Part shown: positions 1 through 64,000 of the stretch, in pieces
How positions within the stretch are numbered: the stretch's first letter is position 1
Layout of the letters: each line of letters begins with the position of its first letter
DNA from: Rhodobacteraceae bacterium D3-12
GTDB taxonomy: Bacteria; Pseudomonadota; Alphaproteobacteria; Rhodobacterales; Rhodobacteraceae
Assembly: GCA_025916135.1 (NCBI GenBank)
Contig: CP104793.1
Location: 558,001 to 622,000 of the forward strand
Direction of reading: 5' to 3'
DNA length: 64,000 bases
Translations under genes and position numbers: made by a program
The notes under the pieces: generated by a model
The model's input: the letters and a program-made list of their open reading frames with translations, nothing else
Database searches by the model: none
What the model was told of the DNA's origin: nothing

Positions 1-424
1 CGTTCCATCCTTTTTCGCGCCCCAGAGCGGCGGCCCAGAGGTGGATGTCGCTGTCTGCGACGGACAGCCAATAGCGGTCATCGGCCAGTTTCAGCAGAAC
101 GGGATCGTTGATCAGCCAGCCGTCATGATCGCAGAGCGGCACGTAGCGGCCCTGACCCACTTTGGTTTTGCTTAGGTCGCGGGGTGTCAAGTATTGCGCC
201 AGCCGCCCTGCGTCAGGGCCAGAAAGCTGGACCTGTCGTTGCGCGGCCACATCCCACATGGCGACGCCATTGAGCAGGCGGTCATATTCGGCGTCGGGAT
301 CGCCAAAGTGGGCGGGAATATACATGTGGTTATAGACCGAGAAACTGTGAACGCCGTCGCGCACGGTGGCATCAAAATAGGCTGATTTGCGAATGTTCGG
401 GCCGATACCAATCGAAAATGTCAT
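1..424 (-). CDS. DmdA/GcvT-family aminomethyltransferase-like protein (partial, 3' end outside window)
   Basis: The first 141 residues are visible from an ATG at 424; the gene runs off the left edge. The N-terminal stretch YNHMYIPAHF, then MWDVAAQRQVQLSGPDA and YLTPRDLSK, resembles the start of DMSP demethylase DmdA and other GcvT-fold tetrahydrofolate-dependent methyl/aminomethyltransferases. DmdA moves a methyl group from DMSP to tetrahydrofolate in the cytoplasm. The DddD gene nearby makes a DMSP or betaine-type role plausible, but the substrate-discriminating part of the protein is not in the window, so a glycine-cleavage-T or dimethylglycine/sarcosine-type paralogue is equally possible. 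It is divergent from the asparaginase gene with about 170 bp between starts. Confidence 0.7.
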   Translation of the reverse strand, partial: MTFSIGIGPNIRKSAYFDATVRDGVHSFSVYNHMYIPAHFGDPDAEYDRLLNGVAMWDVAAQRQVQLSGPDAGRLAQYLTPRDLSKTKVGQGRYVPLCDHDGWLINDPVLLKLADDRYWLSVADSDIHLWAAALGREKGWN

Positions 425-596
425 GGGGCGTCCTTTGATGTAATGCCGTCAGTGTCGGGCTGTTCAGAACATGTCCTGAAGCATGAGGCAATCCCTGTGC
501 GGCGCGGGATATGCGCGTGTATTGCGCGCGCTGGTGTGGACGGATACGCAGGGCGAATACAGCGTCTTGTGTAGCGGTGCCGCGTGGGGAGATTGA

Positions 597-1547
597 ATGC
601 GCATACTTCTGATTCATACGGGTGGCACGATCGGGATGACCCAAACGAAAGACGGGTTTGCCCCGCTGGCGGGCGTCGTTGAGGACGCGGTGCAGGGGCT
701 GGTTGCTGCGAAAGAGATAGCGGCGAGCGTTACGATCCATGCGCTTGAGCCGTTGATTGACAGTGCGCAGGCCACACCCGGCGACTGGATCAGGATCGCG
801 CAGAGTATCAACGCGGCGGGTGCAACCTGTGACGGTGTGGTGGTCACCCATGGCACTGACACGTTGGCCTTTACGGCGGGGGCGCTTTGTCTGGCGCTCG
901 CGGGTCTCGACAAGCCGGTGATTGTGACCGGCTCGATGTTGCCTTTGACGGTGGAGGGCAGCGATGGGCTGGGCAATCTGCGCGATGCGTTGAGCGCGGC
1001 GACGACCAGCGGGCCGGGTGTTTGGGTGCAATTCGCGGGGCGTTTGTTGCATGGCGGACGGGTGCGAAAATCCCATTCGAGCGCGTTTGACGCTTTTGAG
1101 GCGGAGGCCAGCAAGATCCCCCCGGTGTTTGCCGCAAATCGCGCGGGATTGAATGAACTGTCGCCGCAAAAGGTGAGTGTTTTCTCTGTCACGCCGGGGC
1201 CATGCGCGGATGTGCTAGGCTTTGCTGTGGACCACTGTGACGGTTTGGTTTTGCGGTGTTACGGGTCGGGGACCGCGCCGGATACGCCGGAGATGCGCGC
1301 GGCTTTGGACCGGGCGAGACGCCGCGACGTTCCGGTGATCGCAGTCAGTCAATGCCCCGAGGGCGGGATGAAGCTGGGAACATATGCTGCGGGGCAGGTG
1401 ATGCGGGATAACAATGTGGTCGACGGGCGCGATACGACACCCGAAATGGCCTATGTCAAAATGCATTTCGCCTTGTCCTTGCATCGCACTTATGAGGCGC
1501 GCTGTGCATTTCTGGCGCAGAGTCAGCTTGGCGAATTCACGCAGTAA
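597..1547 (+). CDS. L-asparaginase (type I-like)
   Basis: A 316-residue protein of the asparaginase/glutaminase superfamily, which hydrolyses L-asparagine to aspartate and ammonia. The first catalytic motif HTGGTIGM (residues 7-14, nucleophile T11) and the second motif THGTDT (84-89, T87-D88) are both present. There is no signal peptide, so a cytoplasmic enzyme is expected. The start is supported by GGGGAG eight bases upstream. It is followed by a strong hairpin at 1603-1628 shared with the convergent transporter gene. Some family members act on other amides, so the substrate is assigned by family only. Confidence 0.85.
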   Translation: MRILLIHTGGTIGMTQTKDGFAPLAGVVEDAVQGLVAAKEIAASVTIHALEPLIDSAQATPGDWIRIAQSINAAGATCDGVVVTHGTDTLAFTAGALCLALAGLDKPVIVTGSMLPLTVEGSDGLGNLRDALSAATTSGPGVWVQFAGRLLHGGRVRKSHSSAFDAFEAEASKIPPVFAANRAGLNELSPQKVSVFSVTPGPCADVLGFAVDHCDGLVLRCYGSGTAPDTPEMRAALDRARRRDVPVIAVSQCPEGGMKLGTYAAGQVMRDNNVVDGRDTTPEMAYVKMHFALSLHRTYEARCAFLAQSQLGEFTQ

Positions 1548-1602
1548 GCTGTTGGAACAAAGGGAAACGGCCCAGCGATTGCCGGGCAGGTGAGGTCGGG
1601 CG

Positions 1603-1628
1603 AAAAAAGGGGGCGCGTGGCCCCCTTT
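1603..1628 (-). terminator. Rho-independent terminator after the BCCT transporter gene
   Basis: Read on the minus strand, AAAGGGGGC pairs with GCCCCCTTT around a five-base loop and is followed by a run of six T. It sits nine bases past the transporter stop. The plus-strand side also has flanking T bases, so it may serve the convergent asparaginase gene as well. Confidence 0.8.
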
Positions 1629-1636
1629 GCCATAGG

Positions 1637-3292
1637 TTATTCTGCAGCGTGAACCGACTGCACGCCGTTTCTTTCGCGCAGGCCATCTTTCCAGATCGCT
1701 TTGACGAGCGAGGCGCACATGAGAACCATCACAAGCGAGAAGGGCAGAGCGCCGATCACCATGGCGGATTTGATCGCCTCGACGCCACCAGCGATCAACA
1801 GACCACCGACAACCAACGACAGGGCCAAGCCCCAGAAGATGATGTGCGGGCGACCGGATGGCTTTTCTGTTCCGGCTGCGTTGATTGTGTTCACGATCAG
1901 GATCGCGGAGTCTGCTGTGGTCACGAGATATGTGAGCAGCAAGACCACAACGATTACGGCCATGATCCACGCCACACCGGAGCCGAGCATGAAATCGAGC
2001 ATCGCGAACAGCTGGTTCTGTTGGCCAGCGCCGGAGATCACATCATTCGCGCCACCATTCAAGGTCAGGTCGATCGCGGTGCCACCTACAATGGTGAACC
2101 AGACGAAACACATGATGGAGGGGATAATGATCGCCCCCAGAATATATTCGCGCAGTGATCGGCCACGGGAGATACGCGCGAGAAAGACCCCCACGAAAGG
2201 TGCAAATGCGATCCACCAAGCCCAGTAGAAAACCGACCAGCCACCTTGCCAGCTTGCCAGTTGGGCGGCTTCGCTGCCGTCAACACCGTCGCTTGTCCAG
2301 ACGGTGAACAAGAGTTGTGGCAATTGAATGATGTAGGTGAGCAGCCCCTCAACAAGGGCGCTCAGGCCAAAGAAGGTGGAGCCGAACAGCAAGAAGAACG
2401 CCAGCAAGAAGAAGCTGAGGCCCATGTTGATGTTTGAAAGCCATTTGATGCCTTTGCCAACGCCGGACAGGGCCGACAGTGTGGACGCGCCCATGATGAT
2501 CAGCAATGCGGTGATCACACCAGCCGTGGAGGGCGATCCGGTTTCTGCAACGATGAGCCAATCACCAAACCCGATACGGTGCAGGCCGGACACAAATTGC
2601 TCAACCCCGAAGCCCAGCGTCTGCGCCACACCCAGAATGGTTGCAACGACGGCGACGATATCCACGATATGACCCAAGATGCCCGACAGTCTTTCGCCAA
2701 ATAGCGGTGTCAGCGCGGAGCGGATCGTGAGCGGCAGGTTGCGACGGTACGAGAAATACGCAAGCGAAAGCCCAACGATGGCGTAGCATGCCCATGCGGA
2801 AAATCCCCAGTGCAGGAACGACCAGAGGTAGGCGTTATTCACATTATTTGCAGCGGAGGCACCCGTTTCGCCCATGATAACATTTGGGTTGTTGGCAAAG
2901 TGGTACATCGGTTCAGCGGTTGCAAAGGTCAGCATGCCGATGCCGATGCCAGCGCCAAACATCATCGAGAACCAAGAAAAGTTAGAAAACTCTGGCGTGT
3001 CGCCTTCCAGTCCAAGTTTGAGCCGACCGGTGCTTGGGATCAACGCAAGAATAACGCAGACAAGCAGGAACAGCGCGACAACGTAGATATACCAGCTTGA
3101 GAATGTTCCAAGCAGCGAGCTGTTCAGGTCTCCGAGGATTGTTGCGGCGGTCTTTGGCACCGCAATCGCCCACACAATGAGGGCGGCGATCAGGATTTTG
3201 GACGTGATCGCAACATCTTTGCTGAAGCCAGCATAGAAACCGCGATCCGCGGTTTGGATGGGTAGATCCATCAATGGGGGTTTATTAGCCAT
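1637..3292 (-). CDS. BCCT-family betaine/DMSP transporter (DddT-like)
   Basis: A 551-residue inner-membrane protein with about 12 hydrophobic segments and the BCCT hallmarks: a glycine-rich stretch MFGAGIGIGM (111-120), where BetP-type carriers bind sodium, and a tryptophan-rich helix with WAWWIAFAPFVGVFLARISRGR later in the protein. BCCT carriers import quaternary ammonium or sulfonium compounds with Na+ or H+. The location just downstream of dddD on the same strand suggests DMSP import (DddT role). The ATG at 3292 is chosen because GGAGGAAAC lies directly upstream; an in-frame ATG at 3340 has no such site. A long hairpin (3318-3376) separates it from dddD. Choline or glycine betaine are alternative substrates. 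Confidence 0.85.
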   Translation of the reverse strand: MANKPPLMDLPIQTADRGFYAGFSKDVAITSKILIAALIVWAIAVPKTAATILGDLNSSLLGTFSSWYIYVVALFLLVCVILALIPSTGRLKLGLEGDTPEFSNFSWFSMMFGAGIGIGMLTFATAEPMYHFANNPNVIMGETGASAANNVNNAYLWSFLHWGFSAWACYAIVGLSLAYFSYRRNLPLTIRSALTPLFGERLSGILGHIVDIVAVVATILGVAQTLGFGVEQFVSGLHRIGFGDWLIVAETGSPSTAGVITALLIIMGASTLSALSGVGKGIKWLSNINMGLSFFLLAFFLLFGSTFFGLSALVEGLLTYIIQLPQLLFTVWTSDGVDGSEAAQLASWQGGWSVFYWAWWIAFAPFVGVFLARISRGRSLREYILGAIIIPSIMCFVWFTIVGGTAIDLTLNGGANDVISGAGQQNQLFAMLDFMLGSGVAWIMAVIVVVLLLTYLVTTADSAILIVNTINAAGTEKPSGRPHIIFWGLALSLVVGGLLIAGGVEAIKSAMVIGALPFSLVMVLMCASLVKAIWKDGLRERNGVQSVHAAE

Positions 3293-3317
3293 GTTTCCTC
3301 CTGAATGGCTGGTGGAT

Positions 3318-3376
3318 GTCAGACAAAACGGGCCTCCCACGCGAAGCGTATTCGCGTGACCGTTTTAGTGTCTGAC
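3318..3376 (-). promoter_or_regulatory. Long intergenic hairpin between dddD and the transporter gene
   Basis: An outer stem GTCAGAC/GTCTGAC continues through AAACGG/CCGTTT, and an inner 8-bp stem CACGCGAA/TTCGCGTG closes on a five-base loop. It ends about 26 bases before the transporter ATG and has no T tract, so it looks more like an attenuator, RNA-processing or mRNA-stabilising element than a plain terminator. Function is inferred. Confidence 0.5.
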
Positions 3377-3489
3377 CGGGATAGGGACGTTGGCGAGATG
3401 CCTAGCCGGGGCTGTGCGTTAGGATGTGCGTGCCAATGTTAAGGCGGAGCAATCAGGGCGCAGCGATCAGGGCTAAGCATCAAATCTGG

Positions 3490-6012
3490 TTAGCTTGGTA
3501 GATACTCGTCGCTCCAAGATCTGCTCAGGTTGCCGGTTTTGATCATGGCCTCGATTGCAGTGTCCACATAGCCGAGTTCGGACAGGATCGCGCGGGTTGA
3601 GGCGCCAAATTTTTCGGCTGGCCGCACGGCGCTGACCTTGCTTCGGGTGGTGCGCACTGCGTAGGGGTCAAGCTGGATAACTTCGTGGCCGCTGGGATGA
3701 TCCGCATACAGCGAGAAAGAATAGCTGCCGTTGGATGTTCCGGGATCGCCGTCGGCGTCGCGCAGGTTTCTGGCGCGAAGCGCGTCGAGGTTCTCGCAGA
3801 TGACGGCGCCAATGTCGGCGGCTTGTAACCGTTCAACCCAGTCCGCGGCGGTTTGGGTTTGAAAAGCGGTCGCAAGAAATGCGGCGCGGTCTTCTTCTGG
3901 CAGATCGGGGAGTTCTTCGAGGCCTTCGACGTTCCGAAACCGCGGCAGGTCGCCCTCGTAGGCGCTGAGCAGGAGGTGGCGCGATGCTGTGCTGTAAAAG
4001 CGGGTTAGCGCGTCATAGCCGCTTGCTTCGGGGCCTGAAGGTTCGTCAAACAGCCCCCGGCCTTTGAAGTCGAAGGCGAAGGCCACTTGCAGTAGTCCGC
4101 TGTTAGATGACAGCGAGGTGCGGCCACGGCCAATGCGACCGTGACGGTGTTTTTGATACAGGGCAGCGGCGACGGCCAATGCGCCACCAAAGCCGCACAT
4201 CACGTCGATCGTGCCAACGTGGGCGTGTTCTTCGGGGCGGTCCATCGCGCCGCCGAACCGCAGCATGATGCCGGTGGTCGCCTGCACCAGATCGTCATAG
4301 CCGATATAGTCGGTACGGGCGCCACGGCGCACGCCGCTGAAGCAGTCGAGCTTGCAAAACAAGGCGTCGGGGTTGAGTTTGCGCAGGCTATCTGCGTCCA
4401 GCCCCATCTTTTTGATTTGGGTGTCGGGGGCGTTCCAGATGATGACATCCACAGACTTTACGAGGTCTTCGAACACTTGTCGGCCATGGCGCGAAGTGAT
4501 GTCCGCAAGGATCGAGCGTTTGCCGCGCATTTGCGACATGCCGTAGATAACGGTGTTCCAGCTGTCATACATCGGCTCGGCTGGTTCCAGCTTGATGACT
4601 TCGGCACCAAAACGCGCCAGATAGCTGGCGGCATGCGGGCCGGCGATCACGTTGCACAGGTCCAGCACCCGGACGCCCGAAAGCCACCCTTCCTGATCAG
4701 TGTCGGTTATGTCACTCGCATCTGCTGGCTCAGGGATTTCGGTGCGGACTTTTTGGAGGGTTTTTAGCGCCTCGTCGAAGTCGACCCAGCGGCGGGGTTC
4801 GGGTGTCAGGGCTTCTTCGCCGCTTTCTTCCATCCAGACGACCGGGCCGGGCTGGGTCATATCGCCGTAAACCGGATCGTGGACATCAATCATCAGGCCC
4901 GAGGTTTCGGCGTATTCGTCGTGGATCCATTCCTGCAACCATCGCTGCGGCGCGCCGGGAACAAGGCCGCGGCCAAACATCTTTTTCCACTCGTGCGATG
5001 TGCGGGTCATAAAGACCTCTTTCATGCGCTCAGCGATCTTGTCGGCCCAATCCTTGGGCATGGGGTACACGCCAAGAGAGGTTTCGTGTTCCCATTCGGA
5101 CCATGGTTTGTAGGTGTTCTCTTCCGAGGTCAGCCCGTCTTCGACCAGTTCGTCATAGATGCCAAGCACCTCAAGGCAGCGACGTGCGTGGTTTTTGTGA
5201 CTGGGGCAGACGACGTAAAACATCCGCCCGTCCTTGCACATGTAGCTGCGGAAAAACGGGTCCATCAGCTCTTGCAGGTCTTCGTAGCTGACGTTCATCG
5301 GCAGGCCTTCGACGCGGCGGCGTTCGATTTCGGTCTCGCGCTGGGTAAGATAGCGTTCGGGCAGGCCGTCGATTTTGATCGAGTTATAGCACAGGCCTTC
5401 CATTACGGCGGCGGCCAGCGGGACTTCGATCTGATCGCCAAGGCCGGTGATCTGACGCGATTGCAGCGCCAGCACCGTGGCCGATGCTGCGATCTGTGAC
5501 GCATAGGCCGACGCCAGCGGCAGAGGGGAGAAAGAGGGGTTCAAGCCCATCAGAACCCGGTTCAGCCCCATGTCGGTGAAGACGCCCGAGCTGGCTGACA
5601 CGATGCTTTCATAGGCGCGCAACTCGCGGCGTTCGGCATCATTGGAGGCAAAGCCGGGCACGGAAACCGTGATCAGTTCCGGGCGTTCCAGACGCATGGC
5701 GGCAAAGTCAAAACCCAGCTTGGCGATTTTGCCGGGGCGGAAGTTTTCGACGATGATATCGGCCTCGGCACAAAGCGCGCGGGCCTGTTCCAGACCGTCG
5801 TCGGATTTCAGATCAAGGTTCACGATAAGCTTGTTGCGGTTCAGCGTGGCATTGGCCGGGCTATCCCACATCGCGCCTTGGGGTGGGTCGATATGCACGA
5901 CTGTGGCGCCTAGATCGCCAAGAAGCATCGCGACAGCGGGGCCTGCGATATATTGACCAAAGTCGACGACTTTTACACCGGTAAGCGGCAGTTTGGAAAA
6001 CGAATTACGCAT
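3490..6012 (-). CDS. dddD: DddD: DMSP CoA-transferase/lyase
   Basis: An 840-residue protein made of two tandem class III (CaiB/BaiF) CoA-transferase domains, roughly residues 1-400 and 450-840. This duplicated architecture and length are typical of DddD, which converts DMSP and acetyl-CoA to 3-hydroxypropionyl-CoA and dimethyl sulfide. The second domain has GTIDVMCGFGG with Asp at residue 603, next to the catalytic Asp602 reported for characterised DddD. The matching position in the first domain lacks Asp, as expected. GGAGATCAC precedes the ATG. It lies downstream of the GMC dehydrogenase gene (66-bp gap) and upstream of the BCCT gene, forming a DMSP uptake and cleavage unit. A fused carnitine-type CoA-transferase is the main alternative. 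Confidence 0.88.
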   Translation of the reverse strand: MRNSFSKLPLTGVKVVDFGQYIAGPAVAMLLGDLGATVVHIDPPQGAMWDSPANATLNRNKLIVNLDLKSDDGLEQARALCAEADIIVENFRPGKIAKLGFDFAAMRLERPELITVSVPGFASNDAERRELRAYESIVSASSGVFTDMGLNRVLMGLNPSFSPLPLASAYASQIAASATVLALQSRQITGLGDQIEVPLAAAVMEGLCYNSIKIDGLPERYLTQRETEIERRRVEGLPMNVSYEDLQELMDPFFRSYMCKDGRMFYVVCPSHKNHARRCLEVLGIYDELVEDGLTSEENTYKPWSEWEHETSLGVYPMPKDWADKIAERMKEVFMTRTSHEWKKMFGRGLVPGAPQRWLQEWIHDEYAETSGLMIDVHDPVYGDMTQPGPVVWMEESGEEALTPEPRRWVDFDEALKTLQKVRTEIPEPADASDITDTDQEGWLSGVRVLDLCNVIAGPHAASYLARFGAEVIKLEPAEPMYDSWNTVIYGMSQMRGKRSILADITSRHGRQVFEDLVKSVDVIIWNAPDTQIKKMGLDADSLRKLNPDALFCKLDCFSGVRRGARTDYIGYDDLVQATTGIMLRFGGAMDRPEEHAHVGTIDVMCGFGGALAVAAALYQKHRHGRIGRGRTSLSSNSGLLQVAFAFDFKGRGLFDEPSGPEASGYDALTRFYSTASRHLLLSAYEGDLPRFRNVEGLEELPDLPEEDRAAFLATAFQTQTAADWVERLQAADIGAVICENLDALRARNLRDADGDPGTSNGSYSFSLYADHPSGHEVIQLDPYAVRTTRSKVSAVRPAEKFGASTRAILSELGYVDTAIEAMIKTGNLSRSWSDEYLPS

Positions 6013-6078
6013 GTGATCTCCAACAATGACGATTGGGTTGTTCGGCTGATAGGTATGCTGGGTGGGGGGCTGGCAGGT

Positions 6079-7758
6079 TTATTGCCCTGCCAGAATCCAG
6101 CTCGCTGCTTTTTCCGCGATCATGATCGTGGGGGAATTGGTGTTGCCGCTGGTAATTTCAGGCATGACAGAGGCATCAACCACCCGGAGTCCGGCGACGC
6201 CTTTGAAGCGCAGGTGCGGGTCGAGAACGGCGGTTGGGTCATCGGCGCGGCCCATTTTGACGGTGCCAACGGGATGGAAAATTGTGCTGGCGATGTCGCC
6301 TGCGAGCCGGGCCAGATCATCGTCGCTTTGATACTTTATGCCGGGTTTGAATTCCTCGGGCTCATAGGGCTGCATCGCCGGTTGCGCCATGATTTCGCGC
6401 ACCTGACGCAGGCTGTCTGCGGCGACTTTGCGATCATCTTCGGTATCGAGGTAATTCGGCGTAATCTTGGGGGCATCGCGGAAGTCACCCGAGCCAATGC
6501 GCACGTGACCGCGGCTGGTTGGGTTCAGGTTACAAACGCTCACCGTGATCGCCGGGAAATCATGCAGATCTTCGCCGAATGCCTCGAGACTGAGGGGTTG
6601 GACGTGGTATTCGAGGTTGGCGTGCGTGCGATTGGGGTCAGAGCGCGTGAAGGCGCCTAATTGGCTGGGTGACATGCTCATCGGGCCAGAGCGTTTGAGC
6701 AGGTATTCCAGACCGATCTTGGCCTTGCCGATCATCGAATTGGCCAGAGTGTTCATGGTCTTCGTGCCCTTGACCTTGAACACGGCGCGGATTTGCAGGT
6801 GGTCTTGCAGGTTTTCGCCGACATAAGGTTGATCCATGACCACGTCGATGCCGTGCTTTTTGAGGAGTGCAGTGGGACCGATGCCCGACAATTGCAGGAT
6901 TTGAGGCGAGTTGACGGCCCCCGCAGACAGAACAACTTCTTTGCGGGCGGTCACGGTTACAGGCTGGCCTGCGCGATGCACCTTGGCGCCAACACAGCGC
7001 AGCGCGCCGTCCGCTGCCTTTTCAAACGTCAGCTTTTCGACCTGCGCTTCGGTCCAGATGGTCAGGTTTTTGCGTTGCTTGGCCGGGCGCAAGAACGCCT
7101 TGGACGTGTTCCAGCGCCAGCCGGACCGCTGGTTTACATCGAAATAACCGACGCCGGAATTGTCGCCGCTGTTGAAGTCGTCGGTTTTCTGGATGCCGGT
7201 TGTTGTCGCGGCGTCGGCAAAGCTGTCCAATACGTCCCATCGCAGGCGTTGTTTTTCAATCCGCCATTCGCCGCCGTGCCCGTGCATGTCAGAGAAGCGG
7301 CTGTTGTCGCCGGTGACCGGATCAGCCCCATCATCGAGCTTGTAGTGGTCTTCGTGCGCCTTGAAATTCTTGAGGGAGTTTTCCCAGTTCCAAGCCTCTT
7401 CGCCGGACAATTCGGCCCAGTTGTCATAATCGCGGGCCTGACCGCGCATATAGATCATGCCGTTGATCGAGGAACATCCACCGAGCGTCTTGCCGCGCGG
7501 ATAGAGCAGGGTGCGCCCGTTCAGGCCTTTGTCCGGCTCGGTTTTATACATCCAGTCGGCGCGCGGGTTGCCGATGCAATAGAGATAGCCAACTGGGATG
7601 TGGATCCATGGATAGGTGTCGGCTTTGCCGGCTTCCAGCAAGAGCACTTTGTTCGCGGGATCCGCGCTCAAGCGGTTGGCCAACAGGCACCCGGCGGAGC
7701 CACCGCCGATTACGATATAGTCAAATCCGTTTGAACCTTGAGCCATGTCGCCATCCAT
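6079..7758 (-). CDS. GMC-family alcohol dehydrogenase (DddA-like; choline dehydrogenase family)
   Basis: A 559-residue FAD enzyme of the glucose-methanol-choline family. The N-terminal Rossmann motif VIGGGSAGCLLANRLS, the GMC signature around RGKTLGGCSSINGMIYMRG and the C-terminal FHPVGTVKMG with the active-site His are all visible. Linked to dddD, the best inference is DddA, which oxidises 3-hydroxypropionate released from DMSP to malonate semialdehyde. BetA-type choline dehydrogenase is the alternative; no betaine-aldehyde dehydrogenase gene is adjacent. The start could be 7758 or an in-frame ATG four codons later (MAQGS). It is the first gene of the minus-strand group, divergent from a LysR gene. 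The DddC partner (semialdehyde dehydrogenase) is not in the window. Confidence 0.75.
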   Translation of the reverse strand: MDGDMAQGSNGFDYIVIGGGSAGCLLANRLSADPANKVLLLEAGKADTYPWIHIPVGYLYCIGNPRADWMYKTEPDKGLNGRTLLYPRGKTLGGCSSINGMIYMRGQARDYDNWAELSGEEAWNWENSLKNFKAHEDHYKLDDGADPVTGDNSRFSDMHGHGGEWRIEKQRLRWDVLDSFADAATTTGIQKTDDFNSGDNSGVGYFDVNQRSGWRWNTSKAFLRPAKQRKNLTIWTEAQVEKLTFEKAADGALRCVGAKVHRAGQPVTVTARKEVVLSAGAVNSPQILQLSGIGPTALLKKHGIDVVMDQPYVGENLQDHLQIRAVFKVKGTKTMNTLANSMIGKAKIGLEYLLKRSGPMSMSPSQLGAFTRSDPNRTHANLEYHVQPLSLEAFGEDLHDFPAITVSVCNLNPTSRGHVRIGSGDFRDAPKITPNYLDTEDDRKVAADSLRQVREIMAQPAMQPYEPEEFKPGIKYQSDDDLARLAGDIASTIFHPVGTVKMGRADDPTAVLDPHLRFKGVAGLRVVDASVMPEITSGNTNSPTIMIAEKAASWILAGQ

Positions 7759-7953
7759 CCATCAGCCGTTGCAGTGTATTGTCGATACCGCAGGAAAGGG
7801 GGTGATGAACGAAACGCTGTGATTTGCCATGAAGGCAAAAGCATTACGGTCCAGTCACGTCCCCTCCTAGAACGCGAATTTTGATGACCTTTGAGGGAGG
7901 AGTTTGAAAAAACCTAATGACAAATGCCACAGTGCAATATTAAAATTTTTTAT

Positions 7954-8865
7954 ATGGATCGTTTCTCTAATATAAACAGCGTCTTGGCGTTTGTGACGGT
8001 GGCCCGCGAAGGCAGTGTTTCGCGCGCCGCCGAGGTGTTGAACCTGACGCAACCAGCGATTAGCCACCAGATAAAGCGGCTGAGCGAGGAGACAGGAATC
8101 GCGTTGTTCAACCGCACGGCTGCGGGTTTGCAGCTTAGTCATGACGGTGCGGCCGTGTTGTCAAAAGCGGAACATATCCTTGAAGCGATGACTGATTTCC
8201 ACCGGAGCGCCCGGCAAATTTCTGGTCGGGTCAGTGGTAAGCTTAAGATCGGGACCATCGTTGACCCAGAGTTTATCCGGCTGGGCCGGATGCTGGCGCG
8301 TTTGCAATTGGAGCATCCGGACATCGAGACCGAACTGATGCATGGCGTCAGCGGGGATATCATGGCCTGGTTGAAACGGGGCAAGATTGATGCTGGGTTT
8401 TATTTGTGCGGGCCAGAAGATCTGTTGCAGATGGGAACAGAAAGCGAAGATCAGATTCACGCGATAAAGCTTGCCGATTTCAGTTACCGCGTCATCGGCC
8501 CGGTCGGGTGGCAAGAGAAAATAGGGACCGCTGATTGGTCGACGCTGGCGACACACCCTTGGATCGGGACGCCGGAGCGGTCTGTTCATCACCGTCTGAT
8601 GGCCAAGGTCTATCCTGACTTTGACGATCGTTTGAATGTGGTTGCTCGTGTCGATCAAGAGGCCTCGATGCTGGAGATGGTGCGCTCTGGCATTGGGTTG
8701 AGTTTGTGCCGCGAGTCTATTGCGCTGCATCAAAAGCAAACCTTTGGTCTTGCTGTGTGCAATTCTGTTTCTGTGCCTGCGTGCCTGTGTTTTGTGACTT
8801 TGGAGCGGCGTAAGAAAAGTCCGATCCTCACCGAGTTGTTTACCTTGCTGCAAGGCTCTTGGTGA
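7954..8865 (+). CDS. LysR-family regulator, likely DddR-like
   Basis: A 303-residue LysR-type transcription factor: winged helix-turn-helix at residues 1-60 (SVSRAAEVLNLTQPAISHQIKRL), followed by a periplasmic-binding-protein-like effector domain. The gene is divergent from the dddA-dddD-transporter group, the arrangement in which LysR proteins control dddD genes in response to DMSP or its product 3-hydroxypropionate. The ATG at 7954 gives the normal LysR N terminus (MDRFSNINSVLAF); an in-frame ATG at 7924 would add ten atypical residues. The short AT-rich divergent spacer (7759-7953) probably carries the operator, but no clear T-N11-A site was fixed. Confidence 0.78.
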   Translation: MDRFSNINSVLAFVTVAREGSVSRAAEVLNLTQPAISHQIKRLSEETGIALFNRTAAGLQLSHDGAAVLSKAEHILEAMTDFHRSARQISGRVSGKLKIGTIVDPEFIRLGRMLARLQLEHPDIETELMHGVSGDIMAWLKRGKIDAGFYLCGPEDLLQMGTESEDQIHAIKLADFSYRVIGPVGWQEKIGTADWSTLATHPWIGTPERSVHHRLMAKVYPDFDDRLNVVARVDQEASMLEMVRSGIGLSLCRESIALHQKQTFGLAVCNSVSVPACLCFVTLERRKKSPILTELFTLLQGSW

Positions 8866-9029
8866 GGCTTGCCGCGAGCCATTCGGGGCAATCCGAGACG
8901 TCGTGGGGCGCTGACACCAAAAAGGAGCGGCCAAGAAGCCATTGGTGAGCAGTCACAACAGCTCGGAGCAGTGTGTGGGAGCATTGCGTGTGAGCGTGCT
9001 AAATGACGATGCGACCGTGATCGTAACCC

Positions 9030-9069
9030 GCCAGCCCTAGTCTGCGCAGACGAGGGCTGGCTTTGTCTT
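9030..9069 (+). terminator. Hairpin terminator in the spacer between the LysR gene and the ectoine-linked aspartokinase gene
   Basis: GCCAGCCCT pairs with AGGGCTGGC; the loop itself contains the self-complementary GTCTGCGCAGAC. On the plus strand it is followed by TTTGTCTT. It lies 165 bp past the LysR stop and 24 bp before the convergent aspartokinase stop. The rest of 8866-9092 holds no recognisable gene. Confidence 0.6.
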
Positions 9070-9092
9070 GGCAAGCTTGGGCTTTGTTGGCG

Positions 9093-10529
9093 TCATGCGG
9101 CCTTGCGGAGGTGTTTCGTTTCAGGCGCTTCTACCAAAGCCGCGTGGAGAGCGATGACTGCATCGTCGACCGATGTTCGTGGGACGACGAATTGAATGTC
9201 CACGTTGCGTGGTGTTTGATGGGCGGCAATAAGGTCGATTTCCGCGTTCTCTAACGAGATAAGTGCCCGGCTAAAGGCTTTTAGTCCGGTAAGGTCGCGC
9301 CCGATTGCCGAAACGATGGACACGTTGCGTGCGCTTATGTTGGCAGATGGGAAGGTTGTTTCCAAATCTGATATGACGCGGCGCACAGCTTTGAGGGGCG
9401 CTTCGACATAGTGGGTGATTGTGTTGGCATTTGACGTTTTGGAGGCAATGCGCACTTTGTGACGCCGGAGGGCTTCCAGCGCGGCAGTGTCATAGCCTTT
9501 GACGCCGACCATGTCCTGCTCAAACAGCTCCAACGCGACAACATTCAGCCCGGTAATGATTTCTACCGCAGGGGTTTCAGCAAGTTGTTCGTCGATGAGG
9601 GTTCCCGGATCAGAGGGCTCAAACGCGTTGGTGACGCGCAGCGCCACGTTGGACTGGCGTAAAATCTTTGCCGCATTCGGGTGAATGGCCTCCATCCCCA
9701 TGTTGGAGAGTTGATCTGCAACATCATAGTTCGTGTGCCCCAGTTTGCGCACCGCCCCTGCGCCAACCAGCGCCGGATCAGCCGAGGAAAGGTGGAACTC
9801 CTTGTGGATGATCGCTTCTTTCGCCTTCGTATGCGCCGCAATGTTAGAGAAGGTCACTTCGGAATAGCCCCGATCATATTCGCGCATCAGACCTTCGCGA
9901 CATTGGGCGTAGCCCGTGACGATCGGAAGTTCCGTGGCAAGGTCCACGTCCTGAAACGCGGTTGCGATACGTTCCTGCAAGCTGCACTCGGTTTCATCGC
10001 GCCAGCCGCTCAGGTCTACGAAACGCGCGTTGACCCCGGCGCGTTGCAGCATCAGCGTCATCACATAGGCGGAATGCGCTTCGCCCAGACCCGACAGCAG
10101 CTCACGAACGACCATCATCTGGCTGGACAGTCGGAAATGACCGTAGGAGCACAGGCGGCGCAAATCATACAGGCAATTGCGTGCGCCTTCGATCCGGTCG
10201 CGGACAAAATCTTCGGCCAGGGCACGGTCGGCGGGATTGTCCAGCACTTCGGCTTGGCATTTGCCCATGGCGACGGCCACACGGGTCAGCGCATCCAGCC
10301 AGCTATGATCGTTGTCATCATTCGAAAAGAGGGCATAGACGCCGGGCTCGCCAGTTTTTTTGTGCTCGAGCAACAGATCGGTGATCCCGCCAAAGGCGGA
10401 GACCACGAAGATCCGGTGAAACAGCTCATCTGCAGCACGGTCGCCGATGATCAAGGTGTCGCGCAGCTCGTGGATGCGCGACATTGAGGTGCCGCCGATT
10501 TTCTCGACGGTATGTTCTGGAAAATTCAC
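9093..10529 (-). CDS. ask: Aspartate kinase of the ectoine operon (Ask_Ect)
   Basis: A 478-residue aspartokinase: an amino-acid kinase domain starting with HTVEKIGGTSMS, then C-terminal ACT-type regulatory repeats (around VRIASKTSNANTITHYVEAP and NVSIVSAIGRDLTGL). Aspartokinase phosphorylates L-aspartate, the first step toward aspartate semialdehyde, the precursor for ectoine. Being last in the ectABC operon, it is the specialised paralogue thought to escape normal feedback inhibition. Translation starts at GTG (10529) with GGAAG upstream, 30 bp after ectC. Confidence 0.9.
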   Translation of the reverse strand: MNFPEHTVEKIGGTSMSRIHELRDTLIIGDRAADELFHRIFVVSAFGGITDLLLEHKKTGEPGVYALFSNDDNDHSWLDALTRVAVAMGKCQAEVLDNPADRALAEDFVRDRIEGARNCLYDLRRLCSYGHFRLSSQMMVVRELLSGLGEAHSAYVMTLMLQRAGVNARFVDLSGWRDETECSLQERIATAFQDVDLATELPIVTGYAQCREGLMREYDRGYSEVTFSNIAAHTKAKEAIIHKEFHLSSADPALVGAGAVRKLGHTNYDVADQLSNMGMEAIHPNAAKILRQSNVALRVTNAFEPSDPGTLIDEQLAETPAVEIITGLNVVALELFEQDMVGVKGYDTAALEALRRHKVRIASKTSNANTITHYVEAPLKAVRRVISDLETTFPSANISARNVSIVSAIGRDLTGLKAFSRALISLENAEIDLIAAHQTPRNVDIQFVVPRTSVDDAVIALHAALVEAPETKHLRKAA

Positions 10530-10559
10530 GATATATCTTCCGGTTTGCGCCGGAGCCTC

Positions 10560-10964
10560 TCAGGCTGTTTGCAGATCGTCAGCAGCGGCATAGGATCCAT
10601 CTTCGCGATGCACCTCTGTGCCGGTCACGGGCGGATTGAAGCAACACGCCATCACCAACTCTTCGTCAGCGCGCAAGATGTGGCGATCATGTTTGTTCAG
10701 CGCATACATCACGCCGGGTTTGATGGCGTGGGTTTCGCCGGTTGCGATATCGGTGATCGAACCGGTGCCCTGCATGCAATAGACGCTCTCGAAGTGGTTC
10801 TTGTATTCGAACGTGTGTTCCGAACCGGGCTCAAGAAAGGTGATGTGAAAGGAGAAACCCATTCCGTCCTCGGCCAGAAGCATGCGCACGCTGCTCCATT
10901 GCGCATCCGATACGACGCGGTCGCGCTCTTTTTTGATGATCTCATTGAAATCACGAACAATCAT
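10560..10964 (-). CDS. ectC: L-ectoine synthase
   Basis: A 134-residue cupin-fold enzyme whose whole length matches EctC. It cyclises N-gamma-acetyl-2,4-diaminobutyrate to the compatible solute ectoine in the cytoplasm. Family landmarks include MIVRDFNEI at the N terminus, [19 protein letters not shown], and [17 protein letters not shown] near the metal/substrate pocket. GGAGTAAGAGAC precedes the ATG. It follows ectB by five bases, so the two are translationally close-coupled. Confidence 0.95.
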
Positions 10965-10969
10965 GTCTC

Positions 10970-12256
10970 TTACTCCGCTGCAAATTTGCTTGAATCAGTT
11001 TCAAGGCGCATGGCGTTCCGCAACACCATGAGACCTTTGAGTAACGTGTCTTCATCCGTGGTTAGCGGGGCCAGAATTTTAACCACTTGCCCCTCGTTTC
11101 CAGAGGTTTCGATAATCAAACCGTCACGGAACGCGCGGGCGCAAATGGCGGTGGCCAATTCGCCTGAACCGACATCCAGTCCCTGCATCATGCCGCGCCC
11201 TTTGAGCTTAGACCCTGGCAGCAACTCAGACATTTCTGTCAACGCGTTTGTCAGCAGAAGCGCCTTGGCGGCGGTCGCATTCTTCATGCGATCATCGGCC
11301 CAGAATTTGGTTACGGCCACATGGGCGGTGACAAAGGCGTGGGTATTGCCGCGAAAGGTGCCGTTGTGTTCGGCAGGGCCAAAGACGTCGTATTCCGGGC
11401 GCACCAAGAGCAACGCCATGGGCAGGCCAAAGCCAGACACGGATTTCGCCAGCGTGACAATATCTGGGGTGACCCCCATGCCATCAAAAGAAAAGAAATC
11501 ACCGGTCCGACCACAGCCGGCCTGAATATCGTCAACGATCAGAAGCGCACCATGTTCCTTGGCGAGCGCGGCGATCCGGCGGATCCATTCCGGGCGGGCG
11601 GCATTAAGCCCCCCTTCACCCTGTACCGTTTCCAGAAGAATGGCCGCGGGGGCATCAATTCCGGACGAGCTGTCATTGAGCATCGCTTCAAGGAAATCGG
11701 CAGTGTCGGTGTTTTCGCCGAAATAACCGTCAAACGGCATTCGGGTTACGCCGTTCAAAGTGGTGCCGGCAGCGCCCCGGTGATAGCTGTTGCCGGTCGC
11801 TGAGAGCGCCCCCGTCGTTACGCCGTGAAACCCGTTGGTGAAGGCAACTATGTTGGTACGGCCAGTCACTTTGCGCGCCAGTTTCATTGCCGCTTCAACT
11901 GCGTTTGCCCCTGTGGGGCCGGTGAACATCACCTTGTGATCCATGTCACGCGGCTGAAGAATGAAACGGTCGAAGACATCCAGAAACTTGGCCTTTGAGT
12001 TGGTGTGCAGGTCCAGACCATGGGCCAATCCGTCAGACTGAAGGTGGGCAATCAACGCCTGCTTCATGTCCGGGTCATTATGGCCGTAGTTGAGGGAGGA
12101 ACACCCGGCCAGAAAGTCGATGTAACGTGTGCCGTCACGGGCAATCATTTCGGACCCTTGGGCCGATGTGAACACCGGGTCAATTCCCCGGCAGTAGCTG
12201 CGCGCTTCGGATTCGCGGCGGTTAAAAATGGCAATTTCAGACGGGTTCGTAGACAT
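10970..12256 (-). CDS. ectB: Diaminobutyrate-2-oxoglutarate transaminase
   Basis: A 428-residue class III PLP-dependent aminotransferase, the usual EctB length. It converts aspartate semialdehyde to L-2,4-diaminobutyrate with glutamate as amino donor. Visible landmarks are [16 protein letters not shown], the substrate/cofactor region [19 protein letters not shown] and the PLP lysine region [15 protein letters not shown]. The start at 12256 ([16 protein letters not shown]) is preferred over an in-frame upstream ATG at 12319 because GAGAGG sits just upstream and homologues begin here. It lies between ectA (66-bp gap) and ectC. Confidence 0.94.
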
Positions 12257-12322
12257 ACGACCTCTCTCGGGTTTTGGGTGTTGGGGGAATAAATGGTGGG
12301 TTAGCAGTGGCTGGCGCATGGC

Positions 12323-12853
12323 TCAGGCCGCCAACCTCGCCCGGTTGGCCAGCGGGATTGTGACCATGTGCTCGGTTTTGTGACGTTCTTGGAAGTGCAA
12401 AGCCTGAGTGTAATAGGGAGTCATATCCATATCTTTGCCCTGACGGCGCGCAAATTTTCGGAACAAGGACCAGGATGCCTCGTTGTCCGCAGTTATGGTG
12501 GTTTGCAGTCGGGTCACGTCTTTGCACTCTGGGCGATTGAGGATGCTTTGCAGCATCAAACCACCCAAGCCCTGACCACGCGCAATATCAGACACCGCCA
12601 CCTGCCAGACAAACAGAGTGTCGGGCTCGTTGGGCATCACATAAGCAGAGACCCAGCCTGCAACCTCGCCCGACAACTCGGCCACGACGCAGGTGTCAGC
12701 GAAGTGATCGCATTGCAGAAGGTTGCAATACATGGAGTTCTCATCAAGCGGCTGGCAGGACCGGACAAGAGTCCAGATCGCAGCGCCATCTTTGGCGGTG
12801 GGTTTGCGTAGGGACGGCAGATCAACGCGCATCGGGTGAGAAGGATGTTGCAT
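12323..12853 (-). CDS. ectA: Diaminobutyrate acetyltransferase
   Basis: A 176-residue GNAT-fold acetyltransferase that acetylates L-2,4-diaminobutyrate at the gamma nitrogen using acetyl-CoA. The acetyl-CoA loop is visible as VSDIARGQGLGGLMLQSIL, and the family start RKPTAKDGAAIWTLVRSC is clear. The ATG at 12853 has GGAG six bases upstream; an internal ATG seven codons later is a weaker alternative. First gene of ectA-ectB-ectC-ask, divergent from the regulator gene at 13058. Confidence 0.93.
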   Translation of the reverse strand: MQHPSHPMRVDLPSLRKPTAKDGAAIWTLVRSCQPLDENSMYCNLLQCDHFADTCVVAELSGEVAGWVSAYVMPNEPDTLFVWQVAVSDIARGQGLGGLMLQSILNRPECKDVTRLQTTITADNEASWSLFRKFARRQGKDMDMTPYYTQALHFQERHKTEHMVTIPLANRARLAA

Positions 12854-13057
12854 CTCGGGCTCCTATAACTTTGATCAGCGAACTAACATGGCGGCAATTA
12901 AGGTTCAACAGTCGAAGCAAAAATTGTCTGAAATGCGTGATATTGCGGGTTTTTGGGCCAAAATGGCTCTAAATAGCTTAGCTTTTCAAAATAAATTGTG
13001 GTTTGCGCCCTTCGCGTCGCTTAAGTATGCTTAGCCAGTCAAACCAATGGAGCAGAT
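12854..13057. promoter_or_regulatory. Divergent promoter region of ectA and ectR
   Basis: A 204-bp AT-rich spacer between the ectA and regulator starts. It contains inverted half-sites such as CTAAATAGCTTAG around 12970 and AT-rich stretches near 12990 suited to promoters in both directions. As EctR-type MarR proteins bind the ectA promoter, the operator is expected here; the exact site is not fixed by sequence alone. Confidence 0.4.
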
Positions 13058-13534
13058 TTGGACCGTATCGATAGCAGCTTGATTGCCCTGCGACGAATAA
13101 TCCGCACGACAGAGTTGTTCGGCCGCGAAATCCGCCAGTCCACTGGCGTTACTCCCACTCAATTTCGTGTTCTGCAGATTGTCTCAGAGCAAGGTTACGC
13201 GACTGCCAAAGGCATATCTGTGCGAATGCGGGTTTCCCAAGCTACGGTGACCTCTTTGGTGGACAAGTTGGTCCGCGATGGTCTGGCCGTGCGCGAAAAA
13301 TCTACGCAAGACCGGCGTCAAACAAACATTTTGCTTACCGGCGCAGGCCGTAAGGTGCTGGATGAAGCGCCAGACCCGTTACAACAACGGTTTGTGCGCA
13401 AGTTTGCCGCCATGGAAGATTGGGAACAGGCCATGCTGGTTGCAAACCTCGAGCGTGTGGCTGCCATGCTGGACGCAGAAGATATGGACGCGTCGCCAGT
13501 TTTGGATACCGGTGAAATCAAACTTGCAGAGTGA
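13058..13534 (+). CDS. ectR: MarR-family regulator of ectoine synthesis (EctR-like)
   Basis: A 158-residue MarR-type winged-helix protein (helix-turn-helix around AKGISVRMRVSQATVTSLVDKLVRDGL, wing with KSTQDRRQTNILLT). Encoded divergently from ectA, it matches the position and size of EctR, which represses ect operons until osmotic stress. It appears to start with TTG at 13058, preceded by GGAG at the right spacing; the nearby ATG at 13047 is out of frame. Known EctR proteins bind as dimers at the ectA promoter; that role is inferred from context here. Confidence 0.8.
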   Translation: MDRIDSSLIALRRIIRTTELFGREIRQSTGVTPTQFRVLQIVSEQGYATAKGISVRMRVSQATVTSLVDKLVRDGLAVREKSTQDRRQTNILLTGAGRKVLDEAPDPLQQRFVRKFAAMEDWEQAMLVANLERVAAMLDAEDMDASPVLDTGEIKLAE

Positions 13535-13781
13535 CTCTCCGACAGTCTCATTTCGACATGAAGGGTGGCAGGTTACGCGCCGCGGGCTTGATGCCATTGT
13601 CGACCGGCGCGACGGAGCATTTTGTTGTCTGTCTCATCGTCCACTCTTTAGTGGCAACGAAGAGCCAAACCCTGCTCACATCAAATAACGCTGTTTGGAC
13701 ACATCGGCGCTGACGTCAGGCAAGCAGGGCAGGACAACCGCGCCAGCGCGAACAGGCGCGGTGATCTCCGTTCGGGTGAGT
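13535..13781. other. Intergenic region with a GC-rich hairpin
   Basis: No gene is recognised. At 13737-13762 ACCGCGCC pairs perfectly with GGCGCGGT around a ten-base loop. It lacks a T tract in either direction, so it may be a weak terminator between the convergent ectR and DUF3833 genes or a structural element. Confidence 0.4.
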
Positions 13782-14342
13782 TTACTGGTGCAGATGCGGG
13801 TTTGGGCGCATGGTTGCGATCAGCTCAGCCACTTTGACGCCGAACTTGCGCATTTCAGATTTATTCATGATGACACCGTTGTCCGTCAGATAAAGCCAAT
13901 CCGTAGCGCTTAGCGTGTGGCCGCCCGCATCGTCAGGCAAGACGATCTGGTATTCCATCTTGATCGTTGATCCTGAGATCGTTCCGCGCGCTTCCCCTAC
14001 GATATCATCAGCGGTCGCGGTAAACGTATCTCCATCGACGATTTTAAGGAACCACTTGCGGCTTTGCGTCTTGCCGTTCGAATAGGTGAATACTTCGCTG
14101 AGTGTGCCGGTTTCCCCCTGCCATTCGCCAACCATTCTGGCGACAAAACTATTGGTCACCCTTCCGGTTGGGCCATAGATCAGCCCTTCAGACAGGAGTT
14201 CGCCAGATAGATGCTGTTTCAAGGAAAACCTTGGGCCAGTATCGGCGTAGTCAGACGGGCTTTGGGCGCGAAAGCTGAGAAACAGATCCTTCGCCAACAG
14301 GGCGATAAGGATAAGGAACAGTAGGGCGGACAAAAGTTTCAT
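13782..14342 (-). CDS. DUF3833-family protein, membrane-anchored
   Basis: A 186-residue protein with one N-terminal hydrophobic segment (residues 3-18) and then a beta-rich domain of the DUF3833 type (VGEWQGETGTLSEVF, YSNGKTQSRKW, WLYLTDNGVIMNKSEMRKFG). Biochemical function is unknown. Its start overlaps the stop of the upstream MFS gene (ATGA), so it is the last gene of the five-gene minus operon under the sigma-E-type promoter at 18552. DUF3833 genes commonly accompany CFA-like methyltransferase clusters, which suggests a part in membrane-lipid modification; this is inference. Confidence 0.75.
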   Translation of the reverse strand: MKLLSALLFLILIALLAKDLFLSFRAQSPSDYADTGPRFSLKQHLSGELLSEGLIYGPTGRVTNSFVARMVGEWQGETGTLSEVFTYSNGKTQSRKWFLKIVDGDTFTATADDIVGEARGTISGSTIKMEYQIVLPDDAGGHTLSATDWLYLTDNGVIMNKSEMRKFGVKVAELIATMRPNPHLHQ

Positions 14343-15564
14343 AGGGTTTGATCCTCGGTTGGGAGCGTAAGAACTAGGGCTAGCGCTGCGAGTTTCAGAA
14401 CGCAGGGGATAACAGCGTAGGCGATATTGAGGGTTGCCAGTGCGGCAGGGGTGTTGCTTGCGCCGGGGGCGAAGCCGCTGTTTTCGAGCAATGGGAGAAC
14501 AGCGAAGGCAGCAATTGCGAGGCTCAGTTTCCCGGCAAAGGACCAGATGCCGAACGCTGTCGATGCCTTTAGCCCGGCACGAGTCAGCGCGACGGAGAAC
14601 ATCGCGGGTAATATGACCATATCCGCCCCGAGCGCCGCGCCGGAGGTGAGGCAGATCAACGCAAAACCAGCCGCGTTGCCGGGGGAAAGAAACGCAGCGC
14701 CGACGAAGCCAAGAATGGCCAGCGGCATGGCAATGAGCAGGGTTGTTTTCGTGCCGACCCGCAGGCTTAGCCGGGTCCAGAGAGGCACGCTGAGCCCGGC
14801 GCTTGCAAAGAACAGGATCAAGAGCGGCCCGGCCATTCCGGTCAACTGTAGGCGATCTTCGACGAAAAACAGGAAGAGGGTTGAGGTGATAGCAACCGGC
14901 AGAGAATTGACCAGCGCCAAGGCCAAAAGGCGCAACGCTCCTGCTTGGGCCAGACCTGTGAATGAGAGTTGCGCGCCCTCAACCACGGGTCGTTGCCATA
15001 TCGGAAAGGTGAGAACCGCCGTCAGAATTGCCAGCATTCCGAGGAAGACGCCAAACGCAGGGTAGCCTTGAGCGCCGAAGCCAAGCGCGACGAATATCGC
15101 CGGTGCAATGGCGGCGATGATCACCCCGGCCATCATGCCGCCCTCGCGGAAGGCGGCCACGGTCATCAATTCGCGCTTTTCGGGGCGTTTGGCGAGGGTT
15201 GCGCTACGGCCATAAAGCAAGATCATGCCGAGGCTATATGCCGAGAACAACAACACGAGGATCGCAACCAGTTCGACGACTACATTCGGCCCGTCCCGCT
15301 TCATGAAGAGCAGCGGAAAGCCGATGGCAAGCCCGGCAGCCGCCAAAAACGCAAAGCCGCCTTGCAGCCGTGGCCAGCGGTCGATCGCCCATCCAATCAG
15401 GGGCCCTGTACCAAATCGACGAGCCTGATCAGCAGAAGGATCGTTCCAATTGTGCCCAGCCCGATTCCGAGTTCGACCGATGCAAAGCGCGGCAGATGAA
15501 TGTAGAGCGGGATGCCTGCCGCTGCCAACATCAGCGCATAAAGGCTGACTCGCGGGTAAAGCAT
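14339..15564 (-). pseudogene. MFS/GPH-type permease with a -1 frameshift at GGGCCCC
   Basis: A multi-pass transporter split across two frames. From the ATG at 15564 (which overlaps the stop of the preceding gene) the frame reads MLYPRVSLYALMLAAAG to LLLIRLVDLVQGP and hits TGA at 15397-15399. The rest, starting GPLIGWAIDRWPR and continuing through about ten hydrophobic helices to 14339, is in the -1 frame. The switch point is the heptamer G GGC CCC (15406-15400), in phase for classical -1 slippage and immediately followed by the stop. It may be a programmed frameshift, a real mutation or a one-base sequence error. The family transports sugars or other small molecules; the substrate in this lipid-linked operon is unknown. 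Confidence 0.75.
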
Positions 15565-16058
15565 CACTCGCCCCGCAACCGGCGGGTGAAGGATTTTGAG
15601 CGCGTGTCATCACCCAGAAAGATAGCCATGAACCGGGTTTTGATTTGGGGATAGGCGAGCGTGCACATGCGTCTGCCGTTGCGCCAAAAGCGGAGTTTGT
15701 CTTGGCCGTCAGACACGGCAACGTAGCGGTCGCCCTTGCGCACGTTGTCAAAACAGCGCTCGAGCTGCGCACGCAGCGGCAATGCTGTGCCGGTGCGTTC
15801 AAGTTCGCGCATGGTGCCTTCGACAAGGTCGAATTTGGTCAGATTGCGCAGGTACTTCAGCTCAAGCCCAAAGTCTTTGCCCCAATCGAGCCGCGCGCCG
15901 GATTTGGTGTAAAGCCGGGCTTCGTAGATCGGCAGCCCGACCCAGCGGAAGGTCGCCGCGCCGCGCAATTCAGCACCCGAGAGGGCCGTGTCGACGGGTG
16001 AGGCCTGAGAAACTGCGGGGGCGATGAGCAAGGCAAGGGGCAGGGCGATTTTAAGCAT
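15564..16058 (-). CDS. Chalcone-isomerase-like periplasmic protein
   Basis: A 164-residue protein with a signal peptide (MLKIALPLALLIAPAVSQA) and a chalcone_isomerase-like domain (RGAATFRWVGLPIYEARLYT, then KYLRNLTKFDLVEGTMRELER). Bacterial members are not chalcone isomerases by function; most are uncharacterised exported lipid- or fatty-acid-binding-like proteins. The ATG at 16058 overlaps the end of the methyltransferase gene (ATGCTTAA), and its stop overlaps the start of the MFS gene (TGATG), so it is translationally coupled on both sides. A longer frame begins at 16121 but would lose the clear signal peptide position. Confidence 0.78.
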   Translation of the reverse strand: MLKIALPLALLIAPAVSQASPVDTALSGAELRGAATFRWVGLPIYEARLYTKSGARLDWGKDFGLELKYLRNLTKFDLVEGTMRELERTGTALPLRAQLERCFDNVRKGDRYVAVSDGQDKLRFWRNGRRMCTLAYPQIKTRFMAIFLGDDTRSKSFTRRLRGE

Positions 16059-17208
16059 GAGCGAGCTCCACCTGCACAACATTGGTGTGGCCAATCGCGA
16101 AGGAGGCGGCACAGATTTCAAGGTAGTATTGCCAGTTGCGAAAGAAGGCCTCGCCGTATCCCATCTCAGTGATCTTGCGTTTCTGCGCGCTCAGGCGCTC
16201 GGCCCAGATACGGCAGGTTTTGCCGTAGTCTTGCCCGAAGGCGAAGTTGTCACGCACCTGCAGGCCGGCTTTCTGGGCTTGGTCAGCGATCACGCTATCA
16301 GAGAGCAACATGCCTCCGGGGAAGACATATTGGCGTATGTAGTCGGACGAGCTTTTGTAGGTGTCAAAGAAACTGTCCTTGACGGTTATGGCTTGCAACA
16401 ACACACGCCCGCCGTCGGCGAGGCTATTCTTGAGCGTTGAGAAATAGCTAGGCCAGTAGCGCTCGCCGACAGCTTCGATCATTTCGATCGAGACGATGTT
16501 GTCGAACTTGCCGTCAATGTCTCGATAGTCGCGAAGCTGGATGTCTGCGCGCCCGTCAAGGCGGCATTCGGCGTAGCTGTGCTGGTTGCGCGAAATGGTG
16601 ACGCCGGTAACGTCGCGGCCATCTTCGCTTGCCGCTTCGGCAAAGCCGCCCCAGCCGCATCCGATTTCCAGAGTGCGCTCGCCTTCGTTCAAGCGAGACA
16701 AAGCGCGCGCGTTTTTGCGTGATTGTGCCCGCGCAAGATCGTTTTCCGTAGGATCGAACAGGCCGGAGGAATAAGTCATCCCTTCGTCAAGCCAGAGACC
16801 GTAGAATTCATTGCCGACATCGTAATGCGAGCGGATGTTCTTGCGCGAGCCGCGCTTGGAATTGGCCCGGAGCACGGTATCAACCAGCCGGAATTTCGCC
16901 TTGTTAAAGGTGCTGGCCTGATCGTAGTTGCCAAGGTGGTCGCGGTTGCGCATCGCCACGGACGTCAGCGTTTCGATTGATGGCGTGTCCCAGAGGCCTT
17001 GGACATAGGTTTCGCCCAATCCGACTTGGCCATGCGCAGCCATCGCCGAGACGGTCGCCCAATCGTGAATAACCAACTCTGCTTCGGCGCCGGACGTGCC
17101 GAAGTTGTAGCGTTCGCCTTCGGGCGTGCGCAGAGTCAGGCGGCCTTCACGCAGACGCTCGCAGGTCGAGAGGAATTCCATTTTCAAGGCCTTGTCGGTC
17201 AAGCGCAT
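16051..17208 (-). CDS. CFA-synthase-like SAM-dependent fatty-acyl-phospholipid methyltransferase
   Basis: A 385-residue member of the cyclopropane-fatty-acid synthase family: SAM-binding motif LEIGCGWGGFAEAA, the family region MTYSSGLFDPTENDLARAQ and the conserved C-terminal part with IWAERL. These enzymes methylate double bonds of membrane phospholipid acyl chains. In Rhodobacter sphaeroides, sigma-E/ChrR-controlled relatives act in the singlet-oxygen response and in methylated/furan fatty acid formation; that role is inferred here from context. The ATG at 17208 lies 62 bp inside the upstream oxidoreductase gene; this is the natural N terminus (MRLTDKALKMEFLS). Second gene of the minus operon. 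Confidence 0.85.
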   Translation of the reverse strand: MRLTDKALKMEFLSTCERLREGRLTLRTPEGERYNFGTSGAEAELVIHDWATVSAMAAHGQVGLGETYVQGLWDTPSIETLTSVAMRNRDHLGNYDQASTFNKAKFRLVDTVLRANSKRGSRKNIRSHYDVGNEFYGLWLDEGMTYSSGLFDPTENDLARAQSRKNARALSRLNEGERTLEIGCGWGGFAEAASEDGRDVTGVTISRNQHSYAECRLDGRADIQLRDYRDIDGKFDNIVSIEMIEAVGERYWPSYFSTLKNSLADGGRVLLQAITVKDSFFDTYKSSSDYIRQYVFPGGMLLSDSVIADQAQKAGLQVRDNFAFGQDYGKTCRIWAERLSAQKRKITEMGYGEAFFRNWQYYLEICAASFAIGHTNVVQVELAHA

Positions 17209-18490
17209 TTTCCATTCCTTTGAGTTGGTGATGTTCGTTGAGAGTACGCACGATGCGCATGGCGCTGGCGATGCCGTCTTCGTGGAAACCGTGGCGGTTC
17301 CAGGCACCGGCGAACCATGTCCGGTTCGTGCCTTGCATCTGGCGAATAGCGTTTTGAGCTTTGAGGGCGGCCCTGTCGAACACCGGGTGGGCGTATTCGA
17401 CGGTGTCGTAGATCGCCTCCTCGCGGATTTCGATTGATGGGTTCAGGGTGACGAACAGAGGGTCACTTTCCGGGATGTTCTGCAGCTTGTTCATCCAGTA
17501 GGTGACGCCGATATTGCCGTTCTGCGAGCGGTAGGCCCAGCTTGACCAGCAAGCGCGGCGCTTGGGCATGTGGCTCGGATCGCAATGCAGCACTGCGGTA
17601 TTGGATTGGTACCGGATGCTACCGAGAGCGTCGCGTTCGGCCGCAGATGCATCGGTGCCCAGAACAGCAAGGGCCTGATCCGAATGACAGGCGAGGATGA
17701 TCTCGTCATAGGTTTCAACTGGCGCATCGCCAGCGGTAAGTCGGACGCCGAATTCGCCACGCTCAACATGGCTGACCGGGGTGGCGGTGTGTAGAGTGAC
17801 ACCACGCGCAATTAGAGCGATTTCAAGGCGTTTGACGTATTCGATGCTACCGCCTTTGACGGTCCACCACTGGTGCTCGCCTGTCCCGGCCAGAAGGGCA
17901 TGATTGCGGAAGAATTGCACCAAGGATTTTGCGGGAAACTGGTCAACCTCGGTAACTGGAGTAGACCAGATCGCGCCGCACATGGGCATCAGATAATTGT
18001 CACGGAACCAGCGCCCGAGACCCAGTTCATCTACCAGCTCGCCAATTGTTTTGTCGTCGTCCTTGGCCGCCGCTTCGGCGTGTTTGCCAAAGCGGATGAT
18101 GTCGGCGATCATCTTGTAATACTGAGGACGCAGCAGGTTTCTTTTTTGCGCCAGAATGGATTGGCGTGAGGTCAGGCCATATTCGAGCCAGCCATCATCG
18201 ATACTGGCCCCAAAGCTCATTTCGCTTTTGATCACCGGGACATTGAGGTCGCGAAAGAGCCGGGTGAGATTGGGATAGGTGACATAATTGAAAACTATAA
18301 AGCCGGTATCGACCGGTTGATCGCCATTTTTTCCAGCCATCACCGTGCGGGCATGGCCGCCAAGTCGGGGTGCGGCTTCGAACAAGGTGATGTCATGATA
18401 CGGCGATAGATAATAGGCTGCGGAAAGGCCCGAAATGCCACCGCCTACAATAGCGATTTTCTTGCGCGGCCCTAAGGTTTTATCCAGCAT
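17147..18490 (-). CDS. FAD-dependent oxidoreductase (NAD(P)-binding amine-oxidase family)
   Basis: A 447-residue flavoprotein with an N-terminal dinucleotide-binding motif (IAIVGGGISGLSAAYYL, then a glutamate-rich FEAAPRLGGHARTV) and the flavin-containing amine-oxidoreductase fold. Homologues sit next to CFA-like methyltransferases and DUF1365 genes. In R. sphaeroides a flavoprotein of such a cluster (UfaD type) desaturates methylated fatty acids on the way to furan fatty acids; assignment to that step is an inference. The ATG at 18490 has GAGG upstream and is about 28 bases downstream of the predicted start site of a sigma-E-type promoter. First gene of the five-gene operon. Confidence 0.78.
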   Translation of the reverse strand: MLDKTLGPRKKIAIVGGGISGLSAAYYLSPYHDITLFEAAPRLGGHARTVMAGKNGDQPVDTGFIVFNYVTYPNLTRLFRDLNVPVIKSEMSFGASIDDGWLEYGLTSRQSILAQKRNLLRPQYYKMIADIIRFGKHAEAAAKDDDKTIGELVDELGLGRWFRDNYLMPMCGAIWSTPVTEVDQFPAKSLVQFFRNHALLAGTGEHQWWTVKGGSIEYVKRLEIALIARGVTLHTATPVSHVERGEFGVRLTAGDAPVETYDEIILACHSDQALAVLGTDASAAERDALGSIRYQSNTAVLHCDPSHMPKRRACWSSWAYRSQNGNIGVTYWMNKLQNIPESDPLFVTLNPSIEIREEAIYDTVEYAHPVFDRAALKAQNAIRQMQGTNRTWFAGAWNRHGFHEDGIASAMRIVRTLNEHHQLKGMENALDRQGLENGIPLDLRASA

Positions 18491-18524
18491 TACGTCCTCA
18501 TCATTTGTCGGTCGTTATGATGGT

Positions 18525-18552
18525 AATACGCAGACTCGACCGGGATGGATCA
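18525..18552 (-). promoter_or_regulatory. Sigma-E (ECF)-type promoter for the FAD oxidoreductase operon
   Basis: On the minus strand TGATCC (18552-18547), 16 bases, then CGTATT (18530-18525). The same two boxes with the same spacing precede rpoE and the DUF1365 gene. This fits the -35 TGATC and -10 CGTA pattern of RpoE/ChrR-type (ECF11) promoters. Confidence 0.8.
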
Positions 18553-18637
18553 TTCACGATTCAAGAAAGATTTCATCGGGGACTGGCGTGGAGGTGCAAT
18601 TGCGCCAACGCTGGCAGGAATTTTTTCCAGAAAGAAA

Positions 18638-18665
18638 TGATCCGAAACCAGTTCGAGCGCGTAAT
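18638..18665 (+). promoter_or_regulatory. Sigma-E (ECF)-type promoter for DUF1365-SDR
   Basis: TGATCC (18638-18643), 16 bases, CGTAAT (18660-18665). The predicted transcription start is about 18672, only a few bases before the ATG at 18675, which suggests a leaderless or near-leaderless mRNA. Confidence 0.78.
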
Positions 18666-18674
18666 CAATGTATC

Positions 18675-19445
18675 ATGCTAGAACACATCCAAGCCCAGAC
18701 AGCACATGCACGGCGTGGCAAGCTTAAGAACGCGTTTCGATACGGTGTTGATTATGTCCTCACCGATCTTACTGAAGCGAAGCCTTGGCTGTTCTCGCGC
18801 AATCGGTTCAATCTGTGGTCAGTATGGGATCATAACCATGGCGGTATGCGCGCGCACGGTCGTGGTGTTGAGTGGTTTAAGGATGTGTTGGCGGATCGCG
18901 GCTTTGCCTTGGACGGGGCGCAGTTGTTGCTGCTCACGCAGCCCAGCTTTTTGTGGTTCAACTTCAACCCTGTCAGCTTCTGGATCGCGCTGCGCAATGG
19001 GAAGCCATGTGCATTTGTTGCAGAGGTCAACAGCACCTTTGGGCAGCGGCACTGCTATTTCTGTGCGCATGATGATTTTCGCCCGATCAATAGGCGCGAT
19101 ACCCTGACCGTTGACAAGCTGATGCATGTGTCGCCGTTTCAAAAGATAGCCGGCACATATCGATTTAGCTTTGGCATGGATGATGATGCTATCAACATTC
19201 GCATTGCGTTTGAGAACGGTGAGCAGGGTGTTGTCGCGACACTATCGGGCAAACGCCGCACAGCGACCAGTGCATCATTGTTGAAGGCCGCCGTGCGCCG
19301 CCCGTTTGGGTCGTTGCGGGTGCTGGCCTTGATCCACTGGCAAGCTGCGATCCTTTACCTCAAACGCGCTCCATTTTTGAGAAAGCAGACCGCGCCGAAA
19401 CGCATGATGACCGATAGTCACAATTTTCACGGTGTAGACACATGA
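18675..19445 (+). CDS. DUF1365 family protein
   Basis: A 256-residue protein of the DUF1365 family, recognised by SRNRFNLWSVWDHNHGG, FLWFNFNPVSFWIALRNG and VSPFQKIAGTYRF. Function is not firmly established; members are almost always encoded beside an FAD oxidoreductase and a CFA-like methyltransferase and are believed to act on membrane fatty acids. The start MLEHIQAQTAHARRGK at 18675 matches the family; the frame is open for another 80 codons upstream but contains the promoter there. Divergent from the oxidoreductase operon and overlapping the next SDR gene by ATGA. Confidence 0.82.
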   Translation: MLEHIQAQTAHARRGKLKNAFRYGVDYVLTDLTEAKPWLFSRNRFNLWSVWDHNHGGMRAHGRGVEWFKDVLADRGFALDGAQLLLLTQPSFLWFNFNPVSFWIALRNGKPCAFVAEVNSTFGQRHCYFCAHDDFRPINRRDTLTVDKLMHVSPFQKIAGTYRFSFGMDDDAINIRIAFENGEQGVVATLSGKRRTATSASLLKAAVRRPFGSLRVLALIHWQAAILYLKRAPFLRKQTAPKRMMTDSHNFHGVDT

Positions 19446-20167
19446 CGAATATCGCTGGCAAGACCTATTGGCTTATCGGAGCGAGCGAGGGGCTTGGCCG
19501 TGCCTTGGCTATCAAGCTGAACGCCGAGGGCGCGCGGCTGATCCTGTCTGCCCGCAATGGTGAGCGGTTGGAAAGCCTACGTGCTCAGTTGGTTGAAGCA
19601 CGAGTGGTCGCGTTTGATGTAACCGACGCCGATGCCGTGCTCGAGGCCGCTGCAAAGGTGGGTGACGTGGATGGAATGATCTACAACGTAGGCACCTACG
19701 AGCCGATGCCGGCGACGCAATGGGACGCAGGTTCGGCGCTGATGATGTGCGAAACAAATTTCATCGGCGCGATGCGTGTTCTCGGTAATGTGCTGCCCGG
19801 GCTTATCGAAAAGGGGCGGGGGGATATCACGCTTGTTGGTTCGCTGGCCGGGTATAATGGATTGCCCAAATCGATCGGCTATGGGGCGAGCAAAGCAGCC
19901 TTGGTCAGCCTTGCTGAAACCATGCGGTTTGATCTGAAAGGCACGGGCGTGACAGTGCGATTGGTCAATCCCGGCTTTATCAAGACCCGGCTAACTGAAA
20001 AGAACGAATTTCGCATGCCGATGCTGATGACGCCCGAAAAAGCCGCGGAAAAGGTGCTGAAAGCGATGCGCAAGCGGCGATTTCGGACGGATTTTCCCGC
20101 TCCGTTTTCATGGGCGATCCGCAGTTTGGCATTTATTCCCGACTGGTTGCTTTATCGCGGTAAATAG
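19442..20167 (+). CDS. Short-chain dehydrogenase/reductase in the sigma-E regulon
   Basis: A 241-residue SDR with the NAD(P) motif GASEGLGRA (residues 13-21), catalytic Ser in VGSLAGYNG and catalytic Tyr-Lys in YGASKAA. The C-terminal 40 residues are basic and end with hydrophobic AIRSLAFIPDWLLY, suggesting membrane association. It overlaps the DUF1365 stop by four bases (ATGA), so the two are co-translated from the promoter at 18638. Substrate unknown; a fatty-acid or lipid-derived carbonyl compound is likely from context. Confidence 0.8.
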   Translation: MTNIAGKTYWLIGASEGLGRALAIKLNAEGARLILSARNGERLESLRAQLVEARVVAFDVTDADAVLEAAAKVGDVDGMIYNVGTYEPMPATQWDAGSALMMCETNFIGAMRVLGNVLPGLIEKGRGDITLVGSLAGYNGLPKSIGYGASKAALVSLAETMRFDLKGTGVTVRLVNPGFIKTRLTEKNEFRMPMLMTPEKAAEKVLKAMRKRRFRTDFPAPFSWAIRSLAFIPDWLLYRGK

Positions 20168-20264
20168 TCGGAGAAAGCGTAGGGTGAGGGGGCCAATACA
20201 CAAGGCAATAGACCCCAATGAGGCCGCCAGAGACCCGGTGGTTTCAGCATTTACGGCTCACAGC

Positions 20265-20899
20265 TCAAATCCGGAACAACGGTTGCAATAAGCGAGGAAC
20301 CAGCGCTCTGAAACGAAGGCGCGCGTCGGTTGCGGCGAGACAAATGCAAGCATCCCCTTCATCCGCTACCGGCGAATGTTCCAGTGTTTCATCGGCAATC
20401 TCAATATCGCCAACGCCAAAATGGCCCGTCTCATCGCTAAAGCTACCCTGCAACACGAGGGTCAGCTCCAGACCGTTGTGGCTGTGATCCGGCACGGCCT
20501 GTCCTGGCGGGATATAGAGCAGGCGCACAGAGCCCTCCGCATCGGCTGACAAGATATCCTGCTGCACGCCCATGCCCAGTTTTTCCAGCGCGGCGCGCGT
20601 CCTTTCAAGGCCTCCATAACCGGACCAGGGTATATGCCTTTGCGTTCGTAAACCGGCTCAGGCGTAACTGGCGCGTCGAGCAGGGCAAGAACCTCGTCCT
20701 TCAAAGAAGAGGAAATGGCGACAGTTCGGGTTTCATCCAGAACGGTCCCACCGACCGTTTGATGAGCTTCTAAAGCTGCGCGGCATTGCGCGCACACTGA
20801 AACGTGGCTTGCCACGGCAACAGCAAAAGAATGCGGAAGGTTGCCCGCCGCATAGGCCGCCAGCATGGCATCTGGGATATGGTGGGTGATGGCACTCAT
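20265..20899 (-). pseudogene. chrR: ChrR-type anti-sigma factor with a one-base frameshift
   Basis: Two frames together make a full ChrR. The first (from 20899) holds the zinc-binding anti-sigma domain with H-x3-C-x2-C (SHVSVCAQC) up to RAPRWK. The second (from about 20582 to 20265) continues KLGMGVQQDIL and holds the cupin domain with HSHNGLE and a later His, the second zinc site needed for the singlet-oxygen response. The break is at a run of five A (20584-20580); six A would read RWKKLGMG, the family sequence. If real, the protein would keep sigma-binding activity but lose the sensor. A sequencing error in the homopolymer is at least as likely. The start overlaps the rpoE stop (ATGA). Confidence 0.82.
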
Positions 20900-21456
20900 T
20901 GCTTGAGGTCCTTTAACTCGTGTCTTAGGCGCTCCAGCCCTAGCCGGATGCGTGATTTTATGGTTCCCAAGGGCAAGCCGGTCAGGGTGCTGATCTGCTG
21001 ATGAGTTAGCTCACCCAGATAGGCCCGTTCGATGATCTCGCGCTGCTCGGGCTTTAAGCTGCCCAACGCTTGTTTCAATTGCTCGGCGTCTTGCTCTAGG
21101 CTCAAAATCTGACTGGCATCAGGTTCTGTATCGGGCGGTTGTTTCAGTTCCTCCGGCAAAGGCCGGTTTTCCTTGCGGGTGATGTCTATCTGACGGTTGC
21201 GGGCAATCTGATAAATCCAGGCAGAGACTTGTGCGCGGTGTGGGTCAAACATCGCCGCCTTGCGCCATACCGTTAACATTACGTCTTGGACGATCTCTTC
21301 TGCCTGATGCGGTGATGCCCCCGAACGTATGATGAAGCCCTTTAGCCGCGGCGCAAAATGATCAAACAACTCCCCAAATGCAGCGCGATCACGATTGTCG
21401 CGAACCGCAATCATCCATGTGGTCTGTTGCGAAAGACCGACTTTGCTTTTCGACAC
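20896..21456 (-). CDS. rpoE: RpoE-type ECF sigma factor (ChrR partner)
   Basis: A sigma-70 family ECF factor of about 186 residues. Region 2 is seen as FGELFDHFAPRLKGFIIRSGAS through VSAWIYQIARNRQID, and region 4 as LTHQQISTLTGLPLGTIKSRIR. The close match to R. sphaeroides RpoE, plus the overlapping chrR gene, points to a singlet-oxygen-responsive regulon. A GTG at 21456 gives the typical N terminus (QTTWMIAVRDNRD follows shortly), but the predicted transcript starts near 21531, exactly at an in-frame ATG, so a leaderless longer form is possible. The promoter at 21565 indicates autoregulation. Confidence 0.9.
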   Translation of the reverse strand: MSKSKVGLSQQTTWMIAVRDNRDRAAFGELFDHFAPRLKGFIIRSGASPHQAEEIVQDVMLTVWRKAAMFDPHRAQVSAWIYQIARNRQIDITRKENRPLPEELKQPPDTEPDASQILSLEQDAEQLKQALGSLKPEQREIIERAYLGELTHQQISTLTGLPLGTIKSRIRLGLERLRHELKDLKQ

Positions 21457-21537
21457 AGGTTTTCTTTCGTGGCGAGGCAGCGGAAGAGCACGCTTGGTGC
21501 TGCACGGGCTGGTTAAGGTCTGTATCATCATAACTAT

Positions 21538-21565
21538 AATACGTAGCTCTGTGAAACATGGATCA
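21538..21565 (-). promoter_or_regulatory. Autoregulated sigma-E-type promoter of rpoE-chrR
   Basis: On the minus strand TGATCC (21565-21560), 16 bases, CGTATT (21543-21538). Identical boxes and spacing to the promoter at 18525-18552. Confidence 0.82.
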
Positions 21566-21667
21566 GTTTTGCAGCGATCTTTTCCCCAAATGGCCAGATT
21601 AATGCGAAAAGGCACTTGGGCTCCGCCTCAACCCAATCCTTAAGCAAACCTGCGCAGGTGTGTCGAA

Positions 21668-22447
21668 CTATGCGGAGATCGTCACCTCGACCGACTGATT
21701 TTGCAAGCTGACCTGACCAAAGCTGGTTAGAAAAGAAACTTCTGCTGCGTCCATTCCGACACCAATACGTGCAATCTGGTTTGCGGCGGCCATCCCCGTT
21801 GCATCGACAAGATGCCATGTGCCGTCAAGATAGACCTCGGCGACCGCATGAAAATCCTGCGGCGTGACGTAGGGCGCATAGACACTGGCAAACCGTGCGG
21901 GAATGGCAGAAGCGCGTGACAGGGCAATCATCACATGGGCATAGTCACGGCAAACGCCCTGACGTTGCACGAAAGTATCCAGAGCGGTCGTCTGCGCGTT
22001 GCTCGACCCCGGAACATATTTGAAGCTTTCAAAGATCCAGTCCCGCATTTCCGCAATGCGCGCACCGCCCTCGCTCGATCCGAATTCCGCTGCGACAAAG
22101 TTCTGCAATTCGTCGGAGGGGCAGTAGCGCGAGGGCATCAGGTATCGGATCGCGTCACTTGGCAACTGATGGGGCGGTGTCGCCGGCAATTGCGAGATAT
22201 CCAGAGCGGGGCGATCGACCACGACATGCGAGACGTAAGTGTATTGGAAGTCCCGTTCTACCTGTAGCAGCCGGCGCTCTCCCACGCCGTCCTCTGCCGA
22301 TACTTTGGACTGGTGCAGAGTATCACTCGTGGTGAATGATTTGTGGATGACACGCTGGTCTGCAAAATCGGGAACCTCGACCTGCAAGATAAGGTCCGTC
22401 GTGGACTCCACCGTGTAATGCATCTCAACGCCAATCTGAAGTTTCAT
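21668..22447 (-). CDS. Transglutaminase-like domain protein
   Basis: A 259-residue protein with an N-terminal beta domain (MKLQIGVEMHYTVESTTDLIL) and a transglutaminase-like cysteine-protease core: Cys in RQGVCRDYAHVMIALSRA, His in DFHAVAEVYLDGTWHLVDATG, followed by the Asp. Bacterial members are cytosolic peptidases or amidases of unknown substrate, often near circularly permuted ATP-grasp genes, which are absent here. The start at 22447 is supported by AAAGGAAA upstream. Convergent or overlapping links to the sigma-E genes are not evident; its stop is about 55 bp from the longest rpoE frame. Confidence 0.8.
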   Translation of the reverse strand: MKLQIGVEMHYTVESTTDLILQVEVPDFADQRVIHKSFTTSDTLHQSKVSAEDGVGERRLLQVERDFQYTYVSHVVVDRPALDISQLPATPPHQLPSDAIRYLMPSRYCPSDELQNFVAAEFGSSEGGARIAEMRDWIFESFKYVPGSSNAQTTALDTFVQRQGVCRDYAHVMIALSRASAIPARFASVYAPYVTPQDFHAVAEVYLDGTWHLVDATGMAAANQIARIGVGMDAAEVSFLTSFGQVSLQNQSVEVTISA

Positions 22448-22807
22448 GGCCGGTTTCCTTTGGCGAGGGCAGGACGTATCCGAGCCGTTTGCATCGAACA
22501 CGCTGTGCGCACAAGCATAGGCTAGGTGAACTCCCTAAAGCGAGAAGACCTTTGCGCTGGACGGTATCCCGAAACCGCAGGTTCGCTTTGTCGGCTGCGC
22601 AATCTGGCGGCGACGCTTCGATCTGGCCGAGGCCGAGAATGTTCGCAATGACGCGCCGCACAGGCGCCTCACCGGGGATGACCGCGGAGTGGCAGAGGCC
22701 GCGTCGAGCTCCAATACCGGACGGTGCGCCATGTCGATTACAGCATGGTATCGCGCCTCCCGGGATGCCCATGGTTTTCGCAGGGCCTCATGTTGGGGAA
22801 TTGCATC
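22448..22807. other. Intergenic region without a recognisable gene
   Basis: Open frames exist on both strands but none has a recognisable domain or convincing start. It could hold a degraded gene; nothing specific can be supported. Confidence 0.35.
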
Positions 22808-23244
22808 TCAGGCACTTTGCAACGTGTTCTGATTATCGGTGAACACCTTAAGGACCTTGAGCTCCCGCCGCTGCCCGTCGCGTGTTTCCCAGTGAAAGAC
22901 CGCCCCTTCGGCAAGACCGATCAAAGCCACGCCGATCGGGGTCATGACGGAGATGCGGCCGGCAGAGATATCGGCTTCAGCCGGCAACACAAGGGTGATT
23001 GTGTGATCCTTGCCCTCGGTCTCGTCGCGGTAGGTGAACTTCCGCCCGAGATCGACCACATCCCCCCGCAGACGGGAAGGTGCGACTACGCGTGCGCGGC
23101 TTAACTCTTCGATTAACAGCTCGGCCAGATCGGGGTTGCGGCGCATCATCCTTTCGGAAAGGGGACCTCCAGCTCCGCCAGCCTTGTATTGCTGAGGACA
23201 ATATTGGGGCGCCTGCTGCGCCGCGGATTTGTTTGGGTGGACAT
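22808..23244 (-). pseudogene. Rnk/GreA-like nucleoside diphosphate kinase regulator with a frameshift
   Basis: Starting at the ATG at 23244 (AGGAG upstream) the frame reads MSTQTNPRRSRRPNIVLSNT and ends after LAELEVPFPKG. The remainder, NPDLAELLIEELSRARVV through DLGRKFTYRDETEGKDHTI and the GreA C-terminal-like part ISVMTPIGVALIGLAEG, is in the -1 frame. An extra base in the CCCC run (23161-23164) or the adjacent TTT restores one continuous protein of about 145 residues. Rnk proteins bind RNA polymerase or NDK-related targets through the GreA/B C-terminal fold. As with chrR, either a true mutation or a homopolymer error explains the break. Confidence 0.7.
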
Positions 23245-23297
23245 TCTGGTCTCCTTTAAGGCTGTTGAATGGATGTGAGGGTTGAATTGATGGGCGC

Positions 23298-23747
23298 CTA
23301 GGCGCCCTGCACGCCGAGCACCACGAGCTTGTCGATCCAGCCGTCCTCACGCAGGAGCGGCGTTTTCTGCATCTTGTGCATGCCAAGCAGCGTCGCACCC
23401 AAAAAAGAGGTCACGGGAATGCGTCCCGGCTGCATATCGGACACGAGCGTTAGCATGCCGGAGCGTTCGTTGCGACCGCTGGTCATGAAGGTAACGTGCC
23501 TGCCGACGGTGACGAGATCAGCCGGCGTCGGCTCGGGTGCGGCGCGTGCGAGACGCAACTTGTGCCGTAGAAAGCCTTCGATGAGCGTCGGGTTCGGGCA
23601 CTCGGCCGTCAGTCCGAGGCTCAATAGCCGTTCAACACCGATCCAATCGGCGCGGGACAGCTGGAATCGACCCATCATAGAAGGGCATTTGGCCGTAGGT
23701 TGAAAAGCATCGGCAGTCGGCCGACTCATGGGATTGTTGATGTGCAT
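23298..23747 (-). CDS. GreA/Rnk C-terminal-domain-like protein
   Basis: A 149-residue protein with the same overall plan as the neighbouring Rnk-like gene: a helical N-terminal part (LIEGFLRHKLRLARAAPEP) and a GreA/GreB C-terminal-like beta domain (TVGRHVTFMTSGRNERSGMLTLVS, then GRIPVTSFLGATLLGM). The C-terminal part is less conserved than in Rnk, so this may be a diverged paralogue. It lies 53 bp upstream of the Rnk-like gene on the same strand, probably co-transcribed. Function uncertain. Confidence 0.6.
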   Translation of the reverse strand: MHINNPMSRPTADAFQPTAKCPSMMGRFQLSRADWIGVERLLSLGLTAECPNPTLIEGFLRHKLRLARAAPEPTPADLVTVGRHVTFMTSGRNERSGMLTLVSDMQPGRIPVTSFLGATLLGMHKMQKTPLLREDGWIDKLVVLGVQGA

Positions 23748-24084
23748 GATGGTCCCCCGTAAAGGATTGCAGTCTCAAGGATGTAGTTGAGAAGGCCCCG
23801 GGGGTTGTAGAAACGCCTAAGCGTGCGCCACCCGGGGACGGGGGCGGTTCAGTAGCAGAAACCGATAATGATTCTCATGCGTAACCATGCCACAAGCCTA
23901 CCGCGCAAAACGGGACTGTCAATCCGGCTGGAGTAAGGCTGAGCTTGTAAACTTATGTCGGTCGTAAGGGGAGCAGAGGGTTCTGCTGTAAATAGAAAAT
24001 ATGGGTCTTTTGCTTTGACGTTTAAATGTCCGCTTTGGGTCGAACATGCTGGGCATCCGGTGCAAGATCCTTCATAATGATAAA
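23748..24084. other. Intergenic region with a Fur-box-like sequence
   Basis: No gene is recognised. GATAATGATTCTCAT at 23864-23878 matches the left two thirds of the Fur consensus GATAATGATAATCATTATC. Neither flanking gene is an obvious iron gene, so it may be a chance match or a leftover of a lost neighbour. Confidence 0.3.
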
Positions 24085-24723
24085 ATGCCTGTCATCGAAT
24101 ATATCTATTCAGTTCATTCCGCCTTTGCCTATCTGGGCTCTGCCGAATTGAGCAAGCTATGCGTCGAATATAATGTGACCTTGATCCACAAGCCGATTTT
24201 GTTATCTCCAGTTGTGGAAGCGCAAAGCAGCCAACCATTTCGCGCGCGAACGCAGGCGCATGTGGACTATTTCTTCGGGCGCGAGATTGAAAGATGGGCT
24301 GAGTATCGCGATGTTCCAATTATCAATTTCCGACCGACTTACCACGATGCCGACTACAGCCTCGCCTCCGGAATGATCCTAACGCTCGGGGAGACGGGCA
24401 CACATATCGATACGATGGCGCACGCCTTTCTCGAAGCCCATTGGCGCTACGACGCCGACCTTTCGAATCTTCAAACGCTTGCCAAGATAGCTGAGGATTT
24501 GGGACATGATGCGGATATGCTGCTGGCGCAGGCGGCGTCGGAAACGGTTCAAGACAAGTTGCAAGAAAATTCTACTTGGGCTCGAGAGCAGAACGTTTTT
24601 GGCTCACCAACCTATATTGTAGATGGAGACCCGTTTTACGGTCAGGATCATCTCGAATTAGTCAAACGTGCGCTTTCCCAACCGTTTGCTGCATCAAAGT
24701 GGTCCAATCCGCCCGTAGATTGA
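24085..24723 (+). CDS. DsbA-fold 2-hydroxychromene-2-carboxylate isomerase-like protein
   Basis: A 212-residue thioredoxin-fold protein of the HCCA isomerase/kappa-class glutathione S-transferase family. The N terminus IEYIYSVHSAFAYLGSAEL has Ser in place of the redox Cys and matches HCCA isomerases, the middle is helical, and the C-terminal part NVFGSPTYIVDGDPFYGQDHLELV is the conserved cis-proline region. The best-known members isomerise 2-hydroxychromene-2-carboxylate in naphthalene catabolism, but many act on other glutathione-linked substrates. The start at 24085 (MPVIEYIY) is preferred over an upstream ATG at 24046. Confidence 0.8.
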   Translation: MPVIEYIYSVHSAFAYLGSAELSKLCVEYNVTLIHKPILLSPVVEAQSSQPFRARTQAHVDYFFGREIERWAEYRDVPIINFRPTYHDADYSLASGMILTLGETGTHIDTMAHAFLEAHWRYDADLSNLQTLAKIAEDLGHDADMLLAQAASETVQDKLQENSTWAREQNVFGSPTYIVDGDPFYGQDHLELVKRALSQPFAASKWSNPPVD

Positions 24724-24928
24724 GCCTTGCAAGCTCAATATTAAGGCCAAAAGACAGCGCACCAGCGATTATCTCCGGGTAGCCACGGGCCTCAGCGAAC
24801 AGTTCGATACCATCACGGTCATTCAAGGCCGTTCTCTCAAGCTTGCTTGCAGAGAAAGGTTTGTGACAATCGCCCGCAGTCAACGCTTGAGCTGATCTCA
24901 ATATAAAGAACAATGCGATGGCTCTCAT
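24662..24928 (-). CDS. Small hypothetical protein (doubtful)
   Basis: An 88-residue frame with a hydrophobic start that could be a signal peptide (MRAIALFFILRSAQALTAGDC). It has no recognised domain and overlaps the 3' end of the convergent isomerase gene by 62 bp. It may be a small exported protein or a chance frame. Confidence 0.3.
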   Translation of the reverse strand: MRAIALFFILRSAQALTAGDCHKPFSASKLERTALNDRDGIELFAEARGYPEIIAGALSFGLNIELARLNLRADWTTLMQQTVGKAHV

Positions 24929-25206
24929 CGCGTCGCATCCTCAGATGTCACGTCAGTTGGGCCTACAGTTTCAAGAAATATCCGACTGACAAGAAATTAC
25001 CCAAAGATGATGCAAGACTTGTTGGTCTAAATCAACGCAAACGGGGCTTCAACCACCAGAACCTTCCTCCAACTAGCGTCAAACAAACCAATATTTATCG
25101 CACCAAAAGAGAAAGTTGCCGAACTGTCCGTCGGCAGAGAGGCTAGCCTGGCTAGACTGCCCGCACACGCTGTGCGTAACATTGCATGAACCGCTACGCG
25201 TAAAGC

Positions 25207-25776
25207 TCACCGCAACAGGATGCCGGTATCGAAACTTCCGGAAAGTTCCTTGCAATTGTCGGTATCGACATCGCCGTAGAGGTCATTTGCGAGACACAGT
25301 GTAGCGGAAAAAGTACCCGTTAACTGCCCGTCTTGATGGATTGCTTCGTACCCCTCCAGCTTTACTGTGGGGGCAACCGGCGCGCCTGCGCTGGTGTAGA
25401 ACGGCGGGCGCATCCCGTTCGTCGTGTAAATAAATTCTGCCGCCGTGGGCGGTGTGTCCGGCACTAAGGCACCCAAATAGGTCAAACTGATGCTGAGGAC
25501 ATTTTTTGACGAGAACTTCGGCTTTGGATGCGCTTGAATGCTGATGCTTGACAAACGCTCCCCACTCTTGAGGCTTGCCGATGCTATCAGGGCGTCGCCG
25601 GTACCGTCCGATATGGTGAACCAGTCCTGTGCTTCACCGTCCCATATGATCGAAACCGTTCCCAACTGCTCCGCTGCTGTGGCAGCTGGAAAACTGAATA
25701 AAATGAGGGCTGCAATCCGAAACAACATAAGCAAAGGAATAAAGTTCGCAAACGTGAATATCTTTCTTGAATTCAT
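25207..25776 (-). CDS. Hypothetical exported protein
   Basis: A 189-residue protein with an N-terminal hydrophobic region (RIAALILFSFPAATAAE) that reads as a signal peptide, then a beta-rich domain with no family I recognise (TVSIIWDGEAQDWFTISDGTG, a Cys pair in CLANDLYGDVDTDNC). The ATG at 25776 or an internal one at 25728 could be the start. An IS3-family element ends 25 bp upstream (25801), so the natural promoter may have been lost or replaced. Confidence 0.55.
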   Translation of the reverse strand: MNSRKIFTFANFIPLLMLFRIAALILFSFPAATAAEQLGTVSIIWDGEAQDWFTISDGTGDALIASASLKSGERLSSISIQAHPKPKFSSKNVLSISLTYLGALVPDTPPTAAEFIYTTNGMRPPFYTSAGAPVAPTVKLEGYEAIHQDGQLTGTFSATLCLANDLYGDVDTDNCKELSGSFDTGILLR

Positions 25777-25861
25777 ACAATATGCGATATGGATTGGCTT
25801 TGACCTGCGCCCCAAGTTCCCTCCATCTTTGCGCGGAGTCCTTAGGGTTAAATCTTTGGCG

Positions 25862-26701
25862 TTAAGCCGCCATCTTGTCCATTGCCTTTCTCTGCAAAAA
25901 TTTCATCGGTGTCAGGTTGCCCAAGGCTGAATGTGGTCTGCGCCAATTGTAATCTTCCTGCCATTGTTCCAACATTTGTCTTGCATCCAGCAATGTGCCG
26001 AACAGTGTTTCGTTGAGGCATTCATCTCTGAGTTTGCCGTTGAAGCTTTCGATGAAACCGTTCTGCTGGGGCTTGCCTGGCGCGATGTAGTGCCAATCAA
26101 TGACGGTATCCTGCACCCATTTGAGGATCGCCATGCTGGTGAACTCGGTTCCATTGTCCGAGACAATCGTCTTTGGCATGCCACGCTCAGCGATGATGCG
26201 GTCCAGCTCACGCGCAACCCGTTGGCCCGACAATGATGTGTCCGCAACCAGCACCAGGTTCTCTCGACTGTAATCATCCACGACCGCTAAGATGCGGAAG
26301 CGGCGACCATCCGTCAGCGCGTCAGATACAAAGTCCAAGCTCCAGCGTTGGTTTGGGCCATCCGGCAGCACCATCGGCTTTCTTGTACCCAATGCGCGCT
26401 TCCTGCCGCCTCTGCGCCGCACCTGCAGCTTCTCCTCGCGATAGATACGCCTGACCTTCTTATGGTTCACCTCAAAGCCTTCTCGCGCAATCATTACATG
26501 GATCCGACGGCAACCAAACCGACGCCGTTCCCTCGAAACGCGCTTGATGGCATCTCGCAGTTCAGCATCATCGCCACGTCGCGACGGATATCGTATCGTG
26601 GATCGATCAATCTGTAGCACATCACACGCCCGCCGCTGGCTGACCTGATGTTGCTCCATCAGGTGCGCCACAGCTTTCCGCTTCACGGCGGGCGTCACCA
26701 T
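25862..26701 (-). CDS. IS3-family transposase OrfB (DDE integrase domain)
   Basis: A 279-residue transposase catalytic subunit. The N-terminal helix-turn-helix region ([22 protein letters not shown]) is followed by an rve-type DDE core: first Asp in [14 protein letters not shown], second Asp in IVSDNGTEF and the Glu in [18 protein letters not shown]. The C terminus ([17 protein letters not shown]) is typical for the family. It overlaps orfA by 7 bp, the arrangement used by IS3 elements to make an OrfAB fusion by -1 frameshifting. Confidence 0.92.
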
Positions 26702-26958
26702 TTTTTTGAGTTGATGTCTCGCAACATTGCGTTGTCCAACATCTGTTCTGCCAACAGCTTCTTCAGCTTGCCGTTCTCGTCTTCCAACGCTCGCAACCGC
26801 TTCGCGTCAGACGGCTCCATACCACCATACTTCGATTTGTATTTGTAGAACGTCGCCGAGCTGATCCCGTGCCGCCGACATACATCAGCAGTCTTCTCGC
26901 CAGATTCCTGTTCCTTGATCATCGCTATGATCTGTTCGTCCGTAAATCGTGCCTTCAT
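26695..26958 (-). CDS. IS3-family transposase OrfA
   Basis: An 87-residue DNA-binding subunit: helix-turn-helix [20 protein letters not shown] to [16 protein letters not shown], then a leucine-zipper-like helix ([21 protein letters not shown]). It ends in the IS407-group pattern [11 protein letters not shown]. The AAAAAA-rich end overlapping orfB is suited to -1 slippage. Confidence 0.92.
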
Positions 26959-27041
26959 TTGTCCGTCCTTTTGTTGGCCGGACTCTACACAAATCTGGAG
27001 GAGATTCAGGGGCTCAGGTCACCTTCAACCGCTACCCCGTT

Positions 27042-29648
27042 TCACGCTAAGTAGTCTTCTGCTTCTGCGCTTCTGTACAAGCCTTCTGCACTCGTGGCGT
27101 CTTCAACCGCCTTTCTCACATCTTCTTTGGTCAGGTCGAGCATCCGGTAGGTTCCCGTCTTTTTCAGTTTGGTTATGGCCTCGATGCGTCGAAAGGTTGC
27201 TAGATTGTCGGCAGCATATTTCGCCAGCCCTTTGAGCTTCGGCAATGCATCCGCGAGATGATCCCCATGTGGGTCGATCAAATCGGCTGCGATGGTGCCA
27301 TCGTCCTTCTGTACGAAGAAAATGAAGTCTGGGCGGACCATGCGGTTTTCCCCCGCCTCTTCATAGATAACCCCAAGGGAGTCTTGGCTTGCTCGTGCCG
27401 GGTTACGATACCAACCGATGCTGCCTTCCTTTTGAAGCTCGGCACGTAGGACGGCGGGTTCCCACGATGAATTGAAGGCGTCTGGAAACAGACCTTCCTC
27501 ATCGCAAAGTAGATGACGCTCGAACCGATCAAGGTCGTATTCCTTGCCGTTAGGTTCGCGTGCCGATGTGGGTTGTAGCCACATATTCGGGCGGGCGATT
27601 TCGACTGGAAGCGGGTCCGTGCTCATTTCCCTAATCTGGCGGTAGGCTTCCTGCCGCTCATCGGTAAGGCCCTTGATCGCCTCTTTGTGCGCAGCAAGCC
27701 ATTCCTTGGCCAGCTTCTCCGCCTCGGCCTCTAGGTCTTCCTTGATCTTGGGCACCAGTCCGATTGCGGCGATGATCGTGTGCGCCTCGATCAGTGCTTC
27801 TTCGTCATCCTCTTCGTCTTCCATCCCTGCGGCCAAATGCTCAGCATAGGTCGTGGCAAGGTCAGGGCTGATGGCGCGTCCGGCTCGTTTGTATGCGTCT
27901 TCGATAACGGCATAGTCAGCAGCTTCAACGAAGTCGTTGAAGGTCATCTTTTGCGTCTTCGTGTCTGCCGACAGGGTTTTCCCCTCCACGGTCATGACTG
28001 ATGCACGGGCCTCGTTGATTTGTGTGTCATGGGTCACCAGAGCGGCGTCCAGAACAGCGTGCATCGCTTCATGGGCCTTTCTACCAGCGTCGGGCAAGAG
28101 GTCGTCCATTGCCAGTTCATGCGCTAGCGCTGTCAGGCGTTTGACTGGGCGGGCCTGCTTCTTTGGCAAGGTCTGGGAGGGGAGCGAAGTTAGCTTGTCC
28201 CAAACCCCTTCGGGGATCGCCGGATTAGGCTTCATTTCACGCGGATTGATCAGGACGCGGCGACCGGGCAGTTCTTCGCCGCTTTCACCGCCTTTCATCA
28301 GCTCGTCCACGACTGCCGTCACGGTTTCCTTGTTGAAGTGAGGCAGAAGGCAGTCCACGGCGTTTAGCCGGTCGTTCCCCGAAATCCGCCTCGCGAGTGG
28401 GGTTCGCACCATCCGCCCCAAAAGCTGCGTGATGTGGGTCTTGTCGGACGCTGCGCGAAGCGAGACCATGACTTCGGCGCGGGGGCAGTCCCAACCGGTG
28501 CTGATCGCGTTCTTGGCGATGAGGATGCGCACCCAATCGTCCTGTTGGACCCTCTGAGGCTCGATGTAGGGAACGGTGTGCCGCCCAAAGGTCTCGGTTT
28601 TGTGTTCGCCAAACACGTTGGCAATGCTGTCTTCGGGCAGGTCTGGAAACCGCTCAAGGATCACGTCCAGCCAATTCCCAATGTCTTTAGGGTTCGGTGC
28701 ATCTGGCACTTGCAGCACCATGAGCGGCTGCACCTTGCTCCCGTCGCCCTGCTCTTGCGCATAGGCCTCCCAGGCTTCGGTGATCTCGCGCAGCTTGTCG
28801 GCCCCACGGCGTAGAAGCACGGTTTCGAAATCGCCAACCTCGTCGGGCACGTCCATCGTGATCGTGTCTTTCAAAAGGCCTGATGCCTGCACCAACCCGG
28901 CGTCCACCTGAACATGCGGCAGGATCGTGCGTCCTTGCATATCCTTCATCGCCTTGTTGAAGCGGTCCACGGTGGCAGAGATACCCCAGACAATCGGAAT
29001 GGCAGGCGTGCTGCCAGAGCCGTTGATGAGCTGTTTGACGATGGTCTGCCTGCCAGAAGCGGCGGCAACCCCGCCATCGGCCTTCATGCCCCTGTGTGCT
29101 TCGTCCAGCACGAGGTAGAGCGTCAACTCGGGGTCTTCGATGGTGTTACGGATCGTGTCCCAAATCGTGAAGGCGCGCATGTCGGGCATGATCTTTTGCC
29201 CGTCTGCGGTTTCTAGGCTGTCGTCGTCCGGGTCGTGGCCGCGCGTCAGGAGGCTGCTCTTGGAAAGTTTCTGCGTGTTGAGGAAGTAGATTTTCCCGGC
29301 TTCCAAGGTCTCACGGTTGAAGGTGTTTTCGACCGTCACAAGGTCGGAAATGGTCAGCTTGTCGGAGGCCTCCTGCAAGCGCCATTTGGATTGCGTGTTG
29401 AGCGACGGGTCATCGCTGAACCAGATCACGACCGCGCCGGGGTCGGGTTCGAACTCCAATTCGTCATTGCCGAATAACAGCGCCTCGAACACGGCGGCGG
29501 CCATCACGGTCTTACCGGAGCCGGTGGTGGCGGCGAGGGAAAAGGCGGTTTTCATGTCGTGGTCTTGCCAGAACACCCGCGCCTTCTTCATGTTGTCCAA
29601 CACGTCCGCGACGGCTTGGGTCTGATAGTCGATAAGCGTAAATTTCAT
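27042..29648 (-). CDS. res: Type III restriction enzyme Res subunit (DEAD/DEAH helicase-nuclease)
   Basis: An 868-residue superfamily 2 helicase: Walker A TGSGKTVMAAAV near the N terminus, DEAH box LVLDEAHRG, motif III region WGISATVDR, and motif VI LLGRMVRTPLARR. The C-terminal part has RPDFIFF followed by ADLIDPHGDHL in place of a textbook PD-(D/E)xK nuclease core. It lies four bases after mod on the same strand. Type III Res proteins need Mod for recognition and cut DNA some 25-27 bp from the site. As mod carries a stop codon, activity is in doubt. Confidence 0.85.
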   Translation of the reverse strand: MKFTLIDYQTQAVADVLDNMKKARVFWQDHDMKTAFSLAATTGSGKTVMAAAVFEALLFGNDELEFEPDPGAVVIWFSDDPSLNTQSKWRLQEASDKLTISDLVTVENTFNRETLEAGKIYFLNTQKLSKSSLLTRGHDPDDDSLETADGQKIMPDMRAFTIWDTIRNTIEDPELTLYLVLDEAHRGMKADGGVAAASGRQTIVKQLINGSGSTPAIPIVWGISATVDRFNKAMKDMQGRTILPHVQVDAGLVQASGLLKDTITMDVPDEVGDFETVLLRRGADKLREITEAWEAYAQEQGDGSKVQPLMVLQVPDAPNPKDIGNWLDVILERFPDLPEDSIANVFGEHKTETFGRHTVPYIEPQRVQQDDWVRILIAKNAISTGWDCPRAEVMVSLRAASDKTHITQLLGRMVRTPLARRISGNDRLNAVDCLLPHFNKETVTAVVDELMKGGESGEELPGRRVLINPREMKPNPAIPEGVWDKLTSLPSQTLPKKQARPVKRLTALAHELAMDDLLPDAGRKAHEAMHAVLDAALVTHDTQINEARASVMTVEGKTLSADTKTQKMTFNDFVEAADYAVIEDAYKRAGRAISPDLATTYAEHLAAGMEDEEDDEEALIEAHTIIAAIGLVPKIKEDLEAEAEKLAKEWLAAHKEAIKGLTDERQEAYRQIREMSTDPLPVEIARPNMWLQPTSAREPNGKEYDLDRFERHLLCDEEGLFPDAFNSSWEPAVLRAELQKEGSIGWYRNPARASQDSLGVIYEEAGENRMVRPDFIFFVQKDDGTIAADLIDPHGDHLADALPKLKGLAKYAADNLATFRRIEAITKLKKTGTYRMLDLTKEDVRKAVEDATSAEGLYRSAEAEDYLA

Positions 29649-29651
29649 GTC

Positions 29652-31772
29652 TCAGCGCCCCATCGCGAAGCGGAAATTGGTCAGGTAGGATTCGTAAAGG
29701 CGCACAGGCTCGACCCCGGCGGGCAATTCCCGCGTGATGGCCTGAAAACGGCGTTCGTCATCGGTGACGATATAGGCGATGCGGATACCATCCTTGGCTG
29801 CGATCTCCGCGCAGAACGGGGCGGCACGGTCGAGATTGGTCAGAAGGCCATAGGTATCTGCCACCTCCCAACCTTCCGCTGGCTCCTTGTCGATCCGCCG
29901 CCCTTCGCTGCCTGCCCGCATCCATAGGAGCGGGGCAATCCGCGCGAAAGCGCGGTTGTGGGCGATTTTGACCGGGGTTTCATAGGTGAGGGTGAAGAAC
30001 TCGGCGTTTTCCTCAAAGCCCTCGGCCATCGGGAATTCGTCGGTGAACTTGTAGTCGCCCTTGATTGGCGCGCCTTCTGGCGTCTTACCGGTTATGGTAG
30101 CTTCGATGCGGGGCTTTGTGATGTAGTCGCAGATGCCCCACTTTTCCCAATCGGGATCGCCGGGTCGAAGGTCAGTCGTACGCAACTTTGTGTGTTCGTC
30201 GGCGGCGACTTCATTGTTCGTCACTGAAATGCATTGACGGCGACCACCATCTTGTCGGTTCAGGCGCATGACCGCATGGGCTGTAGTCCCCGATCCTGAA
30301 AAGAAATCCAACACGACAGCGGAAAAGTTATCGCCGCAGAGTATTCTCAAAACGTCTTCGACAGCGTAGAGGCTTTTAGGGAAAGGAAATTCTCGACCTG
30401 GTATTATCTCCCGGATTAGGTCGCTTCCATGTGACTGGGCGTTATGCGACTCGATAGCCCACTGAGTGGTCGGGTTTTTCCGTTTTCCCTCTACGAAGCT
30501 GACAATCGCTGCTCCGCTTTCCTCGTAACCAGTAATCTTGATACGGCCCTCTTCAATATCTTGGATCGGACCCGTTGTCAGATAGTATATTGTTACCTTC
30601 TTCTTCCCGCGCCCGGAAAATACTGCCTTCACGAATCCCTTCTTCAGGCGCTCTTTTAGTGTTGGAGCAGTAAGGCCCCAGTTCATTTCTCGAATGTCGC
30701 CCTTGTCGCGAATCGGAAGCACCGTGAGACAGCCGTCCAAATCTGATGCGCTAGTTGCTGGTTCGTCGGGAGACATTGGTTCGCCAACATCAACAATTCT
30801 TCCTGTCTTTTTGTCTACGTAGATCGGATAGAATTGCTCAGGGCCGCCCTTGGGAGTCCCTCTTGCCGACTCAACATCTGATCGCCTCAAACTGGCCCAG
30901 CGAACACTACCGCCAGCAACGTCAACTTCTTCTGGCTTAATCCTGTGAGCGCCCAGAAATGCAAAGAAAAGAAACTCGTTGGTGCGCGAAAATTCGTTAT
31001 CGCGAATAATTCCTTTCGCATTGATTTGCGATGAAACCATCTGCACTCTCGCTTCGGGAAAAACCTGTTTTATCAATAGCCCAAGATTGAGAAACTCTTT
31101 TTCATCGATGCTGCAAACAAGCGCCGATGCTTTGGGGTTAAGAAGGTCTCTCGCAACTTTGAGCCGTCGTTCAATAAAGGCAAGCCACTTCGAGTGTCGG
31201 TAGAGATCGTCCTTCCCCACATAGTCGTTGTTATACTTCCAGTCATTTGCTCCCGAATTATAAGGTGGATCAATGTAGATCACGTCGATCTTCCCGCGAT
31301 GGGTGAAGGTCAGTGCCTCTAAGGCATGGAAGTTCTCGCCGTTGATTACGGTGTGATAGGGCTTGTCGCCGCCGCGTTCGACCTTTCCAGTGCTGACAAC
31401 GCCGGGGTAGATGTAATCGCGAAACTCTGCGACCACGATCAGATCGGCCACGGCAACTTCCTGCGTCTCCGGCTCTGCCGCGCCGATCAGCTCCACCTGG
31501 GCCCTACGCTCGGCCCCTCTGCCGGACAGGCTGCGCACCTTCCAAAGCCTTTGGTCGCCCTTCTACGTCTCGCCGCGCGGGGGCAGGACGCGCACCTTGT
31601 CGCCCTTGCGCACTGGCCGCCCCGGCAGCTCCACGCTTTCGGGCCGGTGCCGTTCAAAGTTAAGGCCAAAGGCGCGACGGTTGGTCAGTGCCTTGAACTC
31701 CCGTTCTAGCTCTCGCCCCAGATCGGCGTCTTTCCCCTTCGCCTGCGCGATGAGATCGGTCAGGCGAGACAT
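29652..31772 (-). pseudogene. mod: Type III R-M Mod methyltransferase interrupted by an amber codon
   Basis: A beta-class adenine-N6 methyltransferase: motif IV VIYIDPPYN (about residue 168 of the full frame), the variable target-recognition part, and motif I VLDFFSGSGTTAHAVM near the C terminus. The frame opens at 31772 (MSRLTDLIAQAKGKD) but has TAG at 31565-31563, after RVLPPRGET, and continues in the same frame as KGDQRLWKVRSLSGRG, the natural family sequence. Translation could restart at GTG 31538, losing 78 residues before the methylase core. If not a sequencing error, the methyltransferase is damaged or made by reinitiation or suppression. Confidence 0.82.
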
Positions 31773-32293
31773 GGGCGGGCCTCCTGTTGGGTGAGGTGCA
31801 TGGGGGTAGGTGTGCGGCTGTTTCGGATCATCTTCTTGCTCTTGCGGCGAAATGGCCGGTGTCTGTTAACGATTGAAAAGGAAGGGTTTCTTCCGATCGT
31901 CGTCAACTTCGCATTTAAGGGCGCAAGAGGCTAGGGGGAAGTAAAAAGCTCCGGGCAGGATAAACCCACCCGGAGCAATAGCAGTATCTCCCAACTGCAA
32001 AGGGTTCGTATCCTGTGACCTGTTATCTTGCCCTCAATCCTTCAACGTAACTACTATATAATTGTTTTCAGGCAGTTTTTCCATGTCCCGTACCAGACTA
32101 GCGCGCGAGGTTGGGTGGCGGGGTCTTTCCGTAGTTCCATGCGTACGATCTCGGCCGCGGCCGGTGAACGCGTGGGCTTCGGTTCCTCAAGCACTTTTTC
32201 AGGTCTCGTGCCGGTTTCTTTTTGGCCCCATCAACGTCTGTTTTGGTGAAGCTGCAAAGCAGCACAGGCATACCTAGCCAACGGCAGCTCTGC
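31773..32293. other. Intergenic region between the R-M system and the island
   Basis: No intact gene. On the minus strand from 32230 to 32054 a frame reads PEKVLEEPKPTRSP and AEIVRMELRKDPATQPRALV and ends in a stop, and looks like the tail of a degraded gene. A hairpin terminator in the same direction lies at 31948-31976, which would suit such a remnant. Confidence 0.35.
31948..31976 (-). terminator. Rho-independent terminator (minus strand) without an intact upstream gene
   Basis: GCTCCGGG pairs with CCCGGAGC around a 13-base loop, followed on the minus strand by TTTTT. It would terminate a transcript from the region next to the island end, where only a degraded frame is seen. Confidence 0.65.
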
Positions 32294-32424
32294 GCCGTGT
32301 GCATATTTGTTGATTGAGATCGGACTTGTGTGAGATCAGTTGCTTGACGCTGTGGAGTCCATGAAATATGTGATGAACTCACTGAGCGGGCGTTGTGTAG
32401 TGGTAAGACCTTAGCCTTCCAAGC
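32294..32424 (+). repeat. Left direct repeat / attL of the tRNA-Gly island
   Basis: 131 bp nearly identical to 63072-63202. It contains a promoter (TTGACG at 32344-32349, 17 bases, TATGTG at 32367-32372) and the first 39 bases of a tRNA-Gly starting at 32386, through the anticodon loop. Identity stops after GCCTTCCAAGC (32414-32424), the likely crossover core; then the sequence leaves the tRNA (ACAGAAC instead of TAATGAC). Confidence 0.85.
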
Positions 32425-32550
32425 ACAGAACATATGTTTCCCTGACATTCTTTGAGTTGCCAAGTCATTCAGTTCATGCAAGAAATTGTTGCAGGGTCAT
32501 TCCTGTTGTTTCCCTGTGTTTCAATTCAATACCTACAAAAAGCTGACAAA

Positions 32551-33624
32551 ATGCCAAAGCTCACAGAGACCTTCGCTCGCAAAGTTCCGCAGACAAAAAC
32601 GGGGACAGACAAGCACTGGGACAGCGAGATTAAAGGGCTAGTTCTGTTCGTCGGCAAACGGTCCAAGACATGGTATTTCCAAAAGGACGTCGGCGGTGTC
32701 ACCAAGCGGGTACTGATCGGCCGTTTTCCTGTAATCTCATCTCAAGCAGCACGCCAAACTGCTTTGGGCCTCGCGTTGGAAATGGGGCGAGGGGCAGGTA
32801 AAATGGCCCAAGCTGGCGCGCCCACCCTCGAGGCTGCCATGGAGGGATATTTGGTTCGGCCGAAGTTGAGATCGGATGCGCATAAATCTACCCTACGTCA
32901 GCAGTTTGACTTGCACTTGAAAGAGTGGCTGCGGCTTCCTCTCGATGAGATATCCAAGAAAATGGTGGTGGAGAAACATCGGTCAATGGCGGATCGCCCA
33001 TCGGCAGCGAACCATACCCTGAAGTATTTCAGAACAGTTTGGAATCATGCCCGACGGGTGCATGATCTTCCAGAACCTCCTACGATTGCGATCGAGTGGT
33101 ATGAAGAGCAGCCAGCCGGGCATATCATCGAGGACCTGAAGAACTGGAGCCGATCTGTCAAAGGTCTGCCTAACCCAATCCATCGTGTTTTCTACGAGTT
33201 ACTATTGTTCACAGGACTCCGCAAAACCGAAGCATTGACCCTTGAATGGAAAAATGTGCACGAAGATCATATCCACTTGCCCGTAACCAAAAACGGCCGC
33301 AGCTTCGACTTGCCGATCCTGCAAGCGCATCACGAGATTCTAGCGCCTATGCGCAATCTAAGCCGCCAATGGGTGTTCCCATCTCCAAAATCAAAGACTG
33401 GCTACATAACCAACCCAGCTTCTATCCCTTGGAGCCCGCACGCGCACCGGCGAACCTTTGCTACCGTGGCGATGGAAGCCGGGATTATGGAGGAGGTTGT
33501 AGGGCGGCTACTTAACCACACGCCGTTGTCGATTACTGGGCGAAGGTACGTAAAGCCTTCTCTTGATGCGCTGCGAGCCCCGATGGAGATTGCGTGTAAA
33601 GAAATAGGCACCAGGATTACGTGA
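32551..33624 (+). CDS. int: Tyrosine recombinase / phage-type integrase
   Basis: A 357-residue site-specific recombinase with all active-site positions: R224 (TGLRKTEA), K247, H297 and R300 (SPHAHRRTF), H323 (RLLNH) and nucleophile Y333 (GRRYVKP). The N-terminal part (KGLVLFVGKRSKTWYFQK) resembles the arm-binding domain of P4-like integrases. The ATG at 32551 matches the family start (MPKLTETFARK); the longer frame from 32452 lies over the attachment region. It directly follows attL and reads into the island. The tRNA promoter of attL points at it and may drive its expression. Confidence 0.92.
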   Translation: MPKLTETFARKVPQTKTGTDKHWDSEIKGLVLFVGKRSKTWYFQKDVGGVTKRVLIGRFPVISSQAARQTALGLALEMGRGAGKMAQAGAPTLEAAMEGYLVRPKLRSDAHKSTLRQQFDLHLKEWLRLPLDEISKKMVVEKHRSMADRPSAANHTLKYFRTVWNHARRVHDLPEPPTIAIEWYEEQPAGHIIEDLKNWSRSVKGLPNPIHRVFYELLLFTGLRKTEALTLEWKNVHEDHIHLPVTKNGRSFDLPILQAHHEILAPMRNLSRQWVFPSPKSKTGYITNPASIPWSPHAHRRTFATVAMEAGIMEEVVGRLLNHTPLSITGRRYVKPSLDALRAPMEIACKEIGTRIT

Positions 33625-33625
33625 A

Positions 33626-34396
33626 ATGTCTGACAAGAAAGCTGGCGCGTCTCGAGATTGGATTTTAGACGAGGGCTATTTCCCGCGTGCTAACGGAGGT
33701 TTGAGGAGGAACCCTGAAGAGTTCTTCGATGCGGAACCGGAAGAGTTCAAGGCGTTTTGGGTGCAACTGAAGGCGGTGTTTTCGCAGCACTTTAAAAGCA
33801 GGGAGAAACTCGACTATTGGATTGTCGCGGATTTTTTCTGGAAGCGTCGATTTTCGTCTTTGAATGAGTTCTGGAGCAAAAACGAGGTGCTTGATGATCT
33901 GGCCGCCCTCCGACGATATTTGATTGGGATCCCGGCTATTTTGAAACGGCTCCCAGATGCAATTTCGGACGAACTGCGATCTGCGGCGATCAGGCCGATT
34001 GTCGGTCCAGTAGCGGATTTGGGGTGGGGGGCAGAACTGCGCTCAGATAGTTTTCTGGAAATGCTGCCGAGTTATAAAGCTCACAGGTTTCTGGTTTCGA
34101 TTGAAGAGCACGTGCCCGAAATCTTACCGTTGCTTGAAGCGGCAACTCGTGTGGCAAATTCTGGCACGCCTGTTGGGAACAAGGGGTTGGAGGCTTGGAG
34201 AACCGTGAATGCGTGTGTGGAAGTATGTGAACTTTTGCCAGGTTATATCCAGGTTCCCAAGCATATGAACAACGCTGGACCTTTCTACAGGCTTCTCTCG
34301 GATGTCTTTGATGTAATGGAACACCCTGAGGACCCAGTTTCAGCCTTCAGAGGCTGGAGCCGGCATGTGGGTAGGACAGCTGAAGAAAACCCCTGA
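33626..34396 (+). CDS. Hypothetical island protein next to the integrase
   Basis: A 256-residue soluble protein, acidic and rich in aromatic residues, without signal peptide or membrane segment and with no family I recognise. Segments such as FKAFWVQLKAVFSQHFKSREKLDYW and LDDLAALRRYLIGIPAILKRLP suggest an all-helical fold. Its ATG is one base after the integrase stop, so it is co-transcribed and probably belongs to the element's mobility or defence functions. No function is claimed. Confidence 0.65.
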   Translation: MSDKKAGASRDWILDEGYFPRANGGLRRNPEEFFDAEPEEFKAFWVQLKAVFSQHFKSREKLDYWIVADFFWKRRFSSLNEFWSKNEVLDDLAALRRYLIGIPAILKRLPDAISDELRSAAIRPIVGPVADLGWGAELRSDSFLEMLPSYKAHRFLVSIEEHVPEILPLLEAATRVANSGTPVGNKGLEAWRTVNACVEVCELLPGYIQVPKHMNNAGPFYRLLSDVFDVMEHPEDPVSAFRGWSRHVGRTAEENP

Positions 34397-34463
34397 GCTG
34401 CCCATGAAGCGTCTGTAAACGAAGTTCACTGTGAAGCCTCAAGCATTATTGAGGAGTAGTGAC

Positions 34464-34676
34464 ATGCCCGCAGAATACCTAACCGCACGCGAAGCGGCAG
34501 CTTATACCAGTCTGAGTGAAAGCTATCTCGCGAAACTTCGTATGGGAACCAGCCGCACAGAAGGACCAGCTTACATTCTGGTTGGTCTACGCGCTGTTCG
34601 CTACAAGCGTTCCGCGTTGGACGATTGGATGGATGGACGCGCACATGGAAAGCAAAATAGCGCGGTGGCTAAATAA
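34464..34676 (+). CDS. AlpA/excisionase-like helix-turn-helix protein
   Basis: A 70-residue protein of the MerR-like helix-turn-helix_17/AlpA type: EYLTAREAAAYTSLSESYLAKLR, then a wing ending RYKRSALDDWMDGR. Such proteins act as excisionases or activate the integrase of P4-like islands. GAGGAG lies 11 bases upstream of the ATG. Its stop abuts the next start (TAAATG). Confidence 0.8.
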   Translation: MPAEYLTAREAAAYTSLSESYLAKLRMGTSRTEGPAYILVGLRAVRYKRSALDDWMDGRAHGKQNSAVAK

Positions 34677-35138
34677 ATGGCTAAAGTTAACAAAAAAGGA
34701 CGCAACAAATACGAGCACGGAACCTTCATTCCGAGGAGCCTAATCTCTACAGAAGCTTGGGCTACAATGTCTCCCAAGGCGCAAATGCTATACATTTGGT
34801 TGCGTCTTGAATGGAAAGGGAGCCGCGCCAACAACAACGGCAAGATCAAATTAAGCTGCAGGCAAGCTTCGAAGTGTCTTGGCATTGGAGTCAACGCCAC
34901 GATGCGGGCGTTCCACGAATTGCAAGCCAAAGGGTTCATCGTTGTTACGCAGCTTGGCGCTCTTGGTGTTGAGGGAGAGGCCCGTGGCCCTAGCTATGAA
35001 CTCACAGATATCGGCATGCCAAATCAAAGCCCTCGGAAATTGTACCTCAAATGGCGCAGTGGCAAAGACTTCGAGGTCAAGCGACACCATGCCAACAATC
35101 CCTCGGGCAAGCGCGGAAAACAAAATCCCTGTATCTAA
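34677..35138 (+). CDS. Winged-helix replication-initiator-like island protein
   Basis: A 153-residue basic protein: FIPRSLISTEAWATMSPKAQMLYIWLRLEW followed by a winged-helix pattern KIKLSCRQASKCLGIGVNATMRAFHELQAKGFI. The pattern of choosing rules by similarity to plasmid or phage replication/helix-turn-helix proteins suggests DNA binding. It starts directly after the AlpA-like gene stop. A role in regulation or replication of the excised element is inferred. Confidence 0.6.
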   Translation: MAKVNKKGRNKYEHGTFIPRSLISTEAWATMSPKAQMLYIWLRLEWKGSRANNNGKIKLSCRQASKCLGIGVNATMRAFHELQAKGFIVVTQLGALGVEGEARGPSYELTDIGMPNQSPRKLYLKWRSGKDFEVKRHHANNPSGKRGKQNPCI

Positions 35139-35590
35139 ATGCGATACGGACCTGTCAGCATATCAGTGACGTTTAGTGGAGCCCCTTCTCTAAAACGGAA
35201 ACGTGCCATCATCAATCTGGCAACGTTTCGCGTCATAAGTCGATGGGACTCTGTCTTCAGATTGGAGACATCCTTAATACCATACACTTGGTGCGAGTTA
35301 GAGCAGAGCGGCCTCTTGGCATCAATTATCTTCGTTTACCTCGAATGGAAGTAAAGGACCGGGGGGGGGGTATCAAAAAACCTATGGCCGCGGACTGTTA
35401 CCGGCGCGTAAACAACTTTAAACGCACGGGCCAATTTAGAGAAAAAAGCCCAAGTTTGCGGTTGCTCAGCAAGGCTCATGGAGTGTGTTTTCGCTTAGTA
35501 GCAGATGTCGCGACAATGTACGCCATGAGCTTCTGCTTATCCGTCTTCTTAATTGGAGGGCAGGATTATAAAAAATAATTGCGCACGGTT
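35139..35590. other. Intergenic region with a ten-base G run
   Basis: About 450 bp without a convincing gene, separating the mobility module from the metabolic cargo. It contains ten consecutive G at 35361-35370, a homopolymer prone to length change or sequencing error. Confidence 0.4.
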
Positions 35591-36499
35591 TTACGAATTT
35601 AAGTCGTGGCTCAATTTCTTTCGCCATGTTTGTTGACCGATTGCGCGGAGGATTTCGACGATGCGAAGATCGACCTCGGATCTGCGCCCGCGGCGGTTCT
35701 GAATTAAGACAAGTTGGCGCACTAGGCTCGGCGTGCAAAACGGTATGGTCGATAGATTTTGCTCTAACGGTGGAGCAAGCAACCTTTGCGGGACGATGGA
35801 TACGCCGTGACCGTAAGCCACAAGCCGTTCCATCGCGTCGAGTGCGTCGAGTTCCATCTCTTCGTGTACGTTGATTCCGCGGGATTGCAGGCGCGCAGCC
35901 ACGCGCTGGCCCAACCAAGCGCGCTTGTTGAAGGCAATGTAGGGCAGGGCGAGAAGGCGTTCGCGGTCGGTTTCGATGTTAGCAAGCGATTTCGGGCCGA
36001 TCACATATGTTGGTTCTTCAGCGATGCTCGTTACTTCTAATTCTTCATGGGCAATCCTTGGCGAGGTAACGAGCGCGAAATCGATTTCGCGGGCGAGCAC
36101 TTTGTTCGCCAATTCACCTGAGAGACCCGACTTGATCAGAAGTTGAATCGAAGGAAAGGCATTGCGGAAATCGGTAAGGAACCTGGGCAGTATTTCCTGC
36201 AGGTTGGTTGGGACGAAACCGATTGAAATCTGTGCGGGAAGCTCTTCGCCACTTGCTGCTATTCTGATTTTTTCAATTTCTGCCAATGCTTTGCGAGCGG
36301 CGTTGGCGACAGCGATTCCCTCTGCAGTGAGCGTTGGAGGGCGACTGCTTCGATCAAACAATTGTGCTCCTAGATGAGCTTCGAGTTCCTTCATCTGAAT
36401 GCTTACAGCTGACGGACTGAGGCCAACGGTGCCGCCTGCAGCGGCAAAGCTTTGTGTCTCTAGAAAAGCGGTAATTGTTCTTAGTTGACGGAGGTTCAT
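35591..36499 (-). CDS. LysR-family regulator, divergent from the sulfinate cluster
   Basis: A 302-residue LysR protein: helix-turn-helix SFAAAGGTVGLSPSAVSIQMKEL in residues 17-40, then an effector-binding domain (ISIGFVPTNLQEILPRF, IDFALVTSPR, GHGVSIVPQRLL). Divergent from the CoA-transferase gene with 106 bp between starts, it is the likely local regulator of the cluster, with a CoA ester, sulfinate or the imported substrate as possible inducer. That role is inferred from position only. Confidence 0.82.
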   Translation of the reverse strand: MNLRQLRTITAFLETQSFAAAGGTVGLSPSAVSIQMKELEAHLGAQLFDRSSRPPTLTAEGIAVANAARKALAEIEKIRIAASGEELPAQISIGFVPTNLQEILPRFLTDFRNAFPSIQLLIKSGLSGELANKVLAREIDFALVTSPRIAHEELEVTSIAEEPTYVIGPKSLANIETDRERLLALPYIAFNKRAWLGQRVAARLQSRGINVHEEMELDALDAMERLVAYGHGVSIVPQRLLAPPLEQNLSTIPFCTPSLVRQLVLIQNRRGRRSEVDLRIVEILRAIGQQTWRKKLSHDLNS

Positions 36500-36605
36500 G
36501 AGAGCATCCTATGTGTGGCTGATTACGTTTAACATAAATTTTTCTCACTTAAATCGTAAAATGTTTGCGTTAGGTTTGCGACAATTGTTGATCTACGCTC
36601 GCTTC

Positions 36606-37853
36606 ATGTTCAAATTTACAGACCCACAATCCAAATCGACTGGGCCACTCGCCGGACTTCGTGTGCTTGACTTGTCTCGAATTCTTGCTGGCCCGACCTG
36701 CACTCAATTGCTCGGTGACCTGGGCGCGGACGTAATCAAGATAGAGCGTCCGGGAGTAGGCGATGACACACGTCGCTGGGGCCCGCCGTTCGTAATGGGG
36801 CGTGATGGCAACCCGACAGATCAAAGCGCCTATTTCGTGTCCTCCAACAGGAACAAGCGTTCGGTCGCGCTGGATATCAGCCTGCCGGAAGATGCCGAAG
36901 CCGTGCGTAGAATGACCTGCGATTGCGATATTTTGGTTGAGAACTTCAAGACCGGGGGACTTGAGAAATATGGGCTGGATTATAAAACGCTTTCCCAGCT
37001 CAATCCCGGCTTGATCTACTGTTCGATCACAGGGTTTGGCCAGTCGGGCCCCAATGCTACGCGTCCTGGATATGATCTTTTGGCGCAGGCTTTTGGCGGG
37101 ATCATGAGCCTAACCGGTGAACCGGAGGGCGAGCCAATGAAGGTTGGCGTGGGCGCAGCTGATGTTATGTGCGGCATGTATGCCAGTTCAGCCGTTCTTG
37201 CTGCTTTGCATCACCGGGAGAAAACTGGTGAAGGGCAACATATCGATTTAGCGCTTGTGGATACGCAGGTGGCATGGCTGGTGAATGGGGCAACCAATTA
37301 TCTGGTCTCGGGCGAATTGCCCCAGCGTTTTGGCAACCAACACCCCAATATCGTACCCTACCAAGTTTTCGAAACAAGTGACGGGCATGTCATTGTCGCA
37401 GTTGGTAACGACGCGCAGTTTCAGGCATTCTGTAGGGTGCTTGAATGCCCTGCGCTGGCAGAAGATTCGCGGTTCGTGACCAACGAGGCGCGTCTCGCCA
37501 ATCGTGACGCATTAATCGCGATTATTGCAGCAGAGCTGCGCACGCATTCCAAGTCATGTTTGCTTGGGAAAATGGAAGCTTCCGGTGTTCCAAGCGGCCC
37601 GATCAACCGTCTCGATGAAGTGTTCGCGTCGGAACAGGTTGGGGCGCGGGCAATGAAGATATCCATGCCGAGCAAAGATGCGCTGGAGGGTGAAATCAAC
37701 CTGATTGGCAATCCGATCAAGTTTAGCCGGACACCGGTTACCTACAGGCGCTCGCCACCCACATGCGGTGCAGATACCCAAGAGGTACTGCGCGAATTCG
37801 GGTTGTGGCGCGAAAATAACGCAGAAACGGAAGTTGAAACAAATGATACCTGA
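36606..37853 (+). CDS. Family III CoA-transferase, candidate succinyl-CoA:3-sulfinopropionate CoA-transferase
   Basis: A 415-residue CaiB/BaiF (family III) CoA-transferase with RVLDLSRILAGPTCTQLLGDLGADVIKIE-type N-terminal landmarks and the catalytic aspartate in GVGAADVMCGMYA (D186). These enzymes form an aspartyl-CoA thioester and move CoA between carboxylic acids. The next gene encodes a desulfinase-like acyl-CoA dehydrogenase, and characterised 3-sulfinopropionate degraders use a family III enzyme (Act) to make 3-sulfinopropionyl-CoA, so this is the best guess. The ATG at 36606 fits homologues; others at 36561 and 36498 are in frame. Its end overlaps the next start by 11 bp. Confidence 0.75.
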   Translation: MFKFTDPQSKSTGPLAGLRVLDLSRILAGPTCTQLLGDLGADVIKIERPGVGDDTRRWGPPFVMGRDGNPTDQSAYFVSSNRNKRSVALDISLPEDAEAVRRMTCDCDILVENFKTGGLEKYGLDYKTLSQLNPGLIYCSITGFGQSGPNATRPGYDLLAQAFGGIMSLTGEPEGEPMKVGVGAADVMCGMYASSAVLAALHHREKTGEGQHIDLALVDTQVAWLVNGATNYLVSGELPQRFGNQHPNIVPYQVFETSDGHVIVAVGNDAQFQAFCRVLECPALAEDSRFVTNEARLANRDALIAIIAAELRTHSKSCLLGKMEASGVPSGPINRLDEVFASEQVGARAMKISMPSKDALEGEINLIGNPIKFSRTPVTYRRSPPTCGADTQEVLREFGLWRENNAETEVETNDT

Positions 37854-39066
37854 AAGCCAAGCCATTTTGGATGAGATCGCCGTTGAGGCGCGCGCTTTAG
37901 CGGAAGGGGAGTTTCGCTCGCGGGCGGCCGAAGTTGACGCCACCGAAGCCTATCCGTGGGACAACGTGGCGAAGTTGCGCGATGCCGGCTTTATGGGGAT
38001 GACGATTCCCAAAGAGTACGGTGGACGCGGTCTTTCTTACCTTGCTGCTGTGACAGTCGTTGAGGAGATGGCACGGTGCTGTGCCACGATGGGCCGGATC
38101 ACCGTGGAGGCCAACATGGGTGCGGTTGGCGCCATTATGCAATACGGCAGCGAAAAGCAAAAACAGCTTGCTGCTGATCTCGTTTTGTCCGGCGACAAGC
38201 CTGCAATTTGTATTACGGAACCCGGCGCTGGTAGCGCTGCGACCGAAATGACGACCACTGCTGAGAAAAAAGGTAACACATACGTATTGAACGGCACCAA
38301 ATACTGGATCACAGGCGGGGGTGTTTCGAAGCTGCACCTGATTTTTGCGCGGCTTTTTGAAGATGGCGAATTCAAGGGCATCGCTGGGTTTATCGCGGAA
38401 CGGGGCAAGTCCGAGGGTCTGATCATTGGCGAGCGCGAGCCGGCCATGGGAGTGCGCGGGATTCCAGAAACATACCTTCATTTCAATGACATGAAGGTTC
38501 CTGAAGACATGATCGTAGTGCCGCCAGAAGGCATCAAACGTGGTTTTGCTGGACTAATGCGTGCGTATAACGCGCAACGCGTAGGGGCCGGCACCGTTGC
38601 ACTTGGTATTGCGCAGGGCGCTTTCGACATTGCTGTGGACTATGCGCGAAATCGAGAGCAGTTCGGCCGGCCAATCGCCGAGTTTCAAGGCTTGCAGTGG
38701 ATGATCGCCGACATGTCCATAGGCCTCAAGTCGGCCCGCGCTTTGTTGCGATCCGCTGCAGCAACCCAGGTTGGCGGCTTTCCAGATATTACCGCCGCTG
38801 CGCAAGCCAAAATTCTGGCTTCGGAAACCGCTCAGAAGGTGGTGAACGATGCTCTGCAGATCCACGGTTCAATGGGGTATTCACGCAACCTTCCGTTGGA
38901 ACGCGCTGTGCGCGATGCGCGAATGTTCACCATCGCCGGGGGAACTGCCCAAATTTTACGAACTCAGGTCGCGGCAGCGGTTTTGGGAATCAAGACGCCG
39001 CAAACTCGAGATGGCTACACTCGGCTTTTCAGTAAAGCTGATGGCGTAACAGTGGCAGCCAAATAA
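37843..39066 (+). CDS. acd: Acyl-CoA dehydrogenase-fold 3-sulfinopropionyl-CoA desulfinase (Acd-like)
   Basis: A 407-residue FAD protein of the acyl-CoA dehydrogenase superfamily (ITEPGAGSAATEMTT, YWITGGGVSKLHLIFAR, REQFGRPIAEFQGLQWMIADM). Both usual positions of the catalytic glutamate are changed: IAGGT has Gly366 where MCAD-type enzymes have IYEGT, and YNAQRVG has Gln245 where isovaleryl/long-chain enzymes have Glu. ATMGRITVEAN places Arg85 where the 3-sulfinopropionyl-CoA desulfinase Acd has its sulfino-binding Arg84. That enzyme releases sulfite from 3-sulfinopropionyl-CoA and leaves propionyl-CoA. The overall sequence agrees strongly with my memory of Acd. A dehydrogenase role is less likely. 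Confidence 0.82.
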   Translation: MIPESQAILDEIAVEARALAEGEFRSRAAEVDATEAYPWDNVAKLRDAGFMGMTIPKEYGGRGLSYLAAVTVVEEMARCCATMGRITVEANMGAVGAIMQYGSEKQKQLAADLVLSGDKPAICITEPGAGSAATEMTTTAEKKGNTYVLNGTKYWITGGGVSKLHLIFARLFEDGEFKGIAGFIAERGKSEGLIIGEREPAMGVRGIPETYLHFNDMKVPEDMIVVPPEGIKRGFAGLMRAYNAQRVGAGTVALGIAQGAFDIAVDYARNREQFGRPIAEFQGLQWMIADMSIGLKSARALLRSAAATQVGGFPDITAAAQAKILASETAQKVVNDALQIHGSMGYSRNLPLERAVRDARMFTIAGGTAQILRTQVAAAVLGIKTPQTRDGYTRLFSKADGVTVAAK

Positions 39067-39098
39067 GGCCGTTGGACGTTTAGAAAGGACGGTATCGC

Positions 39099-40493
39099 AT
39101 GAAGCATTACGAGAACATGGACGGGTTGGTTTTTACGGCTAGTGCCCCCGAAAGTGCGAACCGTTTCTCGGAGTTGAGCTCGGCATACATGGGCTTTCGC
39201 AGGGATACCGGTTCAATCCTTAAAAACATGCTCGCGGAAGACCCCGACATGCCCATGGCACGTTGCGCGCAGGGCTATTTTGCAAAGCTGTTTGGGAGTA
39301 GCAACCAGTCGAGGAAAGCACAGGAAATCAGTGGCGAATTGAACGTTCTTCTTGAGCGTGTGAATGCGACCGATCGAGAACAAAATCATGCTGCTGCTCT
39401 AACGGCGTGGTGCGCGGGTGAATTGGATCAGGCGTCTCAGCTTTGGGAAGAGATATTGCTGGATGATCCTAATGACGGGATGGCGCTTCGACTGGCCCAT
39501 TTTACCCATTTTTATTCGGGTGATCCGCGTCGGATGCGAGATTCTATGGCACGTATCCTTCCGCTCTGGTCGGAAAACCATCGTGACTACGGGTTCCTAC
39601 TGGGGATGTACGCCTTTGGGTTGGAGGAATGCGGTGAGTATGGGAAAGCCGAGAGTTTTGGGCGACAAGCGGTTGAACGCAACCCAGCTGACGCCTGGTC
39701 GGTCCATTCCGTCGCGCATGTATTGGAGATGTCGGAACGCCACGAGGAAGGTATCGGTTGGGTTAAAGGGCTCGAGGAGCATTGGTCGACCGTCAACAAT
39801 TTCCGTTTCCACCTCTACTGGCATCGGAGCCTCTATCATTTGGAGCGAGGCGAGTTCGATACGGTTCTTGCGCTCTACGACGAGCAAATAGTTTCGGATA
39901 TCGACTCGGATTTCTATCTCGACATCTGCAATGCCTCATCGCTCCTTTGGAGGCTCGAGATGTTCGGCGTGGATGTGGGGAGCCGCTGGTCCGATCTTGT
40001 TGCCGTGGCGCGAACCCATGTGAAGGACACGGACCTTATCTTTGTTTCGCTGCATTACCTGATGGCGCTGGTTGCAGGTGGTGACAGGGAAGCCGCGGAA
40101 GAGATGATCGATAACATAGAGAAATGGTCGCAGCTTGGTGATACACAAGCGAAGGTTTGCGCCGAAAGCGGGCTTGCTCTTGCCAAGGGTTTAAGGCTGG
40201 CTCGGGACGGGAAATATGCCGCCGCTGCCGATCATATTGAACCGGTGAAATACGCGCTCGACCGGATCGGCGGAAGCCGGGCACAACGCGATCTCTTCCA
40301 TATGATTTTGCTAGACGTAACCCAATCAAGCCAAGACATGCTCAGGGCTCGTGCGCTCTTTTCAGAGAGACTTGGGCACAAGGTGCACTCTGACTGGACG
40401 TGGCATCACTATGCGAGAATTCAAGAGCAACTGGGCAATCCTCAAGGCGCTCAGGTGGACGCTTGGTTCAAGGCGGGGACGCGAGCGTCCTAA
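39099..40493 (+). CDS. TTC38-like tetratricopeptide repeat protein
   Basis: A 464-residue cytosolic protein built of TPR helices and resembling tetratricopeptide repeat protein 38 (HFTHFYSGDPRRMRDSMARILP, AYGFGLEE-like repeat YAFGLEECGEYGKAESFGRQAV, DAWSVHSVAHVLEM, FHLYWHRSLYHLERGEFD). TTC38 homologues occur in bacterial catabolic clusters but have no settled biochemical role; scaffold or enzyme functions have both been considered. AAAGGA precedes the ATG. It lies 32 bp after acd and is followed within 3 bp by the molybdoenzyme gene, so it belongs to the same transcript. Confidence 0.78.
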   Translation: MKHYENMDGLVFTASAPESANRFSELSSAYMGFRRDTGSILKNMLAEDPDMPMARCAQGYFAKLFGSSNQSRKAQEISGELNVLLERVNATDREQNHAAALTAWCAGELDQASQLWEEILLDDPNDGMALRLAHFTHFYSGDPRRMRDSMARILPLWSENHRDYGFLLGMYAFGLEECGEYGKAESFGRQAVERNPADAWSVHSVAHVLEMSERHEEGIGWVKGLEEHWSTVNNFRFHLYWHRSLYHLERGEFDTVLALYDEQIVSDIDSDFYLDICNASSLLWRLEMFGVDVGSRWSDLVAVARTHVKDTDLIFVSLHYLMALVAGGDREAAEEMIDNIEKWSQLGDTQAKVCAESGLALAKGLRLARDGKYAAAADHIEPVKYALDRIGGSRAQRDLFHMILLDVTQSSQDMLRARALFSERLGHKVHSDWTWHHYARIQEQLGNPQGAQVDAWFKAGTRAS

Positions 40494-40496
40494 TCA

Positions 40497-42863
40497 ATGA
40501 AAATGAACGACACGATGGATCAGAAAACAGAGATGAAGCACCTCGGAGACGAGTTTCGTTCGCACAGTTCTCATTGGGGGGCGTTTCGTGCCCGCTGGGA
40601 CGGTGAGCGCTTGCAAGTCACGCCCCGGGCTGATGATCCTGATCCGTCGTCATTGCTACAGAACATCCCGGATGCGCTGCGTCACAAAGCGAGGATCGCG
40701 AGGCCTGCAATCCGAAAGGGGTGGCTGGAAGGTAAGGGAGCGGGAAGTCGGCGTTCCGGAAATGATTTCATCGAAATGCCGTGGGATGAGGTACTAGACC
40801 TCTTGGCAGAAAAACTTCGCTCTACGCGTGACGAGCATGGACCGGAATCCATTTTTGGTGGGTCATATGGATGGGCTTCTGCAGGGCGTTTCCATCACGC
40901 GCAAAGCCAGGTGCACAGGTTTCTGAACACGGCGATGGGCGGCTACGTTCGCTCGGTCAACAATTATAGCGCTGGCGCGGCGCTGGTTGTTTTGCCGTAT
41001 GTCTTCGGACCTTACGCAGATGTAACTATGCGAAATGTAACCTGGGAACAGGTCGAAGCGCATACAGACATAGTGCTGGCCTTTGGTGGGTTGCCAACCA
41101 AAAACACGTCGGTTGCCAGCGGAGGCATCAGTTCGCATATTGAGCGGCCCAGCATGGTCGCCGCTCATCGCCAAGGCACGCGGTTCGTCTCAGTCAGTCC
41201 AATGCGCGATGATATGATCGACGAGGTCGAGGCTGATTGGTTTGCATCAAGGCCATCAACCGATGTGGCCTTCATGATGGCGCTGGCGCATGTGTTGGTG
41301 TCCGAAGGGCTGCACGATCGCGGTTTTCTGGATCAATACACGTCAGGGTATGACAGGTTCGAAGCCTATCTGATGGGGCGCATTGATGGCGTTGCGAAAA
41401 CACCGGAATGGGCCGCGGAGATCACGGGAATTGATGCAAATCGAATTCGTGCGTTAGCACTTGATTTGCCTAAGAAACGTGTCTTGATCGTGACGGCACA
41501 ATCGCTGCAACGGGCACGGTACGGCGAACAACCGATCTGGATGGCCGCGACCCTTGCGGCAATGTTGGGACAGATTGGTTTGCCTGGCGGTGGTTTCAAC
41601 TACGCGCTTGGATCATTGGCGCACTACGGTCGCCAACAGGGCAGTGCGACGCTGCCTGCATTGCCACAGGGTCAAAACGGCGTAGAGACGTTTATCCCGG
41701 TCGCACGGATCGCGGATATGCTGCTGAATCCAGGTGCCGGATATGATTATAACGGTCAAAAGCTGACCTATCCAAAGATAGAATTGATCTATTGGTTAGG
41801 GGGCAACCCATTTCATCACCACCAAGATATTAACCGTTTGAAGGCGGCGTTTGACCAGGTAGAGACGCTTGTTGTGCACGAATCCGTCTGGACGCCGATG
41901 GCGCGATACGCCGATGTGGTTCTTCCAGCGACGATAACGCTGGAGCGCAACGATCTGGCGTGCGGAAGATCAGACCCCACGATGATTGCGATGCAACAGG
42001 TGGCGCCTCCTTTTGCTCAGGCGCGAGATGACTTTTCGATTTTTGCAGCTCTTTCGCGTCGGCTTGATGTTGAGCAGGCGTTCACCGAGGGACGCAGTGC
42101 GGACGAATGGGTGCGGCATTTTTATGAAAATACGCGCCGACAACTTCTTGAACGAGGCGAAGATGCACCCGACTTCGATAGCTTTTGGAGCAAGGGCGAA
42201 GTTGCGTTGCCACAAGACCCGGACGACGGAGGGATTTTGCGCGCTTTTCGGCAAGATCCCCAAGGATCGCCGCTGCCCACGGAAACTGGCAAGATTGTTG
42301 TGTTCTCTGAGACGATTGCATCATTCGGTTACGACGATTGTCCGGGCCATCCTGTTTGGTTGGAGCCAACGGAGGTGCCGATGACACCTGACATGTTTTA
42401 TCTTGTCGCGAACCAACCAGCGCGTCGGTTGCATAGTCAGCTGGATTTCGGTGCCCATAGCGTCGCTGGTAAGACATCACAACGCGAAACGCTCAGGATG
42501 CATCCTGAAGATGCTGAGAGATTGGGTGTTGGAGACGGCGATATCGTCAAGATTTCTAACCGGCGAGGTGCCTGCCTTGCAGGAGTGGCATTAACCGATG
42601 CAATTCTACAGGGCGTGGTGAATTTGCCGACAGGGGCTTGGTATGACCCTGAATGCCCGAATGGCGAGGCACCGCTTTGTGTCCATGGGAACCCCAACGT
42701 GTTGACCAAAGACATTGGAACCTCACGTTTGTCTCAAGGCTGTACCGGCCAAATAACCTTCGTATTTATCGAGCGTTTCGACGGCCCTCTGCCGCCAGTG
42801 CGCGCATACGACCCGCCTGCTTGTCTGGCAGCGCGGAACACTATGGAAGGACAATGCTCATAA
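40497..42863 (+). CDS. Molybdopterin oxidoreductase, DMSO/TMAO/biotin-sulfoxide reductase type (BisC-like)
   Basis: A 788-residue bis-MGD molybdoenzyme of the DorA/TorA/BisC subgroup. GGSYGWASAGRFHHAQ places Tyr124 and Trp126 where DMSO reductase has its active-site Tyr114/Trp116, and VRSVNNYSAGAA holds Ser158 as the likely Mo ligand (Ser147 in DorA). No iron-sulfur cysteine motif and no Tat signal are present, so it is a cytoplasmic BisC-like enzyme, expected to reduce an S-oxide or N-oxide or to act as a hydroxylase/dehydrogenase. In this cluster the substrate may be a sulfoxide intermediate of the imported compound. It starts three bases after the TPR gene. Confidence 0.8.
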   Translation: MKMNDTMDQKTEMKHLGDEFRSHSSHWGAFRARWDGERLQVTPRADDPDPSSLLQNIPDALRHKARIARPAIRKGWLEGKGAGSRRSGNDFIEMPWDEVLDLLAEKLRSTRDEHGPESIFGGSYGWASAGRFHHAQSQVHRFLNTAMGGYVRSVNNYSAGAALVVLPYVFGPYADVTMRNVTWEQVEAHTDIVLAFGGLPTKNTSVASGGISSHIERPSMVAAHRQGTRFVSVSPMRDDMIDEVEADWFASRPSTDVAFMMALAHVLVSEGLHDRGFLDQYTSGYDRFEAYLMGRIDGVAKTPEWAAEITGIDANRIRALALDLPKKRVLIVTAQSLQRARYGEQPIWMAATLAAMLGQIGLPGGGFNYALGSLAHYGRQQGSATLPALPQGQNGVETFIPVARIADMLLNPGAGYDYNGQKLTYPKIELIYWLGGNPFHHHQDINRLKAAFDQVETLVVHESVWTPMARYADVVLPATITLERNDLACGRSDPTMIAMQQVAPPFAQARDDFSIFAALSRRLDVEQAFTEGRSADEWVRHFYENTRRQLLERGEDAPDFDSFWSKGEVALPQDPDDGGILRAFRQDPQGSPLPTETGKIVVFSETIASFGYDDCPGHPVWLEPTEVPMTPDMFYLVANQPARRLHSQLDFGAHSVAGKTSQRETLRMHPEDAERLGVGDGDIVKISNRRGACLAGVALTDAILQGVVNLPTGAWYDPECPNGEAPLCVHGNPNVLTKDIGTSRLSQGCTGQITFVFIERFDGPLPPVRAYDPPACLAARNTMEGQCS

Positions 42864-43031
42864 GGCTTTCTGATCAAGCACCTTCCTAGAACACCCAAGC
42901 CGGACCTGCATCCCAGATAAAGGCAAGCCCGGCGTGATGTTCACTCCCGCGCAATAAGTCGCTGTGCGGTTAACCCGGAGAAACCCGGGACATTCAAAAA
43001 ATAAACAAACCCAACAACAAGGAGACTCCTC

Positions 43032-44084
43032 ATGAAAACCGTTTTCAAGATAGCAAGCAACGCGGCTGTCGTTGGCTTGATGGCACTTGGCGCCCCGATG
43101 GCCCAGGCTCAATCCAAAGAGCCCGCCCCTACAATCAAACAAGTGCAAGAGAGAGGCCATCTGCTTTGTCCCAGTCACGTTGGCACCTACAAAGGTTTTG
43201 CAGAAGTTGACGACAAGGGCGAATGGCAAGGGCTCGATATTGAATTGTGCCGCGCAGTTGCGACCATGATGTTAGGCGACAAGACAAAAGTCGAGCTGGT
43301 GCCACTGAGTTGGGCGCAGCGGTTTCCTGCCCTTCAATCTGGTGATGTCGACATTATCATCAAAGTGACAGGTTGGACGATGTCGCGTGACACCGAACAA
43401 AACCTACAGTTTTCCATGCCTTACTTTGTTGGTGGTACCCAATTTGCTGTTCGTAAAGATCTGGGCATTACCTCGGCCAAGGAATTGAACGGTGCTTCGA
43501 TCTGTGTCGCCGCCGGGACATCGCTTGTCCGGTTCGCGTCCAACTGGCTGGAAGGTCAAGGTCTTGAATTCAAGATGATCCAGTTCGAAAAGGATGAAGA
43601 AGCACAGTCCGCTTACAACGCCGGACGTTGTGACAGCTATATCCAGTGGGGTCCAAACCTGGCTGTGTTTCTCACGAATGCGAAAGGCGGAACCGAAGAA
43701 AACATGGTGTTGCCAGAGCTCGTAGACTTCGGGTTGGCGTCGATCACCATGCGTGAAGGCGAGCAGCAGTTGGTCGACTCGATGAACTGGCTTATCAGCA
43801 TTCTGTTGCAGGCCGAATTCGAAGGGGTGAACTCGCAAAATGTTGACGAAATGCGTGCCAACCCGACAAACCCCACCGTGGCCAAGCTGTTGGGTGTGGA
43901 TCCGGGCCTTGGTGAGCGGTTGGGGCTTAGAGATGATTGGGCCTATGACGTGATCAAACAGGTCGGCAACTATTCCGAGATCTATCACAAAACCATGGGC
44001 GACAAATCTCCCTACAAGCTTCCGCGGGGCTTTAACAACCTGTGGAACAATGGCGGTGTGCTCTACCCACTCACGCTCGACTAA
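43032..44084 (+). CDS. Amino-acid-type ABC transporter substrate-binding protein (AapJ-like)
   Basis: A 350-residue periplasmic binding protein with a signal peptide (cleavage after MAQAQ, about residue 27) and a class II SBP fold: VQERGHLLCPSH, RFPALQSGDVDIIIKVTGWTMSRD, ICVAAGTSLVRFASNWLEGQG. Length and sequence match the general L-amino-acid (Aap/Bzt) family, which binds polar amino acids. Here it is inferred to bring in the zwitterionic or acidic precursor degraded by the cluster. AAGGAGA precedes the ATG. It is followed by a hairpin and the permease genes. Confidence 0.85.
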   Translation: MKTVFKIASNAAVVGLMALGAPMAQAQSKEPAPTIKQVQERGHLLCPSHVGTYKGFAEVDDKGEWQGLDIELCRAVATMMLGDKTKVELVPLSWAQRFPALQSGDVDIIIKVTGWTMSRDTEQNLQFSMPYFVGGTQFAVRKDLGITSAKELNGASICVAAGTSLVRFASNWLEGQGLEFKMIQFEKDEEAQSAYNAGRCDSYIQWGPNLAVFLTNAKGGTEENMVLPELVDFGLASITMREGEQQLVDSMNWLISILLQAEFEGVNSQNVDEMRANPTNPTVAKLLGVDPGLGERLGLRDDWAYDVIKQVGNYSEIYHKTMGDKSPYKLPRGFNNLWNNGGVLYPLTLD

Positions 44085-44100
44085 ATAGCCAACCATAATT

Positions 44101-44125
44101 CCGGGGCCGGCCGAGATGGCCCCGG
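44101..44125 (+). terminator. Intercistronic hairpin after the binding-protein gene
   Basis: CCGGGGCC pairs with GGCCCCGG around a nine-base loop in the gap between the binding-protein and first permease genes. No T tract follows, so partial termination or protection of the upstream mRNA is likely, giving more binding protein than permease. Confidence 0.6.
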
Positions 44126-44151
44126 CGACCCAATCCAGAAAGGTGGACCGC

Positions 44152-45300
44152 ATGAACCGTCGCCTGCGCGATATTCTGTTGCAGATTTCCTTCGTGGGCC
44201 TGCTTCTTGTCCTGATTGTTGGCTTTCTGCTGAATGCCTATTTCAACCTTAAGGAACAAGGCATCACTTCGGGTTTCTATTTCCTCGAACGTCAGATCGG
44301 GTGGGATATGGGGTTCGCCTTTATGCCAACCGCAATCAGCGATCCATATTGGTATGCTTTGCTGCTGGCTCTGATGAACACAGTTGTCATCGGCTATGCT
44401 GCAATAGCATTGGCAACCATTCTGGGAGTTGGTGTTGCCGCGATGAGAATTTCGGGCAGCTCGGTATTGAACACCATCGCTGTGGGCTACATTGAGTTGA
44501 TACGCAACGTGCCGCCGTTGGTCCAGATCCTCGCATGGTACGCAGTGTTCACGGCCTTTCCGCCGCCGCGTCAAGCTTTGGAGTTTCTTGGCGGTGTTCT
44601 GCTCACGGCGCGGGGGCTTCATGTTCCGGCACCAAATGTATCCGGGATGGCCATTGTGCTGTCCTGCTTGGTCGCGCTGATTTGCATCGCCGGGCTGCTC
44701 TGGATCGCGCTCGGGAAGCGTTTCATGTTTCACCAGAGCTTACAAAAACTAAAGATTTCCGCGATCGTGATGGCGGGTTCTTTGGTGCTGATCTGTGCGA
44801 TTATGGCTGTACTGCGATTGCCCGATACGCCCCTGATATCGTATCCCGCGCTCAAAGGGTTCAATATTTCTGGCGGCATTACAATGCCACCTGAGCTTAC
44901 AACCATTTTGGTCGGGGTAACAGTGTTCGGCTCTGCCTTCGCGGCGGAAATTATCAGGGGCGGTTTCCTATCGGTTGATACCTCAAAGCTGGAAGCCGGC
45001 AAGGCGCTGGGTATGACGGGTTGGTCGATCTTTATGAAAATCCGGCTCCCGATCGCAATTCGCAACATCATCCCGATGATGACCAATCTTTATGTCTGGC
45101 TGATCAAGGCGACCGCGCTGGGTGTAGCGGTGGGTTTCGCGGATCTCTTTAACGTTGTGGTGTCAGCCATCGTGCAGTCAGGCCACGTAATCGAGTTTGT
45201 GATCATTCTGGCCGGAGCGTTCTGGGCCGTGAACGCCGGTTTTACCATCCTGATGAACCGCTTTGACCGCAGGCTCCATGCCAAGGAGGCACGTAAATGA
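44152..45300 (+). CDS. Amino-acid ABC transporter permease (AapQ-like)
   Basis: A 382-residue inner-membrane protein with several hydrophobic helices. The HAAP-type permease domain shows the EAA-like loop KLEAGKALGMTGWSIFMKIRLPIAIR near the C terminus. It forms the channel with the next gene. The ATG at 44152 has AAAGGTGG upstream; an in-frame start at 44116 lies closer to the preceding hairpin and is less likely. Its stop overlaps the next start (ATGA). Confidence 0.87.
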   Translation: MNRRLRDILLQISFVGLLLVLIVGFLLNAYFNLKEQGITSGFYFLERQIGWDMGFAFMPTAISDPYWYALLLALMNTVVIGYAAIALATILGVGVAAMRISGSSVLNTIAVGYIELIRNVPPLVQILAWYAVFTAFPPPRQALEFLGGVLLTARGLHVPAPNVSGMAIVLSCLVALICIAGLLWIALGKRFMFHQSLQKLKISAIVMAGSLVLICAIMAVLRLPDTPLISYPALKGFNISGGITMPPELTTILVGVTVFGSAFAAEIIRGGFLSVDTSKLEAGKALGMTGWSIFMKIRLPIAIRNIIPMMTNLYVWLIKATALGVAVGFADLFNVVVSAIVQSGHVIEFVIILAGAFWAVNAGFTILMNRFDRRLHAKEARK

Positions 45301-46400
45301 ACATCTCAACACCATACGTAAAGCGTGACAGCTCTGTGGTGCATAGGCCGAGAAACTTTATGAGCAGGCTCGGCCATTATGCAAACAAGCATCCGGTGAT
45401 TTTTGTTTTTTCGACGCTGCTGTTGCTTGTCATTATCGGGCTCGGAGCTGTTATTCTGGATTGGGCGGTGTTTCGCGGAATATGGTCTGCACCAGATTCC
45501 CAGGCCTGCCGAGCAGAAGGAGTCGGTGCATGCTGGGCTGTCATCGGCGCACGCTGGCGGATCATTTTCTTTGGTCTCTACCCGTTTGATGAACAGTGGC
45601 GTTCGGCGATTGCATGCGCCGTCATGTTGGCCACTGCGATCACATCCTGTTTCCCGCGGTTCTGGACCTTTAAGCGGTTGTCGATCCTCTGGGTGGCTGG
45701 TTATGTCGTATTCTATATCCTCATGGGAGGCGGTGTGTTCGGGTTGAAACCGGTGACCGTGCAGAATTGGGGTGGTTTGGCGCTGACGTTCTTTGTGTTC
45801 GGAACCTGTACAATCCTAACCATGCCGCTCGCTGTTGTGCTCGTCTTGCTTCGGCAGTCATCGCTGTACATGATTTGGAAGCCTACACAGCTGATCATTG
45901 ATTTTGTCCGGTCGATGCCCTTGCTGGTGGTGATGTTCGTAACAGCGGTTATCGTGCCGTTCGGATTGCCCGATGCGCTGATCGGCGAAAAGCTATACCG
46001 GGTTATCCTTGGGTTTGCATTCTACAATGCCTGTTACCAAGCCGAAATCTTGCGCGGTGGCATCCAGAGTTTGCCACAGGGGCAGGACGAAGCCGCCAAG
46101 GCACTGGGTTTGTCCTATCGCCATCGCGTTAGCCGGATCATTCTGCCGCAAGCTTTCAAAATAACCTTGCCGGCAACGATCAATCAAATCGTAATCATCT
46201 TCCTCGAAACGCCATTGATAAGCATCATCGGCTTCTTTGAAGTCCTCGCTTCAGGCGCGGCTGCATTCGGCACTCTGGAATGGGGTGTCGCGGTCGCCGA
46301 AGTATATCTCTTCATTTCGATCGTCTTCTTCATGCTCTCCTTCTCGTTGTCTAGCTACGGCAGATTTCTGGAGAAGCATCTCAGTGTCAACGAAAGGTAA
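45297..46400 (+). CDS. Amino-acid ABC transporter permease (AapM-like)
   Basis: A 367-residue second permease with the EAA-like loop QDEAAKALGLSYRHRVSRIILPQAFKITLP. It has an N-terminal extension with extra hydrophobic segments typical of AapM/BztC. It overlaps the preceding gene by four bases and is followed after three bases by the ATPase gene. Confidence 0.87.
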   Translation: MNISTPYVKRDSSVVHRPRNFMSRLGHYANKHPVIFVFSTLLLLVIIGLGAVILDWAVFRGIWSAPDSQACRAEGVGACWAVIGARWRIIFFGLYPFDEQWRSAIACAVMLATAITSCFPRFWTFKRLSILWVAGYVVFYILMGGGVFGLKPVTVQNWGGLALTFFVFGTCTILTMPLAVVLVLLRQSSLYMIWKPTQLIIDFVRSMPLLVVMFVTAVIVPFGLPDALIGEKLYRVILGFAFYNACYQAEILRGGIQSLPQGQDEAAKALGLSYRHRVSRIILPQAFKITLPATINQIVIIFLETPLISIIGFFEVLASGAAAFGTLEWGVAVAEVYLFISIVFFMLSFSLSSYGRFLEKHLSVNER

Positions 46401-46403
46401 GTC

Positions 46404-47153
46404 ATGGACAATTCAACAGCCAACGCCGTCGCCATATCGGACCTCAACAAATACTACGCCAATTTTCATGCGCTTCATGACATCAATCTCGAAGTAAAGC
46501 AGAAAGAACGGATTGTGATTTGCGGGCCGTCAGGGTCGGGAAAATCCACGCTTATCCGGTGCATCAATCAGCTTGAGGAACATCAAGCCGGTGAAATCCG
46601 CATCTTTGGCGATGAGATCCGTGCTGATCGTCCGGATATCGAAGCACTCCGCCGTCAAACTGGAATGGTCTTTCAGGATTTTAACCTCTTTCCGCATATG
46701 ACCGTTCTGGAAAACTGCATTCTTTCCCCAATTCTGGTTCGCAAAGTGCCGCGCGCAGAAGCCGAGGAAATTGCGCGGGATTATCTGGCGAAAGTCCATG
46801 TGCCGGATCAGGCGGATAAATACCCGACCCAATTGTCGGGGGGGCAACAGCAAAGGGTAGCCATCGCACGAGCACTGTGCATGAGGCCCCAGATCATGCT
46901 GTTCGACGAGCCAACATCGGCACTTGACCCCGAGATGATCTCGGAGGTGCTGGACGTCATGGTCGAATTGGCGGGAACCGGTATGACCATGATCTGTGTC
47001 ACCCATGAAATGGGCTTTGCCCGTAAGGTTGCTGACCGGGTGATCTTCATGGATGCGGGCAGGATAGTCGAACAGAACGAGCCGGAACAGTTCTTTAACA
47101 ATCCGCAAAGCCCAAGAGCCAAACAATTTCTGGAACAGGTTTTGAGCCACTAA
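46404..47153 (+). CDS. Amino-acid ABC transporter ATP-binding protein (AapP-like)
   Basis: A 249-residue cytoplasmic ATPase: Walker [14 protein letters not shown] (about residues 39-51), Q-loop [11 protein letters not shown], signature [15 protein letters not shown], Walker [15 protein letters not shown] and switch His in [10 protein letters not shown]. It matches the polar amino acid transporter ATPase family (GlnQ/AapP) and completes the importer. Confidence 0.93.
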
Positions 47154-47192
47154 TACGACGGCCCCTCGTCGAACAAATAAGGAGACCAAAGC

Positions 47193-48833
47193 ATGGCCAA
47201 CGAAAGCCCAAACACACACATGCAAGTTGATGCCGTGATCGTCGGAGCCGGAATTGCGGGAATGTATGCCATACACCGACTAACTCAGATGGGATTGTCT
47301 GTCTGTGCTTTTGAGCGTGGGGATGGTGTCGGTGGAACGTGGTACTGGAACCGTTATCCAGGTGCGCGGTGTGATGTTGAAAGTCTGGAGTATTGTTACT
47401 CGTTTTCGGAAGAACTGGTGCAAGAATGGTCATGGAAAGACCGTTATGCCGACCAGTCAGAAATCCTCTCCTATCTTGACCATGTGGCAGACCGGTTCGA
47501 CCTGCGGCGCCATATACAGTTTGAAACCGAGATTGAGAGCGCGGTCTACAATGACGAAACTGCCTTGTGGACTTTGACGACCAATCAAGGAACGAGTGTT
47601 TCAGCCAGATACTGCGTCATGGCGACTGGGAACCTCTCAAAGCCGCAGTTTCCCGCCGTACCGGGCTTGGAGCGGTTCAAGGGCGCTCTTCATCACACGG
47701 GTGCCTGGCCAAAGGACGGTTTGGATTTTACCGGCAAGCGAGTGGTTCAAATCGGTACGGGTGCGACGGGAATTCAGGTTGCACCGCGGATCGCCCCGCA
47801 AGCTGAGGCGTTGATTGTGTTGCAACGTACTGCCAACTTCTCGATCCCGGCTGGCCAGCGCCCGTTACCTGACGAAGCTCAACAAGAGTTTAGGGCGAGT
47901 TTTCCGGTAAAGCTCGATCTGGCGCTGAACGCGGCTTCGGGGATGGCCTATGTACCGGTTCCCGAGCAGTCGGCTTTGGACGTTACGGAAGAAGAGCGGA
48001 ACCGGATTTACGAAGAGCGGTGGCAGAACGGTGGCAGTTTCGCTTTTTCATCTTCGTTCAACGATATTCTCACGGACTTTGAAGCCAACCAAACGGCTGC
48101 CAATTTCGTGCGCGGCAAGATACGTAGTATCGTAAAGGACCCGGAAACCGCCGAGGCGCTATGCCCAAAGGACCACCCCTATGCCACCAAGCGTGTTTGT
48201 GTGGATAGCGGGTATTATGCCACATTTAACCGAGACAACGTGACGCTGGTCGATTTGAATGTCGAAAAGTTGCTTGAGTTTACCGAGAATGGTTTTCGGA
48301 CTTCAAAAAAGGAATATGAGGTTGATGCAGCCGTCTTTGCAACGGGATTCGATGCAATCACAGGCGCTGTTCTCGAGATGGATGTGCGGGGGAAAGGCGG
48401 ACTTAGCCTCAGGGATGCTTGGAATGATGCGCCCACTGCTTACTTGGGTCTACAGGCGGCCGGATTTCCCAATCTTTTCTTTGTCACCGGTCCAGGAAGC
48501 CCATCGGTCAAGGCGAATATGTTCAAGGCAATTGAACAACATGTGGATTGGATTGCTGACTGCATTCGTGACATGCGCGAACAGGGTATCGTTTCGATAG
48601 AAGCGGATGCGTCGGCCGAGGCAGAATGGGTCGCCCATGTGAAGGATTTGGCAGATTCCACGTTGTATCCGCTTGCCAAGTCTTGGTGGACCGGTGCCAA
48701 CGTGCCGGGGAAACCGCGCCACTTCATGATCTATATCGGGGGTTTTTCCACCTATCGGCAACTGTGTTTCGACGTCGCCGAGAATGGATATAAGGGGTTT
48801 CATCTCGAAAAAGAACCAGAGGTTTGCACCTGA
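47193..48833 (+). CDS. Type I Baeyer-Villiger / flavin-containing monooxygenase
   Basis: A 546-residue flavoprotein. It has an N-terminal FAD motif VIVGAGIAGMY, the GVGGTWYWNRYPGARCD segment typical of cyclohexanone-monooxygenase-like enzymes, the Baeyer-Villiger fingerprint FKGALHHTGAWP (residues 162-173, FxGxxxHxxxWP), and an NADPH Rossmann motif GTGATG (188-193). Such enzymes insert one oxygen atom into ketones or oxidise sulfur and nitrogen. Within this cluster sulfoxidation or oxygen-dependent C-S/C-C cleavage of the imported compound is plausible but unproven. AAGGAGA precedes the ATG. Confidence 0.85.
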   Translation: MANESPNTHMQVDAVIVGAGIAGMYAIHRLTQMGLSVCAFERGDGVGGTWYWNRYPGARCDVESLEYCYSFSEELVQEWSWKDRYADQSEILSYLDHVADRFDLRRHIQFETEIESAVYNDETALWTLTTNQGTSVSARYCVMATGNLSKPQFPAVPGLERFKGALHHTGAWPKDGLDFTGKRVVQIGTGATGIQVAPRIAPQAEALIVLQRTANFSIPAGQRPLPDEAQQEFRASFPVKLDLALNAASGMAYVPVPEQSALDVTEEERNRIYEERWQNGGSFAFSSSFNDILTDFEANQTAANFVRGKIRSIVKDPETAEALCPKDHPYATKRVCVDSGYYATFNRDNVTLVDLNVEKLLEFTENGFRTSKKEYEVDAAVFATGFDAITGAVLEMDVRGKGGLSLRDAWNDAPTAYLGLQAAGFPNLFFVTGPGSPSVKANMFKAIEQHVDWIADCIRDMREQGIVSIEADASAEAEWVAHVKDLADSTLYPLAKSWWTGANVPGKPRHFMIYIGGFSTYRQLCFDVAENGYKGFHLEKEPEVCT

Positions 48834-48873
48834 TCCCGCAGCGGGACCGGAGATTTCGAAAGGGCATTGAATC

Positions 48874-49605
48874 ATGGAACCAGTGCAACCTTTGGCCGTG
48901 ATCGTCGGCGGAGCCAATGGGATTGGTGCCGCCACCGCAACAGAGCTTGCAGCCCAAGGAATGAAGCCCATCCTATGCGATTTGGATGGTGAGCAAGCTT
49001 CTCTTGTGGCGGCGCAACTTGGCGGGCATGGGTTCACTCTTGATGTGACAGATCGGTCCGCATGTTTTGCGGTGGCCGAAGAGATATTCGCGCGGTTTGG
49101 CGCCGCATCTGTTCTTGTCAATTCCGCCGGTGTCGCACGGGTCGCGGCGATTGAGGATCAAGGTTCACCGGCTGCTTGGGATTCAAGTCTGGATGTGAAC
49201 CTGACTGGTAACTTCAACATGGTTCACAGCTTGCTTTCACAGCTTCGGGAAACCGCAGGTGTGATCGTCAACGTTGCCTCTGTCATGGCGCAGCGCAGCA
49301 GCGCGATGACACATGTTGGTTATAGCGCTTCGAAAGGTGGGGTATGTGCTCTTACGCGGGCGCTTTGCCGACAGCTTGCCGAAGATGGTATCCGTGTTAA
49401 TGCGGTTGCTCCCGGGTTCATTGAAACACCGATGCTTGCAGCCAATATGACCGATTTCGGCCCTCTGCTCGAGCAGCACGTTCCAATGAAGCGGCTAGGC
49501 CGCCCGGAGGAGGTTGCGAAAGTGATCGCTTTCCTCTGCTCCGACGCGGCCAGTTTTGTTTCAGGTGCGATCGTCCCAGTGGATGGAGGCTACCTTGTCG
49601 TCTGA
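48874..49605 (+). CDS. Short-chain dehydrogenase/reductase (plus strand)
   Basis: A 243-residue SDR: GGANGIGAATA cofactor motif (residues 11-21), NSAGVARVA, catalytic Ser/Tyr/Lys in the VASVMAQRS and YSASKGG regions, and FLCSDAASFVSGAIVPVDGGY at the C terminus. It follows the monooxygenase gene on the same strand with a short hairpin between (TCCCG/CGGGA near 48834). Likely oxidises or reduces a hydroxy/keto intermediate; substrate unknown. Confidence 0.85.
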   Translation: MEPVQPLAVIVGGANGIGAATATELAAQGMKPILCDLDGEQASLVAAQLGGHGFTLDVTDRSACFAVAEEIFARFGAASVLVNSAGVARVAAIEDQGSPAAWDSSLDVNLTGNFNMVHSLLSQLRETAGVIVNVASVMAQRSSAMTHVGYSASKGGVCALTRALCRQLAEDGIRVNAVAPGFIETPMLAANMTDFGPLLEQHVPMKRLGRPEEVAKVIAFLCSDAASFVSGAIVPVDGGYLVV

Positions 49606-49618
49606 CCCGTTTCTTCGT

Positions 49619-50359
49619 TTATCCAATATAGAAACCGCCCGATGCGATAACCGCTTCAGCCGTGATATAGCTTGCAGCGTCAGAACAAAGAAAGGCGATA
49701 ATGCTTGCCATTTCGGAGGGTTGCGCCGGACGTTTGAGCGGAACCATCTCCAACACTTCGGGGCTCAACAAATCGGCAGGGTCATCAGCCATCGGCGTCT
49801 CAACGATACCGGGATTGAGGCAGTTCACGCGCACCTTGGGCGCAAGCTCTTTAGCCAGTCCCCGCGTATAGGCCATGACACCGCCTTTGCTGGCGCCGTA
49901 GTGGCCACGGGTAAGGCGCCCGCCGAAATTCGCCGCAATAGAGGCAAGGTTTACGATGGCACCCCCTTCCGAAAAATGCGGGATCGCAGCGCGTGTGATG
50001 TAAAAAATCCCATCCAGATTGACGCCCATCATCTCGCGCCATTGCTCATCCGTCATTTCGGCGATGCTTTGCTTGCGATAGATCCCCGCCGCAGCCACAA
50101 GGTAGTCCAGACCCCCGAAAGCTTCGATACACGCGGCCACCGTGTTGTCGGCGCTGGCCCTGTCAGCAGCATCGTAGCCGAATGCGCTTGCTGTCTTGCC
50201 GGTGGGGTCAAGCACTTTGGCGGCCTCAGCTGCTGCGGACGCATTGATGTCCGCGAGCAATACCTTTGCTCCGAGCTGATGAAACAGTTCTGCGGTGGCC
50301 TTACCGATGCCGCTTCCTGCGCCGGTGATGAGTGCTGTTTTGCCGGAAAATTCAATCAT
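49619..50359 (-). CDS. Short-chain dehydrogenase/reductase (minus strand)
   Basis: A 246-residue SDR: GAGSGIGKATA near the N terminus, VAAAGIYRKQS, ASIAANFGG and YGASKGG catalytic positions, and LCSDAASYITAEAVIASGGFYIG at the end. It is convergent with the other SDR (13-bp gap) and divergent from ridA. The ATG at 50359 (MIEFSGKTALITGAG) is the family start. The two SDRs share ancestry but are clearly different enzymes; both are expected to work on intermediates of the cluster's pathway. Confidence 0.85.
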   Translation of the reverse strand: MIEFSGKTALITGAGSGIGKATAELFHQLGAKVLLADINASAAAEAAKVLDPTGKTASAFGYDAADRASADNTVAACIEAFGGLDYLVAAAGIYRKQSIAEMTDEQWREMMGVNLDGIFYITRAAIPHFSEGGAIVNLASIAANFGGRLTRGHYGASKGGVMAYTRGLAKELAPKVRVNCLNPGIVETPMADDPADLLSPEVLEMVPLKRPAQPSEMASIIAFLCSDAASYITAEAVIASGGFYIG

Positions 50360-50552
50360 TTTGGTCGTGCCTCCAATTGGACGTTTGGCGAAGAACAGGT
50401 GCTCTGTCACTCCGGAAAAGGGCGGGTGAGAGCGCGTGATAGCACGCGGTAGAATCGCCCTGAAGAAACTTATAAGACATTGAAAACAATAGTCAAATTA
50501 CGAAATTGGGACACTTCTTCCAATCTGTAAACGTGCAAAAAAGGATGATCGC

Positions 50553-50933
50553 ATGACCACCTCGAAAATCGTACAACCCTCCCAGTTCGGCTGGGCTAAA
50601 CCTTCGATGACTGTCGCCGAATGGAACGGTGACCTGCTTTACATATCGGGCCTCGTCGCCTTTCAGCACGATGGTTCGATCGCACCGGGTGGCATGTATG
50701 ATCAGGCCGTTTGCGTTTTCTCAAACTTGAAGACGGTGCTTGCTGAAGCGGGGCTAGAAATGGACAGTTTGCTGAAGATCAACTGTTTCCTCGCGGACCC
50801 TTCGAAGTTTGGTGAATTTGCCACCGCAAGAGCCGAGGCGTTTCCAGTCAGGCTGCCCGTTAACACAACCGTTGGCAGCACGCTTGTGATGCCGGAGTTG
50901 TTGGTTGAGGTTGATGCGATCGCCCGAAGGTAG
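50553..50933 (+). CDS. RidA/YjgF-family protein
   Basis: A 126-residue RidA-fold protein (YISGLVAFQHDGSI, QAVCVFSNLKTVLAEAGLEMDSLLKINCFL, VGSTLVMPELLVEVDAIARR). The family hydrolyses reactive enamines/imines formed in amino-acid metabolism; some members are specialised catabolic deaminases. Its presence hints that an imine or 2-aminoacrylate-like intermediate occurs in the pathway. Divergent from the minus-strand SDR gene with a 193-bp spacer. Confidence 0.85.
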   Translation: MTTSKIVQPSQFGWAKPSMTVAEWNGDLLYISGLVAFQHDGSIAPGGMYDQAVCVFSNLKTVLAEAGLEMDSLLKINCFLADPSKFGEFATARAEAFPVRLPVNTTVGSTLVMPELLVEVDAIARR

Positions 50934-51436
50934 CAGATGCTAGGCACGAAATAATTGGCAGGGCTTTGTAGAGTGCGATTTAGTGATACCCGCTTGAAAG
51001 TGGTCAAACGGTGTATTCGATAGACTGTGCGCCTTGTGGATTTTCTGCAGGTCGTGCATGGCAGGTTTGATCGTTGCTAAATCAGTGTGGCGGCTTCCAA
51101 TTGCCGCCCGCTGATGCCTTTGAGGCGTAGTCAGAGATGAAAGGGCGTTGCTTGCAGCAAGGCGATGCCCTTTAGCTCGGCCGTCCTTTCTACTTGGCCG
51201 TCAGACAAGCTTGAACTTAGGCGAGAGCAATCTTTAGCAACGATAACAGAAGTGCACCGGTGGTTGATGTTTGCATTTGGGATACTTCAATGCGGTTCCA
51301 TTCTGCGTGGTAGCGGCAGTAAAGGGACGTCAGGAATCTCGCCCAGAGAAAGCTGAGGAGGGATTAATGGACTCCAAAATGCAGTAACGCCAAATTTGGT
51401 GGGGCCGGACGTGACGTGCGCGCGGGTTGGCGCAGA
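50934..51436. other. Intergenic region with a strong hairpin
   Basis: About 500 bp without a convincing gene. At 51140-51173 AAAGGGC pairs with GCCCTTT and encloses a second palindrome CTTGCAGCAAG. It could end the ridA transcript, though it lies 200 bp downstream. Confidence 0.4.
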
Positions 51437-52501
51437 TTAAGGCACTAAAAGCGCGATCATTCCTAATCCCAACCCAATCAAAAGCGCTAGAGATAACAGA
51501 ACCGTTGCGATTACCCGCGTTCCGGCGTTCAATACCGAGCGTGCATCCACGTTCAACCCAAAGGCCGCCATTGCAATAATGGTCAACACAGTTGCACCCA
51601 TCGATATTATGGGGAGGATTCCTTGCGGAATGGCGTCGATGGATCTCAACCCGATCATTCCAAGAAAGCCAAAGATGAAGAGTGGTGGCACAAAACCATG
51701 CTTTCTAGTGCTCGACGTTCCAACGGACCGACCTTCGTCAGGCAAGCGGGAGGCGAGTATAGCCAACACAGTCGTTATCGGCCCCAGCATAAGCACGCGA
51801 ACGAGCTTCACGAGCGTTCCAATCTGCACCGCAGCCGCCCCCATAGGGGCCGCAGCGGCAAGGACTTGGGGCACGGCATAAACTGTCATTCCGGACAGGA
51901 CACCGTATTGCAGCGCTTGCAGCTCCGCGAGATGTCCAATCAGAGGTAAACCCAATACGACGAACACGCCAAGCACAGCAGTGAAGGTTATCGAGGCGCT
52001 GATGTCGTCGCTATTTGCATTGATTACCGGGGCAACGGCTGCAATGGCAGAGTTGCCGCAAATCCCGTTTCCGCAAGCAATCAGCAACGCCATTCGTGCC
52101 GGCAAGCCCATCAATCGACCTAGAAAATATGACCCAGGCACAACCAGAATCACGATCGCAACGATGCCAGTAAGCAGCGTCGGCTCTACGGCCATCAAGG
52201 TCTGAGCGCTTACAGCGGCGCCAAGCAGAACTATTGCAATCTCTAGCAGCACTTTTGACGAAAACGCTATACCAGCAAGGAAGCGCTTATGCGGTTGCCT
52301 GAGCGTTCGAAAGACAGCGCCGATCAGTATCGCTAGAACCAATGGCTCCAACCATATCGCGCCAAAGATCGCTTTCTCTATTTCTGCGGCAAGTACCGCC
52401 AGCAGCCCGATGGCCGCGCTCAGCACAAACCCTGGTAGGATCTCGAAAGCACGCATTCGCCTACAGCGTGTTGCTGAGAGTAAGTTAGAAGCGAGAGGCA
52501 T
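51437..52501 (-). CDS. YeiH/UPF0324-family putative sulfate/sulfite exporter
   Basis: A 354-residue protein with about ten hydrophobic segments and the family landmarks LEPLVLAILIGAVFRT, ACGNGICGNSAIAAVAPVI and VLTIIAMAAFGLNVDARSV. YeiH-type proteins are placed among putative sulfate exporters and are switched on by a LysR protein of the YeiE type during sulfite stress. The gene is divergent from a YeiE-like LysR gene. Next to a desulfinase that frees sulfite, export of sulfite or sulfate is a natural role. ATG 52501 has AAGGGA upstream; ATG 52456 is an alternative. Confidence 0.78.
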   Translation of the reverse strand: MPLASNLLSATRCRRMRAFEILPGFVLSAAIGLLAVLAAEIEKAIFGAIWLEPLVLAILIGAVFRTLRQPHKRFLAGIAFSSKVLLEIAIVLLGAAVSAQTLMAVEPTLLTGIVAIVILVVPGSYFLGRLMGLPARMALLIACGNGICGNSAIAAVAPVINANSDDISASITFTAVLGVFVVLGLPLIGHLAELQALQYGVLSGMTVYAVPQVLAAAAPMGAAAVQIGTLVKLVRVLMLGPITTVLAILASRLPDEGRSVGTSSTRKHGFVPPLFIFGFLGMIGLRSIDAIPQGILPIISMGATVLTIIAMAAFGLNVDARSVLNAGTRVIATVLLSLALLIGLGLGMIALLVP

Positions 52502-52613
52502 CGAGACATCCCTTGATCAAAGCCATCGTGACTTCAAAAAGCCTGTTACAATCAACCATTCAAACGAATTGTTTTTGTGATAATGAACGTAACTATCGAT
52601 TTATGAGGCCCAC

Positions 52614-53474
52614 ATGACCCCTGAGCAACTTCGTGTATTCGTCGCAGTGGCTGAAATGGAACATATGACACGTGCAGCCCGGTCTCTGAACATGACCCAA
52701 TCTACGGCTTCGGCGTCAATCTCGGCCTTGGAGGCACGCCATCAAGTTACCCTTTTTAATCGGATCGGAAGGGGGATCGTCTTAACCGAAGAGGGACGTG
52801 ACTTTTTGCCCGAAGCACGCGCAGTTCTGGCGCGGTTGAGCGAAGCTGAAGCAATGCTGCTTGAAACGCGCGATTTGATCCGAGGCCATATTCGGCTAAT
52901 CGCGAGTCAGACGATTGCAGGATACTGGCTGCCCGAGAAAATCGCGGCGTTTCGCAAGCGGTTTCCGGGGATCAAGATTACCCTTGGAATAGGCAACACT
53001 CAGGAAGCAATGCACGAAGTTCTACAGGGGACATTGGATTTGGCGTTGGTCGAAGGAGAGGTTTCTGATCCACGGCTTGTCAAGCAGCAGATTGGGGAAG
53101 ACAAATTATGTCTGGTTTACGCTCCTAATGGGAACGAGCACTTTTCAAGAAATGCTTTGGACCAAGCCAATTGGGTTCTACGTGAACCGGGGTCTGGCAC
53201 GCGTTCCAGCGCGGACGCAGCGCTAAATAAGCTGGATTTCCACTTACCCAAGCGTGAGGTTGGCCTTGTCTTGCCGTCAAACGAAGCGGTGATGTCCGCG
53301 GTAGAAGCCGGGGCCGGGGTAACCATCCTTTCCGCTTTTGTCGTGGAGAGGTCACTTATGATCGGAACCTTGCGTGAATACGACTTGGAGCTCCCTCCTC
53401 GGCCTTTTTATGCTTTGTTTCATCGTGATCATCGGATGAGCCGGGCAACGAAGGCATTTTTTGACATTTTTTGA
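52614..53474 (+). CDS. LysR-family regulator (YeiE-like), partner of the YeiH-type exporter
   Basis: A 286-residue LysR protein: helix-turn-helix HMTRAARSLNMTQSTASASISALEAR, then RGHIRLIASQTIAGYWLPEKIAAFRKRFP and an effector domain related to CysB/CbbR/YeiE proteins. It is divergent from the exporter gene with 112 bp between them. YeiE of enterobacteria senses sulfite and activates yeiH, so a similar sulfite-relief circuit is inferred. GAGG precedes the ATG. Confidence 0.78.
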   Translation: MTPEQLRVFVAVAEMEHMTRAARSLNMTQSTASASISALEARHQVTLFNRIGRGIVLTEEGRDFLPEARAVLARLSEAEAMLLETRDLIRGHIRLIASQTIAGYWLPEKIAAFRKRFPGIKITLGIGNTQEAMHEVLQGTLDLALVEGEVSDPRLVKQQIGEDKLCLVYAPNGNEHFSRNALDQANWVLREPGSGTRSSADAALNKLDFHLPKREVGLVLPSNEAVMSAVEAGAGVTILSAFVVERSLMIGTLREYDLELPPRPFYALFHRDHRMSRATKAFFDIF

Positions 53475-53551
53475 ACTACCCCGCGAAATTCGAACACTGA
53501 CGTAAGCTGCAATTTGTTGTCTGCTGATCTTCAACACGAAGGAAATCAGGA

Positions 53552-53603
53552 ATGTCGAAACGAAAGCAACATCACCCCGAGTTTAAGGCCAAGGTTGCGC
53601 TAC
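53552..53603 (+). pseudogene. Fragment of an IS3-family orfA (plus strand)
   Basis: ATG at 53552 opens MSKRKQHHPEFKAKVAL, the usual first residues of an IS3-family OrfA, and then stops matching. The element is cut off at about 53603, where an opposite-strand fragment of a different transposase begins. Confidence 0.7.
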
Positions 53604-53648
53604 GGCGTCCAGTTTGAACTCGTTCGTAAACCGTATTCCCTTACTCAT
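53600..53648 (-). pseudogene. Fragment of a second transposase orfA (minus strand)
   Basis: Read from 53648 on the minus strand the frame begins MSKGIRFTNEFKLDAV, typical for the start of another IS3-type OrfA, and breaks at the junction with the plus-strand fragment. It records two transposition or deletion events at the border between the two cargo modules. Confidence 0.65.
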
Positions 53649-53791
53649 ATCCGTCTCTCTTTGCTTCCAAAATTACCAAGCAAAGCGTCTACAAATCTAG
53701 GAGCACCTCATGAAGTAAAGGCTGGTGCCGTTTCATCCGAACACTTTGTCGCGGATGCGTACCGTTGACGCTGACTTGATCGCTCGGGCCG

Positions 53792-54700
53792 TCAAATGCG
53801 CTTTGATTGGGGCGCTGCACTTGCCTGCCAGTTGGCGACAAAGCGAACGAACATCCGCGTCAGACTCTCGCGTCTTGAAGTGTCTGGCCAGACCGCAAAA
53901 ATGCCCAGTGGGATCAGTTGCCAATCCGGGAGAAGGCGCACCAGCCGGCCTTCGGCCTCACCCCGTGCGGCAAGGTGTTCGGGTAGCACCGTCGCGCCAA
54001 GGTTCTGAGAGGTGAAGTGATAGAGTGCGTCAATGCTATCGACTTCGAGCCGGGCCTGACCCAGCACCTTGACCGTCTCGCCCCCCGGACCGGTCAGTGC
54101 GGTATAATCTGAACGGTGCTTGTAGCGCAGCCAGTCCCAATCCTCCATCTCTGACGGATGGGACGGGCGCGGGCGCGTGGCGGCATAATCCGCCCCCACC
54201 ACCAGAGCGCGCGCGCTTTCGCCCAACTTGCGCGACATCATCGAGCTGTCGTCCAACCACCCGACGCGGATGTTCACGTCATAACCGTCTTCCAGCAGAT
54301 CCATGCGCCCGTCTGTAAATGTCAGCGACATGGCGACCTGTGGGTGGCTGCGCACGAATTCCGCGATGGCGGTGGCTAGCGCCGAGGAGGACATATAGGC
54401 TGGCATGGACACACGCAGCGCCCCCACCGGCTCCAATGACAGGGCGTTCAATTCGTTCAACCCGCTTTCGGCGCTGCGCAACATCTCTGCCGCGCGGGCA
54501 TAGAACATACGCCCCTCGTTGGTCAGGGCGATCTTACGGGTCGTGCGATAGAGCAGGGTCACGCCCAAGAAATCTTCTAGGTCCGACACCGTCTCGCTGA
54601 TACGGGACGGTGCGAGGCCCACGGATTTGGCCGCGGCCCGGAACGACCCCTCGTCGACGACCCGTGCAAAGATCGCCATGTGGCGCAGATGCTCAATCAT
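53792..54700 (-). CDS. LysR-family regulator
   Basis: A 302-residue LysR protein: helix-turn-helix SFRAAAKSVGLAPSRISETVSDLEDFLG, effector domain with ALRVSMPAYMSSSALATAIAEF and VNIRVGWLDDSSMMSRKL. It belongs to the group of LysR proteins that regulate neighbouring oxidoreductase genes. Divergent from the DUF2218 gene (96-bp spacer), it is probably the regulator of the 54.8-58.2 kb operon. The start at 54700 (MIEHLRHMAIFARV) fits the family better than 54736. Confidence 0.82.
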   Translation of the reverse strand: MIEHLRHMAIFARVVDEGSFRAAAKSVGLAPSRISETVSDLEDFLGVTLLYRTTRKIALTNEGRMFYARAAEMLRSAESGLNELNALSLEPVGALRVSMPAYMSSSALATAIAEFVRSHPQVAMSLTFTDGRMDLLEDGYDVNIRVGWLDDSSMMSRKLGESARALVVGADYAATRPRPSHPSEMEDWDWLRYKHRSDYTALTGPGGETVKVLGQARLEVDSIDALYHFTSQNLGATVLPEHLAARGEAEGRLVRLLPDWQLIPLGIFAVWPDTSRRESLTRMFVRFVANWQASAAPQSKRI

Positions 54701-54796
54701 TGTTCCGCCAGTCCGAATTATGACTTCCGAAAACAAGGTATACCCGGATCAATGCGGCGGGGATAGATGTTCCTTACAACACAACGGAGCATCGAC

Positions 54797-55093
54797 ATGA
54801 ACGCGAGCACTTTCTTCGAGACGGAAAACGCCGAACGCTATCTCGGCACGCTGTGCAAGCATTTCGGCCAAAAGGTTCCGGTCTCTTTCGAGCCCGGCGC
54901 GGGCCACATCGAGCTGCCTTTTGGACAGTGCGACCTGCGCGCCGACACTGCTGGCCTGAGCCTGACCGCCACCGCCGCTGACGCGCCCGCTCTCGACAAG
55001 ACGATCCAGGTGATCACCAATCACCTCGAACGGTTCGCATTCCGCGAAAACCCGGACCTGAACTGGAGCCGGACCGAACCCACCGGGGCCTGA
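54797..55093 (+). CDS. DUF2218 family protein
   Basis: A 98-residue protein with the DUF2218 pattern: RYLGTLCKHFGQKVPV, GHIELPFGQCDLRA, and NHLERFAFRENPDLNWSR at the C terminus. Members are small cytoplasmic proteins of unknown function, often encoded with siderophore or oxidoreductase genes. First gene of a plus-strand group with the two NTF2-like proteins, the NmrA-type reductase and the membrane protein. Confidence 0.78.
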   Translation: MNASTFFETENAERYLGTLCKHFGQKVPVSFEPGAGHIELPFGQCDLRADTAGLSLTATAADAPALDKTIQVITNHLERFAFRENPDLNWSRTEPTGA

Positions 55094-55193
55094 CACCGGC
55101 CCGACCCTTTTTCTACCCCATGACTTGCCCGAACACGCCCCGTCCCGGAGCGCGGACAGAGAGGGTATGTCCAAACACTCCGAGGAGAAACCA

Positions 55194-56036
55194 ATGAAAC
55201 TTTTCCAACTATTTGCCCCAGTGGCGATCGCCGCCACTCTACCGTTCACGGCGCTGGCCGACAGCGCCGACACCAAGGCTTTCGTTCTGGAAGCGCTGAA
55301 AAACACGCTGTTGGCGGGCAATGTCGCAGCCGTTGACCAGTATTTTGCCAAAGACATCATCCAGCACAACGAGATGTTTGCCAACGGCATCGAGGCGCAG
55401 AAGGGCGTCGTCGGCTTTCTTGCTGGCAGCGGCAACTTCAAGGCGGACTATGTCCGGGTCATCGCGGATGATAACATCGTGGCTGTGCATGCCCGCTATG
55501 AGGGCTTTGGCGCAACAGCGATGATCGCCTTTGACGTCTTCCGCGTTGAGGACGGCAAGATCGCCGAGCACTGGGACAACCTGATTCCCGAGGCCGCGCC
55601 CAACCCCTCGGGGCGCACCCAGATCGACGGCGCAACCGTCGTCACCGACCTGAACAAGACCGAAGCCAACAAGGCGTTGGTCGAAGAGTTCATCACCAAG
55701 TCGCTGATCAAGCATGAGCAGGTGGACTTTACCAAATACATCAACCCGACGAACTATGCCCAGCACAACCCGATGGTCGCTGACGGCCTGGAAGGCTTTG
55801 GTGCCTTCATGGCGCAGATGGCCGAACAGGGCATCACCATGGACTACACCAAGATCCATCAAGTGATCGGCGAAGGCAACTTCGTGCTAACCCTGTCCGA
55901 GGGCGCCTTGGGCGGTGAACAGACCGCCTTCTACGACCTCTTCCGCCTCGAAGACGGGCTGATCGTGGAGCACTGGGACGTCATCGCCCCCGTGCCCGGC
56001 CCGGACGCCCCGCACAACGAAGCTGGCAAATTCTGA
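55194..56036 (+). CDS. Exported protein with two SnoaL/NTF2-like domains
   Basis: A 280-residue protein with a signal peptide (MKLFQLFAPVAIAATLPFTALAD) and two repeated NTF2-like domains (first: YFAKDIIQHNEMFANGIEA to FRVEDGKIAEHWDNL; second: YINPTNYAQHNPMVADGLEG to FRLEDGLIVEHWDVI). The repeated HWD pattern is typical of SnoaL-like polyketide-cyclase relatives, which bind or isomerise small hydrophobic molecules. The substrate is unknown. GAGGAGAAA lies before the ATG. Confidence 0.78.
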   Translation: MKLFQLFAPVAIAATLPFTALADSADTKAFVLEALKNTLLAGNVAAVDQYFAKDIIQHNEMFANGIEAQKGVVGFLAGSGNFKADYVRVIADDNIVAVHARYEGFGATAMIAFDVFRVEDGKIAEHWDNLIPEAAPNPSGRTQIDGATVVTDLNKTEANKALVEEFITKSLIKHEQVDFTKYINPTNYAQHNPMVADGLEGFGAFMAQMAEQGITMDYTKIHQVIGEGNFVLTLSEGALGGEQTAFYDLFRLEDGLIVEHWDVIAPVPGPDAPHNEAGKF

Positions 56037-56062
56037 CCACCCTGCCCCTCAAGGAGCACGAC

Positions 56063-56554
56063 ATGAACCGCAGAACCCTTTTGAAGACCTCAATTGGCAC
56101 GACGCTCGCCACCATTCTCGCACAACACGCAGGAGCACAAACAATGGACAACCAGACACAAGCTAGCTTTGACACCGTCATGGCCTTTATGGGCGCGATG
56201 GGATCGGGCGACATGGAAAAGATGAGCGCACTGATGGCCGACGACATGGTCTGGCACAACGAAGGCGACGAAAGCCTGCCGTGGATCGGCGGCGCGGAGG
56301 GCAAAGAGAACATCTTCAAATTCCTCGGCGTATTTTCCGAAAACCTTCAGACAACCAAATGGGAAAACACCGACGCCTTCGCCTCGGGTGACACGGTCGC
56401 TGTCTTTGGCAAGATGAACGGCGTCACCCCCCATTCCGGCAAGGAAATCGGCGAATTCACCTTTGCCTTGCGCGCCAAGGTCCGCAATGGCCAAGTGGTG
56501 CTGTGGCACTGGTTCGAGGACAGCTTTGCCGTCAGCCGAGCCTACCACGGCTGA
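56063..56554 (+). CDS. SnoaL-like (ketosteroid-isomerase-fold) protein with a Tat-like leader
   Basis: A 163-residue protein whose N terminus MNRRTLLKTSIGTTLATILAQHAGA looks like a twin-arginine signal with a single RR. The rest is one NTF2/SnoaL domain (MAFMGAMGSGDMEKMSALMADDMVWHNEGD, then EFTFALRAKVRNGQVVLWHWFED). It follows the two-domain homologue directly and is probably co-expressed. Function unknown. Confidence 0.75.
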   Translation: MNRRTLLKTSIGTTLATILAQHAGAQTMDNQTQASFDTVMAFMGAMGSGDMEKMSALMADDMVWHNEGDESLPWIGGAEGKENIFKFLGVFSENLQTTKWENTDAFASGDTVAVFGKMNGVTPHSGKEIGEFTFALRAKVRNGQVVLWHWFEDSFAVSRAYHG

Positions 56555-56621
56555 CCCGCGTATTCTTGCAAAGCCGTCGTTTCCGGCGGCTTTGCCCAGC
56601 GTTTTGAAGAGAGGACAGACC

Positions 56622-57470
56622 ATGACAACCTTTGCCGTTACCGCTGTTTCGGGCCAGCTTGGCCATGAGATCGCCCGTAAATTGATTGCCTTGCCGGGCG
56701 GCGCGTCCGTCATCGGGCTGGCCCGCACTCCGACTAAGGTCACCGACCTCGGCGTCGAGCTGCGACCGGGTGATTATGACCAGCCGGACCAGTTGCAAAC
56801 CTCGCTGGAGGGGGTGGATGCGCTTCTGATCGTCTCGGGCATGGCCCCGCCCGAGGATCGCATCCAGCAGCACCGCAACGTGATCGACGCCGCCCGCGCG
56901 GCGGGTGTGAAGAAACTGGTCTATACCAGCATCATCGGTCCCGAAGAGGGCACGCGCTTTTCTCCGGTGGTGCAAAGCAACCGTCAGACAGAGGCGGACA
57001 TTCGCGCCAGTGGTCTGGACTGGGCCATTGGGCGCAACGGCATCTATATCGAGCCCGACGTCGAATACATCGACAGCTACAAGGCCCGCGGTGAGATCGC
57101 CAACAGCGCGGGTGAAGGCCGCTGCGGCTACACCACGCGCTCGGAGTTGGCCCATGCCTATGCCGCGCTCTTGACGCGCGTCGATCTGAACGGTGGCACC
57201 TATGACCTGACCGGCACGCCGATCACCCAAGAGCAGCTTGCCGGCCACCTGAACCGCACCTTCGGCACAGACCTGACCTACCGCGAGATGACTTCTGAAG
57301 AATTCGTTGCCGACCGCAGCGCCGAACTGGGCGATTTTATCGGCCCGATCATCGGCGGCATCTACGAGGGCATCCGCCAAGGTGCTTATGACCGTTCGGG
57401 TGACTTTGCAAAGGTCACCGGCCGCCCGCACCAACCTTGGGAGGATTACTTTTCCGCGCTCCGTAGCTGA
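56622..57470 (+). CDS. NmrA/QorB-like NAD(P)H-binding reductase
   Basis: A 282-residue atypical SDR: VTAVSGQLGHEIARKLI near the N terminus, ELRPGDYDQPDQLQTSLEGVDALLIVSG, KKLVYTSIIGPEEGT and the RNGIYIEPDVEYIDSYKARG region. The family includes QorB-type quinone reductases and NmrA-type redox sensors. Likely reduces a quinone or similar electrophile, or senses NADPH/NADP balance. GAGAGGA precedes the ATG. Confidence 0.8.
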   Translation: MTTFAVTAVSGQLGHEIARKLIALPGGASVIGLARTPTKVTDLGVELRPGDYDQPDQLQTSLEGVDALLIVSGMAPPEDRIQQHRNVIDAARAAGVKKLVYTSIIGPEEGTRFSPVVQSNRQTEADIRASGLDWAIGRNGIYIEPDVEYIDSYKARGEIANSAGEGRCGYTTRSELAHAYAALLTRVDLNGGTYDLTGTPITQEQLAGHLNRTFGTDLTYREMTSEEFVADRSAELGDFIGPIIGGIYEGIRQGAYDRSGDFAKVTGRPHQPWEDYFSALRS

Positions 57471-57557
57471 GCGTGAAGGAGATCCTGCGCTGTAGCGTAT
57501 CACCACCAACCCATCTACGGGGTCGCTGACGCGACCAATCCAAGAAAGGCAACAGAC

Positions 57558-58166
57558 ATGCTGTCACGACTTTCTCCCTATTGGCTCTGGGCGGTGATGG
57601 CGCTGCCGGGCTTCGGCATCCTCGCAAGTATCCTGACCGCGGCTGATGCCGAGGCCACCGGGGCCGCCATCCACGCGGCCTTGCACCCGACCGGCGAATT
57701 CGGTGCGCGCTTTATGATTATCGCCATGCTGGCCTCGCCGCTGGCGCTGGTGTTCAAGGGCTGGCGCGGGCCGCGTTGGCTGAAGAAGAACCGCCGCTAC
57801 TTTGGTGTCGCGGCCTTTGTCTATGCACTGGTGCATACGGTGCTGTATCTCATCGACCTAGGCGGCTCGCAGAAGGTGATCGCCGACCTGCCAAAACTCT
57901 ATATCTGGACCGGCTGGATCGCTTTCCTGATCTTCGTGCCGCTGGCCGTGACCTCTTCTGACCACTTTGTCCGAAAGATGGGCCGCACTTGGAAAACGCT
58001 GCAACGCACGACTTATGCCGCCGCTGTCCTGACCCTGTTGCACTGGGCGGCGCTGCACGATTGGGGTGGTCTTGGCCCTGCGCTGGTGCACTTTGTTCCG
58101 CTGGGCCTGCTGGAAGGCTACCGCGTCTGGTACTGGCACCTGCGCCCGCGCCCGAAGGAGGTGTGA
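57558..58166 (+). CDS. Ferric-reductase-like / YedZ(MsrQ)-type heme membrane protein
   Basis: A 202-residue inner-membrane protein with about five to six helices. Histidines in VYALVHTVLYL and LTLLHWAALHDWG fit heme ligands of the ferric reductase-like transmembrane domain, and LQRTTYAAAVLTLLHW is close to the MsrQ/YedZ pattern. MsrQ passes electrons from quinol to periplasmic MsrP. No msrP gene is next to it, so electron transfer to another periplasmic partner is also possible. AGAAAGG precedes the ATG. Confidence 0.78.
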   Translation: MLSRLSPYWLWAVMALPGFGILASILTAADAEATGAAIHAALHPTGEFGARFMIIAMLASPLALVFKGWRGPRWLKKNRRYFGVAAFVYALVHTVLYLIDLGGSQKVIADLPKLYIWTGWIAFLIFVPLAVTSSDHFVRKMGRTWKTLQRTTYAAAVLTLLHWAALHDWGGLGPALVHFVPLGLLEGYRVWYWHLRPRPKEV

Positions 58167-58344
58167 ACGCAGGACGGCTATGGTGCGCAAGTTTGCAGTG
58201 TCGGTTTCCAATGCATCGCACCAGTTCGTCAATTCCGCAGCAACTGGGAGGGGGAGCTCAGTTTTAGGAACACCCTATAACGGCTCAAGTGGTAGCCAAA
58301 TCCATAGTTGGCTGGCAACCATCCATTTTGTCATCCCGTCCTGC

Positions 58345-59331
58345 TTAGACCTCGACGACAACCTTGCCGATGGCTTTGCCGCTTGTCAGGCGATCATAGG
58401 CATCTCCGACCCGATCAAGGTCGAATGTTGTATCATCAAGCAGCGGTTTCATCGCACCGGCGTCTACAATCTCGGCGAGCTTTGTCAAAATCTCACCGTG
58501 CTTGGCGCGACCTTGTCCGCTGAGCATGGGCAACAGCATAAAGATGATGTGCAACGACAGACCTTTGAAATGCGCTGGTGACAGATCAATTTCGAGCAGG
58601 CCCACAGTGGACGCGATGTTGGCATTGAGTGCCGCCGCCTCGAAGGAGTTGGTCATATTGGCACCGCCAACGGTGTCAAAAATGATGTCAAAGCCGGCAC
58701 CACCTGTGTATTGCCCCACATAGTCGGCGATCTTCATTGTGGCGAAGTCAATTGCGGTCGCTCCGTAGCCGTTGATGACAGCCAGCTGCGCGTCGCCAGT
58801 GCCCGTGCCATAGACGTCTGCACCGAAATGTTTGGCCAGTTGCAACGCCAAGTGGCCAACACCGCCTGCGCCACCTTGCACCAGAACCTTTTGGCCTGCC
58901 GTGATGCCTGCGCGCTCCAACCCTTCGTAGGCTGTGATGCCAACCAAGGGCATCGCTGCGGCTTCGCGCATCGAGATGGACTTGGGTTTGCGGGCGATCA
59001 GTTGGGCATCAGCCAACATGAATTCAGCAAGCGCACCTTGGAGGTCGGCTAGCCCTCCTGCGCAGCCGTAGACTTCGTCACCGACAGCAAATGCGGTGAC
59101 GCCTTCGCCAATCTCTTCTACGACGCCTGCGAAATCCATCCCCAACACTGCAGGGAGCGCAGGAGACAGGGGCAGATCGGCGCCCATTGACCGGATCATG
59201 GTGTCAACGGTGTTCACGCTGCTTGCTGCAACGCGCACGACCACGTGGCCTGCGGTCGCCGTGGGTTTGGGCAGTTCTGTGATTTCGAATTCTGCGGTTT
59301 CGCCGAAGGATGTAAGGGTTGAAGCTTTCAT
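58345..59331 (-). CDS. MDR-family zinc-less quinone oxidoreductase / alcohol dehydrogenase
   Basis: A 328-residue medium-chain reductase: N-terminal GroES-like part (GMDFAGVVEEIGEGVTAFAVGDEVYG), cofactor motif VLVQGGAGGVGHLALQLAKHFGA and C-terminal KAIGKVVVEV. The structural zinc cysteines are missing, which fits the quinone oxidoreductase (Qor) and acrylyl/enoyl reductase branch. It reduces an alpha,beta-unsaturated carbonyl or quinone with NADPH. Starts the minus-strand group that continues with the oxygenase-like genes. Confidence 0.85.
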   Translation of the reverse strand: MKASTLTSFGETAEFEITELPKPTATAGHVVVRVAASSVNTVDTMIRSMGADLPLSPALPAVLGMDFAGVVEEIGEGVTAFAVGDEVYGCAGGLADLQGALAEFMLADAQLIARKPKSISMREAAAMPLVGITAYEGLERAGITAGQKVLVQGGAGGVGHLALQLAKHFGADVYGTGTGDAQLAVINGYGATAIDFATMKIADYVGQYTGGAGFDIIFDTVGGANMTNSFEAAALNANIASTVGLLEIDLSPAHFKGLSLHIIFMLLPMLSGQGRAKHGEILTKLAEIVDAGAMKPLLDDTTFDLDRVGDAYDRLTSGKAIGKVVVEV

Positions 59332-59393
59332 GGGAAGTCTCCTCGGATATGGTTGGAGTAGGTTATGAGAGGGGGCATGGTTGCTGTTGCGCC

Positions 59394-60302
59394 TTAGAAC
59401 GGGGCAAAGCCGTCCTTGGCGGCTGTTGGAACGGTCCAGCGTTCTTTGGCGTCGATGTCATCGTAGGGTGCACCAAACATAGGCACCTGACCGTTTTCGC
59501 CGTAAAGCCAAAGAACAAGGTTTGTTCTTTCGCCTTGGGTGATCGGCATGGATTCATGTGGCACACTGCCGTGGTGGATCAGCGCTTTTCCGGGGGCAAA
59601 ACCCAATTCGGCGACCTGACGGGTTTCGCGGTCAAAGAATTTCACACCCGAGCCGGAAAACGCCTCACCGGGAAGATTGAGGTTCAGGTTCAACGTCACC
59701 GAAGATGCATCCGTGTGCGCCCGTAAAGATCTATCCGCATCTGCCTGCCACTGGATCGAAAAGCCGAAGGTTTGCGTGTCGTATCCGACAATATCGGGAA
59801 ACAAGAGCCGCGAGATGGGCCGCATGTAGGTGTCCATCAAAGCGCGGTAGAAAGTCTGAAAATTAGGCGCAGCAAGATAGCCCTCCGAGCGGCTGTCCAG
59901 CATCGCGCCACCACGGTTGAGTGAAATGCCATAGGGCGGGCGCAGCGGGATATTCGCGTTGGCAACATTTTCAAGATAGTCACGCAGGACCGATAGACGG
60001 GCGGGGTCAAAAAACTGCGCCTCAAAGACGCCGGGAAAGACTTCTGTCCAAAGGTCTCTGACAGCACCCTCCTTGCTGGGGTCTTGCCAGGCCTGTGCGA
60101 TGGCATCGCGCAATTTGGGGTCATAAAGGCTGCTGTCTAGAATGGGCGCTTGGCCGGTGCTGGCCTCCCATTGCATCCACGCGTCCTGAAACAAGGGCGT
60201 GTTTTGCGCCCAGAATGTCTGAACTGACGGGGTGCGGTGCAGCATTTCGTCACGCGTAGGTCGACTGATCGCGCGGGCGCGTTCGAGGGCATTGGTTTGC
60301 AT
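59394..60302 (-). CDS. Putative 2-oxoglutarate/Fe(II)-dependent oxygenase
   Basis: A 302-residue protein with a cupin-like iron site: LRAHTDASSVTLNLNLNLPG supplies the HxD pair, ALIHHGSVPHESMPI the distal His, and GERTNLVLWLYG the Arg that binds 2-oxoglutarate in such enzymes. The N-terminal part is helical with no recognised domain. Substrate unknown. It lies in a minus-strand block with an SDR and a CmcJ-like protein, suggesting a small oxidation pathway. A prolyl-hydroxylase-like role is the main alternative. Confidence 0.72.
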   Translation of the reverse strand: MQTNALERARAISRPTRDEMLHRTPSVQTFWAQNTPLFQDAWMQWEASTGQAPILDSSLYDPKLRDAIAQAWQDPSKEGAVRDLWTEVFPGVFEAQFFDPARLSVLRDYLENVANANIPLRPPYGISLNRGGAMLDSRSEGYLAAPNFQTFYRALMDTYMRPISRLLFPDIVGYDTQTFGFSIQWQADADRSLRAHTDASSVTLNLNLNLPGEAFSGSGVKFFDRETRQVAELGFAPGKALIHHGSVPHESMPITQGERTNLVLWLYGENGQVPMFGAPYDDIDAKERWTVPTAAKDGFAPF

Positions 60303-60366
60303 TGTCTATGCTCCTGATGTGGCCGTGCGCGGCATCGGCCCGGATGAGAATGTTCGTGGTATGTGC

Positions 60367-61155
60367 TTAGCCAAGCACGGCGGCGGCCTCGTCGAGACCT
60401 TGCATCACCTTTGCGCTGTGAGCAGCATCAAGTGCTGCCGCATTTGGCGGGGCGAATTGTTGGCTGTCATTGTCGAAATATTTCCCGCTCGCAGTGGCGA
60501 AACCTGCGCCCACAGCCGCGTCGCGCAAGATATTCGCGCCAATGCTAAGATCGCTGCCCGCCACGCCAAAGCCCTCTTTGACCATCTTGGACGCCAACAA
60601 AGAACCGGGGTTAACCGCGATGATTGCGGGGCCGTCAGGCAGTTCTCTCGCCATTTCGCGCGACCAAATGGTGAGCGCCAGTTTGCTTTGGGCATAGGCG
60701 TCCATATCGCTCAACTGACTGCGCCCGTGTAGCGCATCCAGATCAACGGGCGCTTGCGCAGCCGAGGACAAATTGACGACACGGCCGTTTTTCGCGATGA
60801 TCGGAAAAAGGTCGCGGGTCAGCACATAGGGGGCAATCGCGTTCACCATAAAGCGGAGATCGTAACCTTCTTTGGTCACGGTATTTGGGGCCTTTAGGAT
60901 ACCTGCGTTATTGATCACTATATCAATCTGGTCGTGATCGGCGCGAATGGCGCTGGCCAGCGCGTGAACATCAACCATATCCGACAGGTCGGCCTTGTAT
61001 TGCGCGACGGGGCCTTTGATTGTTTTGGCCGCAGCCTCCAGCTTGGCTGCATTACGCCCGTGCAGCAGGACCGTGTGCCCTTCGGCTGCAAGGGTTTGCG
61101 CGGTTACAAGGCCGATGCCGTCAGTGGAGCCTGTGATGAGAATTGTCTTCGTCAT
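60367..61155 (-). CDS. Short-chain dehydrogenase/reductase (retinol-dehydrogenase-like)
   Basis: A 262-residue SDR: ITGSTDGIGLVTAQTLA, NNAGILKAPNTVTKEGYDLRF, LSSAAQAP and YAQSKLA catalytic positions. The long NAPYV and LTIWSREMARELPDG-type segments resemble retinol-dehydrogenase/WW-domain-oxidoreductase-like SDRs. Its start overlaps the stop of the upstream CmcJ-like gene by four bases, so the pair are translationally coupled. Confidence 0.84.
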   Translation of the reverse strand: MTKTILITGSTDGIGLVTAQTLAAEGHTVLLHGRNAAKLEAAAKTIKGPVAQYKADLSDMVDVHALASAIRADHDQIDIVINNAGILKAPNTVTKEGYDLRFMVNAIAPYVLTRDLFPIIAKNGRVVNLSSAAQAPVDLDALHGRSQLSDMDAYAQSKLALTIWSREMARELPDGPAIIAVNPGSLLASKMVKEGFGVAGSDLSIGANILRDAAVGAGFATASGKYFDNDSQQFAPPNAAALDAAHSAKVMQGLDEAAAVLG

Positions 61156-61976
61156 TGGGTAATCTTTCTGTGGTGGTCCCGACTTTGGGAGTTAGGCTGC
61201 GTAACGGACCAAGGTGCGGCTCTCGATGCTGCGTCGAACAGTATGAATGTTTGGGGGCCCTCGATCATGTCCAATGCACTATGGGCGATCGAAGGCAGGC
61301 CGCGATTGTCGAAGATGTTAAAGAAGGCCACATCGTCGGGCGTCATTTTAGACATATAAAGCCAGTCATGCTGCGGGTTCGCTGCGATCCCCATGATCTG
61401 GCCCTTGCGGTCCGGATAGATCAGATCGAGCAAAATCCAGTCCTGCTTGGCGACACTGGCAGGACGAATAAACCCCAGTGGCGCAGAGTTGATTGGCGCG
61501 CCAACCGGCCGCCAAACGTTGACGAATGCATAGTGGCCATTGGCCCATGCGGCGGCTTTGTTTTCCCCAAGGATATCAATTAGCCGCTTCTCGGCCCCAT
61601 CAATACTGTAATCGCTATGCACATTGCGGGCCGGAGCGCGATCTGCGTTCGGGTCATCCACACGCAACGTATGGTCAAACACGATGACCTCTTGCGCGCT
61701 GATCTCGGATTGCAGCAGCGCTGTCAGCTCAGCGTCATAAGCTTCGTGCCAAGCGTTACCTGTGAAAGACGACACAGCCGTCGGGAATGTTGCAAACCCG
61801 ACAGAGGTGTTCTCGAACGAGACGCGCGGATTTGATGTGCGTATATCACGCACCGGCACCTGCGTCGGTGCAAGCTCGGGCGAAATCAGGTTGCCAACAA
61901 TTCCGTCCGCATCAAGCACGAATGCCTGCCGCTGCGATTTATGGAGGTGGTAGTTTACGGTTGCGATTTGGGTCAT
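61152..61976 (-). CDS. CmcJ/NvfI-family oxygenase-like protein
   Basis: A 274-residue protein with CmcJ/NvfI family features: RDIRTSNPRVSFENTSVGF, VIVFDHTLRVDD, and HSDYSIDGAEKRL (HxD iron pair), WANGHYAFVNVWRP and later a His/Arg-containing C terminus. Relatives from cephamycin and fungal secondary metabolism hydroxylate, desaturate or methoxylate their substrates. The start at 61976 (MTQIATVNYHLHKS) is chosen; the open frame upstream to 62318 overlaps the divergent LysR gene. Confidence 0.78.
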   Translation of the reverse strand: MTQIATVNYHLHKSQRQAFVLDADGIVGNLISPELAPTQVPVRDIRTSNPRVSFENTSVGFATFPTAVSSFTGNAWHEAYDAELTALLQSEISAQEVIVFDHTLRVDDPNADRAPARNVHSDYSIDGAEKRLIDILGENKAAAWANGHYAFVNVWRPVGAPINSAPLGFIRPASVAKQDWILLDLIYPDRKGQIMGIAANPQHDWLYMSKMTPDDVAFFNIFDNRGLPSIAHSALDMIEGPQTFILFDAASRAAPWSVTQPNSQSRDHHRKITQ

Positions 61977-62074
61977 CGGAAGGTCCTGTGTCTGTCTTGT
62001 AATGAGATTTATCACTTTCAAAAAAGATATAAATGAGGTAAATTTTAATTCAGTATTCCGAAAAAGTATAAAGT

Positions 62075-62986
62075 ATGGACGCGCAATCCCTTCGCCTTTT
62101 CGTTCTCGCCTGCGAGACACTGAACATAAGCGCCGCAGGCCGTGCGCTTGGTATGGCACCTGCGGTCGCAAGCACGCGCATCGCGAAGCTGGAGCATCTT
62201 GTGGGGGCAGACCTTTTGCACCGATCAACCCGCAAAGTGTCGCTGTCGTTAGAAGGCCGCGATTTCTTGCCCTATGCCCGCGAAATGATAGCTCTGGAGG
62301 AGACCGCACTCGCGGCACTCGGAACGGGACGGACGACGATCAGCGGCACATTGCGCTTTGCGGCGCCCAGCACCTTTGCACAACTCTACATCGCGCCGCT
62401 GTTGCCGATGTTTATGGACCAATATCCGGACTTGCACCTGGACCTCCATCTCTCCGACTCCGAGTTTGATCTCATCGAGGGGAGTTACGATCTGGCGCTG
62501 CGCAACGCGGTTCTGGCCGATAGTAACCTCACTGCACGCAAGCTCGCGGACGATACACGCATCCTGTGTGCCTCGCCCGCCTATCTTGAGCGCTGTGGAA
62601 CCCCCCAAAATCCCGAGGATTTGGCACAACACCGCTTGATTGCATTCAAAGATATTGAACCAAGATCACTCGTCTCGCAAGACGGCTCGCAGGCACAATT
62701 CAACCCAACAAATGCAACCCATTATCTGATCGTGAACGACGGCCTAACGCAAAAACTCACGACGCTCGATGGCGGTGGTATTTCGATTAACTCCATCTGG
62801 GCAGTGCAAAAGGAGCTTGCGACTGGAAGCCTGACACGCATCTTGCCCGACTTTGAGTTGGCAAACAAACCAGCGCTTTGGCTGATCTACCCCAAAAGCA
62901 ACGTCGTCTCCGCCAAAGTCCGCGTGTTCATGGATTTCCTGATCGATCATTTCGGGCGTCAGAATGGAGCACGCAAGACGTCCTGA
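62075..62986 (+). CDS. LysR-family regulator
   Basis: A 303-residue LysR protein: helix-turn-helix NISAAGRALGMAPAVASTRIAKLEHLVG, then TISGTLRFAAPSTFAQLYIAPLLPMF and effector domain residues YDLALRNAVLADSNLTARKL. Divergent from the CmcJ-like gene with a 98-bp AT-rich spacer, it is probably the activator of the oxygenase-SDR-MDR block. Last gene of the island before the right repeat. Confidence 0.83.
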   Translation: MDAQSLRLFVLACETLNISAAGRALGMAPAVASTRIAKLEHLVGADLLHRSTRKVSLSLEGRDFLPYAREMIALEETALAALGTGRTTISGTLRFAAPSTFAQLYIAPLLPMFMDQYPDLHLDLHLSDSEFDLIEGSYDLALRNAVLADSNLTARKLADDTRILCASPAYLERCGTPQNPEDLAQHRLIAFKDIEPRSLVSQDGSQAQFNPTNATHYLIVNDGLTQKLTTLDGGGISINSIWAVQKELATGSLTRILPDFELANKPALWLIYPKSNVVSAKVRVFMDFLIDHFGRQNGARKTS

Positions 62987-63071
62987 TCTGAAGGTTTATG
63001 TGACCGATGGATTTTGCAGTTCAGAACAATAGCAGACGTTTGCCATACGATTGTCTAAATGTCGGCTTTGG

Positions 63072-63202
63072 GCCGTTTGCATATTTGTTGATTGAGATCG
63101 GTCTTGTGTGAAATCAGTTGCTTGACGCTGTGGAGACCATGAAATATGTGATGAACTTACTGAGCGGGCGTTGTGTAGTGGTAAGACCTTAGCCTTCCAA
63201 GC
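63072..63202 (+). repeat. Right direct repeat / attR of the tRNA-Gly island
   Basis: Partner of 32294-32424, differing at a handful of positions. It includes promoter boxes TTGACG (63122-63127) and TATGTG (63145-63150) and the first 39 bases of the complete tRNA-Gly. Beyond GCCTTCCAAGC (63192-63202) the right copy continues as a full tRNA while the left copy does not. Confidence 0.85.
63122..63150 (+). promoter_or_regulatory. Promoter of tRNA-Gly(TCC)
   Basis: TTGACG, 17-base spacer, TATGTG: a standard sigma-70-like promoter ending 13 bases before the tRNA 5' end. The same promoter is present in the left repeat at 32344-32372. Confidence 0.65.
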
Positions 63203-63237
63203 TAATGACGCGGGTTCGATTCCCGCCGCCCGCTCCA
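63164..63237 (+). tRNA. tRNA-Gly(TCC)
   Basis: A complete cloverleaf: acceptor stem GCGGGCG/CGCCCGC, D arm with GTAGTGGTAAGAC, anticodon stem TTAGC/GCTAA with loop CTTCCAA (anticodon TCC, 63196-63198), T arm GCGGGTTCGATTCCCGC, encoded CCA at 63235-63237. It reads GGA/GGG glycine codons. It is the attachment site of the island: its 5' half and promoter repeat at 32294-32424. Confidence 0.95.
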
Positions 63238-63330
63238 AAAAGATCTTTTCCTACACATTGCCTACAATTATCCCGGTTTGGATAAGTTAAGTGTTTGATT
63301 TTTGGATGTATTCATGGCTTTTGAGAATTT

Positions 63331-63375
63331 GCCTTCCAAGCTAATGACGCGGGTTGGATTCCGCCGCCCGCTCCA
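63331..63375 (+). repeat. Degenerate 3' half of tRNA-Gly downstream of the intact tRNA
   Basis: Repeats the tRNA from GCCTTCCAAGC to the CCA end with one substitution and one deletion in the T arm. It starts exactly at the proposed crossover core. It is a leftover of a split or duplicated attachment site. Between the intact tRNA and this copy two CCTACA hexamers 11 bp apart (63250, 63261) may be integrase arm sites. Confidence 0.8.
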
Positions 63376-63633
63376 GAAAAATGCTTCTGACAGTTTGCCC
63401 TGTAGAACAAGCGTTTGCCGTGATCCAATGGATTGAGATGACACGGTTTATTACCTTTTGATGGCTGGTCTGTCCGGCTTGGTGATGCGGGGTCGCTTGC
63501 CGTTCTGCGCTGTGATCCGTTTAATTCTGGCCCAACGGAGCAGAGGGTGCGTGCACTGCGTCAACACGTAGCTTGACCCTGTGCGCCTGCGCCTCCATGA
63601 AGCTTTAACGAGCCAAGAGTCAGGGAGCCGGAT

Positions 63634-64000
63634 ATGGCCAGACAACCCAGCCCGACAGCCGGCGAACAGGACCGGGAAAAATCGAAGCGCGTAGGCGCGC
63701 TGCGCGGGCTTGCACCGTTCATGCGGCCCTATCGTGGTTTGGCGGTTCTGGCGGGTCTTGCGCTTATGCTGACTGCGGGGTTGTCGTTGGCTTTGCCGAT
63801 GGCTGTGCGCCGTGTGGTGGACAATTTCGGCACCGAAAACGACGCAATTCTCGACAAGTATTTCGGCGCGGCGATCGCGATTGCGGCCTTGCTGGCGATT
63901 GGTACCGGGTTGCGCTATGCGCTGGTTACGCGCTTGGGAGAGCGCGTGGTCGCCGATATCCGTAAGGCGGTTTTTGACCGTGTGATCGGGATGAGCCCCG
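63634..64000 (+). CDS. ABC transporter, transmembrane-ATPase fusion type (partial, 3' end outside window)
   Basis: The first 122 residues of an ABC exporter-like protein: a basic N terminus (GEQDREKSKRVGALRGLAPFMRP), then membrane helices GLAVLAGLALMLTAGLSLALP and AAIAIAALLAIGTGLRYALV, followed by GERVVADIRKAVFDRVIGMSP, the typical coupling-helix region of MsbA/multidrug-type exporters. The ATPase domain lies beyond the window. GGGAG precedes the ATG. It marks chromosomal sequence right of the island. The 63376-63633 gap holds no recognised gene. Confidence 0.8.
   Translation, partial: MARQPSPTAGEQDREKSKRVGALRGLAPFMRPYRGLAVLAGLALMLTAGLSLALPMAVRRVVDNFGTENDAILDKYFGAAIAIAALLAIGTGLRYALVTRLGERVVADIRKAVFDRVIGMSP

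Follow-up and report, generated by a model that had tools for sequence, protein, structure and literature searches.

The gene located at positions 37843..39066 (+) of the window, that is, of the whole 64-kb stretch of DNA analysed here, very probably encodes a 3-sulfinopropionyl-CoA desulfinase (Acd), an activity that we infer from sequence comparisons. This enzyme has already been described, and the window protein extends a known family. Its frame runs from an ATG to a stop codon without interruption and encodes 407 aa, while the first frame of the reverse strand contains stops; ORFs of 103 to 194 aa located on that strand within the gene were assumed to be spurious. Two ORF clusters considered as neighbour genes (C6 and C12) were discarded, their coordinates being those of minus-strand frames overlying desulfinase genes.

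The identification draws on an equivalog model, on identity to 5af7, on a tree and on a structure model. The protein passes the cut-off of NF042439, the NCBI equivalog for 3-sulfinopropanoyl-CoA desulfinase (653.6 bits vs a cut-off of 600), and the 22 other models among the matches listed for it are all under their own cut-offs. Its closest solved relative is 5af7/5ahs (E 1.6e-166; next best E 1.6e-73). The predicted model of the window protein (mean pLDDT of 89.1, residues 392-407 being below 50) best matches 5ahs and 5af7 (Foldseek ranks 1-3; TM 0.92/0.96, rmsd 1.9) and has, according to Foldseek, an acyl-CoA dehydrogenase fold like that of 5af7. A tree of 36 rows was built from alignment A2 (28 rows: the window copy plus 27 sequences from the 80 loci described below), 5af7 and seven paralogues from the window's own genome. 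In this tree, a 100/99 branch splits the 29 desulfinases (5af7 included) from the 7 paralogues, whose branches are very long; the program cautions that long branches can be joined falsely. Together with the CoA-transferase and LysR neighbours, this orthologue-level match supports the preliminary description, according to which the protein would be suited to desulfination.

The same desulfinase chemistry could in principle act on another beta-sulfino acyl-CoA as the true substrate. Neighbours unlike those of characterised clusters (BisC-like protein, amino-acid ABC transporter, flavin monooxygenase) and a genome devoid of any match to the thiol dioxygenase model PF05995 would fit with such a substrate. 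However, the window protein keeps every residue that separates the 29 desulfinases from the 7 paralogues and is 67% identical to the characterised enzyme, and we consider this alternative improbable.

The assignment as a 3-sulfinopropionyl-CoA desulfinase also agrees with three residues that had been singled out beforehand: Arg85 (codon 38095..38097, +), proposed at the position of Arg84 of the known desulfinase, and Gln245 (38575..38577, +) and Gly366 (38938..38940, +), proposed to replace the catalytic bases of isovaleryl-CoA dehydrogenase and of the medium-chain dehydrogenase, respectively (codon places obtained by arithmetic from 37843). The corresponding motifs (ATMGRITVE, AYNAQRVG and MFTIAGGTAQ) are all present. 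Alignment to the Acd of Advenella mimigardefordensis (5af7; 67% identity over 384 columns) bears out the three proposals, R85 pairing with R84, Q245 with Q246 and G366 with G366. Furthermore, this R/Q/G triad is found in 85/85 desulfinase-like sequences showing at least 55% identity, i.e. the window copy, the best 80 of 201 confirmed loci and 4 further loci. Eleven other acyl-CoA dehydrogenases (the 7 own-genome paralogues and 4 proteins from other loci) served as controls. None of them has Arg at 85 or Gln at 245; column 245 is Glu in 5/11, and column 366 is Glu in 5/11, Gly in 3/11 and without a letter in one row. As each of these columns is Glu in five controls, the controls do reveal the two known base positions. 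On the other hand, G366 alone says little, because Gly is also found there in 3/11 controls.

The window protein has an acidic residue at neither catalytic base position, and hence shows the Glu of oxidising acyl-CoA dehydrogenases neither at the MCAD-type nor at the IVD-type position. Another conserved Glu acting as base, which would have told against the preliminary description, was sought among the clade-specific columns: none of the columns invariant in the 29 desulfinases and absent from the 7 paralogues holds Glu or Asp. Column 132 is Ala in the window protein and Asp in 7/7 paralogues; column 370 is Gln in the window protein and the Glu of the usual motif in 6/7 paralogues. E209 is invariant in the 28 desulfinase rows, yet lies outside the clade-specific list of the 29 vs 7 comparison. 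Schurmann et al. reportedly noted in 2015 that both bases are missing in the Advenella enzyme and described the key Arg; this enzyme is said to be without dehydrogenase activity, and its Arg84Lys variant to be inactive. According to the accessible text of a later article, the desulfinase catalyses no redox reaction, the sulfino group being eliminated as sulfite (PMC8360864, citing Schurmann et al. 2015). The same text indicates that the C-terminal Glu is also missing in isovaleryl-, carnitine-, pimeloyl- and benzylmalonyl-type enzymes, the motif at the base site being AGG in sulfinopropionyl-CoA desulfinase, GAG in the isovaleryl, SGG in the carnitine-type and YGG in the pimeloyl-type enzymes (PMC8360864). 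The absence of this Glu is by itself no diagnostic sign of a desulfinase. It is nevertheless hardly credible that the window protein is an ordinary acyl-CoA dehydrogenase with an unrecognised base: although the oxidising isovaleryl-CoA and benzylmalonyl-CoA dehydrogenases do without the C-terminal Glu (PMC8360864, accessible text), the clade-specific columns offer no acidic residue, Gln370 and Ala132 stand in place of the usual motif Glu and the usual Asp, and the nearest solved homologue is titled desulfinase.

The desulfinase gene is preceded by a gene encoding a class III CoA-transferase (36606..37853, +; PF02515, 437.3 bits), probably devoted to the activation of 3-sulfinopropionate. Its end overlaps the start of the desulfinase gene by 11 bases and its likely start is the ATG at 36606. 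The protein stays under the cut-off of each of the 7 NCBIfam models that it matched, so that its substrate is not fixed by its sequence, a point against the main reading. This transferase would move CoA from succinyl-CoA to 3-sulfinopropionate. The resulting thioester would be bound by the desulfinase within the acyl-CoA dehydrogenase fold, where Arg85, by analogy with the Advenella enzyme, would hold the sulfino group. As in that enzyme, cleavage of the C-S bond would yield propionyl-CoA and sulfite, with no net oxidation because a carboxylate is absent from both base positions. Propionyl-CoA would enter metabolism via an acyl-CoA mutase of the methylmalonyl-CoA mutase type, the substrate of each such mutase being presumptive. 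Three matches to TIGR00641 (methylmalonyl-CoA mutase-type acyl-CoA mutases) are above cut-off in the window's genome, and propionyl-CoA is therefore probably usable. One acyl-CoA mutase match of this genome (G000:C1:1695164-1696727) is in two stretches with a few-base overlap, a possible assembly frameshift. Sulfite would be either oxidised or exported. A YeiH-type putative sulfate/sulfite exporter is encoded at 51437..52501 (-; PF03601, 210.8 bits; TIGR00698, 131.5 bits, below the cut-off of 232.6) and possibly belongs to the same function as the desulfinase.

A LysR-type regulator is encoded divergently upstream (35591..36499, -; PF00126 and PF03466). Downstream of the desulfinase gene and on the same strand are genes encoding a TPR protein that recurs as a neighbour of Acd (39099..40493; TPR models), a molybdopterin S/N-oxide reductase-like protein of the BisC family (40497..42863; PF00384; TIGR00509, 903.9 bits, below the cut-off of 1017.55) and an amino-acid-type ABC transporter (43032..47153; PF00497 and PF00528). 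The latter comprises a binding protein (43032-44084), two permeases (44116-45300 and 45297-46400) and an ATPase (46404-47153). They are followed by genes for a flavin monooxygenase (47193..48833, +; PF00743), whose motif FKGALHHTGAWPKD we take to be of Baeyer-Villiger type, and for a short-chain dehydrogenase (48874..49605, +; PF13561). No exact match to a promoter consensus was found within the 64-kb window.

Neighbours were counted by ORF clusters around the best 80 of the 201 confirmed loci, whose flanks are unequal and many of whose contigs are short. A homologue from the cluster of the window's CoA-transferase lies within 1 kb of the desulfinase gene in 38/80 loci, a LysR gene in 10/80, a TPR protein in 10/80 and a TPP enzyme in 18/80. 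This TPP-dependent, acetolactate-synthase-like enzyme (found at L076:11170-12762 and in 17 further loci) is a possible decarboxylase for a 2-oxo-4-sulfino acid; the three copies scanned are under the cut-off of every NCBIfam model among the matches listed.

Relatives of the TPR protein at 65-70% adjoin the desulfinase in one locus (L103) and the CoA-transferase in another (L102), and are on a separate contig in a third (L101). In a sample of 295 genomes drawn from the family to which the window belongs, TPR homologues (E 1e-30) are found in 15/25 genomes with the desulfinase vs 74/270 without it (p 0.0013, kinship ignored), and they lie away from the desulfinase in most of these 25 genomes. 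The predicted model of the TPR protein is nearly all helical (mean pLDDT of 90.6) and has generic TPR matches only, with a TM to query of at most 0.50 among the 50 matches listed. Alignment of 11 rows gives 47 invariant columns, six of which are His (His97, His203, His207, His238, His242 and His319 of the protein encoded at 39099-40493). With such conservation, the TPR protein could have a role beyond that of a scaffold, and it is possibly an enzyme or a metal binder. It presumably resembles human TTC38, and the accessible TTC38 literature, followed as a lead, yielded no function for the TPR protein.

A BisC homologue with 43-46% identity is present within the fetched flanks of 6/80 loci (L038, L042, L056, L058, L061 and L065), where L038/L042 and L058/L061 are close pairs and the L056 copy is cut by the locus end; three BisC-like proteins at 23-24% (L072, L079 and L081) were excluded from this count. 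A rough chance estimate gives 0.16 expected, applying the gene frequency of the family sample to all loci and assuming 4 Mb genomes and full flanks, with kinship ignored. In the family sample, BisC is found in 11/25 genomes with the desulfinase vs 83/270 without it (p 0.18), and the second-closest BisC relative (56%) lies far from the desulfinase within its genome (G118). The BisC-like protein was therefore rejected as a general partner of the desulfinase, their link not being established. Accessible literature on biotin sulfoxide reductase together with the desulfinase concerned E. coli dead-end metabolites alone. Homologues of the flavin monooxygenase were found at E 1e-10 in 0/80 loci; in the family sample, they occur in 3/25 genomes with the desulfinase vs 10/270 without it (p 0.09). 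One contig of 60.6 kb (G241, C13) carries, dispersed across about 40 kb, two desulfinase copies, a TPR homologue and a relative of the window's flavin monooxygenase.

This context outweighs the enzyme itself in interest, the main question being the origin of 3-sulfinopropionate. In Variovorax and Advenella, the pathway is fed by a 3-mercaptopropionate dioxygenase, according to the accessible texts (PMC6370202, PMC5373536). The window's genome gives 0 matches to the thiol dioxygenase model PF05995, and thus no CDO-like 3-mercaptopropionate dioxygenase, as expected for the DTDP/TDP-type 3-mercaptopropionate pathway, was detected by this model. This tells against the main reading, and the supply of 3-sulfinopropionate may consequently differ there. 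Among 51 desulfinase genomes (the window's own and 50 of the genomes to which the best 80 loci belong), 21 have PF05995 matches, 20 of them above cut-off, and 30, including the window's genome, have none. Among 14 control genomes, only Bacillus subtilis gave a match. The model is not blind to such dioxygenases, since it picks them up in three desulfinase loci (L031, L054 and L058; 30-36 bits). Twelve records titled Rhodobacteraceae, Paracoccaceae or genera placed there (L010, L019, L021, L030, L056, L063, L065, L071, L076, L080, L082 and L084) gave 0/12 matches, several being incomplete assemblies; tree labels confirm Marimonas, Oceaniglobus and Zongyanglinia, and we assume that the remaining genera belong to these families. 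The other thiol dioxygenase family, PF07847, gave nothing in the window's genome, which shows nothing because the controls were blank too. 3-Mercaptopropionate also arises from dimethylsulfoniopropionate; this other natural route offers some source of the substrate and tells against the shunt reading presented below.

Several related clusters may point to a different supply. Six loci (L056, L062, L065, L067, L082 and L084) encode a class III aminotransferase on the far side of the TPR gene, at a distance of 1.3 to 2.4 kb from the desulfinase, and all six proteins are above the cut-off of the 4-aminobutyrate transaminase (GabT) model, the matches being assigned to these loci through contig ranges. 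A seventh class III aminotransferase near the desulfinase (L071) was outside the GabT scan. PF05995 has a match in 0/6 genomes of the GabT-bearing clusters. Three of these loci (L062, L082 and L084) continue past the transaminase gene with a succinate-semialdehyde-dehydrogenase-like gene and have, between the TPR and transaminase genes, a gene for a YeiH-type carrier, a 26-30% relative of the window's carrier; the L082 dehydrogenase, the only one of the three copies scanned, is above its model cut-off. In vitro, 4-aminobutyrate transaminase and succinate-semialdehyde dehydrogenase convert homohypotaurine into 3-sulfinopropionate, and E. coli GadB converts homocysteine sulfinic acid into homohypotaurine with an efficiency 116 times below that for glutamate (PMC11396700, accessible text). 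A link between this homohypotaurine route and the desulfinase was not found in the open-access literature covered, most subscription papers lying outside this scope.

We tentatively propose, as a rather unlikely reading, that in marine Rhodobacterales-like bacteria the desulfinase completes a sulfino version of the GABA shunt instead of serving xenobiotic thioether use. Homocysteine sulfinate would be decarboxylated to homohypotaurine, which the GabT-type transaminase and the succinate-semialdehyde dehydrogenase of the cluster would convert into 3-sulfinopropionate. The CoA-transferase and the desulfinase would then free sulfite, exported by the YeiH-type carrier. On this reading, the operon of the window would share the conserved TPR protein but represent a variant fed from elsewhere (amino-acid ABC transporter together with BisC-like and flavin enzymes). 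Direct application of this shunt to the window was rejected: it is not simply transferable, because no GabT above cut-off was found in the window's own genome. Furthermore, the cluster GabT is the sole copy above cut-off in its genome for L067, L082 and L084 (3/6), so that plain GABA catabolism may be its role in these three. With the GABA transaminase of the six related clusters, one natural origin of the substrate becomes open to direct testing.

The desulfinase (E 1e-130 or better) is found in 25/295 genomes of the same family, its own included; the one same-genus genome searched gave no match at E 1e-150. The G+C content is 0.51-0.56 from about 31 to 53 kb of the window and 0.57-0.61 from 53 to 62 kb, and it also drops to 0.50 in the left flank, at 24-26 kb. 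The region 31000-53000 may be a gained segment or genomic island. Repeats of at least 25 bases in 31500-54000 amount to one two-copy family, whose copies lie where two enzymes have their Rossmann starts, and reveal no island ends. An integrase-like frame was noted by eye at 32452-33624. In a record titled Mesoflavibacter (Bacteroidota; L066), the desulfinase falls among those of Paracoccaceae and Devosiaceae in the tree, which reflects either a transfer or a mislabelled assembly.

Human short-chain acyl-CoA dehydrogenase (7y0a, 8sgs) has a similar overall fold (rmsd of 2.5 to 3.1 to the window model), but the alignments show that it is without the Arg and the Gln and keeps the C-terminal motif Glu. 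In Variovorax paradoxus TBEA6, from which act and acdA were published, the class III CoA-transferase gene adjoins the desulfinase gene as in the window; that cluster includes mdo and enoyl-CoA hydratases, whereas TPR, BisC-like, ABC transporter and flavin monooxygenase genes lie downstream in the window (PMC6370202, accessible text). The Advenella cluster, as far as the accessible text goes, consists of lysR, a class III transferase gene, acd and mdo, and the pathway was established in the literature with compounds that include the xenobiotic DTDP (PMC5373536). An mdo-type dioxygenase was not detected in the window's genome and the downstream genes differ, but the class III CoA-transferase and LysR genes are common to both clusters. 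AcdDPN7 of A. mimigardefordensis (PDB 5af7, 5ahs) shares its fold with the window protein, in which Arg84, Gln246 and Gly366 all have their counterparts at 67% identity.
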